From Bacilli bacterium (lineage in GTDB: Bacteria > Bacillota_I > Bacilli_A > RF39 > UBA660), in assembly GCA_028694645.1 (NCBI GenBank), contig JAQVKM010000001.1, forward strand, positions 164,219-214,954: a stretch of DNA of 50,736 nt. The letters run 5' to 3'. Under the pieces are notes generated by a model, which was not told where the DNA came from, searched no databases, and was given only the letters and a program-made list of their open reading frames with translations. The position numbers and the translations under genes are program-made. This document shows positions 1-50,736 of this stretch, one piece after another; the stretch's first letter is position 1; every line of letters starts with the position of its first letter.

Positions 1-30
1 TATTGTAACAAAATAGAGGAGGAAAGTTAT

Positions 31-471
31 ATGAAAAAAACAGGGTTTACGCTAATCGAATTATTAGCAGTTATCGTAATTTTAGCAATTATAGCATTAA
101 TTGCAACACCAATGATTTTAGGAGTTATCAATACTGCTAAAAAAGGTTCAGCAGAATCATCTACATTAGGATATGTTGATTCAGTTGAAAAATCAACAGT
201 AATCGCATTATTAAATGATGAAGCAAGTGGTTCAACTACAGCTTTAGCTGCAGGAACTTATTATGTAAATGCTGCAGGAAATTTAGCTTCAGTTAGTTCA
301 ACTGGAGAAGAAGAATTAGTAGTAAATTATAAAGGTGAAGCTCCAGAAGCTGGAGGAACTATTACAATTGGTTCTGAAGGTGACGTTACAGCTGCAACTT
401 TAGAATTCCCAAGTATCTATGGATATGCTGTAGATTATGCTAACAACAAAGCAACTGCAAGAAACAGCTAA
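31..471 (+). CDS. Type IV-like prepilin (pseudopilin), orphan
   Basis: This is a 146-residue prepilin. It starts with MKKTG followed by FTLIELLAVIVILA, the classic class III signal: a short basic leader, cleavage expected after Gly5, methylation of Phe, Glu at +5, and a hydrophobic helix to about residue 32. The rest is a small Ala/Gly/Ser/Thr-rich domain without cysteines. The start is supported by the strong Shine-Dalgarno GAGGAGG about 7 bases upstream. After export and processing by a prepilin peptidase it should sit in the membrane or assemble into a pilus-like fibre. No peptidase, ATPase or platform gene lies in this window. Its codons look richer in G/C-containing Ala and Gly than those of its neighbours, which may reflect high expression. 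The upstream promoter is outside the window, and a hairpin terminator follows. Class is sure; the substrate or role (adhesion, DNA uptake, secretion) is unknown. Confidence 0.88.
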   Translation: MKKTGFTLIELLAVIVILAIIALIATPMILGVINTAKKGSAESSTLGYVDSVEKSTVIALLNDEASGSTTALAAGTYYVNAAGNLASVSSTGEEELVVNYKGEAPEAGGTITIGSEGDVTAATLEFPSIYGYAVDYANNKATARNS

Positions 472-506
472 TAATAGATATTAAATTAAACGATAACGAT
501 AACAGA

Positions 507-540
507 AAAAACCTAAACTGACATTAGTCAGTTTTTTTCT
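507..540 (+). terminator. Rho-independent terminator after the prepilin gene
   Basis: An 8-bp stem (AAACTGAC 515-522, GTCAGTTT 527-534) with loop ATTA is followed by a run of T. Confidence 0.85.
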
Positions 541-549
541 TTATAAATA

Positions 550-578
550 TTGTTAAAAAAAAATAATTATGTTATAAT
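550..578 (+). promoter_or_regulatory. Promoter with extended -10 for the DUF2207 gene
   Basis: The -35 is TTGTTA (550-555), the spacer 17 bases, and the -10 TATAAT (573-578), preceded by TG one base upstream. Transcription should start near 585, which favours the GTG start at 606 over the ATG at 594. Confidence 0.65.
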
Positions 579-605
579 TTATTCATAATAGGGATGTGGT
601 TAAGT

Positions 606-2429
606 GTGAAAAAACTAATTAAGTATTTTTTATGTGCATTTATTTTGTTTTTACCATTAACAGTTCATGGCACTTCTGCTGACATTGAAGTTGTTACTTA
701 TGATATAAAAGCAGATGTAAAAGCAAATAGAACTGTCAATATTGATGAAACATATAATTTTTATTTTATTAATCAAATTTCAACTTTTACTAGAATTATT
801 GATACTAAATTGGTTACGATTAGACCAAATATGACAAAAAGAATTACTAATGTAAAAATATCTAATGTAAATGTTAAGAATAATGATTTTGAAGAAAAAA
901 TAGTTGATAATAAAAAATTAGTCAAAATATTACTTGATAGTAAAAAAGATGAAGTTAGTGAGTATAATGTTTCTTACACATATAATTTAGGAAAAGATAC
1001 AGGCGTTGGATTTGATGAATTATTTTTAAATTTAATTGATGGAACATTTAATGCTAATATCTCTAATATTAATTTTGAAGTGACTTTGCCTTTTGAATTT
1101 GATGCTAAAAAAGTTCAATTTTTGCTAAATGGAAAATATAATTTAACAGAAAATGATATTACTTATTCAGTTAAAGGAAATACTATTTATGGTGTTTTAG
1201 AAAGATCACTTAGTCCACTTCAAACATTTTCAATCAGAGTTGAACTTAAAGATAGATATTTTATAAATACTACTGATAATTATAATTACATGATTTTGTT
1301 TATTTTGGTATTTCCTTTAGGAGGCATTATATATGGAATAATATGTTGGGTTAAATTTGCAAAAGGAAATAAAATAAAAGGTAAAATGACTGATGTTCCT
1401 CCTTATGATTTTGATCCGGCTGAAATATCTTATTTATATAAAGGATTTAGTAAAGAATCTGATATTGTTACTTTACTTATTACTTTAGCTAATAGAGGAT
1501 ATTTAATGTTTGAGGAATCTGATGATGGATATAAACTAGATAAACCTAATTCATTTAAAATAATTAAATTGAAAGATTATGATGATAATAATGCAGCTCA
1601 AAAAATTTTATTTGAAAAATTATTTGAAAATGAAGATACTATAACATTAAAAGATATAGAATATAATTTGTTTGATTCATTAATGGAAGCTAAAAACTCT
1701 TTAGACAACGAATATAATAGATATAGAATTTTTTATAAGAATATGAAAAAAATCAAGACATATATGTCAATATTAGGTGTATTATCTATTATTACAGTTA
1801 ATTCTTATTTTATTTATTTATTTGCAAATACTTTCTATTTAATACCAATTATTATTGTAATATTATGTTTTGGAATTTATATTTTAATAGCTTCTGATAC
1901 TAAATTATTAATAAAGTTAATATTTGGAATTGCTCCTTTAGTAGCTGGAGTATATGTTTCAGTATTGCCAATTATCAATGAGTCTAAGACAATGATGATT
2001 TATATTGTAGGAATGATTTTAATAATTATTCAAGCTTTATTTTTTAAAAAATTACCAGAAAGAACAATTTATGGCAATAATATGCTAGGAGATGTTTATG
2101 GATTTAAATCAGGATTAAAAGCTTTAAATAAAGAAAAATTAACTCAAAAATTAATTGATGATCCAAATTATTTTTATAATATGTATCCTTATGTTTATCT
2201 TTTTGATATATGTGAAGATTGGAATAAAAAAGGAAATGAAATAATTACATCATTTCCAAGTTGGTATGTAACAAAAGAAGAATTTTCGTTACAAAATTTC
2301 CAAAAATTTGTTAGAAATATGGTTTATTTAACAACACAAGCAATGTTTAAAAAACAGTTTTCAGGTATGAGCACAACTCATGTTGAATATAAAAAAGATT
2401 TAAAAGTAAAAAACATTGAAGAAAAATAA
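606..2429 (+). CDS. DUF2207 family membrane protein
   Basis: This predicted surface protein has 607 residues from a GTG start. That start gives a clean signal sequence (KKLIKYFLCAFILFLPLTVHG); an ATG at 594 would add only MWLS and would sit about 9 bases after the predicted transcription start. The order is signal peptide, an extracytoplasmic beta-rich domain of about 200 residues, one transmembrane helix near 225-250 (YMILFILVFPLGGIIYGIICW), a cytoplasmic part containing PPYDFDPAEISYLY, then a cluster of hydrophobic helices around 385-480 and a cytoplasmic tail. This is the DUF2207 layout common in Bacillota and Actinobacteria, whose function is unknown. It is a single-gene unit with its own promoter and a terminator shared with the gene behind it. 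The family call is good; no function can be given. Confidence 0.8.
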   Translation: MKKLIKYFLCAFILFLPLTVHGTSADIEVVTYDIKADVKANRTVNIDETYNFYFINQISTFTRIIDTKLVTIRPNMTKRITNVKISNVNVKNNDFEEKIVDNKKLVKILLDSKKDEVSEYNVSYTYNLGKDTGVGFDELFLNLIDGTFNANISNINFEVTLPFEFDAKKVQFLLNGKYNLTENDITYSVKGNTIYGVLERSLSPLQTFSIRVELKDRYFINTTDNYNYMILFILVFPLGGIIYGIICWVKFAKGNKIKGKMTDVPPYDFDPAEISYLYKGFSKESDIVTLLITLANRGYLMFEESDDGYKLDKPNSFKIIKLKDYDDNNAAQKILFEKLFENEDTITLKDIEYNLFDSLMEAKNSLDNEYNRYRIFYKNMKKIKTYMSILGVLSIITVNSYFIYLFANTFYLIPIIIVILCFGIYILIASDTKLLIKLIFGIAPLVAGVYVSVLPIINESKTMMIYIVGMILIIIQALFFKKLPERTIYGNNMLGDVYGFKSGLKALNKEKLTQKLIDDPNYFYNMYPYVYLFDICEDWNKKGNEIITSFPSWYVTKEEFSLQNFQKFVRNMVYLTTQAMFKKQFSGMSTTHVEYKKDLKVKNIEEK

Positions 2430-2456
2430 AACAGATAAAAAATTTATCTGTTTTTA
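2427..2456. terminator. Bidirectional terminator between convergent genes
   Basis: The inverted repeat AAACAGATAAA / TTTATCTGTTT has A-runs before and T-runs after it. It contains the stop codons of both converging genes. Confidence 0.8.
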
Positions 2457-2680
2457 ATTTCTAAATTATTATTAAATTTAATTCTATAGTCTTCTAATAA
2501 AATATAAAAAAAGTCATCAATTTTATTTACTTTTTCAATATTAATTATTATTTTATCAATATTATATTCATTTGAAATATAATATAGTCTTTTTTTTAAA
2601 CTTTCAATAGTATTTTTTTCAATATTTTTTTCTAAAAATATATATAATGTGTTTTTGGTATAAAAAATCTCTGTTATCAT
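2444..2680 (-). CDS. Small unknown protein, possibly STAS-like
   Basis: This is a 78-residue protein of unknown function. I set the start at the ATG preceded by AAGGTGATTTT on the reverse strand (protein begins MITEIFYT) rather than 19 codons upstream, because this is the ribosome site used across the window. The predicted alternation, a strand (NTLYIFLEK), a helix (TIESLKKRLYYIS), a strand (DKIIINIEKV) and a helix, resembles the core of STAS domains such as anti-sigma-factor antagonists. The usual D-S-S/T-G phosphorylation loop is absent (KIDDFF instead), so this is only a fold suggestion. It is divergent from murT, and each gene has its own extended -10 promoter. It could equally be an unrelated small alpha/beta protein. 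Confidence 0.55.
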   Translation of the reverse strand: MITEIFYTKNTLYIFLEKNIEKNTIESLKKRLYYISNEYNIDKIIINIEKVNKIDDFFYILLEDYRIKFNNNLEIKNR

Positions 2681-2696
2681 AAAATCACCTTGATTA

Positions 2697-2705
2697 AATA
2701 TAACA
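2697..2705 (-). promoter_or_regulatory. Extended -10 promoter for the small reverse-strand gene
   Basis: TGTTATATT reads on the reverse strand, 16 bases before the ATG at 2680. AAGGTGAT lies between them. No clear -35 was seen. Confidence 0.45.
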
Positions 2706-2781
2706 TATAATAATTTTAAAAGTATTGCTTTCGACAAAACTAGAAAAATAAATAAAATAAATTTTATTTATCTACAAAATA

Positions 2782-2790
2782 TGTTATAAT
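2782..2790 (+). promoter_or_regulatory. Extended -10 promoter for murT-gatD
   Basis: TGTTATAAT lies 22 bases before the murT start, with GAAGTGAT as ribosome site between. The -35 is weak. Confidence 0.55.
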
Positions 2791-2812
2791 TTTCTTATGT
2801 GGAAGTGATAAA

Positions 2813-4150
2813 ATGTTAAATATTATAAGTATAATAATAGGCAAAATAATTATTAAAATAGGAAAGCCTTTAGGAAAAAGTAGTTCTTTGCCTGGGGTTA
2901 TAATATTAAAAATAAATAAAAAAATCTTTGATTATTTTAAATTGCCAAGTACTGTCATTGCGGTAACAGGCTCTTCTGGTAAGGGGTCTACATCATCATT
3001 AATATCTAAAATATTAAGACAAAACAATTATACAGTAGCACATAATTATATTGGCTCTAATTTAACATTTGGTATTTTAACTTTACTTTTGGAAAATACT
3101 AAATTAAATGGAAAAATAAATAAAGATATTTTAATATATGAAGTAGATGAAAGATATACAAAAGAAGTTTTTAAAAATGTAAAACCTAATTATCTTATTA
3201 TAACTAATATAACGAGAGATCAACCTCCAAGACAAGGACACTTTGATGTTGTTTTTGATGTGATAAATAATGCTATTACAGAAGATATGCACTTAATCTT
3301 AAATGGAGACGATCCTTTTTTACAAAAATTTGTTATAAATAAAAAAAATGAAGTAACATATTATGGAATAGAAAAAAACAAATTTTCTTATGAAATAAAC
3401 AAATTTGAAAATTTAAATATTAATTATTGTCCAATATGTAATAATAAGATAAGTTATAATTATTATAATTTTGAAAATACAGGAGATTATTATTGTGATA
3501 AATGTGGATTCAAAAGGCCAAACATTAATTATATGATTACAAATATAGATTATGACAATTCACAAATTCAAATAAATAATAAATATTATGTAACACTAAA
3601 TTCAGATATTTTATATTCAATATATAATAATTTAGCAGCTTTTAGTTTATGTTCAGTATTAAATATAGATCAAAATAAAATGTGTGATGAAATGAGCAAA
3701 ATCAATAAAAACAAAAAATTATTAGATATTTATGAAAACAAAAAAAGAAAAGTTATTGTTTTAAATAATAAAAATGAGAATGCTTCAACATTTAATCAAT
3801 CATTATTATATTTAACAAGATATGATGATCTAAAGACAATAGTAATCGGTTGGAAAGAAATAAGTAGAAGATATAATTTTGATGATTTATCATGGCTATA
3901 TGACATAAATTTTGAACTATTAAATAAAATGAATATTGAAAAAATTATATGTGTTGGTATTCATCGATATGATATAGCTGTAAGAATAAAATATAGTGAT
4001 ATTGATATAAAAAAAATAGAATTTTTTGATAAATTAGAAGATGCAACTGAATTTATAAAAAACAAAACAGAAGGAAATATATATGCTGTTTTGAATTTTG
4101 ATTATGTTAGACCATTTAATCAATTAATGCTTGGAAGTGATAAATTATGA
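2813..4150 (+). CDS. murT: MurT-type lipid II isoglutaminyl synthase ligase subunit
   Basis: MurT, with GatD, amidates the D-glutamate of lipid II: it activates the carboxylate with ATP and receives ammonia from GatD. This 445-residue protein has the Mur ligase P-loop (GSSGKGST, residues 53-60, closer to the FolC form GKGST than the usual MurT GKTTT). It has the MurT-specific Cys4 zinc ribbon (C206, C209, C228, C231) and the C-terminal DUF1727 segment with DLSWLYDINFE, which matches the MurT block carrying the catalytic Asp. The start has GGAAGTGAT upstream. The stop overlaps the gatD start by 4 bases (ATGA type), so the two are translated together as in Staphylococcus and Streptococcus. The MurT call is firm; activity depends on the odd GatD next to it. 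Confidence 0.92.
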   Translation: MLNIISIIIGKIIIKIGKPLGKSSSLPGVIILKINKKIFDYFKLPSTVIAVTGSSGKGSTSSLISKILRQNNYTVAHNYIGSNLTFGILTLLLENTKLNGKINKDILIYEVDERYTKEVFKNVKPNYLIITNITRDQPPRQGHFDVVFDVINNAITEDMHLILNGDDPFLQKFVINKKNEVTYYGIEKNKFSYEINKFENLNINYCPICNNKISYNYYNFENTGDYYCDKCGFKRPNINYMITNIDYDNSQIQINNKYYVTLNSDILYSIYNNLAAFSLCSVLNIDQNKMCDEMSKINKNKKLLDIYENKKRKVIVLNNKNENASTFNQSLLYLTRYDDLKTIVIGWKEISRRYNFDDLSWLYDINFELLNKMNIEKIICVGIHRYDIAVRIKYSDIDIKKIEFFDKLEDATEFIKNKTEGNIYAVLNFDYVRPFNQLMLGSDKL

Positions 4151-4884
4151 CAATAACAATAATGCATCTTTATTATGACATATTAAATTTATATGGTGAA
4201 AATGGTAATGTAAAAGCTTTGAAAATGTATTTTGAAACATTAGGAATTGATGTTAAAATTAAGTTTGTAACAATAAATGATACAATTAATTTAAAAGATG
4301 TAGATTTAATATATTTAGGTATGGGAACTGAACAAAATCAAAAATTAGTTATAGAACATATCAAAAAATATAAAAATCAATTTCAAAGCTATATAGAAAA
4401 TGATGGTTATTTATTATCTACTGGTAATAGTTTTGAACTTTTTGGTAAAAATATTATAGATAAAAACAACATTAATTATGATACTTTAGGTATATTTGAA
4501 TTTGTTTCTCATGAAGAAAATTTTAGATTAGTAGATGAAGCTTTATGTAAAACATCATTTTCTGATAACTATATAATTGGTTTTATTAATCGAAATAGTG
4601 TTATAAAAAATATAAGTGATAATTATTTATTTGAAATTGTTAAAGGAATTGGTAATTATCCAAAAAATATATATGAGGGGTACCACTATAAAAATTTTTA
4701 TGGTACATATCTAATTGGACCATTATTAGTTAGAAATCCTCATTTTTTAGAAGTTCTAGCTAACAAAATAATAAAAGATAAAGATAATAACTTTAAAATA
4801 AATAAAAATAATTTAGAAATAGAAAAAAAAGCATATAATGAATTTATGAATAATTATTATGTGGATTTTATAAATAAAAACTAA
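4147..4884 (+). CDS. gatD: GatD-like glutamine amidotransferase subunit, catalytic residues missing
   Basis: This is the 245-residue partner of MurT. The CobB/CobQ-like class I amidotransferase fold is recognisable from the start (IMHLYYDILNLYGENGN) to GTYLxGPLLVRNP. GatD normally hydrolyses glutamine with a Cys-His pair (C94 and H189 in S. aureus). Here the nucleophile block reads LLSTGNSFELFG (89-100) with no cysteine, and the only Cys of the whole protein is at 134. The histidine block reads GTYLIGPLL, with Ile190 in place of His. Position and overlap with murT leave little doubt about homology. Whether it still delivers ammonia is doubtful. It may act as a structural partner, with free ammonia or another glutaminase as source, or the pair may have a changed substrate. 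Confidence 0.85.
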   Translation: MTITIMHLYYDILNLYGENGNVKALKMYFETLGIDVKIKFVTINDTINLKDVDLIYLGMGTEQNQKLVIEHIKKYKNQFQSYIENDGYLLSTGNSFELFGKNIIDKNNINYDTLGIFEFVSHEENFRLVDEALCKTSFSDNYIIGFINRNSVIKNISDNYLFEIVKGIGNYPKNIYEGYHYKNFYGTYLIGPLLVRNPHFLEVLANKIIKDKDNNFKINKNNLEIEKKAYNEFMNNYYVDFINKN

Positions 4885-4901
4885 ATTTTTTTACAGTTAT
4901 T

Positions 4902-4928
4902 TTAGCACTCTATATTGACAAGTGCTAA
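4902..4928 (+). promoter_or_regulatory. CIRCE operator (HrcA-binding site)
   Basis: TTAGCACTC, nine bases, then AAGTGCTAA match the CIRCE consensus TTAGCACTC-N9-GAGTGCTAA with one mismatch. It overlaps the -35 box of clpB, so bound HrcA would block transcription until heat or misfolding stress. Confidence 0.93.
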
Positions 4929-4942
4929 AATAGTGATATACT
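4915..4942 (+). promoter_or_regulatory. Promoter of clpB
   Basis: The -35 TTGACA (4915-4920) lies inside CIRCE, the spacer is 16 bases, and the -10 is TATACT (4937-4942). The leader ends with AAGGAGGG before the ATG. Confidence 0.85.
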
Positions 4943-4984
4943 AATAATAGTAACACTTGTTACAATAAAAAAGGAGGGATATAT

Positions 4985-7084
4985 ATGAATATGCAAAATA
5001 TGGAAGAAGTAGATGTTTTAGAAAAATATGGTCGCGATATAGTTGCTTATGCCAAAGATGGAAAAATTGATCCCGTTATTGGACGAGATGATGAAATAAG
5101 AAGTATTACTAGAATATTATCTAGAAAAACAAAAAACAATCCAGTTTTAATAGGAGAACCAGGAGTAGGAAAAACAGCAATTGTAGAAGGATTAGCTTTA
5201 CGTATTATTAAAGGTGATGTTCCTTCATCTTTAAAAGGCAAAATCATTTGGGAATTAGATATGGGAGCTTTAATAGCAGGAGCTAAATATCGTGGTGAAT
5301 TTGAAGAAAGATTAAAAGCAGTGTTAAAAAGAATAAAAGAAAGTAATGGCGAAATCATTATGTTTATAGATGAAATACATATGATTGTTGGTAATTCAGC
5401 AGAAGGAGCAGTTGATACTTCAAATATGTTAAAACCAATGTTAGCTCGTGGTGAAATTAAAGTAATAGGAGCTACAACATTAAATGAGTATCGAAAATAT
5501 ATAGAAAAAGATGGAGCATTAGAAAGAAGATTTGAAAGAATTATTGTTAGTGCTCCAAGCGTAGAAGATACTATTACTATTTTAAGAGGATTAAAATCAA
5601 GATTTGAATTATATCATCAAGTTGACATTAAAGATAAAGCATTAATAGCAGCAGCTACATTATCTGATCGTTATATTACAGATAGATATTTACCAGATAA
5701 AGCTATTGATTTAGTAGATGAAGCATGTGCGACTATTAAAATACAACTTGATTCAGTTCCTTTTGATATTGATATTTTAACAAGAAAAATAATGGGATTA
5801 CAAATAGAAATGGAAGCTATCAAAAAAGACAAAGATGAATTATCTAAAAAAAGAGTATTAGAAATAAAAGATGAAATAGCTATATTACAAAAACAAGAAA
5901 ATGATTTAAAAAAAGAATGGGATAATGAAAAATTACTAAAAAATAAAATAAACACCAAAAAGAAAGAATTAGAAACAGCTAGATTCAAACTAGAACAAGC
6001 AGAAAACACTTATGATTTAGAAACAGCAGCAAGACTAAAACATGGAATTATTCCAACTTTAGAAGAAGAACTTAATAATTTAAAACAACAAAATTCATCA
6101 AAAATATTAAGTGATGTTGTAAATGAAGATGATATTGCAAACATTATTTCAAAATGGACTAATATTCCAATAAAAAAACTAGTAGGTGGAGAAAAAGAAA
6201 AATTGCTTCATTTAACTGAAAATATGAAAAAAAGAGTTATGGGACAAGATGAAGCTATAGAAATGGTAAGCCAAGCCATTATTAGAGCTCGTGCAGGAAT
6301 TAAAGATCCTAAAAAACCAATTGGTTCATTTATTTTTCTAGGACCAACAGGAGTAGGTAAAACAGAAGTGGCTCGTAGTCTTGCTTATGAACTTTTCGAT
6401 GATGAAAGACATATGATTAGAATCGATATGAGTGAATATATGGAATCATATTCAGTTTCTAGATTGATTGGAGCTCCTCCAGGATATGTTGGATATGATG
6501 AAGGAGGACAATTGACAGAAGCCGTTAAAAGAAATCCTTATAGCATAGTATTATTCGATGAAATAGAAAAAGCCCATAAAGATGTATTTAATATATTATT
6601 ACAAATATTAGATGATGGAAGAATAACTGACTCACAAGGAAGAACAGTTGATTTTAAAAATACGATTATTATAATGACTTCAAATCTAGGTAGTGAGTAT
6701 ATATTAAATAATGAACAAAACTCATATGATTTAGTTATGAATGAATTAAGACATACATTTAGGCCAGAATTCATAAATAGAATTGATGAAATAGTTGTAT
6801 TCAAATCATTAAATAAAAATGTTATTTATGATATTTTAAATAAAATAATTAAAGAAATAGAAGAAAGACTTAAAAATATTAACATCAAAATTAATATTGA
6901 TGATCAAGCTAAAGAATTCATAATTAATGAATCATTTGATGAATCATTTGGTGCCCGACCAATAAAAAGATATGTAACTAAAAACATTGAAACTTTAATA
7001 GCTAATTTGATAATTCAAGATAAAATAAAATATGGAGATGTCATTAATATGAAAATTGATAATGATAAATTAACTATTCAATAA
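4985..7084 (+). CDS. clpB: ClpB-type disaggregase without N-terminal domain
   Basis: This AAA+ chaperone pulls proteins out of aggregates together with DnaK. The 699-residue protein starts almost directly at the first AAA+ module: Walker A GEPGVGKT (57-64), Walker B IIMFIDEIH. A long charged coiled-coil middle domain follows (about 265-390), then the second AAA+ module with GPTGVGKT near 452-460, Walker B SIVLFDEIEKAH, and the C-terminal D2 small domain. The long middle domain and lack of a ClpP-binding IGF-type loop that I can see point to ClpB rather than ClpC. Full-length ClpB has about 850-870 residues; the missing part is the mobile N domain. The ATG follows a strong AAGGAGGG, so the short form is encoded as such, similar in size to mycoplasma ClpB. 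Control is by CIRCE/HrcA. Confidence 0.9.
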   Translation: MNMQNMEEVDVLEKYGRDIVAYAKDGKIDPVIGRDDEIRSITRILSRKTKNNPVLIGEPGVGKTAIVEGLALRIIKGDVPSSLKGKIIWELDMGALIAGAKYRGEFEERLKAVLKRIKESNGEIIMFIDEIHMIVGNSAEGAVDTSNMLKPMLARGEIKVIGATTLNEYRKYIEKDGALERRFERIIVSAPSVEDTITILRGLKSRFELYHQVDIKDKALIAAATLSDRYITDRYLPDKAIDLVDEACATIKIQLDSVPFDIDILTRKIMGLQIEMEAIKKDKDELSKKRVLEIKDEIAILQKQENDLKKEWDNEKLLKNKINTKKKELETARFKLEQAENTYDLETAARLKHGIIPTLEEELNNLKQQNSSKILSDVVNEDDIANIISKWTNIPIKKLVGGEKEKLLHLTENMKKRVMGQDEAIEMVSQAIIRARAGIKDPKKPIGSFIFLGPTGVGKTEVARSLAYELFDDERHMIRIDMSEYMESYSVSRLIGAPPGYVGYDEGGQLTEAVKRNPYSIVLFDEIEKAHKDVFNILLQILDDGRITDSQGRTVDFKNTIIIMTSNLGSEYILNNEQNSYDLVMNELRHTFRPEFINRIDEIVVFKSLNKNVIYDILNKIIKEIEERLKNINIKINIDDQAKEFIINESFDESFGARPIKRYVTKNIETLIANLIIQDKIKYGDVINMKIDNDKLTIQ

Positions 7085-7114
7085 AGATTGTTAAAAAAAT
7101 AACAATCTTTTTTA
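7083..7114 (+). terminator. Terminator after clpB
   Basis: An 11-bp stem AAAGATTGTTA / TAACAATCTTT (7083-7093, 7100-7110) with an A-loop and following T-run overlaps the clpB stop. Confidence 0.88.
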
Positions 7115-7133
7115 ATATTTGTAATAAAAATGA

Positions 7134-7163
7134 TTGACAATAATATACTAAAAATGGTATATT
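7134..7163 (+). promoter_or_regulatory. Promoter of the str operon
   Basis: TTGACA (7134-7139), 18-base spacer, TATATT (7158-7163). The predicted transcript starts near 7170, giving a leader of about 90 bases before rpsL. Confidence 0.8.
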
Positions 7164-7173
7164 ACTAAAGGAA

Positions 7174-7213
7174 TTTAATTATTTAGGTTTACTTTGGTAA
7201 ATCTTTAATTAAA
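7174..7213 (+). promoter_or_regulatory. Long 5'-terminal hairpin in the rpsL leader
   Basis: TTTAATTA (7174-7181) pairs with TAATTAAA (7206-7213), and AGGTTTAC (7185-7192) pairs with GTAAATCT (7197-7204) through one G-U, loop TTTG. A smaller stem ACAC/GTGT follows at 7225-7238, just before AAAGGAGG. This is a candidate site for operon control or mRNA protection. It matches no known leader family that I recognise. Confidence 0.55.
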
Positions 7214-7258
7214 GGCAATTTGAAACACCTGGAAGTGTGTAATGAAAGGAGGACTAGT

Positions 7259-7675
7259 ATGACTACAATTAATCAATTAGTTAGAAAAGGTAGAACTGAC
7301 AAAGTAAGAAAAAGTAAATCACCAGTTTTAGGGATTGGATATAACAGTAGAAAGAAAAAAACTACTGATTTAAATGCACCTCAAAAACGTGGAGTTTGTA
7401 CTCGTGTTGGTACTATGACACCTAAGAAACCAAACTCAGCATTAAGAAAATATGCTCGTGTTCGTTTAAGTAATGGTATGGAAGTAACTGCTTACATTGG
7501 TGGAGAAGGACATAATTTACAAGAACATAGTGTTGTATTAATTCGTGGAGGACGTGTAAAAGACTTAATCGGAGTTAGATATCACATAATTCGTGGAACA
7601 ATGGATACATCTGGAGTTGAAAAAAGAAGACAAGGCCGTTCAAAATACGGTGCTAAAAGACCAAAAAATAAATAA
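7259..7675 (+). CDS. rpsL: 30S ribosomal protein S12
   Basis: S12 lies at the decoding centre of the small ribosomal subunit and helps check codon-anticodon pairing. The protein has 138 residues from the ATG preceded by AAAGGAGGACTAGT and begins [12 protein letters not shown], as in other S12 proteins; an in-frame ATG at 7220 is inside the structured leader and is not used. The hallmark segments are present: [24 protein letters not shown] and the [28 protein letters not shown] region. The Lys of TPKKPN is the residue whose change gives streptomycin resistance; the sequence here is wild-type. It is the first gene of the str operon with rpsG, fusA and tuf. Confidence 0.98.
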
Positions 7676-7710
7676 TATAATTAATATAAAATTGAAAGGA
7701 GGATATAATT

Positions 7711-8178
7711 ATGCGTAAAAGACGTGCAGTTAAAAGAGATGTTCTTGCAGATCCAATGTATAATTCTAAATTGGTTACAAAATTAATCAATCAAATAATG
7801 AATGATGGTAAAAAAGGAACTGCTCAAAAAATATTATATGGAGCATTTGATATGATCAAAGAAAAAACAAATCAAGAACCAATTGATGTTTTTACAAAAG
7901 CTATGGATAATATCAAACCAGCATTAGAAGTAAAAAGTAGACGTGTAGGTGGAGCTAATTATCAAGTTCCAATCGAAGTTAAAGCTGATCGTTCACAAGC
8001 ATTAGCTTTAAGATGGTTAGTTAATTATTCTCGTTTACGTGGAGGTCATTCTATGGCTGAAAATTTAGCTAATGAAATAGTTGATGCAGCAAATGGTGTT
8101 GGAGCAGCTGTTAAAAAACGTGAAGACACACATAAAATGGCAGAAGCTAATAAAGCATTTGCACACTACCGTTGGTAG
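7711..8178 (+). CDS. rpsG: 30S ribosomal protein S7
   Basis: S7 starts assembly of the 30S head and contacts E-site tRNA. The 155-residue length, the start [15 protein letters not shown], the block [16 protein letters not shown] and the C-terminal [15 protein letters not shown] are all typical. The start has GAAAGGAGG upstream. It lies 35 bases after rpsL and 22 before fusA, without a terminator, in the standard str order. In E. coli S7 represses its own operon; whether that applies here is unknown. Confidence 0.98.
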
Positions 8179-8200
8179 AATTAAGAAAGGAAAATAAAGT

Positions 8201-10273
8201 ATGGCTCGTGAATATAGTTTACAAAACACACGTAACTTTGGGATAATGGCGCATATCGATGCAGGTAAAACTACTTGTACTGAACGTGTACTTTATCATA
8301 CTGGAAAAATCCATAAAATTGGTGAAACTCATGATGGAGCTTCACAAATGGACTGGATGGCTCAAGAACAAGAACGTGGAATAACTATTACTTCAGCAGC
8401 AACTACAGCTTTCTGGAAAGGGCACAGATTTAATATAATCGATACCCCAGGGCACGTAGATTTTACTGTTGAAGTTTCAAGATCACTTCGTGTGCTTGAT
8501 GGTGCTGTTGCACTATTAGATGCACAAGCAGGTGTAGAACCACAAACAGAAACAGTTTGGCGACAAGCTACTGAATTCAAAGTTCCAAGATTAATCTTTT
8601 GTAATAAAATGGATAAAATGGGAGCTAATTTTGAATTTAGTTTAGGTACAATTGGTAGTCGTTTAGGTGTTAATTTTAAACCTATACAATGGCCAATTGG
8701 TGCAGAAAATGATTTCACTGGAATCATTGACTTAGTTACAAGAACTGCTTATCAATATGATGGTAAAGCTGAAGAAAATCCTACAGTTATTGATATCCCA
8801 TCAGATTTGATTAATATCGTTGAAGCAAAACGTGCAGATTTAATTGAAACTGTAGTAGAATTTGATGATGCTTTAATGGAAAAATACTTAGGTGGAGAAG
8901 AACTTACAGTAGAAGAAATTAAATCAGCAATCCGTAAAGGAGTTTTAGCTGTTGAATTTTTCCCAGTAATGTGTGGAACAGCTTTAGGTAATAAAGGTGT
9001 TAAATTATTACTAGACGCAGTAGTTGATTATCTACCAGCACCAACTGATATTGAATCTATCAAAGGAACAGATTTAGATGGTAATGAAATTGAAAGACAT
9101 CCATCAGATGATGAACCATTTAGTGCATTGGCATTTAAAGTTATGACAGATCCATTTGTTGGAAAATTAACATTCTTTAGAGTTTATTCAGGACACTTAT
9201 CAAGTGGTTCATATGTATTAAATGCAACAAAAGATGTTAAAGAAAGAGTTGGTCGTATTTTACAAATGCATGCTAATAATCGTACAGAAATTAGCGAAGT
9301 ATTTGCTGGAGATATAGCTGCAGCAGTAGGACTTAAAAATACAACAACTGGAGACACTTTATGTGAAGAAAAGAAAGCTTGTATCTTGGAATCAATGGAA
9401 TTCCCAGAACCAGTTATCGAGCTTACAGTTGAACCAAAATCAAAAGCAGATCAAGATAAAATGGGTATAGCTTTGCAAAAATTATCTGAAGAAGATCCAA
9501 CTTTTAGAGCAAGTACAAATCATGAAACAGGTCAAACTATTATCGCTGGTATGGGTGAATTACATCTTGATATCATCGTTGATAGAATGAGAAGAGAATT
9601 TAACGTAGAAGCTAATGTAGGACAACCACAAGTTTCTTATCGTGAAACATTAACACAAACAGCTGAATGTGAAGGTAAATATATTAAACAATCAGGTGGT
9701 CGTGGACAATATGGTCATGTATGGATTAAATTCGAACCAAATCCTGATAAAGGATATGAATTTGTTGATGCGGTAGTAGGTGGGGTTGTTCCTAGAGAAT
9801 ATATTCCAGTTACAGATAAAGGATTACAAGAAGCTCTTCTTACAGGAGTTTTAGCTGGATTCCCAATGATAGATGTTAAAGCAACATTATTTGATGGATC
9901 TTATCATGATGTTGACTCATCAGAAATGGCTTATAAAATAGCTGCAAGTATGGCTTTAAAAGAAGCTAAAAATAAATGTAAACCAATATTACTAGAACCT
10001 GTTATGAAAGTTCAAGTAATAGTACCAGACGAATATCTAGGTAACGTAATGGGAGACATTACATCAAGAAGAGGTAGACCACTTGGACAAGAATCAAGAG
10101 GAAATGCTTTAGCTATAGATGCAATGGTACCACTTGCTGAAATGTTTGGATATGTAACAAGTTTACGTTCTAATACACAAGGTAGAGGTCAATTCACAAT
10201 GGTATTTGATCATTACGAAGAAGTTCCAAGAAATATTTCAGAAGATGTAATCAAAAAATTTGGAGCAAAATAA
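8201..10273 (+). CDS. fusA: Elongation factor G
   Basis: EF-G is the GTPase that drives translocation and, with RRF, ribosome recycling. It has 690 residues, the normal length. The GTPase motifs are AHIDAGKTT (near 17-25), [10 protein letters not shown] (switch I/II region), DTPGHVDF and NKMD. Domains II to V follow, including [14 protein letters not shown] and [13 protein letters not shown] of domain IV. The ATG has AAGAAAGGAA upstream. Close relation to fusA2-type paralogues is unlikely given the full domain set and its place between rpsG and tuf. Confidence 0.98.
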
Positions 10274-10291
10274 GGAAAAATACTTGATATT

Positions 10292-10319
10292 TTTTCATAA
10301 GTAATATACAATATATAAT
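10292..10319 (+). promoter_or_regulatory. Possible internal promoter for tuf
   Basis: TTTTCA (10292-10297), 16-base spacer and TATAAT (10314-10319) lie in the 73-base gap after fusA. The -35 is weak. Read-through from fusA is also expected, as no terminator hairpin is visible. Confidence 0.4.
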
Positions 10320-10346
10320 GTAATTAAATATAAGGAGGAAATGAAA

Positions 10347-11531
10347 ATGGCAAAACAAAAATTTGATCGTTCAAAACCACATGTTAACATTGGTACAATT
10401 GGACACGTAGATCATGGTAAAACAACTTTAACTGCTGCAATTTCAGCTCACTTAGCTGGAAAAAATGGTAATGAAAAAGTTGATTTTGCTAATATCGATA
10501 AAGCACCAGAAGAAAGAGAACGTGGTATTACAATTAATACTGCACATATCGAATATAGTACTGAAAACAGACACTATGCACACGTAGACTGTCCAGGGCA
10601 TGCTGATTATGTTAAAAACATGATTACAGGAGCTGCTCAAATGGATGGAGCAATCTTAGTTATTGCTGCAACAGATGGACCTATGGCACAAACTCGTGAA
10701 CATATTTTACTTTCACGTCAAGTTGGTGTACCTCGTATGGTTGTATTCATGAACAAATGTGATATGGTTGATGATGAAGAATTATTAGACTTAGTTGAAA
10801 TGGAAATTCGTGAATTATTAAGTGAATACGGATTTGATGGAGATAATACTCCAGTTATTAGAGGATCTGCATTAAAAGCACTTGAAGGTGATCCAACTTG
10901 GGGAGCTAAAATAGATGAATTAATGGCATCTGTAGATACTTGGATTGAAACACCAGCAAGAGATGTTGAAAAACCTTTCTTAATGCCAATCGAAGATGTA
11001 TTTACAATTACAGGTCGTGGAACAGTTGTTACAGGACGTGTTGAAAGAGGAGCTTTAAAACTTAATGATGAAGTTGAAATCGTTGGTATTAAAGATACTA
11101 AAAAATCAGTAGTTACAGGAATTGAAATGTTCCGTAAACAATTAGATTTTGCTGAATCAGGAGATAATGCAGGTATATTATTACGTGGTGTTTCTCGTGA
11201 AGACGTTGAACGTGGTCAAGTATTAGCTAAACCAGGAACAGTTACTCCACATAAAAAATTCAAAGCTGAAGTTTATGTACTAAGCAAAGAAGAAGGTGGA
11301 AGACATACTCCATTCTTTACTAACTATCGTCCACAATTCTATTTTAGAACTACAGACGTTACTGGTGTTATTGAATTACCAGAAGGTGTAGAAATGGTTA
11401 TGCCAGGAGATAATATTTCAATGTCAGTTGAATTAATAGCTCCAATTGCTCTTGAACAAGGAACTAAATTCTCAATCCGTGAAGGTGGTAGAACAGTTGG
11501 TTCTGGTGTAGTTGCAGAAGTAGTTGCATAA
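10347..11531 (+). CDS. tuf: Elongation factor Tu
   Basis: EF-Tu carries aminoacyl-tRNA to the ribosome as a GTP complex. I chose the second ATG, giving [27 protein letters not shown], since AGGAGG lies 8 bases before it and only 2 bases before the ATG at 10341. The 394-residue length is standard. Motifs: [17 protein letters not shown] (switch I), [12 protein letters not shown] (where NKxD is expected), SALKALEGD. Domain II ([17 protein letters not shown]) and domain III ([24 protein letters not shown]) are complete. It is the last gene of the str operon and is closed by a terminator. Confidence 0.98.
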
Positions 11532-11540
11532 TAAAATATA

Positions 11541-11569
11541 AAAATAAGCATTTATGCTTATTTTTTTCT
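11541..11569 (+). terminator. Terminator of the str operon
   Basis: A 10-bp stem AAAATAAGCA / TGCTTATTTT, loop TTTA, followed by T-run. Confidence 0.88.
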
Positions 11570-11597
11570 TGTTATTTTTAAAATATTGTGTTAGAAT
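11569..11597 (+). promoter_or_regulatory. Promoter of the gene at 11619
   Basis: TTGTTA (11569-11574), 17-base spacer, TAGAAT (11592-11597). GGGTGG is the ribosome site before the ATG. Confidence 0.55.
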
Positions 11598-11618
11598 AAT
11601 GGCAAAAAGGGTGGTATT

Positions 11619-13376
11619 ATGGAAAAATATAATGAATTAAAGATGATTATATCAAAAAAAATGCAAGAAAAATTCCCATTTACATTATCAACCAATGAAA
11701 AACTATATAACATAATCGAAGATTTTGTTTATGAAAAATATATTGAAAGAGAAGAAAATAATAAAAAAAGTAATATAGTTTCTATAAATAAAAATGATTT
11801 TGATGTTCAATTAACTATGGAAATTCAAAATGAATTTGTATCTTATATTATTAAACAAATAAAAAAAGGAAATAATGATGAATTAAAAGAAGGATTAATG
11901 TTAGATTGTGAATATATTAATTCTTTCATAATTAAAAAAATGCAAAATGTTATTTCTTCTATATCTAAAGAAGAACTGGATATATTATTTGAAGAAGTAA
12001 TAAATGATATGATTAATAATTTCACTGACGAATTAAATTTTTCTTCTGAATTAGCTAAAAGAATAAAAACAAAATATTTGAATTATGTTAATGGGACAGA
12101 TGAAATAGTTAAAAAAGAAAAAGTAAACAATGATAGATCAATTTATAGCTATTTTAATAATTATTCTGATGAATTAATAGATGCAACTTTTATGGGAGCA
12201 AATATAAAAATTAAAGAATTATTTATTAAAAAATGGGGAAGAGAACTAAATGGTAAAAATGCTAAAACAATAAAAAAATTTGAAATAAATGAATTTGAAG
12301 AAAGTCTTGAGAATTTTGAAAATTTATTAATTAAAGCTTTAGAATTTCAAAAAAGAGGATTTTCATTAGATGATATATCAAAAAACTTAAGAAATAACCA
12401 AATTGCTTCTGCAAAAAAAGAAAATCATGATATTATTGTGGAGCAAAAGCAAGAAATAGAAGAAGAAATGTTAGAAGAAAAAAATATTGAAAAAGAAAAA
12501 TTAAATAATATAAAAGAAGATTTCAAAATATCTGAAAAAGATAAATCAATAAAGAGAACATATGCAAAAAAAATTATGACTGTTGATGAATTAGCTAGTA
12601 TGTATAATGTATCGTTAGAAAAATTAGAAGAGTTAGTTGCAAAACTACCTAAATCAATGCAATTAGTTTATCGAAGATATTATGGTATTGATACTGTAAA
12701 AATGAATTCAGAACAAATTATGGAATCTTTAAAACTTTCAAAATTTTTATTTAATACATATTTAACAAGTGCTGATAAATTAATTAGGCAAAATATTATT
12801 GAAAATAAAGAAGTAGCAAATAATGTTGCTTTATCACCTAAAGTAGCAAAACCAGTTGTTAAATTAGATAAAATAATTGATAAAAATGTAGTAACATTTA
12901 AAGTATCAGAAGGAAAAATTATTAGTGATTCTATATTAGTAAAAAAAGAGTTTGATGAAGAAAAATTAAAATTTATAAATGAAGATAAAAATTTAACTAT
13001 ATATGAACAAATTATTATATATCTTAAAATGAGATATATTGATATTGAAAATAGTGATGAATTAATAAGTGAAATTTTAGATATTAAAGTTAGCGATCTA
13101 ATTGATTGTTATATTAAAAATTTATCATTATTTAAAGAAAGTATTAATTTAGTTATTGCTGATATAATTAAATTTGATAAAAATAATTATAAAAAAATAT
13201 TTAATTGTTCTTATTTTAGTGAATTATTTGGAGATTTAACTATTAAAGAGAAAATATATATGTTTTTAAAAATGCAAAATAAAGAGGAACTTTTAAATAG
13301 AAAAGAAATAAAAGAAATAATTGATTCTAATATGTCATTATCTTTTGATATTGAAAATATGCAAATAAAAAAATAA
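11619..13376 (+). CDS. Unknown 585-residue protein with sigma-region-4-like segment
   Basis: I do not recognise the family. The protein is soluble, Lys/Glu/Asn-rich and mostly helical, with no signal or membrane segment. Near residues 315-390 it has MTVDELASMYNVSLEKLEELV, which looks like a helix-turn-helix, followed by LPKSMQLVYRRYYGIDT and QIMESLKLSKFLFNTYLTSADKLIRQ. That run follows the pattern of sigma-70 region 4 (LP.....V..RYGL..., then an HTH ending in a Leu-Arg helix). Two similar C-terminal units (LTIYEQIIIYLKMRY and LTIKEKIYMFLKMQN) suggest an internal repeat. Neither region 2 nor a core-binding segment was seen, so a working sigma factor is not implied. It has its own promoter after the str operon. 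A role in DNA binding or transcription is inference. Confidence 0.6.
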   Translation: MEKYNELKMIISKKMQEKFPFTLSTNEKLYNIIEDFVYEKYIEREENNKKSNIVSINKNDFDVQLTMEIQNEFVSYIIKQIKKGNNDELKEGLMLDCEYINSFIIKKMQNVISSISKEELDILFEEVINDMINNFTDELNFSSELAKRIKTKYLNYVNGTDEIVKKEKVNNDRSIYSYFNNYSDELIDATFMGANIKIKELFIKKWGRELNGKNAKTIKKFEINEFEESLENFENLLIKALEFQKRGFSLDDISKNLRNNQIASAKKENHDIIVEQKQEIEEEMLEEKNIEKEKLNNIKEDFKISEKDKSIKRTYAKKIMTVDELASMYNVSLEKLEELVAKLPKSMQLVYRRYYGIDTVKMNSEQIMESLKLSKFLFNTYLTSADKLIRQNIIENKEVANNVALSPKVAKPVVKLDKIIDKNVVTFKVSEGKIISDSILVKKEFDEEKLKFINEDKNLTIYEQIIIYLKMRYIDIENSDELISEILDIKVSDLIDCYIKNLSLFKESINLVIADIIKFDKNNYKKIFNCSYFSELFGDLTIKEKIYMFLKMQNKEELLNRKEIKEIIDSNMSLSFDIENMQIKK

Positions 13377-13397
13377 GTAAATTCTACTTATTTTTTT
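13371..13397. terminator. Bidirectional terminator between convergent genes
   Basis: AAATAAGTA (13371-13379), loop AATTC, TACTTATTT (13385-13393), with T-run on both strands. It contains the stop of the forward gene and nearly that of the reverse one. Confidence 0.83.
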
Positions 13398-14626
13398 AAT
13401 ATGTTTTTAATAGGAAAATTCTTTTGCATAAAGTATAATGTATTATTACATATTAATTCCAAATCTCCAATATACTCATAGCTGTTGGCATTAAATCCTA
13501 ATTTAAATTCATTTAAACCATTATATTTATTGTTCTCAACATTTAAATTAGTTATACCACCTAAATTAAATTTTTTAAAACCATCTTTACAATATTTTTC
13601 ACAAATTTTCCAAATTAGCAAATGCTTAGAGTTTAAATTTTTATAAATTGGATTAAATCCATCCATCAATAAATATATTTCATCATAATTTTTAACAATT
13701 AATACAGAAGAAGTAATAATTCCAGTAGGATTTTCTCTTAAATATTTTGTAGCTTTTATTAATTCATCTTTATATTTGTTTAAATATTTATCAGCTTCTA
13801 TTTTTAAATTAATTATATTAGTATCATTAGTATTCATTAATTTATTATTTAAATCACTACATACTTTTTCTTGTTGATGAAACTTATCAGTACAAATTCT
13901 TAGATATTTTTCTGTATTCAATTTAGAATAATAAAATTCTATATTATTATTTTTACTAAAATATTTATAACAATCATTAAAGTATTCAAGATTTCTTGGG
14001 TATTTTTTTTGTGTTTGTAAATATAGATATTCTAACTGATTTATATTACCTTTATATACTTCGATACCACTTCTTTCAGCGGATCTAATCTTTGTTCTAA
14101 ATTCTTTTCTGATATTTTTAAATAATAAATAATATGGTTTTTCTAAGTCTATTATAGCTTCATATCTAGGTTTTAAACTTTCAAAAAAATTATTGTATCC
14201 TAAATGATGATAACCTAGATTTTTTAAATTTTCAAAAATAACATCATAATAGTCATTTTTTTGATAAACATTATATTTTTTATCATAAATGTTTTTAATT
14301 ATATATGGACTTATTTTGATTGAAATAATATTTAATTTTGATAAATATTTTTTTATTTCATTTGTAAATATTGTTAATAGACTAAAATCATTATATTCAA
14401 TCAAAAAACCTCTAGGTGCATATGCATATTTAAATTTACCGTTTTTTTCAATTAATATTAAAGAAGCAGCTAAAATATTATTATTATCTACTAAGCCTAG
14501 CAAGACACTATCAAAATTTTGATGATTCATAACAAATCCATATTCAGGAGTTTGATATATTGATTTTATTTTAAATGACTTTGTAAAATTTATGAATTCT
14601 TCATTTGTTAACTGCTTAATTTCCAT
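13388..14626 (-). CDS. FemABX-family peptidyltransferase
   Basis: FemABX proteins add amino acids from aminoacyl-tRNA to the stem peptide of lipid II, building the cross-bridge of peptidoglycan. The 412-residue length fits. Recognisable parts are the N-terminal SIYQTPEYGFVMN block, a first GNAT-like half, RKEFRTKIRSAERSGIEV (the typical K-I-R-x-A-x-x-x-G motif), a helical arm around residues 240-290 (lengthened and Lys/Asn-rich, the tRNA-binding coiled coil), and a C-terminal GNAT half with LNSKHLLIWKICEKYCKDGFKKFNLGGI. The ATG is preceded by AAGGTGAT; a GTG nine bases upstream lies inside that ribosome site and was rejected. The amino acid added cannot be read from the sequence. It lies divergent from murD, which fits a cell wall role. 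Confidence 0.85.
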   Translation of the reverse strand: MEIKQLTNEEFINFTKSFKIKSIYQTPEYGFVMNHQNFDSVLLGLVDNNNILAASLILIEKNGKFKYAYAPRGFLIEYNDFSLLTIFTNEIKKYLSKLNIISIKISPYIIKNIYDKKYNVYQKNDYYDVIFENLKNLGYHHLGYNNFFESLKPRYEAIIDLEKPYYLLFKNIRKEFRTKIRSAERSGIEVYKGNINQLEYLYLQTQKKYPRNLEYFNDCYKYFSKNNNIEFYYSKLNTEKYLRICTDKFHQQEKVCSDLNNKLMNTNDTNIINLKIEADKYLNKYKDELIKATKYLRENPTGIITSSVLIVKNYDEIYLLMDGFNPIYKNLNSKHLLIWKICEKYCKDGFKKFNLGGITNLNVENNKYNGLNEFKLGFNANSYEYIGDLELICNNTLYFMQKNFPIKNILKK

Positions 14627-14643
14627 CTTTATCACCTTAAAGA

Positions 14644-14652
14644 ATTATAACA
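14644..14652 (-). promoter_or_regulatory. Extended -10 promoter of the femABX gene
   Basis: On the reverse strand TGTTATAAT lies 17 bases before the ATG at 14626, with AAGGTGAT between. Confidence 0.55.
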
Positions 14653-14782
14653 TACCTAATATCATTTTACAAATATAAATAATTTATATAAAAATATAAT
14701 AGTAATATTGATTAAGACTTTTAAAACATCTTTATTAACAAATAACAATATAAATGATATAATAATTAAGAAGGTGAATAAA

Positions 14783-16120
14783 ATGTTTGAAAATAAAAAA
14801 ATATATATATTAGGAATGTCTAAAAGTGGATATGAAGCAGCTAAGTTTTTAGCTAATTATAATAATAAAATAGTTATAACTGATAGTAATGAACAAGATA
14901 AAGAACATATAGAGGAATTAAAAAAATTAGGTGTAGAAGTTATTATAACAGATAAGCAAGAAGAATTTATTGATGAATCTTTTAATTATATGATTAAAAA
15001 TCCAGGAATTAAATATGATAACAAAAGTGTTGTTAAAGCTAAAAATTTAAATATAAAAGTAATTAACGAATTAGAAATGGCATATGAATTTTTAAATAAG
15101 AATTGCACAATTATTGGGGTAACGGGATCAAATGGAAAAACAACAACAGTTACTTTAATATATCAAATGTTATTGAAAGCAAAGTTTCCTGTTCATTTAG
15201 GTGGTAATATAGGAACACCAGTAGCTAAATTAATAAATGATGTTAAAAAAGATGATTATTTAGTACTTGAAATATCAGATCATCAATTATGTGATATGTA
15301 TAATTTCAAAACAAATATAAGTGTAATTACCAATATATTTGATGAAGTACATATTGATTTTCATGATTCATTTGACAGATATAAAAATATAAAAAAGAGA
15401 ATATTTAATAATCATACAACTAATGATTTAGCTATAATTAATTATGATAATAATAATGTATTAGAAATAACAAATTCTATTAATTCAAAAAAACAATACT
15501 TTTCTAAAAAAGAAAAAAAGGATTGTTATTTAAATAATAAAAATATATATTTTAAAAATGAATTAATTATTAATTTAGATGAAATAAAAATAAAAGGTAT
15601 GCATAATTATGAAAATATTATGGCAGCTATAGCAGTTTGTAAAAATTTAAATGTTTCAAATGAAGTTATTAAAGAAGTTTTAACAACATTTTCGGGAGTA
15701 GAACATCGTATCGAATTTGTCGATTCTATAGCTTCAGTAAGCTATTATAATGATTCTAAATCAACAAATAATAAAGCAACTATAACAGCTTTATTATCAT
15801 TTGATAAACCAACAATATTGTTGATGGGTGGACTTGATAGAAATTTATCATTTGATGAATTAAAAGATTATATGATAAATGTAAAAGAAATAATTTGTTT
15901 TGGAGAAACAAAAAATAAAATTAAATCTTTTGCTGATAAATACAATATAAAATGTATTGTAATGAATAATTTAGAAGAAGCAACTATGAAAGCTAGCAGT
16001 GAAGCTGAAGCTGGAGATGTCGTTTTATTATCCCCAGCTTGTGCATCATGGGACCAATATAAATCCTTTGAAGAAAGAGGATTAGAATTTAAAAATATAA
16101 TTAATAAATTAAATATCTAA
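14783..16120 (+). CDS. murD: UDP-N-acetylmuramoyl-L-alanine--D-glutamate ligase
   Basis: MurD adds D-glutamate to UDP-MurNAc-L-Ala in the cytoplasm. It has 445 residues from the ATG preceded by AAGGTGAATAAA; the protein then begins MFENKKIYILGMSKSGYEAA, the MurD Rossmann start, while an upstream TTG at 14708 would add 25 residues without homology. Visible motifs: P-loop GVTGSNGKTTT, GGNIGTP, the carbamoylated-lysine region, EHRIEFV, YNDSKSTN and the C-terminal LLSPACASWDQYKSFEERG, the D-Glu binding block specific to MurD. No other dcw cluster genes (mraY, ftsW, murG) are adjacent, so murD stands alone here. It is single, with a terminator after it. Confidence 0.95.
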   Translation: MFENKKIYILGMSKSGYEAAKFLANYNNKIVITDSNEQDKEHIEELKKLGVEVIITDKQEEFIDESFNYMIKNPGIKYDNKSVVKAKNLNIKVINELEMAYEFLNKNCTIIGVTGSNGKTTTVTLIYQMLLKAKFPVHLGGNIGTPVAKLINDVKKDDYLVLEISDHQLCDMYNFKTNISVITNIFDEVHIDFHDSFDRYKNIKKRIFNNHTTNDLAIINYDNNNVLEITNSINSKKQYFSKKEKKDCYLNNKNIYFKNELIINLDEIKIKGMHNYENIMAAIAVCKNLNVSNEVIKEVLTTFSGVEHRIEFVDSIASVSYYNDSKSTNNKATITALLSFDKPTILLMGGLDRNLSFDELKDYMINVKEIICFGETKNKIKSFADKYNIKCIVMNNLEEATMKASSEAEAGDVVLLSPACASWDQYKSFEERGLEFKNIINKLNI

Positions 16121-16137
16121 AAAAGATATTTTTTTTG
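16111..16137 (+). terminator. Terminator after murD
   Basis: AAATATCT / AGATATTT stem (16111-16118, 16124-16131) overlaps the stop and is followed by a T-run. Confidence 0.75.
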
Positions 16138-16222
16138 TAAAATAGTGACAAATTTTTATTAAATTATTAATAATTATAGATTATTAAAAGCAATTTATTA
16201 TATAATAAATTTGGTGATTGTT

Positions 16223-16936
16223 GTGCAAAGATATTTTTCAGACAAAATGATAAATAATGGCTTTATTTTAAATGATAATGATTTGTATCATATTAAAACA
16301 GTGATGAGAATGAAAAATCATGACAAAATACAAGTTGTATATCTTGAGGAACCATATTTGTGCACAATAAATAATATCGAAACAAATATAGAAATTCAAA
16401 TCAAAGAGAAACTTTCTAAAGAAGAGGACAATTTATCAGATGTAACTTTGATAATACCACTTCTTAAAGAACAAAAATTTGATTTTATATTACAAAAAAG
16501 TACAGAATTAGGTGTTAAAAAAATAATACCTGTTATTTTATCTAGATCAATAATTAAATTAGATAAAGATAAAGAAAATAAAAAAATTGAACGATGGGAA
16601 AAAATATTAAAAGAAGCTAGTGAACAATCTTTTAGAAATGATATACCAAAAATAACAAGTGTTAAAAAATTAAGTGATCTAAAAGAAATAGAAGGTTTAA
16701 ATTTATTTTGTAGTACTTCTGAAAAAAATAGGAGTATTAAATATATTTTGAAAAATAATGCTTTTTGTGATAAAATAAATGTACTAGTTGGACCAGAAGG
16801 CGGATTAACTAAAGAAGAAGAAAAGCAATTATCAGAGATAGGGTTTATTTCAATAACATTAGGTAGTAGAATAATGAGAGTGGAAACAGTTCCAATATAT
16901 TTGCTTAGTGTAATTAATTATGAAAATATGGAGTGA
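16223..16936 (+). CDS. rsmE: 16S rRNA (uracil-1498-N3)-methyltransferase
   Basis: RsmE is a SPOUT-class enzyme that methylates U1498 of 16S rRNA with SAM. It has 237 residues. I start at the GTG preceded by TGGTGAT and three to four bases, giving MQRYFSDKM; the TTG at 16211 lies upstream of that ribosome site. The N-terminal PUA-like domain has HIKTVMRMKNHDKI; the knotted SAM domain shows LQKSTELGVKKIIPV, VGPEGGLTKEE and LGSRIMRVETVPIYLLSVI, the standard motif set. A TATAAT at 16201 is close upstream. The stop lies 5 bases before the next gene, so the two form an operon. Confidence 0.95.
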   Translation: MQRYFSDKMINNGFILNDNDLYHIKTVMRMKNHDKIQVVYLEEPYLCTINNIETNIEIQIKEKLSKEEDNLSDVTLIIPLLKEQKFDFILQKSTELGVKKIIPVILSRSIIKLDKDKENKKIERWEKILKEASEQSFRNDIPKITSVKKLSDLKEIEGLNLFCSTSEKNRSIKYILKNNAFCDKINVLVGPEGGLTKEEEKQLSEIGFISITLGSRIMRVETVPIYLLSVINYENME

Positions 16937-16941
16937 TTTTA

Positions 16942-17715
16942 ATGTCAAATATAGTTATTAACAGTAATATTTTAATTATAATATCAATTTTGGTTTTTTC
17001 TTTGGTTATTGGCGTTATTTTGTATATTATATATAAAGATCGTCGTCAAGATAAGGAAGAAATAGAAGAATTGTTGCATGATATAGAAGGTCAAGAAGAA
17101 AATAATATAGATAAATTAAATTCTTTAATGAAAAATGAGCCGGAAGAAGTTTCTGAAATAGAACTTGTTTTAGAAAAAATGCAAAAAAATTTAAATACAA
17201 AACCAGAAGAAGTAGTCGCTAATTTTGAAAAAGAACAAGAAGAAAAAGCTATAATAAGTTATCAAGAATTAGTTAAAACTTTAAAAAATGGCAAAAAAGA
17301 TAACACTACAATTAAAGTGGAAACTCCTGTTTTGGATGAAGAGGAAGAAGAAAAACCAGTTTTAGAAAAAATGTTGGATGAAATTAAAAATCCAATTAAA
17401 TTAAAAGAAATCAAAAAACAAGAATTTAAAAACACTAATTTTAAAAATACAGACTTTATATCACCTATATATGGAAAAATGGAAGAACATCTAGAATATC
17501 CAAAAGTTAAATCATTTAATAAAGAAGAACAAATAGAACAATTTGATGAAATATATGATAGTTATAATATAGGTGATTATTTAGAGGAATTTTCTGATAA
17601 TAATATGGAAATAGATACATTAGAACAAACACTTGATTTAGGGCCAATAAGTAAAGAAATAAAGAAAAATGAAGATTTTTTAAGTGCTTTAAAAGAATTT
17701 AGAGAAAATTTATAG
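16942..17715 (+). CDS. Unknown membrane-anchored acidic protein
   Basis: The 257-residue product is not recognised. The ATG after GGAGTGATTTTA gives MSNIVINSN, one N-terminal transmembrane helix (about 9-31) and a KDRRQDKEE stop-transfer, so the long Glu/Lys-rich, largely disordered or coiled tail faces the cytoplasm. A short conserved-looking patch FISPIYGKMEEHL (about residues 175-187) and a C-terminal amphipathic patch (EDFLSALKEFRENL) are the only order. This single-span anchor with a disordered tail resembles adaptor or division-associated proteins, but nothing places it in a family. It lies in an operon behind rsmE and is closed by a terminator before mtaB. The unknown gene at 19067 also contains an ISPI patch. 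Confidence 0.6.
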   Translation: MSNIVINSNILIIISILVFSLVIGVILYIIYKDRRQDKEEIEELLHDIEGQEENNIDKLNSLMKNEPEEVSEIELVLEKMQKNLNTKPEEVVANFEKEQEEKAIISYQELVKTLKNGKKDNTTIKVETPVLDEEEEEKPVLEKMLDEIKNPIKLKEIKKQEFKNTNFKNTDFISPIYGKMEEHLEYPKVKSFNKEEQIEQFDEIYDSYNIGDYLEEFSDNNMEIDTLEQTLDLGPISKEIKKNEDFLSALKEFRENL

Positions 17716-17736
17716 ACCTATTTAGGTCTTTTTTTA
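17714..17736 (+). terminator. Terminator before mtaB
   Basis: AGACCTA / TAGGTCT stem with a short loop and a T-run ending in the mtaB ribosome site AGGAGG. Confidence 0.75.
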
Positions 17737-17746
17737 GGAGGTTAAT

Positions 17747-19030
17747 ATGAAATTTCAAATTTATACATTAGGTTGTAAAGTAAATACTTATGAAAGTAGT
17801 GTTATGAGTGATAAACTTAAAAATAAAGGTTATGTTGAAGTTAATTTAAATGAAGTAGCAGATATATGTATAATAAATACTTGTACTGTTACAAATACAG
17901 CAGATAGTAAATCAAACAAAATAATTAAAAAAGCTATTAAAAATAATCCTAATGCTATCATTGTTGTATGTGGATGCATGACTCAAAATAATAGTGATTT
18001 AAAAATAGATGGTGTAGATATAATAATTGGAAACATTGGTAAAAGTAAAATAGTTGAATATATTGAAGATTATTTGAAAGAAAAAAAATTAACAATCGAT
18101 ATACAAAATATTATGGATACAGATTTTGAACCAATGATTTTAAATAATTTTAATAGAACAAGAGCATTTGTAAAAATTCAAGATGGATGTAATAATTTTT
18201 GCAGTTATTGTATTATTCCATACACTAGAGGAAATGTTAGAAGTAAAAATAAAGAAGATGTTTTAAAAGAAATCAATAACCTAGTAGATAATGGACATAA
18301 AGAAATTGTTTTAGCGGGAATTCATACTGGTCATTATGGTGAAGATAATGAAAATTATAAATTTACTGATTTAATAAAAGATATACTTAAAATAAAACAA
18401 TTAAAAAGATTAAGAATATCATCCATTGAAATAACAGAATTAACTAATGATTTTTTAAATTTATTAGAACATAATAAAGTATTAGTTGATCATATGCACA
18501 TTCCTCTTCAAAGTGGATCAGATGAAATATTAAAAAGAATGAATAGAAAATATGATAAAAATTACTTTATAGAAAAAATAAAACAAATACGAAAAATAAG
18601 ACCAGATATATCAATTACAACAGATGTTATTGTTGGATTTCCAGGTGAAACAGAAGAAGAAATGCAAGAAACCATTGATACTATAACAGCAATTGAATTT
18701 TCAAAAATACACGTTTTTCCTTATTCCAATAGAGATAATACTGAAGCATCAAAAATGACAAATCAAATAGATGAAATTACTAAAAAAAGACGTGTTCAAG
18801 AATTAATAAATTTATCTAAACAATTAGAAATAAATTATATGAATAAATTTATTGGTAAAAATATTGATTTTATTCCTGAAATAAGAAAAGATAAATATTT
18901 AATAGGACATACTGGTAATTATTTGCAAGTTAAGTTAGAAAGTAATGAAAAACTGATTCATGAAGATATAAATGTAAAAATAAGTAAAGTAGAATATCCA
19001 TATGTGATTGGATGTTTGACTAAGAACTAA
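17747..19030 (+). CDS. mtaB: tRNA t6A37 methylthiotransferase
   Basis: MtaB is a radical-SAM enzyme that turns N6-threonylcarbamoyladenosine-37 into its 2-methylthio form in tRNA-Lys. It has 427 residues. The N-terminal MTTase domain holds three cluster cysteines (YTLGCKVN with C10, INTCTVTN, VVCGCMTQ). The radical-SAM loop is DGCNNFCSYCIIPYTRG, and a C-terminal TRAM domain is present. The YTLGCKVNTYES start separates MtaB from MiaB (GCQMN) and RimO. The ATG is 8 bases after AGGAGG. It lies between two unknown membrane proteins. In Bacillus mtaB (yqeV) follows rsmE (yqeU), and the same two genes are near each other here, with one inserted gene. Confidence 0.95.
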   Translation: MKFQIYTLGCKVNTYESSVMSDKLKNKGYVEVNLNEVADICIINTCTVTNTADSKSNKIIKKAIKNNPNAIIVVCGCMTQNNSDLKIDGVDIIIGNIGKSKIVEYIEDYLKEKKLTIDIQNIMDTDFEPMILNNFNRTRAFVKIQDGCNNFCSYCIIPYTRGNVRSKNKEDVLKEINNLVDNGHKEIVLAGIHTGHYGEDNENYKFTDLIKDILKIKQLKRLRISSIEITELTNDFLNLLEHNKVLVDHMHIPLQSGSDEILKRMNRKYDKNYFIEKIKQIRKIRPDISITTDVIVGFPGETEEEMQETIDTITAIEFSKIHVFPYSNRDNTEASKMTNQIDEITKKRRVQELINLSKQLEINYMNKFIGKNIDFIPEIRKDKYLIGHTGNYLQVKLESNEKLIHEDINVKISKVEYPYVIGCLTKN

Positions 19031-19066
19031 TTATTTGATATCATTTTAGCTAGGGGAAGTGATAAA

Positions 19067-19759
19067 ATGCAAAATGAAGAAATAAAAGTAATGCCTTTTG
19101 TAAATCAACATAAAAATCAAACAATTAAATTATATAATAAAAGTGGTTATATAAAAAAAAATAATCAAACAGATTTATTATTTAAAAAAGAAAAAACAGG
19201 AATAATAAGTCCAATTGATCAAGCAATACTATCTAAAGCTGAAGCTAATGAAAGATTTTCAAATGCTAAAATGAGTGAAAAAGCAGAAATATTTAATGAA
19301 ATAGCGAAAAAAGAAGAACAAAAAAGAAGAATAAGAGAAAGAAAACGTCAAATTGAACAAAAAGAAAAAATCAAAATAAAAATTTTTGTAGGTGGATTTA
19401 TATTATTAACTGCTACATTAGGACAAATATATAGTAGTTATGTTGCAAAAGTAACTGCTCCAGCTTATATTGTTTCTAATGATGTTTTAGCTAATGTAAA
19501 TTTATTAGAATCTGATAATGGTAAAAAATTAGATCCTACCCAATTTGAATCAAATGAAACAAATTTACTATATAGATACATAAAAGAAAATAATATTTCA
19601 AGTGATAAAATATATAAAACAGTTTCTGAATTATGTCAAAAAAATGACATTGCTTATGATTATGCATTAGTAAAATTATATAATAAATATCCTGAACTAT
19701 TTGAAAATGCACTAATTGATCAAACAAATGAGGAAATAGTTGTAAAAAAGGTAAATTAG
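19067..19759 (+). CDS. Unknown single-span membrane protein
   Basis: This 230-residue protein is not recognised. The N-terminal part (1-104) is cytoplasmic, with a GIISPIDQAILSKAEANERF patch and a strongly basic, coiled-coil stretch (EEQKRRIRERKRQIEQKEK). One membrane helix follows (about 105-122, IFVGGFILLTATLGQIY) and then an extracytoplasmic domain of about 105 residues containing YRYIKENNISSDKIYKTV and DYALVKLYNKYPELF. The ATG is preceded by GGGAAGTGAT. It lies behind mtaB with a 36-base gap and ends at a hairpin. N-in/C-out topology with a C-terminal helical domain could suit an envelope or spore-membrane protein, but that is a guess. Confidence 0.6.
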   Translation: MQNEEIKVMPFVNQHKNQTIKLYNKSGYIKKNNQTDLLFKKEKTGIISPIDQAILSKAEANERFSNAKMSEKAEIFNEIAKKEEQKRRIRERKRQIEQKEKIKIKIFVGGFILLTATLGQIYSSYVAKVTAPAYIVSNDVLANVNLLESDNGKKLDPTQFESNETNLLYRYIKENNISSDKIYKTVSELCQKNDIAYDYALVKLYNKYPELFENALIDQTNEEIVVKKVN

Positions 19760-19766
19760 TATTTAA

Positions 19767-19799
19767 TAAAATAGCTATAGTATAGTTATTTTATTTTTA
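19767..19799 (+). terminator. Terminator before recD2
   Basis: TAAAATAGCTATA and TATAGTTATTTTA form an almost perfect palindrome (one G-U) followed by T-rich sequence. Confidence 0.65.
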
Positions 19800-19802
19800 T
19801 TT

Positions 19803-19811
19803 TGGTATAAT
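19803..19811 (+). promoter_or_regulatory. Extended -10 placed 6 bases before the recD2 ATG
   Basis: TGGTATAAT ends at 19811 and the ATG is at 19818. Transcription would begin at or next to the A of the ATG, and there is no ribosome-binding site, so the mRNA looks leaderless. Confidence 0.5.
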
Positions 19812-19817
19812 CTTAAT

Positions 19818-22031
19818 ATGGAAAAAAAATACATTAAAGGACAATTTAATAAAGCAATATTTAAATCTGATAATGGTTATATTATTGGTCTTTTAAAGTT
19901 GATAGAAACAAATGAAGAACAGTTAGTTGAATATATAAATAAGTTAATTACTTTTACCGGTTATTTTGCTGATTTAAAAGAAGATATTTATATATTTTAT
20001 GGAGAATTAATAGAACATCCTAAATATGGATTACAATATAATGTAAAAGAATCAGAAAGAATAAAACCTGAAGATAAAGATGGAATAATAGAATTTTTAA
20101 GTAGTGATTTATTTAAAGGAGTAGGTATTAAATTAGCTACATCAATAGTAAATACCTTAAAAGAAAAAACATTGGATTTAATTTTAGAAGATAAAAATAA
20201 CTTATTGTTAGTTCCAAAGATTACTCATAAGAAAGCTACTGAAATATATGAAACATTATTGAAATATGAAGAAAGTCATAAAACCATTGTATATTTAACA
20301 GAACTTGGTTTTACAATGAAAGATTCTTTAATTATATATAATAAATATAAAACAAATACTATTTCTACATTAGACCATAATATATATAGTATTATTGATG
20401 AAGTTGATAATATTAGCTTTTTGAAAGTAGATGAAATTGGTAATAAATTACAAATAGATTTGAATGATGAAAGAAGAATAAAAGCAGGAATAATATATAT
20501 TTGTAATAAAATAACTTATTCTACTGGAGATACATATTTATATTTAGATGAAATAATAAATAATTCAATAAAATATTTAAAAATAGATGAGAAAGAAGAA
20601 AATATTAAATTATATATTGATGAACTTAGATATGAAAATAAATTGGTATTAGATAAAGATAAATATTATTTAAAAGAAATATATGATTCAGAACAAGAAA
20701 TAATTAAAAAAATTAATTATTTAAATAACAAAGAAGAAATACAACATAAAAAAATGAATAATTATATTGCTAATTTAGAAAGAGAATTTGAAATTAATTA
20801 TAATGAAACACAAATAGAAGCTATAAAAAAAGCTATGGAAAAAAACATTTTGATAATAACAGGTGGTCCTGGAACAGGTAAAACAACAATTATTAAAGCT
20901 ATAGTTGAATTATATAAACAAATTAATAAATATAATTATGATACTTTAATAAATAAAATAGCTTTATTAGCTCCAACAGGAAGAGCTAGCAAAAGAATGA
21001 GCGAGTCAACTTCTTATCCAGCATCTACAATACATAGATTTTTAAAATGGAATAAAGAAACAAATGAATTTTTAGTTGATGAAAACAACAAAAATTTAAG
21101 TGAACTTATTATTGTAGATGAAGTAAGTATGATTGATATCAATTTATTAGCTAATTTATTTAGAGGATTAACAAATAATATAAAATTAATTTTAGTTGGG
21201 GATTATAATCAATTACCAAGTGTAGGTCCAGGACAAGTTTTAAAAGATATGATAGAAAGTAATGTTATTGATATTGTTCATTTAGACTTATTATATAGAC
21301 AATTAGAAAATTCTTATATTCCCGTTTTAGCTAATGAAATAAAAAATGATGATATTAGTGAAAGTTATTTGGACACAACTTCTGATTATACATTTTTAAA
21401 ATGTAACAGTGAATTTATAATTGATAATTTAAAAAATTTATGTGTTAAATTAATTGAAAAAGATTATGATTATAAAAAAATTCAAATAATGGCACCAATG
21501 TATGCTGGAATTAATGGTATAGATAATTTAAATAAAGTTCTTCAAGAAATATTTAATCCAAAAAACAAATTAAAAAAAGAGTATAAATATGGAGATATAA
21601 TCTTTAGAGAAAATGATAAAATATTGCAATTAGTTAATATGCCAGAAGAAAATGTTTTTAATGGAGATATTGGGGTCATTAAATTTATTTTAGATGAAAA
21701 AACAAGCGATAGTAAAAAAACAGAAATATATGTTGATTATGATGGCTTTGTTATAAAATATTTACCACACGATTTAACAAAAATAAAACATGGATATGTA
21801 ATTAGTATACACAAATCACAAGGAAGCGAATTTGACTTTACTATTATCCCTATATGTCATAATTATAGTAGAATGTTATATAAAAAACTTATATATACAG
21901 GAATTACAAGAGCAAAAAAGAAATTGGTTTTAATTGGTCAACCAGATGCTTTTTTAAAAAGTATAAATAATAACAATGAATTACAAAGAAAAACAGATCT
22001 AGCTAATAAATTAAAAAATATGTATAATTAA
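19818..22031 (+). CDS. recD2: RecD2-type ATP-dependent DNA helicase
   Basis: RecD2 is a 5'-3' SF1B helicase that acts in replication-fork upkeep and repair outside any RecBC complex. The 737-residue protein has the RecD2 N-terminal extension (an OB-like start and HhH-type repeats: GVGIKLATSIVNTL, VPKITHKKATEIYE), then Walker A GGPGTGKTTI near residue 350, ALLAPTGRASKRM, Walker B ELIIVDEVSMID, GDYNQLPSVGPGQ, and motif VI SIHKSQGSEFD plus YTGITRAKKKLVLIG. B. subtilis RecD2 (YrrC) has about 798 residues. The start looks leaderless; a downstream start would cut the OB-like part. It is a single gene. Confidence 0.93.
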   Translation: MEKKYIKGQFNKAIFKSDNGYIIGLLKLIETNEEQLVEYINKLITFTGYFADLKEDIYIFYGELIEHPKYGLQYNVKESERIKPEDKDGIIEFLSSDLFKGVGIKLATSIVNTLKEKTLDLILEDKNNLLLVPKITHKKATEIYETLLKYEESHKTIVYLTELGFTMKDSLIIYNKYKTNTISTLDHNIYSIIDEVDNISFLKVDEIGNKLQIDLNDERRIKAGIIYICNKITYSTGDTYLYLDEIINNSIKYLKIDEKEENIKLYIDELRYENKLVLDKDKYYLKEIYDSEQEIIKKINYLNNKEEIQHKKMNNYIANLEREFEINYNETQIEAIKKAMEKNILIITGGPGTGKTTIIKAIVELYKQINKYNYDTLINKIALLAPTGRASKRMSESTSYPASTIHRFLKWNKETNEFLVDENNKNLSELIIVDEVSMIDINLLANLFRGLTNNIKLILVGDYNQLPSVGPGQVLKDMIESNVIDIVHLDLLYRQLENSYIPVLANEIKNDDISESYLDTTSDYTFLKCNSEFIIDNLKNLCVKLIEKDYDYKKIQIMAPMYAGINGIDNLNKVLQEIFNPKNKLKKEYKYGDIIFRENDKILQLVNMPEENVFNGDIGVIKFILDEKTSDSKKTEIYVDYDGFVIKYLPHDLTKIKHGYVISIHKSQGSEFDFTIIPICHNYSRMLYKKLIYTGITRAKKKLVLIGQPDAFLKSINNNNELQRKTDLANKLKNMYN

Positions 22032-22102
22032 AAAAAATATATGTAAAATAATAATGTATGTTAAATACATACAACTCATATTTTTTAGCGAGAGGTGATT
22101 TT

Positions 22103-22255
22103 ATGAAAATGGGAAAAAATATGGCACTTATGGCATTAGGTGCAACAGCCGTCTTGGCATATCAAAAATACAATAAACCAGTTATGAAAAAAGTTGATAA
22201 AGTGGTTAATAATGTAAAAGAAAAAGCAAATGATAAGCTAGGAAATATGATGTAG
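22103..22255 (+). CDS. Small unknown protein (50 residues), possible membrane anchor
   Basis: The start is the ATG preceded by AGAGGTGATTTT, giving MKMGKNMALMALGATAVLAYQKYNKP; an in-frame ATG 45 bases upstream lacks such a site. One short hydrophobic helix (about 5-20) is followed by an amphipathic Lys/Val/Asn tail (KKVDKVVNNVKEKANDKL). The shape is like the short YtxH-type proteins of Bacillota, but the length is too small for a sure call. The inverted repeat TGTAT / ATACA lies in its leader, and a strong terminator follows directly, so it is a single-gene unit. Confidence 0.6.
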   Translation: MKMGKNMALMALGATAVLAYQKYNKPVMKKVDKVVNNVKEKANDKLGNMM

Positions 22256-22258
22256 ATA

Positions 22259-22284
22259 AAATCCCCTTAATTGGGGATTTTTTT
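22259..22284 (+). terminator. Terminator after the 50-residue gene
   Basis: AAATCCCC / GGGGATTT stem, loop TTAATT, then a T-run. Confidence 0.9.
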
Positions 22285-22339
22285 AAATAAGTATAGTAAA
22301 TATTAAATATTTGTGCTAAAATTATATTAGGTGATAATT

Positions 22340-23143
22340 GTGGAGAAAAAAACTATAGATGACATAATTAATCTTATTAAAGAAAATAATACTTTGAATA
22401 ATGATTTAAAACAAAATATAGGCAAATGTTTAATAGAGTATTTTTCAGAAAATCAAAATCTTGATTTAAATAATTTTTATGAGAATTTTTCAAAATTAAA
22501 AATTACCAAAACTTCAATTTTGAATAAAGTTGAAACATATAAATATAACCCAATAAAAAAAGAATTACAGATAAATGATGAATATTTATTATCTGATAAT
22601 GTTAATGCAGATAACATATATATGCAAATAACGCTAGATTTAATTCATAGTAATGATTATCAAATAGGATTTGGTGTTGAAAAATTACAAGCTCTTAATA
22701 AAGGTTTAAGAGAAACAATTGCTTCTAAATTAGTAGGAGAAGAACACAAAGAAAATTTTATATCTGATGAATATATATATACTCAATTAATTGGAAGAAT
22801 AATTGGTGTTGACATCTTAATGCAAGCTTATCAAAATATCGATGAAAAACTAATTATCGAAACTTTAAATAATTATAAATTAAATGATATAAATGAATTG
22901 GCAGAATATAATTTATCTAGAAACAATACATCTATTGATAAAAGTTTTTTAGCTAAAATACAAGCTAAAATATATAGATATTGTGAAGACAATAATCTAA
23001 ATAAAGAAGATATTAAAAATAATATGGTATTTAATAGTAAAATATTTGTTAATTCAGATAAATATGAGGAATTAAATAATTTAAGTAAAGTAATTCAAAC
23101 ATCTGGAATACCATTTGTCGAAGCTTCTGTTAAAATAATGTAA
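22340..23143 (+). CDS. Unknown 267-residue protein, possible degenerate zincin-like
   Basis: The start is a GTG three to four bases after TTAGGTGATAA, giving MEKKTIDDIINLIK; the upstream GTG at 22331 is part of the ribosome site. There is no signal or membrane segment. The middle part (LDLIHSNDYQIGFGVEKLQALNKGLRETIASKLVG) has the rhythm of a zinc-protease core in which a histidine helix is followed by L-N-E-G and a Thr helix, but the HExxH pair is missing and the LNEG Glu is Lys. I therefore suggest only a degenerate relative. The rest is Asn/Lys/Asp-rich and helical. It has a single-gene layout with its own terminator. Function unknown. Confidence 0.55.
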   Translation: MEKKTIDDIINLIKENNTLNNDLKQNIGKCLIEYFSENQNLDLNNFYENFSKLKITKTSILNKVETYKYNPIKKELQINDEYLLSDNVNADNIYMQITLDLIHSNDYQIGFGVEKLQALNKGLRETIASKLVGEEHKENFISDEYIYTQLIGRIIGVDILMQAYQNIDEKLIIETLNNYKLNDINELAEYNLSRNNTSIDKSFLAKIQAKIYRYCEDNNLNKEDIKNNMVFNSKIFVNSDKYEELNNLSKVIQTSGIPFVEASVKIM

Positions 23144-23164
23144 CTCACTAAGGTGAGTTTTTTT
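23142..23164 (+). terminator. Terminator before spoVS
   Basis: AACTCAC / GTGAGTT stem overlapping the stop codon, loop TAAG, then a T-run. Confidence 0.82.
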
Positions 23165-23223
23165 AGTTATAAAAAAAACATATCAACATATAATTAATTA
23201 AAAGAAAGGATGGATTAAGATAT

Positions 23224-23484
23224 ATGGAAACACTTAAAGTTGGAGCTAAATCAAATCCTAGTTCTGTAGCAGGAGCTTTAGCTAATATCTTTAGAGAAAA
23301 AGGAAATGTAGAGATACAAGCAATAGGGGCTGGGGCACTAAACCAAGCTATTAAAGCTATTGCTATAGCCAGAGGCTTTGTAGCTCCTAGTGGTAAGAAT
23401 TTAGTTTGTATACCTGCTTTTACTGACATAGTAATTGAAGGAGAAGAAAAAACAGCAATTAAATTAATAGTGGAGACTAAATAG
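23224..23484 (+). CDS. spoVS: Stage V sporulation protein S
   Basis: SpoVS is a small Alba-like protein. In B. subtilis it is needed for full spore coat and core maturation and affects septation. The 86-residue length is exact for the family, and the sequence is highly conserved: METLKVGAKSNPSSVAGALA, EVQAIGAGALNQAIKAIAIARG-type core, VCIPAFTDIVIEGEEKTAI. AAAGGATGG precedes the ATG. It is monocistronic with a terminator over its stop. SpoVS also occurs in non-sporulating bacteria, but with spoIIP and sigG here a sporulation role is likely. Confidence 0.96.
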   Translation: METLKVGAKSNPSSVAGALANIFREKGNVEIQAIGAGALNQAIKAIAIARGFVAPSGKNLVCIPAFTDIVIEGEEKTAIKLIVETK

Positions 23485-23496
23485 TCTTCACTTTTG
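23469..23496 (+). terminator. Terminator after spoVS
   Basis: AGTGGAGACTA / TAGTCTTCACT stem (one G-U) with the TAG stop inside, then TTTT. Confidence 0.75.
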
Positions 23497-23542
23497 ATTG
23501 TTTTTAAATATTGAATATGCTAAACTATAGATGGTGATACAA

Positions 23543-23968
23543 ATGGATCAAAATTTAAAAAGAAGTATAATATTAGAACATTATCAAAATCCTGTAAATA
23601 GGGGTTTAATTGATGATAATACATATATATTAGTAAATACTAATAATGAATCATGCATTGATGAAATTAATTTAATGGTTAAAATTGAAAATAATAAAAT
23701 TATAGATGCTAAATTTGATGGAGAAGCATGCGCTATATGTACTAGTTCTACATCTATTATGATAAATACAATAATTAATAAATCATTAGAAGAGGCTATT
23801 AAAATATATGATAATTTTAATAAGATGTTAAATGAAGAAGAATATGATGCTTCTTTATTAGAAGAAGCAATTGTATATGATGATATATATAAACAACCAA
23901 ATAGAAAAAAATGTGCTTTATTACCTTGGTGGGGATTAAAAAAGGTAATAACTAAATATGAAAAGTAG
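23543..23968 (+). CDS. sufU: SufU Fe-S/zinc sulfur-transfer protein
   Basis: SufU is the zinc-bound sulfur acceptor of the SufS cysteine desulfurase in the Gram-positive SUF system. It has 141 residues from the ATG preceded by GGTGATACAA; the ATG at 23531 overlaps the ribosome site and was not used. The zinc/catalytic residues are all present: NESCID (C38, D40), EACAICTSS (C63, C66) and KKCALLPWW (C124). The insertion between C66 and C124 is as in SufU rather than IscU. In Bacillus it lies in sufCDSUB; here only sufB follows, after one unknown gene, and no sufS, sufC or sufD is in the window. Confidence 0.93.
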   Translation: MDQNLKRSIILEHYQNPVNRGLIDDNTYILVNTNNESCIDEINLMVKIENNKIIDAKFDGEACAICTSSTSIMINTIINKSLEEAIKIYDNFNKMLNEEEYDASLLEEAIVYDDIYKQPNRKKCALLPWWGLKKVITKYEK

Positions 23969-23973
23969 AAGTT

Positions 23974-24372
23974 ATGGATTTAAAAGATAAAATTAAGATT
24001 TGTTTAATTATGTCATTTACAGAAAAAGTAACTTTTAAAGATAAGTCTTTTGGATATAAACCAAAGGAAGAAATTAAAATAATAGAATGTGTTATTAATA
24101 ATGATGTTGCAATAGATATTGAAACAGGTAGGGTTTACGATATTTTAAAACTTGATAAAGATAAATTGCTTTATGGTGAAATTAATCTAAACTATGAATA
24201 TGTCTATGAACAATATGATTATAAAATACTATATTTTAAAGATGTATTTATTCATTCTCCCAAATATGATATTAATGAAGCCATTACTTTAGCTAACAAA
24301 GTATATAATAATTCTAATAAAATAATTACTTTTGATAAATTTTTAATAAAAAAAAATAATAAAAAAAGATAA
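23974..24372 (+). CDS. Unknown 132-residue protein
   Basis: Five bases after sufU, with a weak ribosome site (AGAAGTT), an ATG opens a soluble protein of 132 residues: MDLKDKIKICLIMSFTEKV, a beta-rich middle (CVINNDVAIDIETGRVYDIL) and a Lys/Asn-rich end. The DIETGRVYDIL phrase looks like a beta-hairpin, but I recognise no family. It likely shares the sufU mRNA and is followed by a hairpin terminator. A tie to Fe-S assembly is suggested only by position. Confidence 0.6.
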   Translation: MDLKDKIKICLIMSFTEKVTFKDKSFGYKPKEEIKIIECVINNDVAIDIETGRVYDILKLDKDKLLYGEINLNYEYVYEQYDYKILYFKDVFIHSPKYDINEAITLANKVYNNSNKIITFDKFLIKKNNKKR

Positions 24373-24388
24373 ATTATGTTATCTTAAT

Positions 24389-24412
24389 AAAAGGATCTAT
24401 ATTCCTTTTTAT
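24389..24412 (+). terminator. Terminator between the sufU unit and sufB
   Basis: AAAAGGA / TCCTTTT stem (24389-24395, 24403-24409) and T-run. Confidence 0.65.
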
Positions 24413-24428
24413 TTTTTATAAAATCTAG

Positions 24429-24434
24429 TATAAT
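24429..24434 (+). promoter_or_regulatory. Putative -10 box of sufB
   Basis: TATAAT lies 20 bases before the sufB start, with AGGGTGAC as ribosome site. The -35 is not clear. Confidence 0.4.
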
Positions 24435-24453
24435 ATTATATAGGGTGACAATT

Positions 24454-25764
24454 ATGAATAAAACAAATTTAAATATAGATAAAGTTCAAGAAATATCTAA
24501 AATTAAAAATGAACCTAATTGGATGACAGAATTTAGAATTAATTCTTATAAAAAATTTACTGAATTAAAAAATCCAAAATTTGGGCCAAAATTAGATATT
24601 GATTTTGACATTATTAATTACTATAAAAGAATCAATGATAAAATAAGTGATGATTGGAATGAAGTAAATGAAGAAGTAAAAAATACATTTGATCAAATAG
24701 GTCTTATCGATTCTGAAAAAAAATACTTAGATGGTGTTGGAGCTCAATTTGAAAGTGAAGTTGTATATCATAACATGATTAAAGAATTAGTTGATAAAAA
24801 TGTCATTTTTTGTGATACAGATACAGCATTAAAAAAACATCCAGAACTTTTCAAAAAATATTTTAATAACCTAGTTAAATTTGATGAGAACAAGTATACA
24901 GCTTTAAATGGAGCAGTATGGAGTGGAGGAACATTTATTTATATTCCGCCAAATACTAAAATAAATAGACCATTACAAAGTTATTTTAGAATTAATAGCA
25001 AAAACATGGGACAATTTGAAAGAACAATAATTATTGTTGATGAGAATAGTGAATTACACTATATGGAAGGTTGTACAGCACCTACTTATACATCTGATTC
25101 ACTACATGCTGCAGTAGTTGAAATTTATGTTCTTAAAAATGCTAAATGTCGCTATACAACAATTCAAAATTGGTCTAGTGATGTTTATAATTTAGTTACT
25201 AAAAGAGCTATAGTAGAAGAAAATGGTTTAATGGAATGGATTGATGGAAACATTGGTTCTAAAACAAACATGAAATATCCTAGTTGTATCTTAAATGGAA
25301 AATATGCCAAAGGAAATTGTATAAGTATTGCTGTAGCTTCATATAATCAAATTCAAGACACAGGCGCTAAAATGATTCATTTGGCTCCTAATACAACAAG
25401 CAATATTATAAGTAAGTCAGTAGCCCTAAAAGGTGGAAATGCTAGTTATAGAGGGCTTGTCAATATAACTCATGATGCAATAAATTCTAAAAGTACGATT
25501 AAGTGTGATACCATCTTATTAGATAATGAATCTAAAAGTGATACCATACCAACAAATATTGTAAGTAATACATCTTCTTCTATTAATCATGAAGCTACAG
25601 TATCAAAAATTAGTAAAGAAAAACTTTTTTATCTAATGAGTAGAGGACTTAGTGAAGATAAAGCCAAAGAATTAATTATTATGGGATTTATAGATCGTTT
25701 TAGAGAAGAATTACCTATGGAATATGCTGTTGAGTTAAATTCATTACTTAAAAGTTATTTTTAA
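24454..25764 (+). CDS. sufB: Fe-S cluster assembly scaffold SufB
   Basis: SufB is the scaffold on which SufBC2D assembles Fe-S clusters. It has 436 residues from the ATG following AGGGTGAC and a short spacer (MNKTNLN), slightly shorter than the roughly 465 of Bacillus SufB. Family blocks include EPNWMTEFR, YLDGVGAQFESEVVYHNM, NGAVWSGGTFIYIPPNTKI, MEGCTAPTYTSDSLHAAVVE, SCILNGKYAKGNCISIAVAS, and the C-terminal KLFYLMSRGLSEDKAKELII. The EGC Cys block and the RGLSE motif mark it as SufB, not SufD. It is a single-gene unit with a terminator. SufC and SufD must be elsewhere or absent. Confidence 0.95.
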   Translation: MNKTNLNIDKVQEISKIKNEPNWMTEFRINSYKKFTELKNPKFGPKLDIDFDIINYYKRINDKISDDWNEVNEEVKNTFDQIGLIDSEKKYLDGVGAQFESEVVYHNMIKELVDKNVIFCDTDTALKKHPELFKKYFNNLVKFDENKYTALNGAVWSGGTFIYIPPNTKINRPLQSYFRINSKNMGQFERTIIIVDENSELHYMEGCTAPTYTSDSLHAAVVEIYVLKNAKCRYTTIQNWSSDVYNLVTKRAIVEENGLMEWIDGNIGSKTNMKYPSCILNGKYAKGNCISIAVASYNQIQDTGAKMIHLAPNTTSNIISKSVALKGGNASYRGLVNITHDAINSKSTIKCDTILLDNESKSDTIPTNIVSNTSSSINHEATVSKISKEKLFYLMSRGLSEDKAKELIIMGFIDRFREELPMEYAVELNSLLKSYF

Positions 25765-25772
25765 AAAAAAAT

Positions 25773-25797
25773 AATAGCGCAAGCTATTTTTTTTTAT
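25773..25797 (+). terminator. Terminator after sufB
   Basis: AATAGC / GCTATT stem with a GCAA tetraloop and a long T-run. Confidence 0.88.
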
Positions 25798-25837
25798 TCT
25801 TATTTAATTTTATATAGTTATTAAATTATAAATATAT

Positions 25838-26089
25838 CTATTTATTAAAATTTAATTTTTTTGTTTTAAAATGAATAACTATTTTTATAATAATTATTGC
25901 TATAATACCAAAAAAACTAATTGAAAAAACTATTGAAAAAATATTTTCCCATAAACTCAAACTATTTTCTTCTATTGATGAGTAAGTTGAAAATGTTTTT
26001 ATTATAAAACTAATTCCACCAATAAATATTATTGTAAAAAGTAATAAAGAAATATTTAACAATTTTTTTATAAAACTATATTTTCTCAT
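25838..26089 (-). CDS. Small two-helix membrane protein, unknown
   Basis: It has 83 residues. On the reverse strand GAAGGAGATTTGAATAT precedes the ATG (MRKYSFIKKLL), a convincing ribosome site. Two membrane helices (about 9-31 and 50-70) enclose a short loop with STYSSIEENSLSLWEN; the C-terminus is basic. N-in/C-in topology is expected from the flanking lysines. No family was recognised. It lies on the opposite strand between sufB and ssb, about 170 bases upstream of the ssb terminator. Confidence 0.6.
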   Translation of the reverse strand: MRKYSFIKKLLNISLLLFTIIFIGGISFIIKTFSTYSSIEENSLSLWENIFSIVFSISFFGIIAIIIIKIVIHFKTKKLNFNK

Positions 26090-26197
26090 ATATTCAAATC
26101 TCCTTCGTTTGTTTGAATATAGTATATCAAATTTATATATGATTTAACAATAGAATTGTCATACAAAATTATTCATTTTAGTTATGTATTTAAGTTA

Positions 26198-26232
26198 TAA
26201 AAAATAATAGGGGGGAGGCCTATTATTTTTAT
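26198..26232. terminator. Strong hairpin behind ssb
   Basis: A 12-bp stem AAAAATAATAGG / CCTATTATTTTT (26200-26211, 26219-26230) with a G-rich 7-base loop works on either strand. On the reverse strand it ends the ssb transcript. Confidence 0.82.
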
Positions 26233-26255
26233 TATATTTACGGGGTGAGTATTAT

Positions 26256-26585
26256 TTAATTTTGTTTTTTACTAGATAAATAAGTTACTTTTTCAGCTAT
26301 GACTTCGGTAACATATTTTTTATTATCTTCATCTAATTCGACAGTTCTAGTTTGTATACGTCCTTTGATTCCTAATAAGTCACCTTTATGACAATATTCA
26401 CTAGCAGATTCGGCAACACCTTTCCATAATACACAATTGATATAATCAGTATCATATTCGCCATCTGCATTTTTATAACTTCTGGGAACAGCTAAAGTAA
26501 TATTAGTAACTTTATTACCGTTTTCTGTTTCAAAAAGTTCAGGATCACGAACTAATCTTCCAACAATAACTGTTTGATTAAGCAT
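26256..26585 (-). CDS. ssb: Single-stranded DNA-binding protein, short form
   Basis: This OB-fold protein of 109 residues (MLNQTVIVGRLVRDPEL) has ribosome site AAAGGAGG on the reverse strand. The whole OB domain is present (TNITLAVPRSYKN, TDYINCVLWKGVAE, GDLLGIKGRIQTR). It ends in SSKKQN and has no Gly/Pro-rich linker and no acidic tip (DDDIPF type), the part by which SsbA recruits RecG, RecO and others. Length and lack of tail are like B. subtilis SsbB, the competence SSB. It is monocistronic; the main tailed SSB, usually between rpsF and rpsR, would be elsewhere. SSB is certain; which paralogue is inference. Confidence 0.92.
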   Translation of the reverse strand: MLNQTVIVGRLVRDPELFETENGNKVTNITLAVPRSYKNADGEYDTDYINCVLWKGVAESASEYCHKGDLLGIKGRIQTRTVELDEDNKKYVTEVIAEKVTYLSSKKQN

Positions 26586-26763
26586 CTATTAACCTCCTTT
26601 CAGTAATAAATTATCATATATTAAAATATGATACAAATGGATCTTTTTAAATAAAATATTATGTAATTTATTTAAATTTAATAATTGTTTTAGCTAATTT
26701 TAATTTTTGATATTATTAATATTATTCATAATAAATAATTATTAAATATTAATTTTTTTTAAA

Positions 26764-26793
26764 TAGACAGTATATATTAAAAAGTGATATAAT
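26764..26793 (+). promoter_or_regulatory. Promoter of pdp
   Basis: TAGACA (26764-26769), 18-base spacer, TATAAT (26788-26793). The 225-base gap upstream shows nothing else except a CATAT/ATATG inverted repeat near the ssb start. Confidence 0.55.
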
Positions 26794-26809
26794 TATGATG
26801 GTGAAGAAT

Positions 26810-28084
26810 ATGAATATAATAGATATAATTGTAAAGAAAAAAAACAAGCAAGAGCTTACTTATGAAGAAATGAAATATGCTATTGATGGATATATAAAAG
26901 GAAATATAAAGGACTATCAAATGAGTGCTTTACTTATGGCTATAACAATTAATGATATGACAAAAGAGGAAACAATAAATCTTACAAAAATAATGATTGA
27001 AAGTGGAGATATTATTGATTTAAGTAGTATAAGTGGAATTAAAGTTGATAAACATTCAACAGGTGGGGTTGGAGATAAAACGACAATTGTATTAATTCCA
27101 TTAGTGGCTTCTTGTGGTGTTAATGTAGCCAAAATGTCAGGTAGAGGACTAGGACATACTGGTGGTACAATTGATAAATTAGAGTCAATCGAAGGATATC
27201 AAGTTAATTTATCCAAAGAAGAATTTATTAGTCAAATAAGTAATATTGGATGTGCAGTTATTAGTCAAACAAATGATGTAGCTAAAGCAGATAAATATTT
27301 ATATGCGTTAAGAGATGTGACTGGAACAACAGAATCTATACCATTAATAGCTTCAAGTATAATGAGTAAAAAAATAGCTAGTGGAAATGATGCTATTGTT
27401 ATAGATGTAAAAGTAGGTAATGGAGCTTTAATGAAAAATATAAAAGAAGCACAAAAATTATCTAAACTCATGATTGAAATAGGAAAAGCTTATAATAAAA
27501 AGGTAGTTTGTGTTCTTACTAACATGGAGCAACCATTAGGTCAAGCTATTGGAAATGGCCTTGAGATAATAGAAAGTATAAATACTTTAAAAAATATAGG
27601 ACCAAGTGACTTGAAAGAATTAATTATAGTTTTAGGAACTATTATGGTATCTATAGGGAAAAATATTGATGAAGAAGAAGCTCGTAAATTAGTTTTATAT
27701 AATCTAGAAAATAATAATGCATATTCTAAATTTGAACAAATGATTGAAGCACAACACGGTAATATAAATAATATCAAAATATCTGATAAATATATTTCTA
27801 TTAAAAGTAATAAAGAAGGATATATTAATAAAATAGATGCATATAAATTAGGAGAAATAGCTAAAATATTAGGAGCCGGAAGATTTAATAAAGAAGATTC
27901 TATTAATTATAAAGTCGGAATAGTTTTAAATAAAAAAGTAGGAGATAAAGTTTTGCTTAATGAAGAATTAATGAAAATTTATGTTGATTCTACTGATATA
28001 AATATAAGTGATGTTATTAATGCGTTTGATATAAAAGATAATGTTGTAATAAAGCAAGAATTAATAATTGATATAATTAAATGA
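26810..28084 (+). CDS. pdp: Pyrimidine-nucleoside phosphorylase
   Basis: The enzyme splits uridine, thymidine and deoxyuridine with phosphate for nucleoside salvage. It has 424 residues from the third of three close ATGs, since GGTGA lies 5 bases before it (MNIIDIIVKKKNK). Key blocks are IKVDKHSTGGVGDKTT (phosphate and substrate site), KMSGRGLGHTGGTIDKLESI (family signature), LYALRDVTGTTESIPLIASSIMSKKIA and DVKVGNGALMK (usually VGSGAFMK). The length fits Pdp rather than the longer archaeal AMP phosphorylases. The stop overlaps the next start (ATGA), so the unknown membrane gene is co-translated. Confidence 0.94.
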   Translation: MNIIDIIVKKKNKQELTYEEMKYAIDGYIKGNIKDYQMSALLMAITINDMTKEETINLTKIMIESGDIIDLSSISGIKVDKHSTGGVGDKTTIVLIPLVASCGVNVAKMSGRGLGHTGGTIDKLESIEGYQVNLSKEEFISQISNIGCAVISQTNDVAKADKYLYALRDVTGTTESIPLIASSIMSKKIASGNDAIVIDVKVGNGALMKNIKEAQKLSKLMIEIGKAYNKKVVCVLTNMEQPLGQAIGNGLEIIESINTLKNIGPSDLKELIIVLGTIMVSIGKNIDEEEARKLVLYNLENNNAYSKFEQMIEAQHGNINNIKISDKYISIKSNKEGYINKIDAYKLGEIAKILGAGRFNKEDSINYKVGIVLNKKVGDKVLLNEELMKIYVDSTDINISDVINAFDIKDNVVIKQELIIDIIK

Positions 28085-28695
28085 TAACTGTATTAGCTAT
28101 CATAATTGCATTAATTATCACTGTTTTTTTAACTATTAAACAATTTATATATTTTGTGTTAATTATATTTATGATATATATTGTTTATAAAATGGTACAT
28201 GAATGTTTAAATAATAAAAAATATCATATACGTTCTATGTTCAGTAAAAGAAAAGAAACAACGCAAATAGATTTAAATTTGTCCTATTTAAATCAAATAG
28301 ATTCATATAAAAAAATTATTGTTGAAAATAATAATATTATATTGATTATTCAAAGTGGTATATATTTTATTAAAATAACAGACTACAGTGGAATAATAAC
28401 TGGTAATCAAAATGATTTATATTTAATAAAAAAAGATGAAAAAGGTAAGCAAATGATAAAAAACGTTTTAATAAATTATAATAAAGAATTTATTAAATAT
28501 CAAAATATAATTGAAAAACAAATAAATAAATATTTAATTACAAAAAATGGATGTAATTTTAATGTTAAATATCCAAAAGATATAGTAATATTAAAAACAG
28601 GTGTTTTGTATTTTAATATTAAATTTTTAAATCAAAATAAAATATATGATGAGCAAGAAATAGATAAAATATATAATTTATTAAAACAAATGTAA
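28081..28695 (+). CDS. Unknown membrane protein co-translated with pdp
   Basis: The ATG overlaps the pdp stop by four bases. The product has 204 residues: two N-terminal membrane helices (about 2-18 and 22-39) and then a cytoplasmic alpha/beta domain with strands such as KKIIVENNNIILIIQSGIYFIKI and DIVILKTGVLYFNIKF. The arrangement of beta-hairpins after a membrane anchor recalls NERD-like or restriction-endonuclease-like domains, but no catalytic D/E-x-K pattern is evident, so I leave it unassigned. No terminator hairpin was seen after it. Confidence 0.6.
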   Translation: MITVLAIIIALIITVFLTIKQFIYFVLIIFMIYIVYKMVHECLNNKKYHIRSMFSKRKETTQIDLNLSYLNQIDSYKKIIVENNNIILIIQSGIYFIKITDYSGIITGNQNDLYLIKKDEKGKQMIKNVLINYNKEFIKYQNIIEKQINKYLITKNGCNFNVKYPKDIVILKTGVLYFNIKFLNQNKIYDEQEIDKIYNLLKQM

Positions 28696-28711
28696 ACTTT
28701 TGTATAATTGC

Positions 28712-28740
28712 TTGAATCATCATTAATTATATTATATTAT
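28712..28740 (+). promoter_or_regulatory. Promoter of rpoZ
   Basis: TTGAAT (28712-28717), 17-base spacer, TATTAT (28735-28740). Confidence 0.5.
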
Positions 28741-28761
28741 CATAATAGGGAGTGTGATAAT

Positions 28762-28956
28762 ATGATATATCCTTCAATTGATAAACTTTTACAAGAAGTA
28801 GGTTCTAAATATTTATTAGTTAATTTGGTATCTAAAAGAGTTAGAGAATTACAAGAAGAAAAAAATTATCAAATGAAAGAAAATGAGTATATTTCTAAAA
28901 AAGAAATAGGAAAATCATTAGAAGAGGTTTCTAAAAATTTAATTCACATTAAATAG
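28762..28956 (+). CDS. rpoZ: RNA polymerase omega subunit
   Basis: Omega helps fold and hold the beta' subunit. It has 64 residues from the ATG after GGGAGTGTGAT (MIYPSIDKLLQEVGSKYLLVNLVSKRVRELQE), the typical omega start with its conserved Y-L-V-S-K-R core. An in-frame TTG at 28708 is upstream of the promoter and was dropped. The usual Bacillota order gmk-rpoZ-coaBC-priA is not kept; rpoZ stands alone here. The last codons form one arm of its terminator. Confidence 0.9.
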   Translation: MIYPSIDKLLQEVGSKYLLVNLVSKRVRELQEEKNYQMKENEYISKKEIGKSLEEVSKNLIHIK

Positions 28957-28968
28957 AAACTTTTTTTT
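28927..28968 (+). terminator. Terminator over the end of rpoZ
   Basis: GTTTCTA / TAGAAAC (28927-28933, 28954-28960) with an inner ATTTAA / TTAAAT pairing, followed by eight T. Confidence 0.75.
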
Positions 28969-28976
28969 ATATTCAC

Positions 28977-29005
28977 TTTACAAACATACTTTCGTGTGAT
29001 ATTAT
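28977..29005 (+). promoter_or_regulatory. Promoter of recX
   Basis: TTTACA (28977-28982), 17-base spacer, TATTAT (29000-29005), with TG one base upstream of the -10. Confidence 0.6.
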
Positions 29006-29022
29006 TTGTTTAGGTGATATAA

Positions 29023-29787
29023 ATGAAGATAGAAAAAATAAAAAAACTAAAAAGCGGTAAATATAAATTAGAGTTAGATGATAAAAGTAAAATAATAACA
29101 TATGATGATGTAATATTAAATAACAATTTATTGTTTAACAAAAATCTATCTAATGAAGTTTATAATAAATTAAATATTGATACAAAGTTTTATGATATTT
29201 ATAATAAAGCTATAAAATATATTTCTATTAAAATGCGAAGTAAACTAGAAATGCAAAAGTATTTAGAAAAATTAAGTATTGATGAAAAAGAAAAGCAAAC
29301 AATTATTGATAATTTGACTGAACTAAATTTTATTAATGATCTTAATTTTACCAAAGCCTTTATATCTGATAAAATTAATTTATCAAATATGGGTCCTTAC
29401 AATATAAAAAAAGAATTGTTAGAACACGAAATAGATTTAGATGTTATAGATAACGAATTACAAAAATATAGCCAAACAAATTTTATAACTAAAATAAATA
29501 ATATTATTACCAAAAAGTTAAAAAATACAAAATATTCAGGTTATATATTAAAGCAAAAAATAATATCTGAACTAATTAATTTGGGTTATGAAAAAGAAAT
29601 GATTTATGAACAATTAAGTAATTTTGAATTTGATGATAATGATGCATTAAAAAAAGAGTTTAATAAAACATATAAGCTTTTGTCAAAGAAATATAAAGAT
29701 TTGGAGTTGCAAAATAAAATAATAAACAAGTTATATCAAAAAGGATACAACTTGGATGAAATAAAAAATTTAATAAAAAAAGGATAG
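29023..29787 (+). CDS. recX: Regulatory protein RecX
   Basis: RecX binds RecA and modulates its filaments. It has 254 residues, as in Bacillota where RecX carries extra helical repeats (B. subtilis about 264). After an N-terminal beta part (LKSGKYKLELDDKSKIITYDD) come tandem three-helix units: AIKYISIKMRSKLEMQKYLEKL, LTELNFINDLNFTKAFISDKI, NLSNMGPYNIKKELLEHEI, and near the end NKIINKLYQKGYNLDEIKNLI. The R-S-K-x-E-M-x-x-Y-L motif is the RecX signature. The ATG follows TTAGGTGATATAA. It is monocistronic and convergent with the prsA-like gene; recA is not near. Confidence 0.9.
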   Translation: MKIEKIKKLKSGKYKLELDDKSKIITYDDVILNNNLLFNKNLSNEVYNKLNIDTKFYDIYNKAIKYISIKMRSKLEMQKYLEKLSIDEKEKQTIIDNLTELNFINDLNFTKAFISDKINLSNMGPYNIKKELLEHEIDLDVIDNELQKYSQTNFITKINNIITKKLKNTKYSGYILKQKIISELINLGYEKEMIYEQLSNFEFDDNDALKKEFNKTYKLLSKKYKDLELQNKIINKLYQKGYNLDEIKNLIKKG

Positions 29788-29806
29788 TTATAACTATCCT
29801 TTTAAT
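29776..29806. terminator. Bidirectional terminator, recX and prsA-like gene
   Basis: AAAAGGATAGTTA and TAACTATCCTTTT (29778-29803) form a perfect 26-base palindrome containing the recX stop and reaching the last codons of the reverse gene. Confidence 0.82.
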
Positions 29807-30999
29807 GTTGCTTTATAGGCATTTAAAATTGTTGTATCATTGATTGATAATTTATATTCTTCTCTAATTGTTGCCCAAGTAGTATCATATAATGTATCAT
29901 CATCTGCTAATTTATCTTCAACAATTGAATCAATAATTTCTTTTTTTACGTCGTCAAGTTCTTTTTTTTCTGTATTACTAATTTTTAAAATGATATGATA
30001 TCCGTATTCACTTTTAACTGGTTCACTAGTGTATTTACCATTCTCTAATTTTAATACTGCATCAAAGAATTCATCAACAACATCACCTTTAGTGAAGTTT
30101 TCAATTAATCCTTCTTCTTCAACAGAACCTTCATCATCAGAGTATTGTGTAACTAATGTAGCCCAAGCTTCACCATTGTTAAGTTTTTGAATTACTTCTA
30201 ATGCTGTATTACGAGCTGTTTCTTCAGCAGCTGTTTTTTGTTCATCAGTCATATCATCAGTAGTTTCTGGTTTTATTAATATATGTTTAGCTGTATAATC
30301 ACCATAAACATCATTTTCATAATATTCATTTATTTCATCATCAGTAACTTTTTCAGCTAAATAATTTGAAACAACTAATTCTTTTTTATAACTTGTCATA
30401 ATTTCTTGTAATAAAGCATCTTCACTAGCATATCCATATGAAGATAATGTATCTTCCCAAACATATCCAGCACTTTCATATTGCTCTTTAATTGAAGTTA
30501 TTTGTTCTTCAGCATATTTTTTAGCTTCATCGTTATCAGTTATTTCTTGGCTTACTATATATTCATCAATTAAATTAATTAATGTTGTAGAACCATAACT
30601 TGATTTTAGTTTATCAAATAAATCTTCTGCAGTATATTCTTTACCATCAAGAGATGCTATTATTTCTTTTCCATCTTTAAGTTTAGCTTTATGTCCAACT
30701 GCAACTAATATAATATTAATTATTAATAAAACACAAATTACACATAAAACTATTAAATATGGATTTTCTTTAACAGCTTTTACAAGATTTTTTTCTTTTT
30801 TAACTTTTTCTTTCTTTTCTTTTTTAGTTTTTGTAACTTTAACTGGTTTAACTGTATTTTTTTCTATTTTAGTTTCAACAGTTTTAGTTTCAACTATTTG
30901 TTCTGGTTTATCAATAGTTTTTTCAACTTTAGCTTCAACTTTTTTAGTTGTTTTAGCTTTTGAACTTGACGTATTTTTGTTAGAACTTTTTTTAGCCAT
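29794..30999 (-). CDS. PrsA-like parvulin foldase with unusual N-terminal anchor
   Basis: This extracytoplasmic peptidyl-prolyl isomerase probably helps secreted proteins fold. The 401 residues divide into a 75-residue Lys/Thr/Val/Glu tail predicted to be cytoplasmic (KAKTTKKVEAKVEKTI and similar), one membrane helix (about 81-101), a SurA-like helical N-domain (EYTAEDLFDKLKSSYG onwards), a parvulin domain near 235-335 (YTAKHILIKPE, FATLAxxYSDD-type AWATLVTQYSDDEGS, KSEYGYHIILKIS) and a helical C-domain. Standard PrsA is a lipoprotein with a lipobox Cys; here the tail and the lack of an L-x-[AG]-C at the helix end show a transmembrane anchor. The ATG has AGGAGGAAAATACAA upstream. The foldase call is good, the prsA name is by similarity only. 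Confidence 0.85.
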   Translation of the reverse strand: MAKKSSNKNTSSSKAKTTKKVEAKVEKTIDKPEQIVETKTVETKIEKNTVKPVKVTKTKKEKKEKVKKEKNLVKAVKENPYLIVLCVICVLLIINIILVAVGHKAKLKDGKEIIASLDGKEYTAEDLFDKLKSSYGSTTLINLIDEYIVSQEITDNDEAKKYAEEQITSIKEQYESAGYVWEDTLSSYGYASEDALLQEIMTSYKKELVVSNYLAEKVTDDEINEYYENDVYGDYTAKHILIKPETTDDMTDEQKTAAEETARNTALEVIQKLNNGEAWATLVTQYSDDEGSVEEEGLIENFTKGDVVDEFFDAVLKLENGKYTSEPVKSEYGYHIILKISNTEKKELDDVKKEIIDSIVEDKLADDDTLYDTTWATIREEYKLSINDTTILNAYKATLKG

Positions 31000-31088
31000 T
31001 TGTATTTTCCTCCTTATACATTATTTATCTTATCAAAGTTTTGTGAAAAAAACAAGAAAATTATATATATTTTTAGGTTTATCTATTC

Positions 31089-31115
31089 ACAATTTTACAA
31101 TTATTCCATAGAATA
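31089..31115 (+). promoter_or_regulatory. Possible mother-cell sigma (SigK/SigE-like) promoter
   Basis: CATAGAATA (31107-31115) fits the -10 pattern CATAnnnTA of the late mother-cell sigma factors, and ACA (31089-31091) lies 15 bases upstream as a minimal -35. No sigma-A type -10 is visible at that place. Confidence 0.35.
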
Positions 31116-31144
31116 ATGTGAAAAGATAAAAAGGAGGAATGCTT

Positions 31145-31228
31145 ATGTGTAATACAGGAGTATCTGGAGCTGCAATCGTTTTAGTACTATTTATTCTTTT
31201 AATAATCATACTAGGGGCTTATATATAG
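31145..31228 (+). CDS. Tiny YjcZ-like membrane protein (27 residues)
   Basis: AAAAGGAGGAATGCTT precedes an ATG that opens a 27-residue product, MCNTGVSGAAIVLVLFILL and then IIILGAYI. It fits the tiny transmembrane YjcZ/YjcZ-like family of Bacillus, described as sporulation proteins (a short polar head with Gly, then A-x-I-V-V-L-F-I-L-L-I-I-x-G-A). Being so short it is easily missed. The strong ribosome site, the family motif and a second like gene 17 bases downstream make it real. It is possibly expressed late in sporulation from a mother-cell promoter. Confidence 0.82.
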   Translation: MCNTGVSGAAIVLVLFILLIIILGAYI

Positions 31229-31245
31229 GATAAGGAGGTGTCATA

Positions 31246-31362
31246 ATGGCTTGTTCAAATCCTTGTAATGAAAAACCAAAATGCAACAATAATGATTATA
31301 TTTACTTAATTGTACTATATATATTATTAGTTATAATTTTAGGTGCTTTTATTGCTTACTAA
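31246..31362 (+). CDS. Second tiny YjcZ-like membrane protein (38 residues)
   Basis: TAAGGAGGTGTCATA precedes this ATG. The product has a Cys-containing head (MACSNPCNEKPKCNNNDY, three Cys) and one membrane helix (IYLIVLYILLVIILGAFIAY) that ends like the first protein (ILGA). It lies in one operon with the 27-residue gene. The Cys-rich head could form disulfides or bind metal at the spore surface; this is speculation. It has a bidirectional hairpin terminator. Confidence 0.75.
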   Translation: MACSNPCNEKPKCNNNDYIYLIVLYILLVIILGAFIAY

Positions 31363-31388
31363 AAAAAGGAAATTAAATTTCCTTTTTT
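31362..31388. terminator. Bidirectional terminator, tiny genes and rnhC
   Basis: AAAAAAGGAAATT / AATTTCCTTTTTT around one base includes the stop codons of both the forward and the reverse gene. Confidence 0.82.
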
Positions 31389-32320
31389 ATTATGTCATTA
31401 ATTTTTTCAGTGTTTTTAAAATTTAATTTAGCTATTTCATTTAATATATTAAATCCATGTTTTTTTACAATTTTAGCTCCTAATTCATCTACTGATGTAC
31501 CAGCACCTTTAAGTAAAAATGTATTCATTTTGTTGCTTAATTTATCAAATTCCTTTAAAAATATGTATCTACTTATCATTGAAGCACATGCTACAGATAA
31601 ACATTTGCTTTCGGCTTTTGTCATAAATGTGATTTTACGAAACACATTTGTTGTTTGCTTTAAATAATTATAATAAACAAAGGGTTTAGCAAATTGATCT
31701 ACAACAACATAATCATATTGATGATCTTTAGTTAATTCATTTAAAACTTTATTATGTAATATTGCTTTAACTTTATTCATGTTCATATCTGAACTATACA
31801 TTTCATTATATTCTTTATTACTTAAAATAATACTTTTATATTCAATTTTTTTTATTAATTCAGGAACAATTTGTAGTATTTTATTATCATCAACTTTTTT
31901 AGAATCATTAACACCTAATTTTTCTAAATAGGGAATATCTTCTTTTTTTACATAGGCAGCAGTTACAACAATAGGGCCAAAATAATCTCCAGTTCCAACC
32001 TCATCACTACCAATACTAGTTGAATTATATATTTTTGGGTCAACAATTATTTCTTTTTTATCTTTATCGGTTTTGTTTTCACTATTATTAATTTCGACGT
32101 TTTTATTATTCATTTTTTCAGTTTCAACCCAAAATTGACTAGCTAAATCGGCATCTTTGCCTTGAAAAACAATTTTACCAGATTCATATAAGGTAACTAC
32201 AGTATCTCCATCATTAGCTTGAAAAACAGCATAAGCTGGGGTTTTTTCACGTTTTAAATCTTCATAAAATTCTTTCAATTTATTTTGAGTATCATCGCTT
32301 GTTTTAAAAGATATTGTCAT
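31373..32320 (-). CDS. rnhC: Ribonuclease HIII
   Basis: RNase HIII cuts the RNA of RNA-DNA hybrids and is typical of Bacillota. It has 315 residues from the ATG after GGAGGTATAAT on the reverse strand (MTISFKTSDDTQ); an upstream ATG 30 bases away lacks a site. The N-terminal substrate-binding TBP-like domain (1-about 75; YAVFQANDGDTVVTLYESGKIVFQGKDA) is followed by a short charged linker and the catalytic domain with GSDEVGTGDYFGPIVV (D106, E107), LGVNDSKK, VVDQFAKP and MTKAESKCLSVACASMISR. All expected acidic residues are in place. It is a single gene. Confidence 0.95.
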   Translation of the reverse strand: MTISFKTSDDTQNKLKEFYEDLKREKTPAYAVFQANDGDTVVTLYESGKIVFQGKDADLASQFWVETEKMNNKNVEINNSENKTDKDKKEIIVDPKIYNSTSIGSDEVGTGDYFGPIVVTAAYVKKEDIPYLEKLGVNDSKKVDDNKILQIVPELIKKIEYKSIILSNKEYNEMYSSDMNMNKVKAILHNKVLNELTKDHQYDYVVVDQFAKPFVYYNYLKQTTNVFRKITFMTKAESKCLSVACASMISRYIFLKEFDKLSNKMNTFLLKGAGTSVDELGAKIVKKHGFNILNEIAKLNFKNTEKINDIIKKEI

Positions 32321-32400
32321 ATTATACCTCCAATAAATATATTTTATCACATATTATGTAATTTTTTTAACTAAAATTTTATTTATTAAAATAATTTAAT

Positions 32401-32428
32401 AAAAAAGAATATATTAATTAATATATTC
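32401..32428 (-). terminator. Terminator of the second prepilin gene
   Basis: A perfect 22-base palindrome (GAATATATTAA and TTAATATATTC, 32407-32428) contains the stop codon. On the reverse strand it is followed by a T-run. Confidence 0.65.
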
Positions 32429-33173
32429 CATATAACATTACTGATGTTGCTACTGATGTATATCTTGCTAAATAAACTTGATTACCACTAGCATATTTAA
32501 TCCATGCTACAGCATCAAATGATCCATTAGAATAATCAGAAAAGTATCTTTGATTTGATAATTTCATTGTAGGAATATGAACTAAAGTATTACCTAAACA
32601 ATCGCCATTATTGTTTATGACAATTAAAAAGTAAGTATATTTATCCATATTTTCTACAGTAACTAAAGCGGAAGCAGAAGTTGTAGTAGCTATTATAGAT
32701 GAATTAATAATAAGATCCATATTTTTTAAACTAGTTATAGTAATATCAGTATTAGTTGCTGGGTCTTCATTAATTGTTATACCATTACAATTGCCATCTG
32801 TTAATGTTACTTCATTATCTATAAGGTTTTTATAAACACAATAATCTCCATTTGTTATTTTAACAGTAACTTGTTGTTTAGTATTAATTGTAATGTTACC
32901 AGTAGGAACATCGCCCTTGAATGGTAATTTCTCATTATTATTTGTTAAACATTCTGTATCATCACATGTAATTACCATATTTTCTTGCATATCCATATAT
33001 TTAGTTGTGTAAAATATTTCTGTTGCATTTATTAATCCATAAGCAGAATCTTTAAATGCATTTTTTCTAGCATTCTCAATAATATTTAATATTGTTGGAA
33101 CAGCAACTAATGCTATGACCGCCAGTATTACTATAACAGCTAATAACTCAATTAATGTAAATCCTTTTTTCAT
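32418..33173 (-). CDS. Type IV-like prepilin, second copy
   Basis: It has 251 residues. MKKG is followed by FTLIELLAVIVILAVIALVAVP, nearly the same leader and helix as the prepilins at 31 and 38672; cleavage is expected after Gly4. The body is different: Cys-containing (TCDDTECL, DYCVYKN, DGNCNGI, GDCLG) with probable disulfides, and a Thr/Ser/Asn-rich C-terminal domain ending ATSVMLYGIY. AAGGATGTGAAATTT precedes the ATG on the reverse strand. It is divergent from pyk, monocistronic, and has no pilus assembly gene next to it. Confidence 0.88.
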   Translation of the reverse strand: MKKGFTLIELLAVIVILAVIALVAVPTILNIIENARKNAFKDSAYGLINATEIFYTTKYMDMQENMVITCDDTECLTNNNEKLPFKGDVPTGNITINTKQQVTVKITNGDYCVYKNLIDNEVTLTDGNCNGITINEDPATNTDITITSLKNMDLIINSSIIATTTSASALVTVENMDKYTYFLIVINNNGDCLGNTLVHIPTMKLSNQRYFSDYSNGSFDAVAWIKYASGNQVYLARYTSVATSVMLYGIY

Positions 33174-33197
33174 ATAAATTTCACATCCTTATTTTAA

Positions 33198-33226
33198 ATG
33201 TTAACAAATTATAATATTTTTGTCAA
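33198..33226 (-). promoter_or_regulatory. Promoter of the second prepilin gene
   Basis: On the reverse strand TTGACA (33221-33226), 17-base spacer, TAACAT (33198-33203). Confidence 0.6.
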
Positions 33227-33290
33227 TCATGTACAATTTCAAATTATTTTAATAAAATTTTCTTTTTATTGTTTAAAAAAAGTAATAATA

Positions 33291-33299
33291 TGTTATAAT
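33291..33299 (+). promoter_or_regulatory. Extended -10 promoter of pyk
   Basis: TGTTATAAT, with a possible TTGTTT at 33269-33274 (19-base spacer). AATAGGTGATACT and the ATG follow at once, leaving a leader of about 10-15 bases. Confidence 0.6.
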
Positions 33300-33316
33300 T
33301 TATAATAGGTGATACT

Positions 33317-34729
33317 ATGAAAAAGACTAAGATAATAGCAACAATAGGACCTTCTAGTAGAGATACTGAAGTAATTAAAGAATTAATATTAAATGGGATG
33401 GATATTGCACGTATTAATTTGACCCATGCTAGTCATGAATTTGCAAAGGATGTAATTAATAAAATTGATAATTTAAATAAAGAATTAAATACTAGTGTTT
33501 CAATTATGTTTGATTTAGAAGGACCAGATATTAATGTTGGTAAATTTGCAGGAGGAAGTGCATATTTAACTAAGAATTCTAAAATAAGAATTTATATGGA
33601 TGATATTTTAGGGGACTCAACTAAGTTTTCTATAAATTATCCTAAATTAATAGATGAAATAAAAGTTAATACTGTTATTAAATTAGATGATGGCTTAATT
33701 GAATTAAATGTTATTGATAAAGAATTAAACTATTTGTTATGTGAGGTAGTAACTGGGGGCTTTATTGAAAATAATAAAGGTTTAAATGTTATTGGTACTA
33801 AGATTAGGATGCCTTTTTTAACAAAAAAAGATAAAGAAGATATAAAATTTGCTTGTGAACAAAACATTGATTATTTAGCTTTATCGTTAATAAGAAGTAG
33901 TGAAGATGTTTTAGAAGTAAATGATTTATTAATTAATTTAAATAATGATCATATATCTATTATTTCTAAAATAGAAAATGAATCAGCTATTGATGATATT
34001 GATGAAATAATTAGAAATAGTGATGCTATTATGGTAGCTCGTGGAGACTTAGGTGTTGAACTTCCGATGGAAAGAATACCTGGTATTCAAAAAATGATAA
34101 TTAATAAATGTCATATGATGAGTAAAGTTAGTATTGTAGCTACAGAAATGATGTCGACAATGGAGAATGCTGTAAGACCAACTAGAGCTGAAGTTTCTGA
34201 TGTAGCTAATGCCGTATTAGATGGTGTTGATGTTGTTATGTTAAGTGGAGAGACAACAATAGGAAAATATCCTATTGAAACACTAAAAATTATGACTAAA
34301 ATTATTGAATCTTCTGAATTAGACCAAAATTATTTAGATTTTTTAGATAAAACAATGAGAACAGAAAAACAAGATATAACTGGAAGTGTTGCTTATAGTT
34401 CAGTTGAGTGTGCACTTAGATTAAAATGTAATGCGATTGTAACACCAACTATGAGTGGATATACTGCAAGAAAAATAAGCCGATTTAGACCAAGCTGTAT
34501 TGTTATAGCTTTATGTCCAAATGTTGAAACAGTTAAAAGTTTAAATATATATTACGGAATATATCCAGTATTAGTTGATGAAATTAAATCTTTTGATAAA
34601 ATGATGGATTTAGCTAAAAAAACGGCAACTAAAATTTTAAGATGTGATAATGGAAAAATAATAGTAACTGGAGGTTATCCATTTAATGAAGTGAAACATA
34701 CAAATTTTATGAAAATAGAAGAAATATAA
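33317..34729 (+). CDS. pyk: Pyruvate kinase, divergent
   Basis: Pyruvate kinase transfers phosphate from PEP to ADP. The 470-residue length, the start KKTKIIATIGPSSRD, SKIENESAIDDIDEI, MVARGDLGVELPMERIP and MSTMENAVRPTRAEVSDVANAVLDGVDVVMLSGET show the family clearly. However, the K+/Mg/phosphate block normally DTKGPEIR reads DLEGPDIN (66-73), and RLNFSHG reads RINLTHA, so the monovalent-cation site (Thr) and the conserved Lys and Arg are changed. The catalytic Lys of SKIEN is kept. It may be a working enzyme with other cation needs or a specialised paralogue. It lies 17 bases before the GH31 gene, so they are co-transcribed, linking sugar release and glycolysis. Confidence 0.87.
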   Translation: MKKTKIIATIGPSSRDTEVIKELILNGMDIARINLTHASHEFAKDVINKIDNLNKELNTSVSIMFDLEGPDINVGKFAGGSAYLTKNSKIRIYMDDILGDSTKFSINYPKLIDEIKVNTVIKLDDGLIELNVIDKELNYLLCEVVTGGFIENNKGLNVIGTKIRMPFLTKKDKEDIKFACEQNIDYLALSLIRSSEDVLEVNDLLINLNNDHISIISKIENESAIDDIDEIIRNSDAIMVARGDLGVELPMERIPGIQKMIINKCHMMSKVSIVATEMMSTMENAVRPTRAEVSDVANAVLDGVDVVMLSGETTIGKYPIETLKIMTKIIESSELDQNYLDFLDKTMRTEKQDITGSVAYSSVECALRLKCNAIVTPTMSGYTARKISRFRPSCIVIALCPNVETVKSLNIYYGIYPVLVDEIKSFDKMMDLAKKTATKILRCDNGKIIVTGGYPFNEVKHTNFMKIEEI

Positions 34730-34746
34730 TAAAAGGGGTGAGAGCT

Positions 34747-37164
34747 ATGTATGATTATGATTTAGGTGATCAATTTAAAATTGATTTAGAAGCAGCTAAA
34801 GCAAAAAACGAAAATATAATACAAGGTAAAAATTATCGATTTACTTTAATAAGTGAACGATTAATAAGAATGGAATATAATAAAAATGGTATTTTTGAAG
34901 ATAAACCAACATCATTAGTTTGGCATAGAAATGCTGAAAAGGTTAATTACACTAAAAAGGAAGATAGAAGATACTTAGAAATAAAAACAAAATACTTTAG
35001 ATTAACTTATCAAAAAGAAAAACCATTTTATAGTGGTAAATTTGATACAATGAAAAATCTTAAAGTAGAACTTTTAAATTCTGATAAAATTTGGTATTAT
35101 GGACATCCAGAAATTAGAAATTATGGTTCACCTGGAATATCATTAGATAATAGTAAAGGTAATTTAAAATTAAAAAAAGGATTATATTCTATAGATGGAT
35201 TTGCAAGTATAGATGATTCTGTTAATGATGTGATTGAATCTAATGGTCAGTTTATATCACGCGAAAAAGATGTTGTGGATACATATTTATTTATGTATTT
35301 AAAAGACTTTGCTTTATGCTTAAAAGATTATTATTTTATAACTGGAACTCCAGCTTTACTACCAAGATATGCTTTAGGTAATTGGTGGAGTAAAAATGAA
35401 GATTATAATGATACATCGCTTAAAAATTTAATAGATGATTTTAAAGAAAAAGAAATTCCATTATCCATATTGTTATTAGATAAAGATTGGCATATTAGAG
35501 AATATAATAATAAATTGCATGATACAGGTTTTACATGGAATAATAGATTTTTTGTAAAACCAAATAAAATGATTGAATATATGCATAAAAATGGAATTCG
35601 ATTAGGCCTTAATATCAATCCATTGGAAGGAATATATCCATATGAAGAAAATTATTCTAGCATTACTAATAATTTATCAATGGATGAAAAAGGTATTGTT
35701 CCTTTTAATGTATATGATCCAAAAACAATCGATACGTATTTTAAAATATTAATACATTCATTAGATGAAAAAGGAGTAGATTTCTTCTGGTTAGATGTTG
35801 ATAATACCAAAAAATATAAAGAGTCTTGGGCTTTAAGTCATTATAGCTTTTATGACATGAAAAGAGATTATAAAAGAAGACCAATGATTTTATCTAGAAA
35901 TACCGGTGTAGCTCCACATAGATATCCTGTATTATATTCTGGTAAAACAATTGTAAGTTGGGATACTTTAAAAATGATACCTCTTCATAATTCTAGTGCT
36001 GCTAATGTTGGTGTAAGTTATTGGGCACATGATATTGGTGGATATTATAATGGGATCGAAGATAATGAACTTTATATTAGATTTGTTCAATTAGGTGTTT
36101 TTTCACCAATCTTAAAATTTGGTTCAGATAAAGGTAAATATTATAAAAGAGAACCTTGGCGTTGGAGTATTAAAACTTATGAAATAGCTAAAGATTATTT
36201 AACTTTAAGACATAGATTAATTCCCTATTTATATGCTGAAGCTTATAAATATCACAAATATGGAATGCCTTTAGTTATGCCAATATATTATAAATTTCCA
36301 GAAATGTATGATGATGTTAATTTCAGAAATGGTTATTATTTTGGAACAGAATTTTTTATATCACCAATCATTAATAAAAAAGATTATGTTATGAATAGAG
36401 TAGTTCATAAATTCTTTTTACCAGATGGAATATGGTATGATTTTGTTACTGGAAAGAAGTTTCCAGGAGGAAAAAGTTATATTTCTTTCTTCAAAGATCA
36501 AGATTATCCTGTTTTTGCAAAAGCTGGATCTATTATAACTTTAGGTAACAATGATAATATTAATGATACAACCCCTCCTAAAAATATGGAAATCCAAATA
36601 TTCCCAGGAAGAAGCAATACATATAACTTGTATGAAGATGATGGTGTAAGTGATTTATATCGAAAAGATTTTTATTTATTAACACAAATAGATTATAATT
36701 ATATGCCAAATAACTATACAGTTATTTTAAGACCTTTAGAAGGTAAAAAAGGAATAGTACCTGATACTAGAAATTATAAATTTGTTTTTAGAAATACTAA
36801 ACAAGCTAACGATGTTATTGCATATTTTAATGATGCTGAAATTGAAACTAATAGTTATATATCTAATTCAAATTTTGTTGTTGAAGTTAAAGATGTACCA
36901 ACAATTGGGCAATTAACAATAAATTGCAAGGGTAAGAATATTGAGATAGATGCTGTTAGAATAATTAATGAAGATGTTGAATCAATAATTTCTGATTTAC
37001 AAATAGAAACAAAAATGAAAGAAATGATTGATAAGATATTATTTAATGAGGAATTATCAATTAAGAAAAAAAGAATTGAAATCAGAAAATTAAATAATAA
37101 AGGTCTAGAAAGAAAATTTGTTAGAGTATTTTTAAAAATACTTGAATATATTAATGAAGTATAA
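34747..37164 (+). CDS. Glycoside hydrolase family 31 protein (alpha-glucosidase-like)
   Basis: GH31 enzymes release alpha-linked sugars from oligosaccharides. It has 805 residues from the ATG after AAGGGGTGAGAGCT. The order is an N-terminal beta-sandwich (to about 210), (beta/alpha)8 barrel with the nucleophile in FFWLDVDN (D350), then YWAHDIGGYYNGIEDNELYIRFVQLGVFSPILKFGS, a GH31 C-terminal beta part (YLYAEAYKYHKYGMPLVMP) and a 60-residue Lys/Glu helical tail. The acid/base Asp normally in S/T-G-D is Lys400 here (LYSGKTIVSWDTL). There is no signal peptide, so it is cytoplasmic and would act on imported sugars. Activity and substrate are unsure because of K400. Confidence 0.85.
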   Translation: MYDYDLGDQFKIDLEAAKAKNENIIQGKNYRFTLISERLIRMEYNKNGIFEDKPTSLVWHRNAEKVNYTKKEDRRYLEIKTKYFRLTYQKEKPFYSGKFDTMKNLKVELLNSDKIWYYGHPEIRNYGSPGISLDNSKGNLKLKKGLYSIDGFASIDDSVNDVIESNGQFISREKDVVDTYLFMYLKDFALCLKDYYFITGTPALLPRYALGNWWSKNEDYNDTSLKNLIDDFKEKEIPLSILLLDKDWHIREYNNKLHDTGFTWNNRFFVKPNKMIEYMHKNGIRLGLNINPLEGIYPYEENYSSITNNLSMDEKGIVPFNVYDPKTIDTYFKILIHSLDEKGVDFFWLDVDNTKKYKESWALSHYSFYDMKRDYKRRPMILSRNTGVAPHRYPVLYSGKTIVSWDTLKMIPLHNSSAANVGVSYWAHDIGGYYNGIEDNELYIRFVQLGVFSPILKFGSDKGKYYKREPWRWSIKTYEIAKDYLTLRHRLIPYLYAEAYKYHKYGMPLVMPIYYKFPEMYDDVNFRNGYYFGTEFFISPIINKKDYVMNRVVHKFFLPDGIWYDFVTGKKFPGGKSYISFFKDQDYPVFAKAGSIITLGNNDNINDTTPPKNMEIQIFPGRSNTYNLYEDDGVSDLYRKDFYLLTQIDYNYMPNNYTVILRPLEGKKGIVPDTRNYKFVFRNTKQANDVIAYFNDAEIETNSYISNSNFVVEVKDVPTIGQLTINCKGKNIEIDAVRIINEDVESIISDLQIETKMKEMIDKILFNEELSIKKKRIEIRKLNNKGLERKFVRVFLKILEYINEV

Positions 37165-37194
37165 GTTTATTAAATTTTTAATAAACTTTTTTTT
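37163..37194 (+). terminator. Terminator after the GH31 gene
   Basis: AAGTTTATTAA / TTAATAAACTT stem (37163-37173, 37178-37188), loop ATTT, then eight T. Confidence 0.88.
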
Positions 37195-37225
37195 GACAAA
37201 TAATTTTGTTTTATTAATTTATAAT
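37193..37225 (+). promoter_or_regulatory. Possible promoter boxes of spoIIP
   Basis: TTGACA (37193-37198) and TATAAT (37220-37225) lie 21 bases apart, longer than the usual 17. They touch the terminator of the gene before. No SigF- or SigE-type boxes were recognised. Confidence 0.3.
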
Positions 37226-37245
37226 TAAATTATTGAGGTGATAAT

Positions 37246-38238
37246 ATTAAGAAATTTAAAAGTAAAAAACAAAAAAGAAAAATAAGTATTTATAAAATTG
37301 TCTTTTTATTTATATTAACTTTTTTTTTCTACTATTTATTTACATCTATTTTTTTGAATTTCAGATTAGCTAATTCAAATCAGGAGTTTTTACAATATAT
37401 GTTAAATGATTCAAATCATCATTTGTTATATAAAAAAAACAATAAAATATTTAGTAATTTACTTTCTTCAATATTAAATATTGATATAACAAAACCAGAA
37501 ACGATACTTCAAAAAACATTTGGTGAAAACAATAATATTAATAATGAAATATCAAATGAAGTATATACTGATCCTGAGATAAAAAGTAAAACAGATTATG
37601 TTTATGATCCCAATCCAACTGTCATTAATAATCCAAGAGTATATATATATAACACACATCAATTAGAAAATTATGATGATACAGGGTATTCAGAGTTTAA
37701 TATAACACCTAATGTTTTAATAGCGTCTTATATGTTAAAAGAAAAATTAAACAAATTAAATATTAAGACTATTGTTGAAACATCAAACATAAAAGAATTT
37801 TTGAATATTAATAATTGGGATTATAATAAAAGTTATGATGCTAGCAGATATTTTTTAAAAGAAATTATTGATAAATATAACAATTTAGATTTAATTATTG
37901 ATCTTCATCGAGATGCTATTGATAAAGAAAAATCAACCGTCAAAATTAATTCAAAATCATATGCAAAAGTATTATTTGTTGTTGGACAAAATTATGAAGG
38001 ATATGAAAATAATTTAGCTTTAGCTAATAAAATAAATGATTTAATCAAAAATAAATATCCTGAATTAACAAGAGGAATAATAACTAAAACAGGCGAAAAT
38101 GTTAATGGAATATATAATCAAGATTTAAGTGATAAAATTATTTTAATTGAATGTGGTGGTTATCAAAATACAATGGAGGAAGTAATGAATACACTTGAAA
38201 TTTTATCAAATATAATAAAAAATTACTTGGGTGATTAA
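37246..38238 (+). CDS. spoIIP: Stage II sporulation protein P (SpoIIP), AUU start proposed
   Basis: SpoIIP is an amidase and endopeptidase that, with SpoIID and SpoIIM, dissolves septal peptidoglycan during engulfment. The catalytic domain shows IYNTHQLENY (zinc His and Glu), LDLIIDLHRDAI, VVGQNYEGYENNLALANKI and NQDLSDKIILIECGGYQNTMEEV, the full family set. A start at TTG 37354 would cut the membrane anchor. In frame upstream, without stop back to 37237, lies a basic start and hydrophobic helix (IYKIVFLFILTFFFYYLF). GAGGTGAT followed by AAT precedes an ATT at 37246, the same 3-base spacing as AGGTGAT-ACT-ATG at pyk. No ATG, GTG or TTG exists in between. I therefore propose an ATT start, giving 330 residues. 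It is followed directly by a yqxA-position gene. Confidence 0.88.
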   Translation: MKKFKSKKQKRKISIYKIVFLFILTFFFYYLFTSIFLNFRLANSNQEFLQYMLNDSNHHLLYKKNNKIFSNLLSSILNIDITKPETILQKTFGENNNINNEISNEVYTDPEIKSKTDYVYDPNPTVINNPRVYIYNTHQLENYDDTGYSEFNITPNVLIASYMLKEKLNKLNIKTIVETSNIKEFLNINNWDYNKSYDASRYFLKEIIDKYNNLDLIIDLHRDAIDKEKSTVKINSKSYAKVLFVVGQNYEGYENNLALANKINDLIKNKYPELTRGIITKTGENVNGIYNQDLSDKIILIECGGYQNTMEEVMNTLEILSNIIKNYLGD

Positions 38239-38586
38239 ATGGAAGAAAAGAAAAAAAATAAAAAACTCATTAACAAAATTTTTTGTAGAATTTTTTTAAC
38301 CTTTTTGATAGCTTTCAGTGCCCTTTATGTATCAGAAGCCACTGGTTATTATGAGTATGAATTACATAAAAAAGTAGTTTTAACAAATGAAAATATAAAA
38401 CAATTTGAAGAAGATATAAAAAACGGAAAAAATATAAATATAGAAAACTATATGCAAAAAGAAGAAACAAATTATAGTAATAAAATGTCTAAAGCTGGAT
38501 TAGCATTATCTAATGGTATTGGTAATGTTGTCGAAAGTAGTTTAAAAGCAACATTTGATTTTTTAAATAAATTTATGACAGGGTAA
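38239..38586 (+). CDS. Small membrane protein in the yqxA position
   Basis: The ATG comes right after the spoIIP stop; GGGTGAT inside the last spoIIP codons is its ribosome site, so translation is coupled. The 115 residues form a basic N-terminus, one membrane helix (about 15-33, IFCRIFLTFLIAFSALYVSE), a charged region and a C-terminal amphipathic part (KAGLALSNGIGNVVESSLKATFDFLNKFMTG). B. subtilis has yqxA between spoIIP and lepA with the same build (N-terminal anchor, about 110 residues, C-terminal helix). Homology is likely from gene order and shape, not proven from residues. Its function is not known in Bacillus either. Confidence 0.65.
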   Translation: MEEKKKNKKLINKIFCRIFLTFLIAFSALYVSEATGYYEYELHKKVVLTNENIKQFEEDIKNGKNINIENYMQKEETNYSNKMSKAGLALSNGIGNVVESSLKATFDFLNKFMTG

Positions 38587-38618
38587 TGTAAACATCAATT
38601 AATTAATTATAAAAAATA

Positions 38619-38647
38619 TTGAAAAAAAATATAGATTTTAGTATAAT
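38619..38647 (+). promoter_or_regulatory. Promoter of the third prepilin gene
   Basis: TTGAAA (38619-38624), 17-base spacer, TATAAT (38642-38647); ribosome site GAGGTGG before the ATG. Confidence 0.7.
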
Positions 38648-38671
38648 CATATTAATGTACGAGGTGGTAGA

Positions 38672-39598
38672 ATGAAAAAAGGGTTTACATTAATTGAATT
38701 ACTAGCTGTAATAGTAATACTAGCTTTAATAGCATTAATATCAGTACCAATGATATTAGGAATAATAGAAAAAGTAAAAAAAGGTGCACTTGAAGCTACA
38801 GCAAATGGGTTGTTAGAAAGTGCAACACTATATTATGCTAAAAATTTAAGTACTATTGGAGAAAATAAAGTATTTTTATTTGATGAAACACATGATGGAG
38901 AAACAACTGATAATATCAAATTAACATATAAAGGGAACTTTAAAGGAACTGGAAGTGTAAGAATATATAAAGATGGAAAAACAGCAATATGTATTCAAGA
39001 TGAAAAATACTATGCCATTAAGAATATAAATAATACAAAAGTAACAACAGGGACAGGAACATGTTCATATGATGAAGCAACAAATACATATTTAAGTGTT
39101 AATTTAGTAAGTCAAGAATTGGTAGATAATTTACAAGAACAACTTGATAATTTGCAAAGTAATTATAATGAATTGCAATCAAATTATGATTCTTTATTAG
39201 CAGAAAAACAAACAGTAATAACTTCACTTTCTAATAAAGGAGTTTCAACAACAGGAACTGAAACTTTAACTGAAATAGCTGCTAAAATAGATGCAATGGC
39301 TATTGGAAAACAAGTTGTATTATTAGGAACAGGACCTGCTACATATGATGTTACTAGTTATCCAGGATATCAAAGTTTTACAGCAAGTAATTTTATTGTA
39401 GAAGGATACTCTGGAGCAGGTGCAACAGCTGATCATAATAGAGGGGCAAGTGCTACAGCATATATAGGAAAAACATATAATGCAACAACAGGAAAACTTA
39501 CCGTTACAAACGGAAGTGCATCAGGAGATGTATCAAATTCAGTATTAAAATATATATATGGTTATGCTCATGTTAATAAAGTATATTTGGTGTATTAA
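38672..39598 (+). CDS. Type IV-like prepilin with coiled coil and tail-fibre-like module
   Basis: It has 308 residues. MKKG is followed by FTLIELLAVIVILALIALISVP, the same leader as the two other prepilins. A first globular part holds two or three Cys (TAICIQDEKYY, GTCSYDE). Then comes a coiled coil of heptads (LQEQLDNLQSNYNELQSNYDSLLAEK, about 155-180) and a segment SLSNKGVSTTGTETLTEIAAKIDAM that resembles the short K-G-V-x-x-x-G-x-x-L-x-x-I-x-x-I motif of phage tail fibres and bacterial surface proteins. The end is a Gly/Ala/Thr-rich beta domain. It sits, with its own promoter and terminator, between the yqxA-position gene and lepA. Exposed fibre tip or adhesin is a fair guess. Confidence 0.85.
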   Translation: MKKGFTLIELLAVIVILALIALISVPMILGIIEKVKKGALEATANGLLESATLYYAKNLSTIGENKVFLFDETHDGETTDNIKLTYKGNFKGTGSVRIYKDGKTAICIQDEKYYAIKNINNTKVTTGTGTCSYDEATNTYLSVNLVSQELVDNLQEQLDNLQSNYNELQSNYDSLLAEKQTVITSLSNKGVSTTGTETLTEIAAKIDAMAIGKQVVLLGTGPATYDVTSYPGYQSFTASNFIVEGYSGAGATADHNRGASATAYIGKTYNATTGKLTVTNGSASGDVSNSVLKYIYGYAHVNKVYLVY

Positions 39599-39609
39599 CG
39601 ATATATAAC

Positions 39610-39637
39610 AAAAGGATATTTTAATATCCTTTTAATT
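39610..39637 (+). terminator. Terminator between the third prepilin gene and lepA
   Basis: AAAAGGATATT / AATATCCTTTT stem of 11 bp, loop TT. Confidence 0.8.
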
Positions 39638-39638
39638 A

Positions 39639-39647
39639 TGCTATAAT
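39639..39647 (+). promoter_or_regulatory. Extended -10 promoter of lepA
   Basis: TGCTATAAT lies 17 bases before the lepA ATG, with AAGGTGAT between. The leader would be about 10 bases. Confidence 0.55.
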
Positions 39648-39664
39648 GAGTCAAGGTGATTTTA

Positions 39665-41464
39665 ATGAAACAGGAAAATATAAGAAACTTTTCTATAATA
39701 GCACATATTGATCATGGTAAAAGTACTTTAGCAGATCGAATTTTGGAAGAAACAGGAGCTATTACAGAAAGAGAAAGACAAGAACAACTATTAGATAGTA
39801 TGGCTATTGAAAGAGAACGTGGTATAACAATCAAATTAAATGCAGTTGAATTAAAATATCAATACAATAATGAAGATTATTTGCTTCATTTAATTGATAC
39901 TCCAGGACACGTCGATTTTTCATATGAAGTTTCAAGAAGTTTAGCTTCTTGTGAAGGAGCTATTTTAGTAGTTGATGCAGCACAAGGAATAGAAGCTCAG
40001 ACACTAGCTAATCTTTATTTAGCTTTAGATAACAATTTAACAATAATTCCTGTTATAAATAAAATAGATTTACCAAATGCTGATGTAGAAAAAGTAAAAA
40101 AAGAATTAAAAGATACTTTGGGATTTAGTGATGATGAAATAGTTTTAACAAGTGCTAAAAATGGTATTGGGATAAAAGATTTATTAGCTGCCATTATTCA
40201 AAAAATTCCAGCCCCAAAAGGAAATATTAATAATGAATTACAGGCATTAATTTTTGATAGTTTTTATGAAGGATATCGAGGAATTATTACTTCTATTAGA
40301 GTAGTTAATGGAAAAGTAAAAGTTGGAGATAAAATAAAAATGTTGGCAACTAAAGCTGTTTATGAAGTAGTAGAATTAGGAGTTCATACACCAAAAGAAT
40401 CAAAGAAAAAAGAATTAGTAACGGGTGAAGTAGGGTATTTATGTGCAAGTATTAAGAGCATTGAAGATGTTAAAGTTGGAGATACTATAACGTTAGAAAC
40501 AAATAAAAATCCAGTATCTTTACCAGGTTATAAACCTATGAAACCAATGGTATTTTGTGGTATTTATCCTATAGAATCAAATAAATTTGATGACTTAAAA
40601 GATGCTTTAGAAAAATTAAAATTAAACGATGCATCATTAGAATTTTCTCCTGAAACAAGTGAAGCTTTAGGATTTGGATTTCGATGTGGCTTTTTAGGTC
40701 TTTTACATATGGAAATAATTGAAGAAAGAATTGAAAGAGAATTTAATATTGATTTAATAGCAACTTCACCATCTGTTATATATGATATTGAATTAACAGA
40801 TCATTCACATATTACTATAGATAGTCCGGTTAAAATGCCTGATAAGGGAAGGATAATTGATATTAAAGAGCCCTTTATTAGAACTAATATTTTTGTTCCA
40901 AGTGAATATATAGGTTCAATTATGGAATTATGTCAAAGCAAAAGAGGAATATATGTTTCAATTGAATATTTAGATACAACAAGAGTTAATATTCATTATG
41001 AAATACCACTTTCAGAAATAGTATATGATTTCTTTGATAAATTAAAATCTTATACTAAAGGTTATGCATCTTTTGATTATGAATTGATTGGATATAAAAG
41101 TAGTAATTTAGTAAAAATGGATATATTATTAAATGCTAAACCAGTAGATGCATTAAGTACTATTGTTCACAAAGATTTTGCATATAATAGAGGAAGAATA
41201 ATAGTTGAAAATTTAAAAAAATTAATTCCAAAACAACAATTTGAAGTTCCTATACAAGCTAGTATAGGAGCTAAAATAATAGCTCGTGAAACAATTAAAG
41301 CAGTTAGAAAAAATGTTTTAGCTAAATGTTATGGTGGAGATGTTTCAAGAAAAAGAAAATTACTAGAAAAACAAAAAGAAGGTAAAAAAAGAATGAAAAT
41401 GGTAGGTAATGTTGAAATACCAGAAGAAGCATTTTTATCAGTATTAAGTATGGATGAAAAATAA
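39665..41464 (+). CDS. lepA: Elongation factor 4 (LepA)
   Basis: LepA/EF4 is a ribosome-bound GTPase linked to initiation and back-translocation. It has 599 residues, the usual length, from the ATG after AAGGTGATTTTA ([21 protein letters not shown]). Motifs: [58 protein letters not shown]. The LepA C-terminal domain is complete, ending [30 protein letters not shown] and [12 protein letters not shown]. The neighbourhood spoIIP - yqxA position - lepA - (two unknowns) - hemW repeats the Bacillus order with insertions. Confidence 0.97.
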
Positions 41465-41469
41465 TATTT

Positions 41470-41504
41470 AAAACTAAATTTAATTAATGAATTTAGTTTT
41501 TTTA
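41470..41504 (+). terminator. Terminator after lepA
   Basis: AAAACTAAATT / AATTTAGTTTT stem (41470-41480, 41490-41500) and T-run. Confidence 0.85.
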
Positions 41505-41509
41505 AATAC

Positions 41510-41538
41510 TTTACAAAAAACAAATTTTGTATTATAAT
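41510..41538 (+). promoter_or_regulatory. Promoter of the triple-HTH gene
   Basis: TTTACA (41510-41515), 17-base spacer, TATAAT (41533-41538); AAGGGGGAATTTAA precedes the ATG. Confidence 0.75.
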
Positions 41539-41563
41539 AAACGACATTTAAGGGGGAATTTAA

Positions 41564-42976
41564 ATGAAAAAAATAGAAACAGAATTACAAAATAAAATCA
41601 AAGTGGTAAAAGGAACAACTAAAAACAGATATATATTAGATGAAAGTTTATTAAAATTATGTCACTTTCCACTTGTTTTAGCTAATAAAGAAGAAGAAAG
41701 ATTATTAAAAATAGCTAAAATATTTATTGAATGTAATGGAAATATGTTAGAAGTACAAAAAAAACTTGAAATTAATTATTATTCAATAGATATTTTATTA
41801 AGAAATATGTATTTATCATATACATTAAATAATAAAAGTTATAAATTAATTAATGAATATTTAGAGGTTAATCAATTATTAAATACAAACAAACTAAGTG
41901 AAAGAAAAAATCAATTAGAAAAAATAGTAAAAATATTTCAAAAAAGAAATTATAATATTAAGAAAACGGCTTCTACTTTGGGTTTAACTGATGCAACAGT
42001 TATTAATTTATTATCATCACAACATACAAAATTTTTGTTAGAACCAAATGAACAAGTAATATTATCAGCTATAATTGAAAATTATACTGTTGAAGATAAT
42101 GAATTAAAAAATAAAAATATTCTTGAAGATGGATATGAAGCTATAAATAATAGACATGACAAATTATTTTTAGCTATAATGTTAAAATATATATTTAATT
42201 TTAAAAAAGAAGATCTAATAAATATATATGGATCATCTATTGGAAGTAAAACAGGAAATGAAATGTTAGAGGATTTAAAACTGTTTTTTAATGATAAAGA
42301 AGTTATTAATGAAATAGAAAAAGGTTTAATTGACATAAATCCAATACATGAAATACCAGACTTAGTATTAGAACATAGTATTCAATATTTAGAACAGTTA
42401 AAAAACAATGCTAGTTTAGCTGATAATAATTTAAAAAACGAAATATTAAGTAATATTGAAATGACTAAATTATTCATATCAATGATTAATAGAAAAGGTT
42501 CTATATCATGTATTAGAAAAGTTGTAAAATTAAGTGATAAAAAAACATTTACAATGAATTTTCCAAATAACTTAAGAAAATATATGTCAATTAGCGTTAT
42601 GAAAGATTATTATAGTTATTTAAAAACAGCACGTAATGATTATAAAGAAAATACTTATTTTGAGTTTTCTAAATTACCATTAATTAAAAGAGAAAAACTA
42701 TTAGCTAATTTATTATGTGAAAATAATTTTGATATACCTAAAACAGCTTTTGAACTTCATACGAAAAGTGAAATAGTTAGAGCATATTTAAAAAAAGGTG
42801 AAATAATAAGAACACATATGGGTGAAGAAGTTTATTTAAAGTATATGGAAAGTGTTGAAAAAAATAAAATTAATGGAAAAATAAATTTTGGTTTAACATC
42901 ACCAGTTCCTGTTGTACCTGTTGTTTATAAAAAAAGAAGAGAAACTCCAAAAGCATTAAGAAATTATGTTAAATAA
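41564..42976 (+). CDS. Unknown protein with three repeated HTH-like units
   Basis: This 470-residue soluble protein is not recognised. Three stretches share length and pattern: residues 48-81 (LKIAKIFIECNGNMLEVQKK...), 118-151 (LEKIVKIFQKRNYNIKKTAS...) and 376-411 (REKLLANLLCENNFDIPKTA...). Each is a helix ending in I/L-F/L, a C/K-x-N turn, a K-T-A-x-x-L type second helix and a recognition-like third helix ending LL or YL, as in Fis- or Psq-type helix-turn-helix domains. Between them is a helical linker region of some 220 residues; the C-terminus is Pro/Val-rich and basic (PVPVVPVVYKKRRETPKALR). A multi-HTH DNA-binding protein is the natural reading, but the target and any regulator role are unknown. 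It has its own strong promoter and terminator. Confidence 0.6.
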   Translation: MKKIETELQNKIKVVKGTTKNRYILDESLLKLCHFPLVLANKEEERLLKIAKIFIECNGNMLEVQKKLEINYYSIDILLRNMYLSYTLNNKSYKLINEYLEVNQLLNTNKLSERKNQLEKIVKIFQKRNYNIKKTASTLGLTDATVINLLSSQHTKFLLEPNEQVILSAIIENYTVEDNELKNKNILEDGYEAINNRHDKLFLAIMLKYIFNFKKEDLINIYGSSIGSKTGNEMLEDLKLFFNDKEVINEIEKGLIDINPIHEIPDLVLEHSIQYLEQLKNNASLADNNLKNEILSNIEMTKLFISMINRKGSISCIRKVVKLSDKKTFTMNFPNNLRKYMSISVMKDYYSYLKTARNDYKENTYFEFSKLPLIKREKLLANLLCENNFDIPKTAFELHTKSEIVRAYLKKGEIIRTHMGEEVYLKYMESVEKNKINGKINFGLTSPVPVVPVVYKKRRETPKALRNYVK

Positions 42977-42979
42977 TAA

Positions 42980-43002
42980 AGTTCCCTTTTGGGAATTTTT
43001 TT
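42980..43002 (+). terminator. Terminator after the triple-HTH gene
   Basis: GTTCCC / GGGAAT stem (42981-42986, 42991-42996; outer G-U), loop TTTT, and T-run. Confidence 0.78.
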
Positions 43003-43010
43003 GATATAAT
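43002..43010 (+). promoter_or_regulatory. Extended -10 promoter of the 43027-hemW unit
   Basis: TGATATAAT, 16 bases before the ATG, with TTAGGTGATGTT between. It begins inside the T-run of the terminator before it. Confidence 0.55.
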
Positions 43011-43026
43011 CTTATTAGGTGATGTT

Positions 43027-43392
43027 ATGAATAGTTTTTTTAAAAACATGGATGAGAATACCTATATACAAATATTTAATGATGATAAATTTGCTTCTTT
43101 TAAAGAGAAATATCAAGATAAAAATGTAGTTGAAAACAACATTGAAGAAATAGTTATGGATATGGATTTGTTAATAGAAGGGGTTAATACGCCTAATGAT
43201 GCTCCATATATTGAAATGGGTTTAATAATATTAGAATTAAATGCCAGAGGATTTAAATATTCTAAAGAATATGGAAAATATAATTACTTAGATAGAATAA
43301 ATGAATTAAAAGAATATTATCATTCAAAAGGTATTTCTAATCAACAGATGTTAGATATTATACATAATTATAAAAAAGTGAAAATAAAATGA
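43027..43392 (+). CDS. Unknown 121-residue protein upstream of hemW
   Basis: AGGTGATGTT precedes the ATG. The product is soluble, acidic in the middle (NIEEIVMDMDLLIEG) and ends basic (YHSKGISNQQMLDIIHNYKKVKIK). Three predicted helices follow each other; no motif of a known family was seen. The stop overlaps the hemW start by four bases (ATGA), so the two are co-translated. A role near haem or radical-SAM chemistry is suggested by position alone. Confidence 0.6.
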   Translation: MNSFFKNMDENTYIQIFNDDKFASFKEKYQDKNVVENNIEEIVMDMDLLIEGVNTPNDAPYIEMGLIILELNARGFKYSKEYGKYNYLDRINELKEYYHSKGISNQQMLDIIHNYKKVKIK

Positions 43393-44483
43393 AATATGTT
43401 TATATACATATTCCTTTTTGTGACAATATTTGTAGCTATTGTGATTTTACTAAACTATATTATAATGAAAAATATGTATTAAACTATTTAGAAGCTTTAA
43501 AAAAAGAAATTTCAACATATGAAATAAATGAAAAATTAAGAACTTTATATATTGGCGGAGGAACTCCATCTTGTTTGAATATCAATCAATTAAATGTATT
43601 ATTTGATATTATAAAAATTTTTAAATTTGAAGATAATTATGAATTTACAATTGAATGTAATGTAAGTGATATAACAGAAGAAAAACTAAAATTATTTAAA
43701 AAAAATAAAGTAAATAGACTTAGTATTGGGATTCAAACTTTTAATCAAGATTTAATTAAATATTTAAATCGAAATCATGATGAGGAAAAAACTATAAAAG
43801 CCATCGCTCTAGCTAAAAAATATATCAATAATATTAATATAGATCTAATATATGCTATTCCAAAGCAAACCGTAAATGATTTAATTAATGATTTAAATAA
43901 GTATTTAAAACTTGATATTAATCATATATCAACTTATTCATTAATTATTGAGCCACATACTGTTTTATATAATACTAAAACAAATTATGTAGATGATGAA
44001 CTAGATTATAAAATGTACGAATGCATTTGTGATTGTTTAGAAAAAAATGGTTATAATCATTATGAAATTAGTAATTTTACAAAAAAAAATTATGAATCTA
44101 TTCATAATTTGAATTATTGGAATAATGGTAATTATTATGGTTTTGGACTAGGAGCAAGTGGATATATATATAATAGAAGATATACAAATACAAAAAATAT
44201 TGATGAATATATAAAAGGAAATTATATATTTGAAGAAAATATTTTGTCTAAAAAAGAACAAATGGAAGAAGAAATGTTTTTAGGACTTCGAAAAATGGAT
44301 GGTGTAGATATCAAATTATTTGAAAAAAAATATCAAAAAAATATAAATGAAGTATTTGATATTAATAATTTAGTAGAAAGTAAAAAATTAATTATTGAAG
44401 ACGATAAACTTAAGATAAATAAAAAATTTATTTATCTTTCAAATGATATATTAATTAATTTTATAGGTGATGAAAATGAATAA
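43389..44483 (+). CDS. hemW: HemW-type radical-SAM protein
   Basis: HemW (formerly HemN-like YqeR) is a radical-SAM haem chaperone; most members are not coproporphyrinogen oxidases. It has 364 residues. YVYIHIPFCDNICSYCDF is the cluster motif C-x3-C-x2-C followed by D-F as in HemW. Then TLYIGGGTPSCL, ECNVSDITEEKLKLFKKNKVNRLSIGIQTFNQDLIKYLNRNH, IDLIYAIPKQTVNDL, STYSLIIEPHT, YEISNFTKKNYESIHNLNYW and the C-terminal winged part. True HemN has another Cys before the motif, missing here. Its place after lepA agrees with Bacillus (lepA-hemW). Confidence 0.92.
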   Translation: MKYVYIHIPFCDNICSYCDFTKLYYNEKYVLNYLEALKKEISTYEINEKLRTLYIGGGTPSCLNINQLNVLFDIIKIFKFEDNYEFTIECNVSDITEEKLKLFKKNKVNRLSIGIQTFNQDLIKYLNRNHDEEKTIKAIALAKKYINNINIDLIYAIPKQTVNDLINDLNKYLKLDINHISTYSLIIEPHTVLYNTKTNYVDDELDYKMYECICDCLEKNGYNHYEISNFTKKNYESIHNLNYWNNGNYYGFGLGASGYIYNRRYTNTKNIDEYIKGNYIFEENILSKKEQMEEEMFLGLRKMDGVDIKLFEKKYQKNINEVFDINNLVESKKLIIEDDKLKINKKFIYLSNDILINFIGDENE

Positions 44484-45054
44484 ATCAAAATTATTTGAAA
44501 CAGAAATAAATTATATTAAAAAGCTAAAATATAAAGAAAATTTAAAAACAATGATAGATTTGCTACCAGATTATTTTTTTGAAATACCTGCTTCTTCAAC
44601 GGGAAAATACCATCCTGCTTTTTCATTAGGTCATGGAGGATTATTAAGACATACTAAAGTAGCAGCTAAAATAGCATATGAATTTTATCAAAATGAATCA
44701 ATAACAGATATATTTAATGATGATGAAAAAGATTTGATGATGTTTAGTATTATTTTACATGATGGATTAAAATCAGGTCTTGCAAAATCAGAGTATACAT
44801 TAATTGATCATCCATTATTGATATCAAATTTTATTAAAGAAAATAAAGAAAAATTAACTTTAACAGATTCTGAAATTTTATTTGTTACAAGCTCTATTGA
44901 AACACATATGGGACCTTGGGTTAATGATTATCAAGGCAATAAAGTTTTGAACAAGCCCAAAAATAAATATCAAAAATTTGTTCATATGTGTGATTACATA
45001 GCAAGCCGTAAATTTTTAGATGTTAAGTTTGATAAAAATGAAATAATAAATTAA
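44476..45054 (+). CDS. HD-domain phosphohydrolase, substrate unknown
   Basis: It has 192 residues from the ATG after TATAGGTGATGAAA inside the end of hemW (8-base overlap). HD motif residues are visible: SLGHGGLLRHT (H53, H59), IILHDGLKSG (H95, D96), DHPLLI and ETHMGPW with a further His. A metal-bound phosphohydrolase or nucleotidase is the natural reading. It differs from the ppGpp (RelA/SpoT) and HD-GYP families. It is the last gene of the 43027-hemW unit. Confidence 0.8.
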   Translation: MNKSKLFETEINYIKKLKYKENLKTMIDLLPDYFFEIPASSTGKYHPAFSLGHGGLLRHTKVAAKIAYEFYQNESITDIFNDDEKDLMMFSIILHDGLKSGLAKSEYTLIDHPLLISNFIKENKEKLTLTDSEILFVTSSIETHMGPWVNDYQGNKVLNKPKNKYQKFVHMCDYIASRKFLDVKFDKNEIIN

Positions 45055-45082
45055 AAATATTAATTAAATTTAATATTTTTTT
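45053..45082. terminator. Bidirectional terminator between convergent genes
   Basis: AAAAATATTAA (45053-45063) / TTAATATTTTT (45070-45080) with T-run on the forward strand. Confidence 0.7.
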
Positions 45083-45086
45083 AATA

Positions 45087-45566
45087 TTATCCATTAATAA
45101 GAGATGCTGACTCATTAATTAACATAGCATTTTTATCTAATTTTTTTAATATTTTTATTAAATATTTTCTTTTTTTTCGGTATGTCATTATAAAATAAAT
45201 ATATTTATTTTTGCTTATATCTTTACCATTTATCAAGGTAAAACCAAAATTATTTTTATTTAATTGTTCATTAATGTTTAAATCAGTAATGCAAATTATT
45301 AAACAAGTTCCTAAAGCTAATTTTTCTTCTAAAAAAGAACCAAGATATGATCCTAAAAAACATCCCAAAGAAAAAAAGATGATTTTATATAAATCTTTAT
45401 TAAAATCAATTATGACTAAACTAGTTGAAATAATAAAAATAACTGCACAAATAAATTGTAATAAAGCCCCAACTAATTTTTTACCATTTGAAACCATAAT
45501 TAATCTTAGTGTCGATATAGCATTTTCAGATATTTTTAAAATCAGTATAATTAAATAAATAAGCAT
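45087..45566 (-). CDS. UPF0316 (DUF5698 plus DUF2179) membrane protein
   Basis: I start at the ATG after GGTGATAAATATT on the reverse strand (MLIYLIILILKISENAIST), giving 159 residues; upstream in-frame starts lack a site. Three membrane helices make the N-terminal DUF5698 part, with ISENAISTLRLIMVSNGKKLVGALLQF and LGCFLGSYLGSFLEEKLALG, the UPF0316 signature. The C-terminal DUF2179 alpha/beta domain follows (TCLIICITDLNINEQLNKNNFGFTLINGK). DUF2179 domains may bind cyclic or small ligands, but their function is not established. It is slightly shorter than the usual 170-180 residues of the family. Confidence 0.82.
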   Translation of the reverse strand: MLIYLIILILKISENAISTLRLIMVSNGKKLVGALLQFICAVIFIISTSLVIIDFNKDLYKIIFFSLGCFLGSYLGSFLEEKLALGTCLIICITDLNINEQLNKNNFGFTLINGKDISKNKYIYFIMTYRKKRKYLIKILKKLDKNAMLINESASLING

Positions 45567-45640
45567 AATATTTATCACCATATATATTTTTATATATTTA
45601 TAAAAAATTATACAATAACCTAGTAATTTATAGGTTAAAA

Positions 45641-45649
45641 TGCTATAAT
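45641..45649 (+). promoter_or_regulatory. Extended -10 promoter of the 45672 unit
   Basis: TGCTATAAT, 22 bases before the ATG, with GTGGTGATAAT between. Confidence 0.55.
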
Positions 45650-45671
45650 TGATAAAAGTAGTGGTGATAAT

Positions 45672-47186
45672 ATGACAGAAAAAGAAAATATGATTAAAGA
45701 AATAAGTCAATATTTTGAATATATTAAAGGAGTCTATCTGATGACTTTTGATAAAGTATTAAGCGAAGATGTTAAGCAAAAAATAAAAAATATAACTACG
45801 GAAATATTAGAAATAGATGAAGAAAGTGAATTTCAAATAAAAACAATTAACAAAATAAAATTTTGTTTAAATATTGATGAATTTATTAAAAATAATAATT
45901 TTGAAAATGAAAACTTTAATGATATTGATGAATCGGGATTAAGAAAAATAAATTATTATATTGAAAATAAAAATAACTGCTTAAAAATAGCTAAAGATTG
46001 TTTGCTAGAAAATATATTATTATATTTTATGGATAACAAAATTTTAGATGTATTAACACTTGGAACAGTTAATTTATTAGCTTATAATATTTCTAAAAAA
46101 CATAATTTAAAAACATTAGGTAATTATGAAAAAGAAAAAGAAATAGTCAAAAGTATAATAAAAATAACTGGAGAAAAAGCTTTTTTTGAAGCGGTTTTGA
46201 ATGATAATAGAGATATTATAAAAAACATATATAATAAATATGTAACAAATATTGAAGAAGATAATTTTGATAATTTGATTAAAGAACTAAATGATATATA
46301 TAGTAATTATGGAAAAAATAAAGATAAAGTATATTATGCAGATAGTTTATATTACTATCAAAAAATTAATTATAAAAAGCAATTAGATCAAATAAACAAA
46401 GTAGCTCAAACAAAACAAAATATGATAAATATAAGTTATGAAAGACTAGAGTCAATAATTGATTGTATTAAAGAATTGGATCGATATAAAATACTTTATA
46501 CTAATGAAGAAAAAGTATCACTTTATTATGCTTCTATTAATTTAAAAAGAATTGTTAACAAATTAAATGAAGATCAAAACATTGATAAATATTTTGAAGA
46601 AGCTTTAAAAATAGAAAATGAATTAAGGCCACTTGCAAGCAAAGTATGGAATTACTATTTAAATAGCAATGATTATGATGAAGAACATCAAAATTGGTTT
46701 TTAATTGAAACTTTAGAAAAAGGATATAAAGAAAATAATAATCGATTTGTAATAACAAACTTAATAACAAATGATAATATTAAAATATCAAATAATGACA
46801 GTAGATATCAATATGGTTTTATATATTCAATAAAAGAAAAAGCTGTTGTTTATGCATCTTATGATAATATTTTATATAAAGAATATAGTAAAACAAATGA
46901 TTACAAAGATAATATTAATACTATTATAAATGAAGATGAAATATTAGAAATAGAAGAATTAAAACATTCATATTTAATGTCTCCTAGAAATTTAATTGTT
47001 AAAACAATTAAAAATAATAAAAAATATAATGAGGTTTTAATAGATAAAAAATATGCAAAAAGAATTGGCATCTTATGTATTGTAAATAATACTGAGGATG
47101 ATATTTGCTATAATAAAGCTAAAGATTTAGCTGATAAACATGAGTTACCTTTAATACCAATAATAACTAGCAATGAATCAAATTAG
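45672..47186 (+). CDS. Unknown 504-residue protein
   Basis: The family is not recognised. It is a soluble, helical, Asn/Lys-rich protein: an N-terminal helical half (residues 1-270, many short acidic helices), a middle part with LRPLASKVWNYYLNSNDYDEEHQNWFLI, and a beta-rich C-terminal half (NNRFVITNLITNDNIKIS, YQYGFIYSIKEKAVVYASYDN, EELKHSYLMSPRNLIVKTI, NEVLIDKKYAKRIGILCIVNN). The C-terminal part reads like a compact alpha/beta domain ending with HELPLIPI. The two halves with different texture suggest a regulatory or binding part plus an enzyme-like domain, but nothing proves that. The stop overlaps the AlkD-like gene by 14 bases, so the two are co-translated. Confidence 0.6.
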   Translation: MTEKENMIKEISQYFEYIKGVYLMTFDKVLSEDVKQKIKNITTEILEIDEESEFQIKTINKIKFCLNIDEFIKNNNFENENFNDIDESGLRKINYYIENKNNCLKIAKDCLLENILLYFMDNKILDVLTLGTVNLLAYNISKKHNLKTLGNYEKEKEIVKSIIKITGEKAFFEAVLNDNRDIIKNIYNKYVTNIEEDNFDNLIKELNDIYSNYGKNKDKVYYADSLYYYQKINYKKQLDQINKVAQTKQNMINISYERLESIIDCIKELDRYKILYTNEEKVSLYYASINLKRIVNKLNEDQNIDKYFEEALKIENELRPLASKVWNYYLNSNDYDEEHQNWFLIETLEKGYKENNNRFVITNLITNDNIKISNNDSRYQYGFIYSIKEKAVVYASYDNILYKEYSKTNDYKDNINTIINEDEILEIEELKHSYLMSPRNLIVKTIKNNKKYNEVLIDKKYAKRIGILCIVNNTEDDICYNKAKDLADKHELPLIPIITSNESN

Positions 47187-47835
47187 AAAAAAATTATTTG
47201 AATTATCTGAATTAAAATATAAAGAGTTTAGCACTAAAATATGTGTTTCAAAAAACGAAGTAATTGGGGTTAGATTACCTTATTTAAGAAATTTAGCTAA
47301 AACAATTGATTATCATAGTTATTTAAGAGAAAATCACACTTATTTTGAAGAAATAATGCTTGAAGGAATGGTAATAGGTAATATTAATAATTTGGATGAA
47401 AGTATAAATTATATAAAAAAATTTGTCCCAAAAATAGATAATTGGTCTATTTGTGATAGCTTTTGTTCTAGTTTAAAAATAACAAAAAAAAATAAAGAAA
47501 AAATGTTTGATTTTATAATTAATTACAAATCATCTAATAGTGAATTTGAAATCAGATTCTTAATAGTTATGCTATTAAATTATTATATAGATAACTGTTA
47601 TATTAATAAAATATTTGAAATAATTAATGATGTAAATAAGAAAGATTATTATGTTAAAATGGCTATTTCTTGGTTATTATCTGTTTGTTTTATAAAAGAA
47701 GAAGATAAGACTTATGAATATTTAAAAAATAATAATTTAGATGATTTTATTATAAATAAAACAATTTCTAAAATAAGTGATTCATATAGAGTTGAAAAAT
47801 ATAAAAAAAGTGAATTAAAAAAACTAAGAAAATGA
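47173..47835 (+). CDS. AlkD-like DNA alkylation repair protein
   Basis: AlkD proteins are HEAT-repeat DNA glycosylases that remove bulky N3/N7 alkyl bases without base flipping. It has 220 residues, typical for the short form. The visible blocks are the first-repeat VIGVRLPYLRNLAKTI, IDNWSICDSFCSSLKI (the conserved W-x-x-C-D), and FEIRFLIVMLLNYYID, DYYVKMAISWLLSVCFI, the aromatic and Arg pattern of the DNA-binding groove. There is no clear ribosome site; the ATG lies 14 bases before the stop of the gene upstream, so it is translated by coupling. The superfamily call is sound, glycosylase activity is inference. Confidence 0.82.
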   Translation: MNQIRKKLFELSELKYKEFSTKICVSKNEVIGVRLPYLRNLAKTIDYHSYLRENHTYFEEIMLEGMVIGNINNLDESINYIKKFVPKIDNWSICDSFCSSLKITKKNKEKMFDFIINYKSSNSEFEIRFLIVMLLNYYIDNCYINKIFEIINDVNKKDYYVKMAISWLLSVCFIKEEDKTYEYLKNNNLDDFIINKTISKISDSYRVEKYKKSELKKLRK

Positions 47836-47858
47836 ATAATTCATTATGATTAAAATTT

Positions 47859-47884
47859 AAATAAGCTGTTAGGCTTATTTTTTT
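47859..47884 (+). terminator. Terminator after the AlkD-like gene
   Basis: AAATAAGC / GCTTATTT stem with a 6-base loop and T-run. Confidence 0.85.
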
Positions 47885-47894
47885 CACAAAAATT

Positions 47895-47916
47895 ACAACA
47901 AAATTTCATTTGTTGT
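47895..47916 (+). promoter_or_regulatory. Candidate operator (inverted repeat) upstream of the ABC transporter
   Basis: ACAACAAA (47895-47902), six bases, TTTGTTGT (47909-47916): a perfect 8-bp inverted repeat 41 bases before the permease start. It overlaps the region where the -35 should lie (a possible TTTCAT, 19-base spacer, TATAAA at 47929-47934). No T-run follows, so it is not a terminator. Confidence 0.45.
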
Positions 47917-47957
47917 TCAAAAAACTTTTATAAACTTAAATAGGAAGGAGAAGAAAA

Positions 47958-49478
47958 ATGTACATATTAAAAAATGCATACACAAATATTATAAGAGCTA
48001 AAGGAAGGAATATTTTACTTGGAATAATCGTTATGGCAATCACAATAGGAGCTTGCATTGCTATTACAATTAACAAATCAGGTAATGCAATCGTTTCATC
48101 ATACAAGGAAAATAATCCTCTTGAAGTTAGCTTAAGTCTAGATACAATGTCATATCGAGATGCAACAGATGAAGAAAAAGAAGCTTTCAATTTAATAGAT
48201 ATCGATACTATAAATTCAATAGGTAATTTGGATTTAGTAACAGGATATTATTATACATTGCAAAGTAGTTTAAATAGTAATCAAATAGAAGCTGTTAGTT
48301 ATGATGATTTATTTGCTAAACCATCTCAAACAACAGAAAGCAGTGATACTCAAACTAATACAGAAACTACTAATAGACCAAGTGGTGGCAATATGATGGA
48401 ATCTTCTGGTGACTATACATTGTTAGCATATTCTGATATATCATATAATGAAGATTTCATTAATGGTGATAGAAAAATATTAGAAGGAACGATGATTGAT
48501 AAGGATAATACAGATAATGTCATTGTTATAAGTGAAGAGTTAGCTACTAATAATAATTTAGAAGTAGGTGATTCAATTACATTTGTTAATACAAATGATG
48601 AAACAATAACATATGAATTAAAAATAGTTGGTATTTATGAAATAGTTAATGAAAATTTTGATATAGGCATGGGAAGAAATATGACTAGTTCAAGTAATCA
48701 AATATATACTAATATAACAGTGCTTAATAATATATTATCAGATAATGGGGAAATGTCAGATTATGAAATGTCTAGTAGTATATCATCAGCTTTTTATATT
48801 GAATATGAAGATTTAGATCAATTGACAGAAAAAATTAGGGAATTAGGAGTAAGCGAATATTATTCAATAACTACTAATGAGGATGAAATAACAGAAACTT
48901 TATCACCTATTAAAAATATAGCAAGTTTTTCATTTACATTCTTAATAATAATATTAATTGTTGGAGCCGTTGTACTTACAATAATTAATTTATTTAATAT
49001 AAGAGAACGTAAATATGAAATAGGTGTTTTAAGAGCTATCGGAATGAATAAAATGAAAGTAACTTTACAATTAGTAATTGAAATATTTATTATCGCATTC
49101 ATTTCATTAATAATTGGTACCGGAATAGGAACTTTATGTGCTCAACCAGTAAGCAATTATATGTTAGCTCAAGAAATTGAAAACTATACAGAGGAACAAA
49201 GTAATATATCAAACAACTTTGGTGGAGAGGGATTTACTAGACCTGGTTTTAATAATTCATCTAGTACAAACACTGATACAACAAATACACAAGATAATAA
49301 GATAAAACCACAAACGACCACAACAAATTATGTGTCAAATTTAGAAGTACATACTGATATAACAACAATTTTACAATTATTTGGAGTTAGTTTACTTCTT
49401 ACAATAATAAGTGGAACAGTAGCTGTAATGTTTGTAAATAAATATGAGCCAAATAAAATTTTACAGAATAGAGGGTAG
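47958..49478 (+). CDS. MacB/FtsX-like ABC transporter permease
   Basis: It has 506 residues. AGGAAGGAGAAGAAAA precedes the ATG. One N-terminal membrane helix (about 20-40, GIIVMAITIGACIAITI) is followed by a long extracytoplasmic MacB-type periplasmic core domain (to about 315, including GDSITFVNTNDETITYELKIVGIYE) and then two helices around the conserved FtsX segment (FNIRERKYEIGVLRAIGMNKMKVTLQLVIE, near 345-375). A Ser/Thr/Asn-rich exposed insert of about 60 residues (SNNFGGEGFTRPGFNNSSST...) lies before the last helix; a second such stretch (SSDTQTNTETTNRPSGG) lies in the core. Such permeases act in peptide or drug resistance or envelope stress by mechanotransmission. The ATPase gene follows 7 bases later. 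Confidence 0.88.
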   Translation: MYILKNAYTNIIRAKGRNILLGIIVMAITIGACIAITINKSGNAIVSSYKENNPLEVSLSLDTMSYRDATDEEKEAFNLIDIDTINSIGNLDLVTGYYYTLQSSLNSNQIEAVSYDDLFAKPSQTTESSDTQTNTETTNRPSGGNMMESSGDYTLLAYSDISYNEDFINGDRKILEGTMIDKDNTDNVIVISEELATNNNLEVGDSITFVNTNDETITYELKIVGIYEIVNENFDIGMGRNMTSSSNQIYTNITVLNNILSDNGEMSDYEMSSSISSAFYIEYEDLDQLTEKIRELGVSEYYSITTNEDEITETLSPIKNIASFSFTFLIIILIVGAVVLTIINLFNIRERKYEIGVLRAIGMNKMKVTLQLVIEIFIIAFISLIIGTGIGTLCAQPVSNYMLAQEIENYTEEQSNISNNFGGEGFTRPGFNNSSSTNTDTTNTQDNKIKPQTTTTNYVSNLEVHTDITTILQLFGVSLLLTIISGTVAVMFVNKYEPNKILQNRG

Positions 49479-49485
49479 GTGAATT

Positions 49486-50145
49486 ATGGCAATATTGGAA
49501 ATAAAAAATTTAAATTTCTCTTATGATGGTAAAAAACAGGTTTTAAGTGATATCGATATGGACTTTAAAAGAGGTATACTATATGGTATATATGGTAAAA
49601 GTGGTGCTGGAAAAAGCACATTATTATCATTATTAGCTGGTCTTGAAAAAACAAATGATGGTGATATTTTATATGAAGGCAATGACATTGATAAAATGAG
49701 CCGTGAAAAATATCGTAGTAGTACTGTTGGAATAATTTTTCAAAGTTATAATTTGCTTCCTCAATATACAGCACTAGAAAATGTTATTCTTTCAATGAAT
49801 ATAAGTGGTATAAAAGAAAAAAATAAAAAAATAAAAGCATTAGAACTTTTAAATAAAGTTGGAATTGATGAGATAAAAGCTAATAGAAGAGTGCTACAAT
49901 TATCAGGTGGAGAACAGCAAAGAGTTAGTATAGCTAGAGCACTTTCATATGATTCAAAAATCATATTAGCTGATGAACCAACAGGTAATCTAGATAAAGA
50001 AACAGAAGACGAAATAATTGATATTTTAAAAACATTAGCTCACAATGAAAATAAATGTGTTATTGTAGTATCACATTCATTAAATGTTAAAAAAAGTGTT
50101 GATCATATATATTATTTATTAAATGGTAAATTAAAAGAAGATTAA
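49486..50145 (+). CDS. ABC transporter ATP-binding protein (MacB/LolD type)
   Basis: This 219-residue ATPase powers the permease. Walker A GKSGAGKST (near 38-46), Q-loop IIFQSYNLLPQYTALENV, signature LSGGEQQRVSIARAL, Walker B IILADEPTGNLD, H-loop VVSHS. The LSGGEQQR plus DEPTGNLD pair is that of the LolD/MacB subfamily. TAGGTGAATT precedes the ATG. The order is permease then ATPase, inverse to the more usual ATPase-first order. A terminator follows. Confidence 0.95.
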   Translation: MAILEIKNLNFSYDGKKQVLSDIDMDFKRGILYGIYGKSGAGKSTLLSLLAGLEKTNDGDILYEGNDIDKMSREKYRSSTVGIIFQSYNLLPQYTALENVILSMNISGIKEKNKKIKALELLNKVGIDEIKANRRVLQLSGGEQQRVSIARALSYDSKIILADEPTGNLDKETEDEIIDILKTLAHNENKCVIVVSHSLNVKKSVDHIYYLLNGKLKED

Positions 50146-50168
50146 AAGCAAGTTACTTGCTTTTTTTT
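50144..50168 (+). terminator. Terminator after the ABC transporter
   Basis: AAAAGCAAG / CTTGCTTTT stem (50144-50152, 50156-50164) with T-run. Confidence 0.88.
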
Positions 50169-50200
50169 GTATAAAAATCTAATTTTATATCAATATAGAT
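50169..50200 (+). promoter_or_regulatory. Possible forespore-type promoter of sigG
   Basis: GTATA (50169-50173), then CAATATA starting at 50191, roughly the -35 GYATA and a weak -10 as read by SigF/SigG. There is no good sigma-A -10 with proper spacing. Weak evidence. Confidence 0.25.
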
Positions 50201-50217
50201 ATGAAAGGAGATTTATA

Positions 50218-50736
50218 ATGGCACGTCATAAGGTAGAAATTGCTGCATTAGATACCGCAAATATAAAAGTATTAACAAATGAAGAAATGATTGATTTATT
50301 TGTTAAATATCAAAATGGTGATAAAACAGCAAAAGAACAATTAGTAAATGGTAATTTAAAATTAGTGTTATCTATTTTAAAACAATTTTCTGGTAGAGTT
50401 GATAATTTAGATGATTTATTTCAAGTAGGTGTAATTGGACTTATAAAAGCAATAGATAACTTTGATTTGTCATATAATTTGAAGTTAAGTACTTATGCTT
50501 GTCCATTAATAATTGGTGAATGTAAAAGATTTTTAAGAGATAATAATTCAATTAGAATAGCAAGAAGTACTAAAGATATAGCATATAAAGCACTTAAAGT
50601 AAAAGAAGAACTAACAAATAGACTTGGAAAAGAGCCAAGTATTACTTTAATAGCACAAGAACTTGATTTAACTGAGTTTGAAGTGAGTAATGCTTTGGAT
50701 TCAATGAAAGAAATAGTTAGTATGTATGAACCAATA
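50218..50736 (+). CDS. sigG: RNA polymerase sigma factor SigG, partial at window end
   Basis: SigG directs late forespore gene expression. 173 codons are visible; the gene runs beyond the window. The ATG follows GAAAGGAGATTTATA. MARHKVEIAALDT matches the SigG-specific start (SigG of Bacillus begins MSRNKVEICGVDT). NGNLKLVLSILKQFSGR and LDDLFQVGVIGLIKAIDNFDLSYNLKLSTYACPLIIGECKRFLRDNNSIR are regions 2.1-2.4; IARSTKDIAYKALKVKEELTNR and PSITLIAQELDLTEFEVSNALD are region 3. Compared with SigF, the N-terminal KVEI sequence and the lack of a SigF-type start favour SigG. In Bacillus it follows spoIIGA-sigE; here the gene before it is an ABC transporter ATPase. Confidence 0.93.
   Translation, partial: MARHKVEIAALDTANIKVLTNEEMIDLFVKYQNGDKTAKEQLVNGNLKLVLSILKQFSGRVDNLDDLFQVGVIGLIKAIDNFDLSYNLKLSTYACPLIIGECKRFLRDNNSIRIARSTKDIAYKALKVKEELTNRLGKEPSITLIAQELDLTEFEVSNALDSMKEIVSMYEPI

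Follow-up and report, generated by a model that had tools for sequence, protein, structure and literature searches.

MurT/GatD is an essential enzyme of several Gram-positive pathogens and a target for drugs; its glutaminase half is regarded as the supplier of nitrogen. The closest described relatives of the pair discussed here are the lipid II isoglutaminyl synthases of Staphylococcus aureus (SA1708/SA1707) and Streptococcus pneumoniae. None of the S. aureus GatD variants C94A, C94S, C94G, and H189A shows activity with glutamine (PMC5871853, PMC6113224, PMC3266927), and Arg128 of GatD takes part in glutamine sequestration (PMC5871853). The complex with GatD-C94G has lost glutamine-dependent amidation and keeps NH3-dependent amidation of lipid II at pH 8.5 (PMC3266927). 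MurT without GatD is inactive, and GatD is still needed for the NH3-dependent reaction (PMC3266927, PMC6085368). In human CPS1, the glutaminase Cys is replaced by Ser and ammonia is the nitrogen source (PMC4655335), while the archaeal MurT-like ligases are MurT-family ligases without a working glutaminase (PMC11915815). A search of the open-licence PMC literature gave no prior paper on a dead GatD that is kept with MurT.

In the window, i.e., the whole stretch of 50,736 nucleotides that was analyzed, a murT-like gene (2813–4150, + strand) and a gatD-like gene (4147–4884, + strand) overlap by 4 nt (ATGA). The latter encodes 245 aa and is assigned, from PDB and Pfam matches and an AF2 model, as a glutaminase subunit of class I (GATase_3) that lacks both catalytic residues, Cys and His, a pseudo-GatD. 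Its PDB matches are solely GatDs of MurT/GatD complexes (5n9m, 6gs2, 6fqb, and 9sq9; E 1e-23 to 1e-29), Pfam GATase_3 scores 51.9 bits against a cut-off of 27, and the protein has the class I GATase fold of the CobB/CobQ type, including the GatD C-terminal helix. The top Foldseek matches of the AF2 model (pLDDT 96.8) are all GatD (TM 0.84–0.88; best, 6gs2_A, TM 0.88). Domain and structure matches of the murT-like product identify a Mur ligase middle domain, a Cys4 zinc ribbon, and a MurT_C domain (PF08245, 43.3 bits; PF08353, 68.9 bits); its AF2 model (pLDDT 91.9) best matches MurT structures, and its close relatives in the structure database are all MurT, with pseudomurein ligase far behind. 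The gene pair, its order, the overlap, and the folds are like those of the S. aureus and S. pneumoniae systems, as are the ATP and acceptor residues of MurT, its zinc ribbon, Asp349, and the interface residues of GatD. Unlike in those systems, GatD here lacks Cys94 and His189 and has changed oxyanion and elbow residues, MurT carries GSSGKGST and SRRY, and both proteins score far under the curated NCBIfam equivalog cut-offs (GatD, NF045636, 111.6 bits versus 400; MurT, NF045635, 193.9 bits versus 800).

S. aureus GatD and the protein encoded here align without gaps (LTICGGYQFLG/LSTGNSFELFG), which places Gly93 at Cys94, Asn94 at Gly95, Ser95 at Gly96, Glu97 at Gln98, and Ile190 at His189. The pseudo nucleophile elbow STGNSFELFG (residues 91–100; 4417–4446, +) is a family-conserved motif, and Ile190 (4714–4716, +) lies in GTYLIGPLL. 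An earlier, sequence-only reading of this DNA had set STGNSFELFG against the C-G-G block and had noted that GTYLIGPLL is without the catalytic His. Both losses stand, but the register at the elbow needs correction: Gly93, not Thr92, sits on Cys94, and Thr92 is one position earlier. The same reading placed the sole Cys, C134, off the active site; it lies in a strand, and its column is F, A, Y, or L in relatives. Another Cys as replacement nucleophile is ruled out, since GatD is entirely free of Cys in 16 of 63 diverse relatives. A search for a second, intact GatD found none in this genome (1.22 Mb, 92.5% complete). Among 133 non-canonical GatDs, 113 retain Arg127 (4525–4527, +), the equivalent of S. 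aureus Arg128. Because the published Cys94 and His189 mutants are inactive, glutaminase activity of GatD here is predicted to be absent, which supports the earlier view that glutamine hydrolysis in the usual way seems impossible. A general loss of glutaminase sites in the genome is ruled out by PyrG, in which the site is intact (GICLGMQ and FHPEF); the loss is therefore GatD-specific.

The zinc ribbon of MurT (Cys206, 209, 228, and 231; 3428–3505, +) is kept in the clade, with the fourth Cys in 69%. Asp358 (3884–3886, +) aligns with S. aureus Asp349, the third member of the GatD triad (PMC6113224), and is retained in 97% of the clade. The ATP and acceptor residues Lys59, Asn85, Glu108, Asp112/Glu113, Asp136, and Arg140 are present as K57, N83, E110, D112/E113, D136, and R140, each ~95–97% conserved in the clade. 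In S. pneumoniae MurT, mutation of K59, N85, D112/E113, D136, or R140 abolishes activity, whereas the D139 mutant has 71% activity and mutation of E143 has no effect (PMC6085368, Table 2). Asp139 and Glu143 (S. pneumoniae numbering) are the ones lost from clade MurT. On the GatD side of the interface, the channel plug Tyr16 (S. pneumoniae Tyr30) and the MurT contact Gly20 (S. pneumoniae Gly34) are each ~93–95% kept. Three parts of MurT are altered in step with the catalytic loss in GatD: the P-loop, GSSGKGST (2969–2992, +; canonical GTNGKTTT), the canonical RDQMDR, which reads RDQPPR, and the canonical ND..DG (DNAAD) motif, which is replaced by an SRRY loop (3863–3874, +). All 23 canonical pairs combine an N[DN]..DG-type loop with a TNGK[TS]-type P-loop (GTNGK in 22, ATNGK in one), while the dead pairs of the main clade combine IS-x-RY (S351 97%, R353 92%, Y354 95%) with GSSGKGS.

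When proteins were searched in 291 genomes from the family to which this genome belongs (RF39/UBA660-type gut Bacilli), 128 gave a GatD match, and 130 GatD genes and one fragment were extracted and aligned; nearly all of the compared sequences come from metagenome-assembled genomes. Both catalytic residues are absent in 125 of the 130 genes, with Gly or Ser at the Cys94 position and I, L, V, T, or F at that of His189, and GatD is canonical in five (genera g24, g45, and g148). The sequence-only reading had proposed looking for T-G-N and L-I-G-P forms in related genomes, and the 125 genes indeed have a common motif, [VIL]-T-G-N-[SA]-x-E-L-F-G...L-[ILV]-G-P, conserved over more than 60 genera (T92 and G93 98%, N94 89%, F99 92%, G191 and P192 99%). 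The recurrence of the same state in these genes excludes chance as well as sequencing error or an artefact of one genome. The dead GatD is thus of long standing and clade-wide; it has a conserved motif of its own, and MurT has changed along with it. To our knowledge, no member of this clade has been studied biochemically. An order-level search returned matches from the same family only, and the 24 GatDs retrieved from other families of the class comprise 19 canonical, three dead TGN-type, and two otherwise altered proteins. In trees of GatD and of MurT, a single branch (support 89 and 93) has every dead pair to one side of it, which favors one origin without proving it; the glutaminase of GatD was probably inactivated once, long ago.

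Two GatDs of another family (loci L271 and L272, genomes G377 and G388) show a different loss, with Glu in place of Cys94 and Arg in place of His189 (AIEQ../TQLRGP). The MurT beside them is without the Asp349 loop, and these pairs stand apart in the trees (100); apparently, they represent a second, independent loss. Several genomes with the main pair also carry a second, divergent dead MurT/GatD pair (L101, L105, L111–L112, L114, L116–L117, L119, L121–L122, and L126–L130), in whose MurT RDQ is replaced by RDS and Asp349 is mostly missing. One genome with a canonical pair also has, at the end of a contig, a MurT of the A type (L279, G180:C2, with L104) that is 83% identical over 241 columns to MurT of another genus, which may reflect true coexistence, transfer, or contamination.

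The overlap of murT and gatD had earlier been taken to mean that the pair is held by selection, and this is borne out by evidence beyond the overlap. Within genera, dN/dS of the dead GatD is ~0.05–0.31, comparable to that of its own MurT and of canonical GatD (rough Nei-Gojobori estimates from within-genus pairs, with saturated pairs left out). MurT is present in 126 and GatD in 128 of the 291 family genomes, together except for contig-end cases and two weak GatD matches, and the two co-occur in ~125 of 291. In genus g42, murT and gatD are on separate contigs in three of three genomes and both are retained, which rules out translational coupling to murT as the sole cause of GatD retention. Such coupling is what an ordinary decay would require, in which GatD is being lost and is held just by its link to murT. 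In its favor, the pair is absent from half of the family, and a single genome carries a disrupted GatD, a relic interrupted by three in-frame stops (L280, G308:C21), the only clear pseudogene seen. However, the low dN/dS, the motif conserved over more than 60 genera, the retention of GatD where it is unlinked, and the placement of the dead pairs in an old single clade already contradict decay, which is very improbable. Comparing the presence of the pair with peptidoglycan capacity is uninformative, since MraY is found nearly everywhere (286 of 291 family genomes).

With the catalytic pair lost yet both genes strongly selected, either MurT receives its nitrogen by another route or a group other than ammonia is attached. 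The sequence-only reading had arrived at this fork, with ammonia from elsewhere on one branch and another function on the other; it was the right fork. GatD is very probably a dead but required subunit of MurT. While its two catalytic residues, Cys and His, are lost, the protein has retained its fold and MurT-facing residues, it is still paired, and it evolves under purifying selection. We lean, with moderate confidence, toward the complete statement that GatD is a pseudo-glutaminase and the obligatory partner of a MurT that amidates lipid II with free ammonia. In this model, GatD would stay as a structural and activating subunit, MurT would use ATP to activate the D-Glu carboxylate of lipid II (or lipid I), and free ammonia would enter without glutamine hydrolysis and be used by MurT to amidate the activated D-Glu. 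The natural pair would then act as S. aureus GatD-C94G/MurT does in vitro. The two share the exact Cys to Gly change at the nucleophile and an intact MurT partner (PMC3266927); unlike in the laboratory mutant, His189 is also gone here and MurT has diverged alongside. The working would be CPS1-like, as a dead glutaminase part is retained in both and, judged from sequence, the pair combines a dead site with intact synthase residues. The CPS1 synthase takes free ammonia (PMC4655335), a property that the pair here would share, but CPS1 is another enzyme, with fused domains, a Cys to Ser change, and a place in the urea cycle. The archaeal ligases differ in that GatD is absent there and kept here (PMC11915815).

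Several results count for the ammonia model, namely the loss of Cys94 and His189 in 125/130 genes with a new elbow motif under a dN/dS of 0.05–0.31, and the retention of MurT residues whose mutation kills activity alongside the loss of residues that can be mutated with little or no effect. MurC, MurD, MurE, MurF, Ddl, and MraY are all found in the genome, and peptidoglycan is therefore presumably made. Glutamine synthetase and an ammonium transporter (Amt) were not detected in this single, 92.5% complete genome (controls 14/14), and, given that 7.5% of the genome is absent, their lack in the organism is only suggestive. The intact PyrG site was counted in favor as well, but it also implies a cellular supply of glutamine, which speaks against the use of ammonia. 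Against it are, moreover, the lack of an Amt match and the fact that the S. aureus complex takes NH3 only at elevated and not at neutral pH. The co-change of the MurT P-loop and ND..DG loop is not required by a plain swap of glutamine for ammonia.

This co-change leaves a different nucleophile as the second possibility. MurT may have reverted to an amine or amino-acid ligase that attaches glycine, another amino acid, or a diamine at the D-Glu α-carboxyl of lipid II, with GatD as a scaffold or lid. By strand order, the SRRY loop matches the DNPR/DNPA motif that MurE uses to recognize its incoming amino acid (PMC3829189), and the Arg in this loop could hold a carboxylate. Peptidoglycans with such groups on the D-Glu α-carboxyl are known, with Gly in Intrasporangium (PMC3035309) and cadaverine or putrescine in Negativicutes (PMC10628300). 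The correspondence to MurE is one of motif, however, as a profile comparison of MurT with MurE of the same genome aligned only the middle domain and ended before the SRRY loop. In the known complexes, ammonia is delivered with the help of Asp358 and Asp364 of MurT and of the GatD interface, all of which are kept here, and a neighbor that makes or supplies an amine does not recur. Across the genera compared, no nitrogen- or amine-supplying gene recurs beside the pair; the neighbors vary by genus (pheT, divIB, murB, and ftsA, with divIB, murB, or ftsA adjoining in several genera), which rules out a recurrent third operon member as the nitrogen source. We regard a switch of nucleophile as possible but doubtful, and the same tentative standing is given to the pair as a peptidoglycan ligase of new specificity, with an SRRY MurT and GatD repurposed as a pseudoenzyme lid. 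If true, a bacterial wall decoration with its own enzyme would be present in hundreds of gut species.

Two further readings concern GatD itself. It may bind glutamine without hydrolysis and gate an ammonia-using MurT by nitrogen status, which would fit the conservation of Arg127 and of the pocket-lining Asn14, Tyr16, Asn21, and Asn148. The altered oxyanion residues (Gly60 and Gly95) and Gln98, the hydrophobic pocket that results from Ile or Leu at His189, and the surface position of Arg128, which may serve the fold or interface, make such a sensor unlikely. Thr92 (98%), with Asn94 and Glu97, might instead form another amidase center, as T-G-N-[SA]-x-[ED] is conserved like a catalytic motif. 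Thr92, however, precedes the elbow position and stands at a site where canonical GatD has I or V, a conserved His or other clear base near the elbow is absent, and a structural role for the motif is simpler; a new hydrolase site is thus very improbable.

Under the ammonia model or that of a new specificity, the dead pair predicts ammonia-fed wall amidation or a novel wall decoration. An altered wall could change recognition by host sensors of D-Glu-containing muropeptides. As a natural experiment, the clade spans no fewer than 60 genera of gut bacteria, abundant and uncultured, that have kept an inactivated GatD, and it makes roles of GatD beyond glutamine hydrolysis testable.

The surroundings of the pair and other wall genes gave some additional observations. 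The genome has two full MraY genes over the curated cut-off (G000:C11:14906–15841 and G000:C13:11965–12882, L291), the second of which overlaps an FtsW/RodA-type gene, and two strong MraY matches are also seen in many family genomes. Directly 3′ of murC, L138:4824–5414 encodes a 196-aa class I GATase/Peptidase C26-like protein in which GICLGMQ and QWHPE are intact. Upstream of murE, three tandem proteins (L140:4912–7784) have near-identical type IV pilin-like N-termini and differing C-termini, and another protein with such an N-terminus is encoded at the start of the window (31–471). Finally, a CIRCE element with one mismatch (4902–4928; 0 expected) precedes a ClpB/ClpC-type AAA+ gene (4985–7084), which begins at the first AAA module, with the N-terminal domain match absent.
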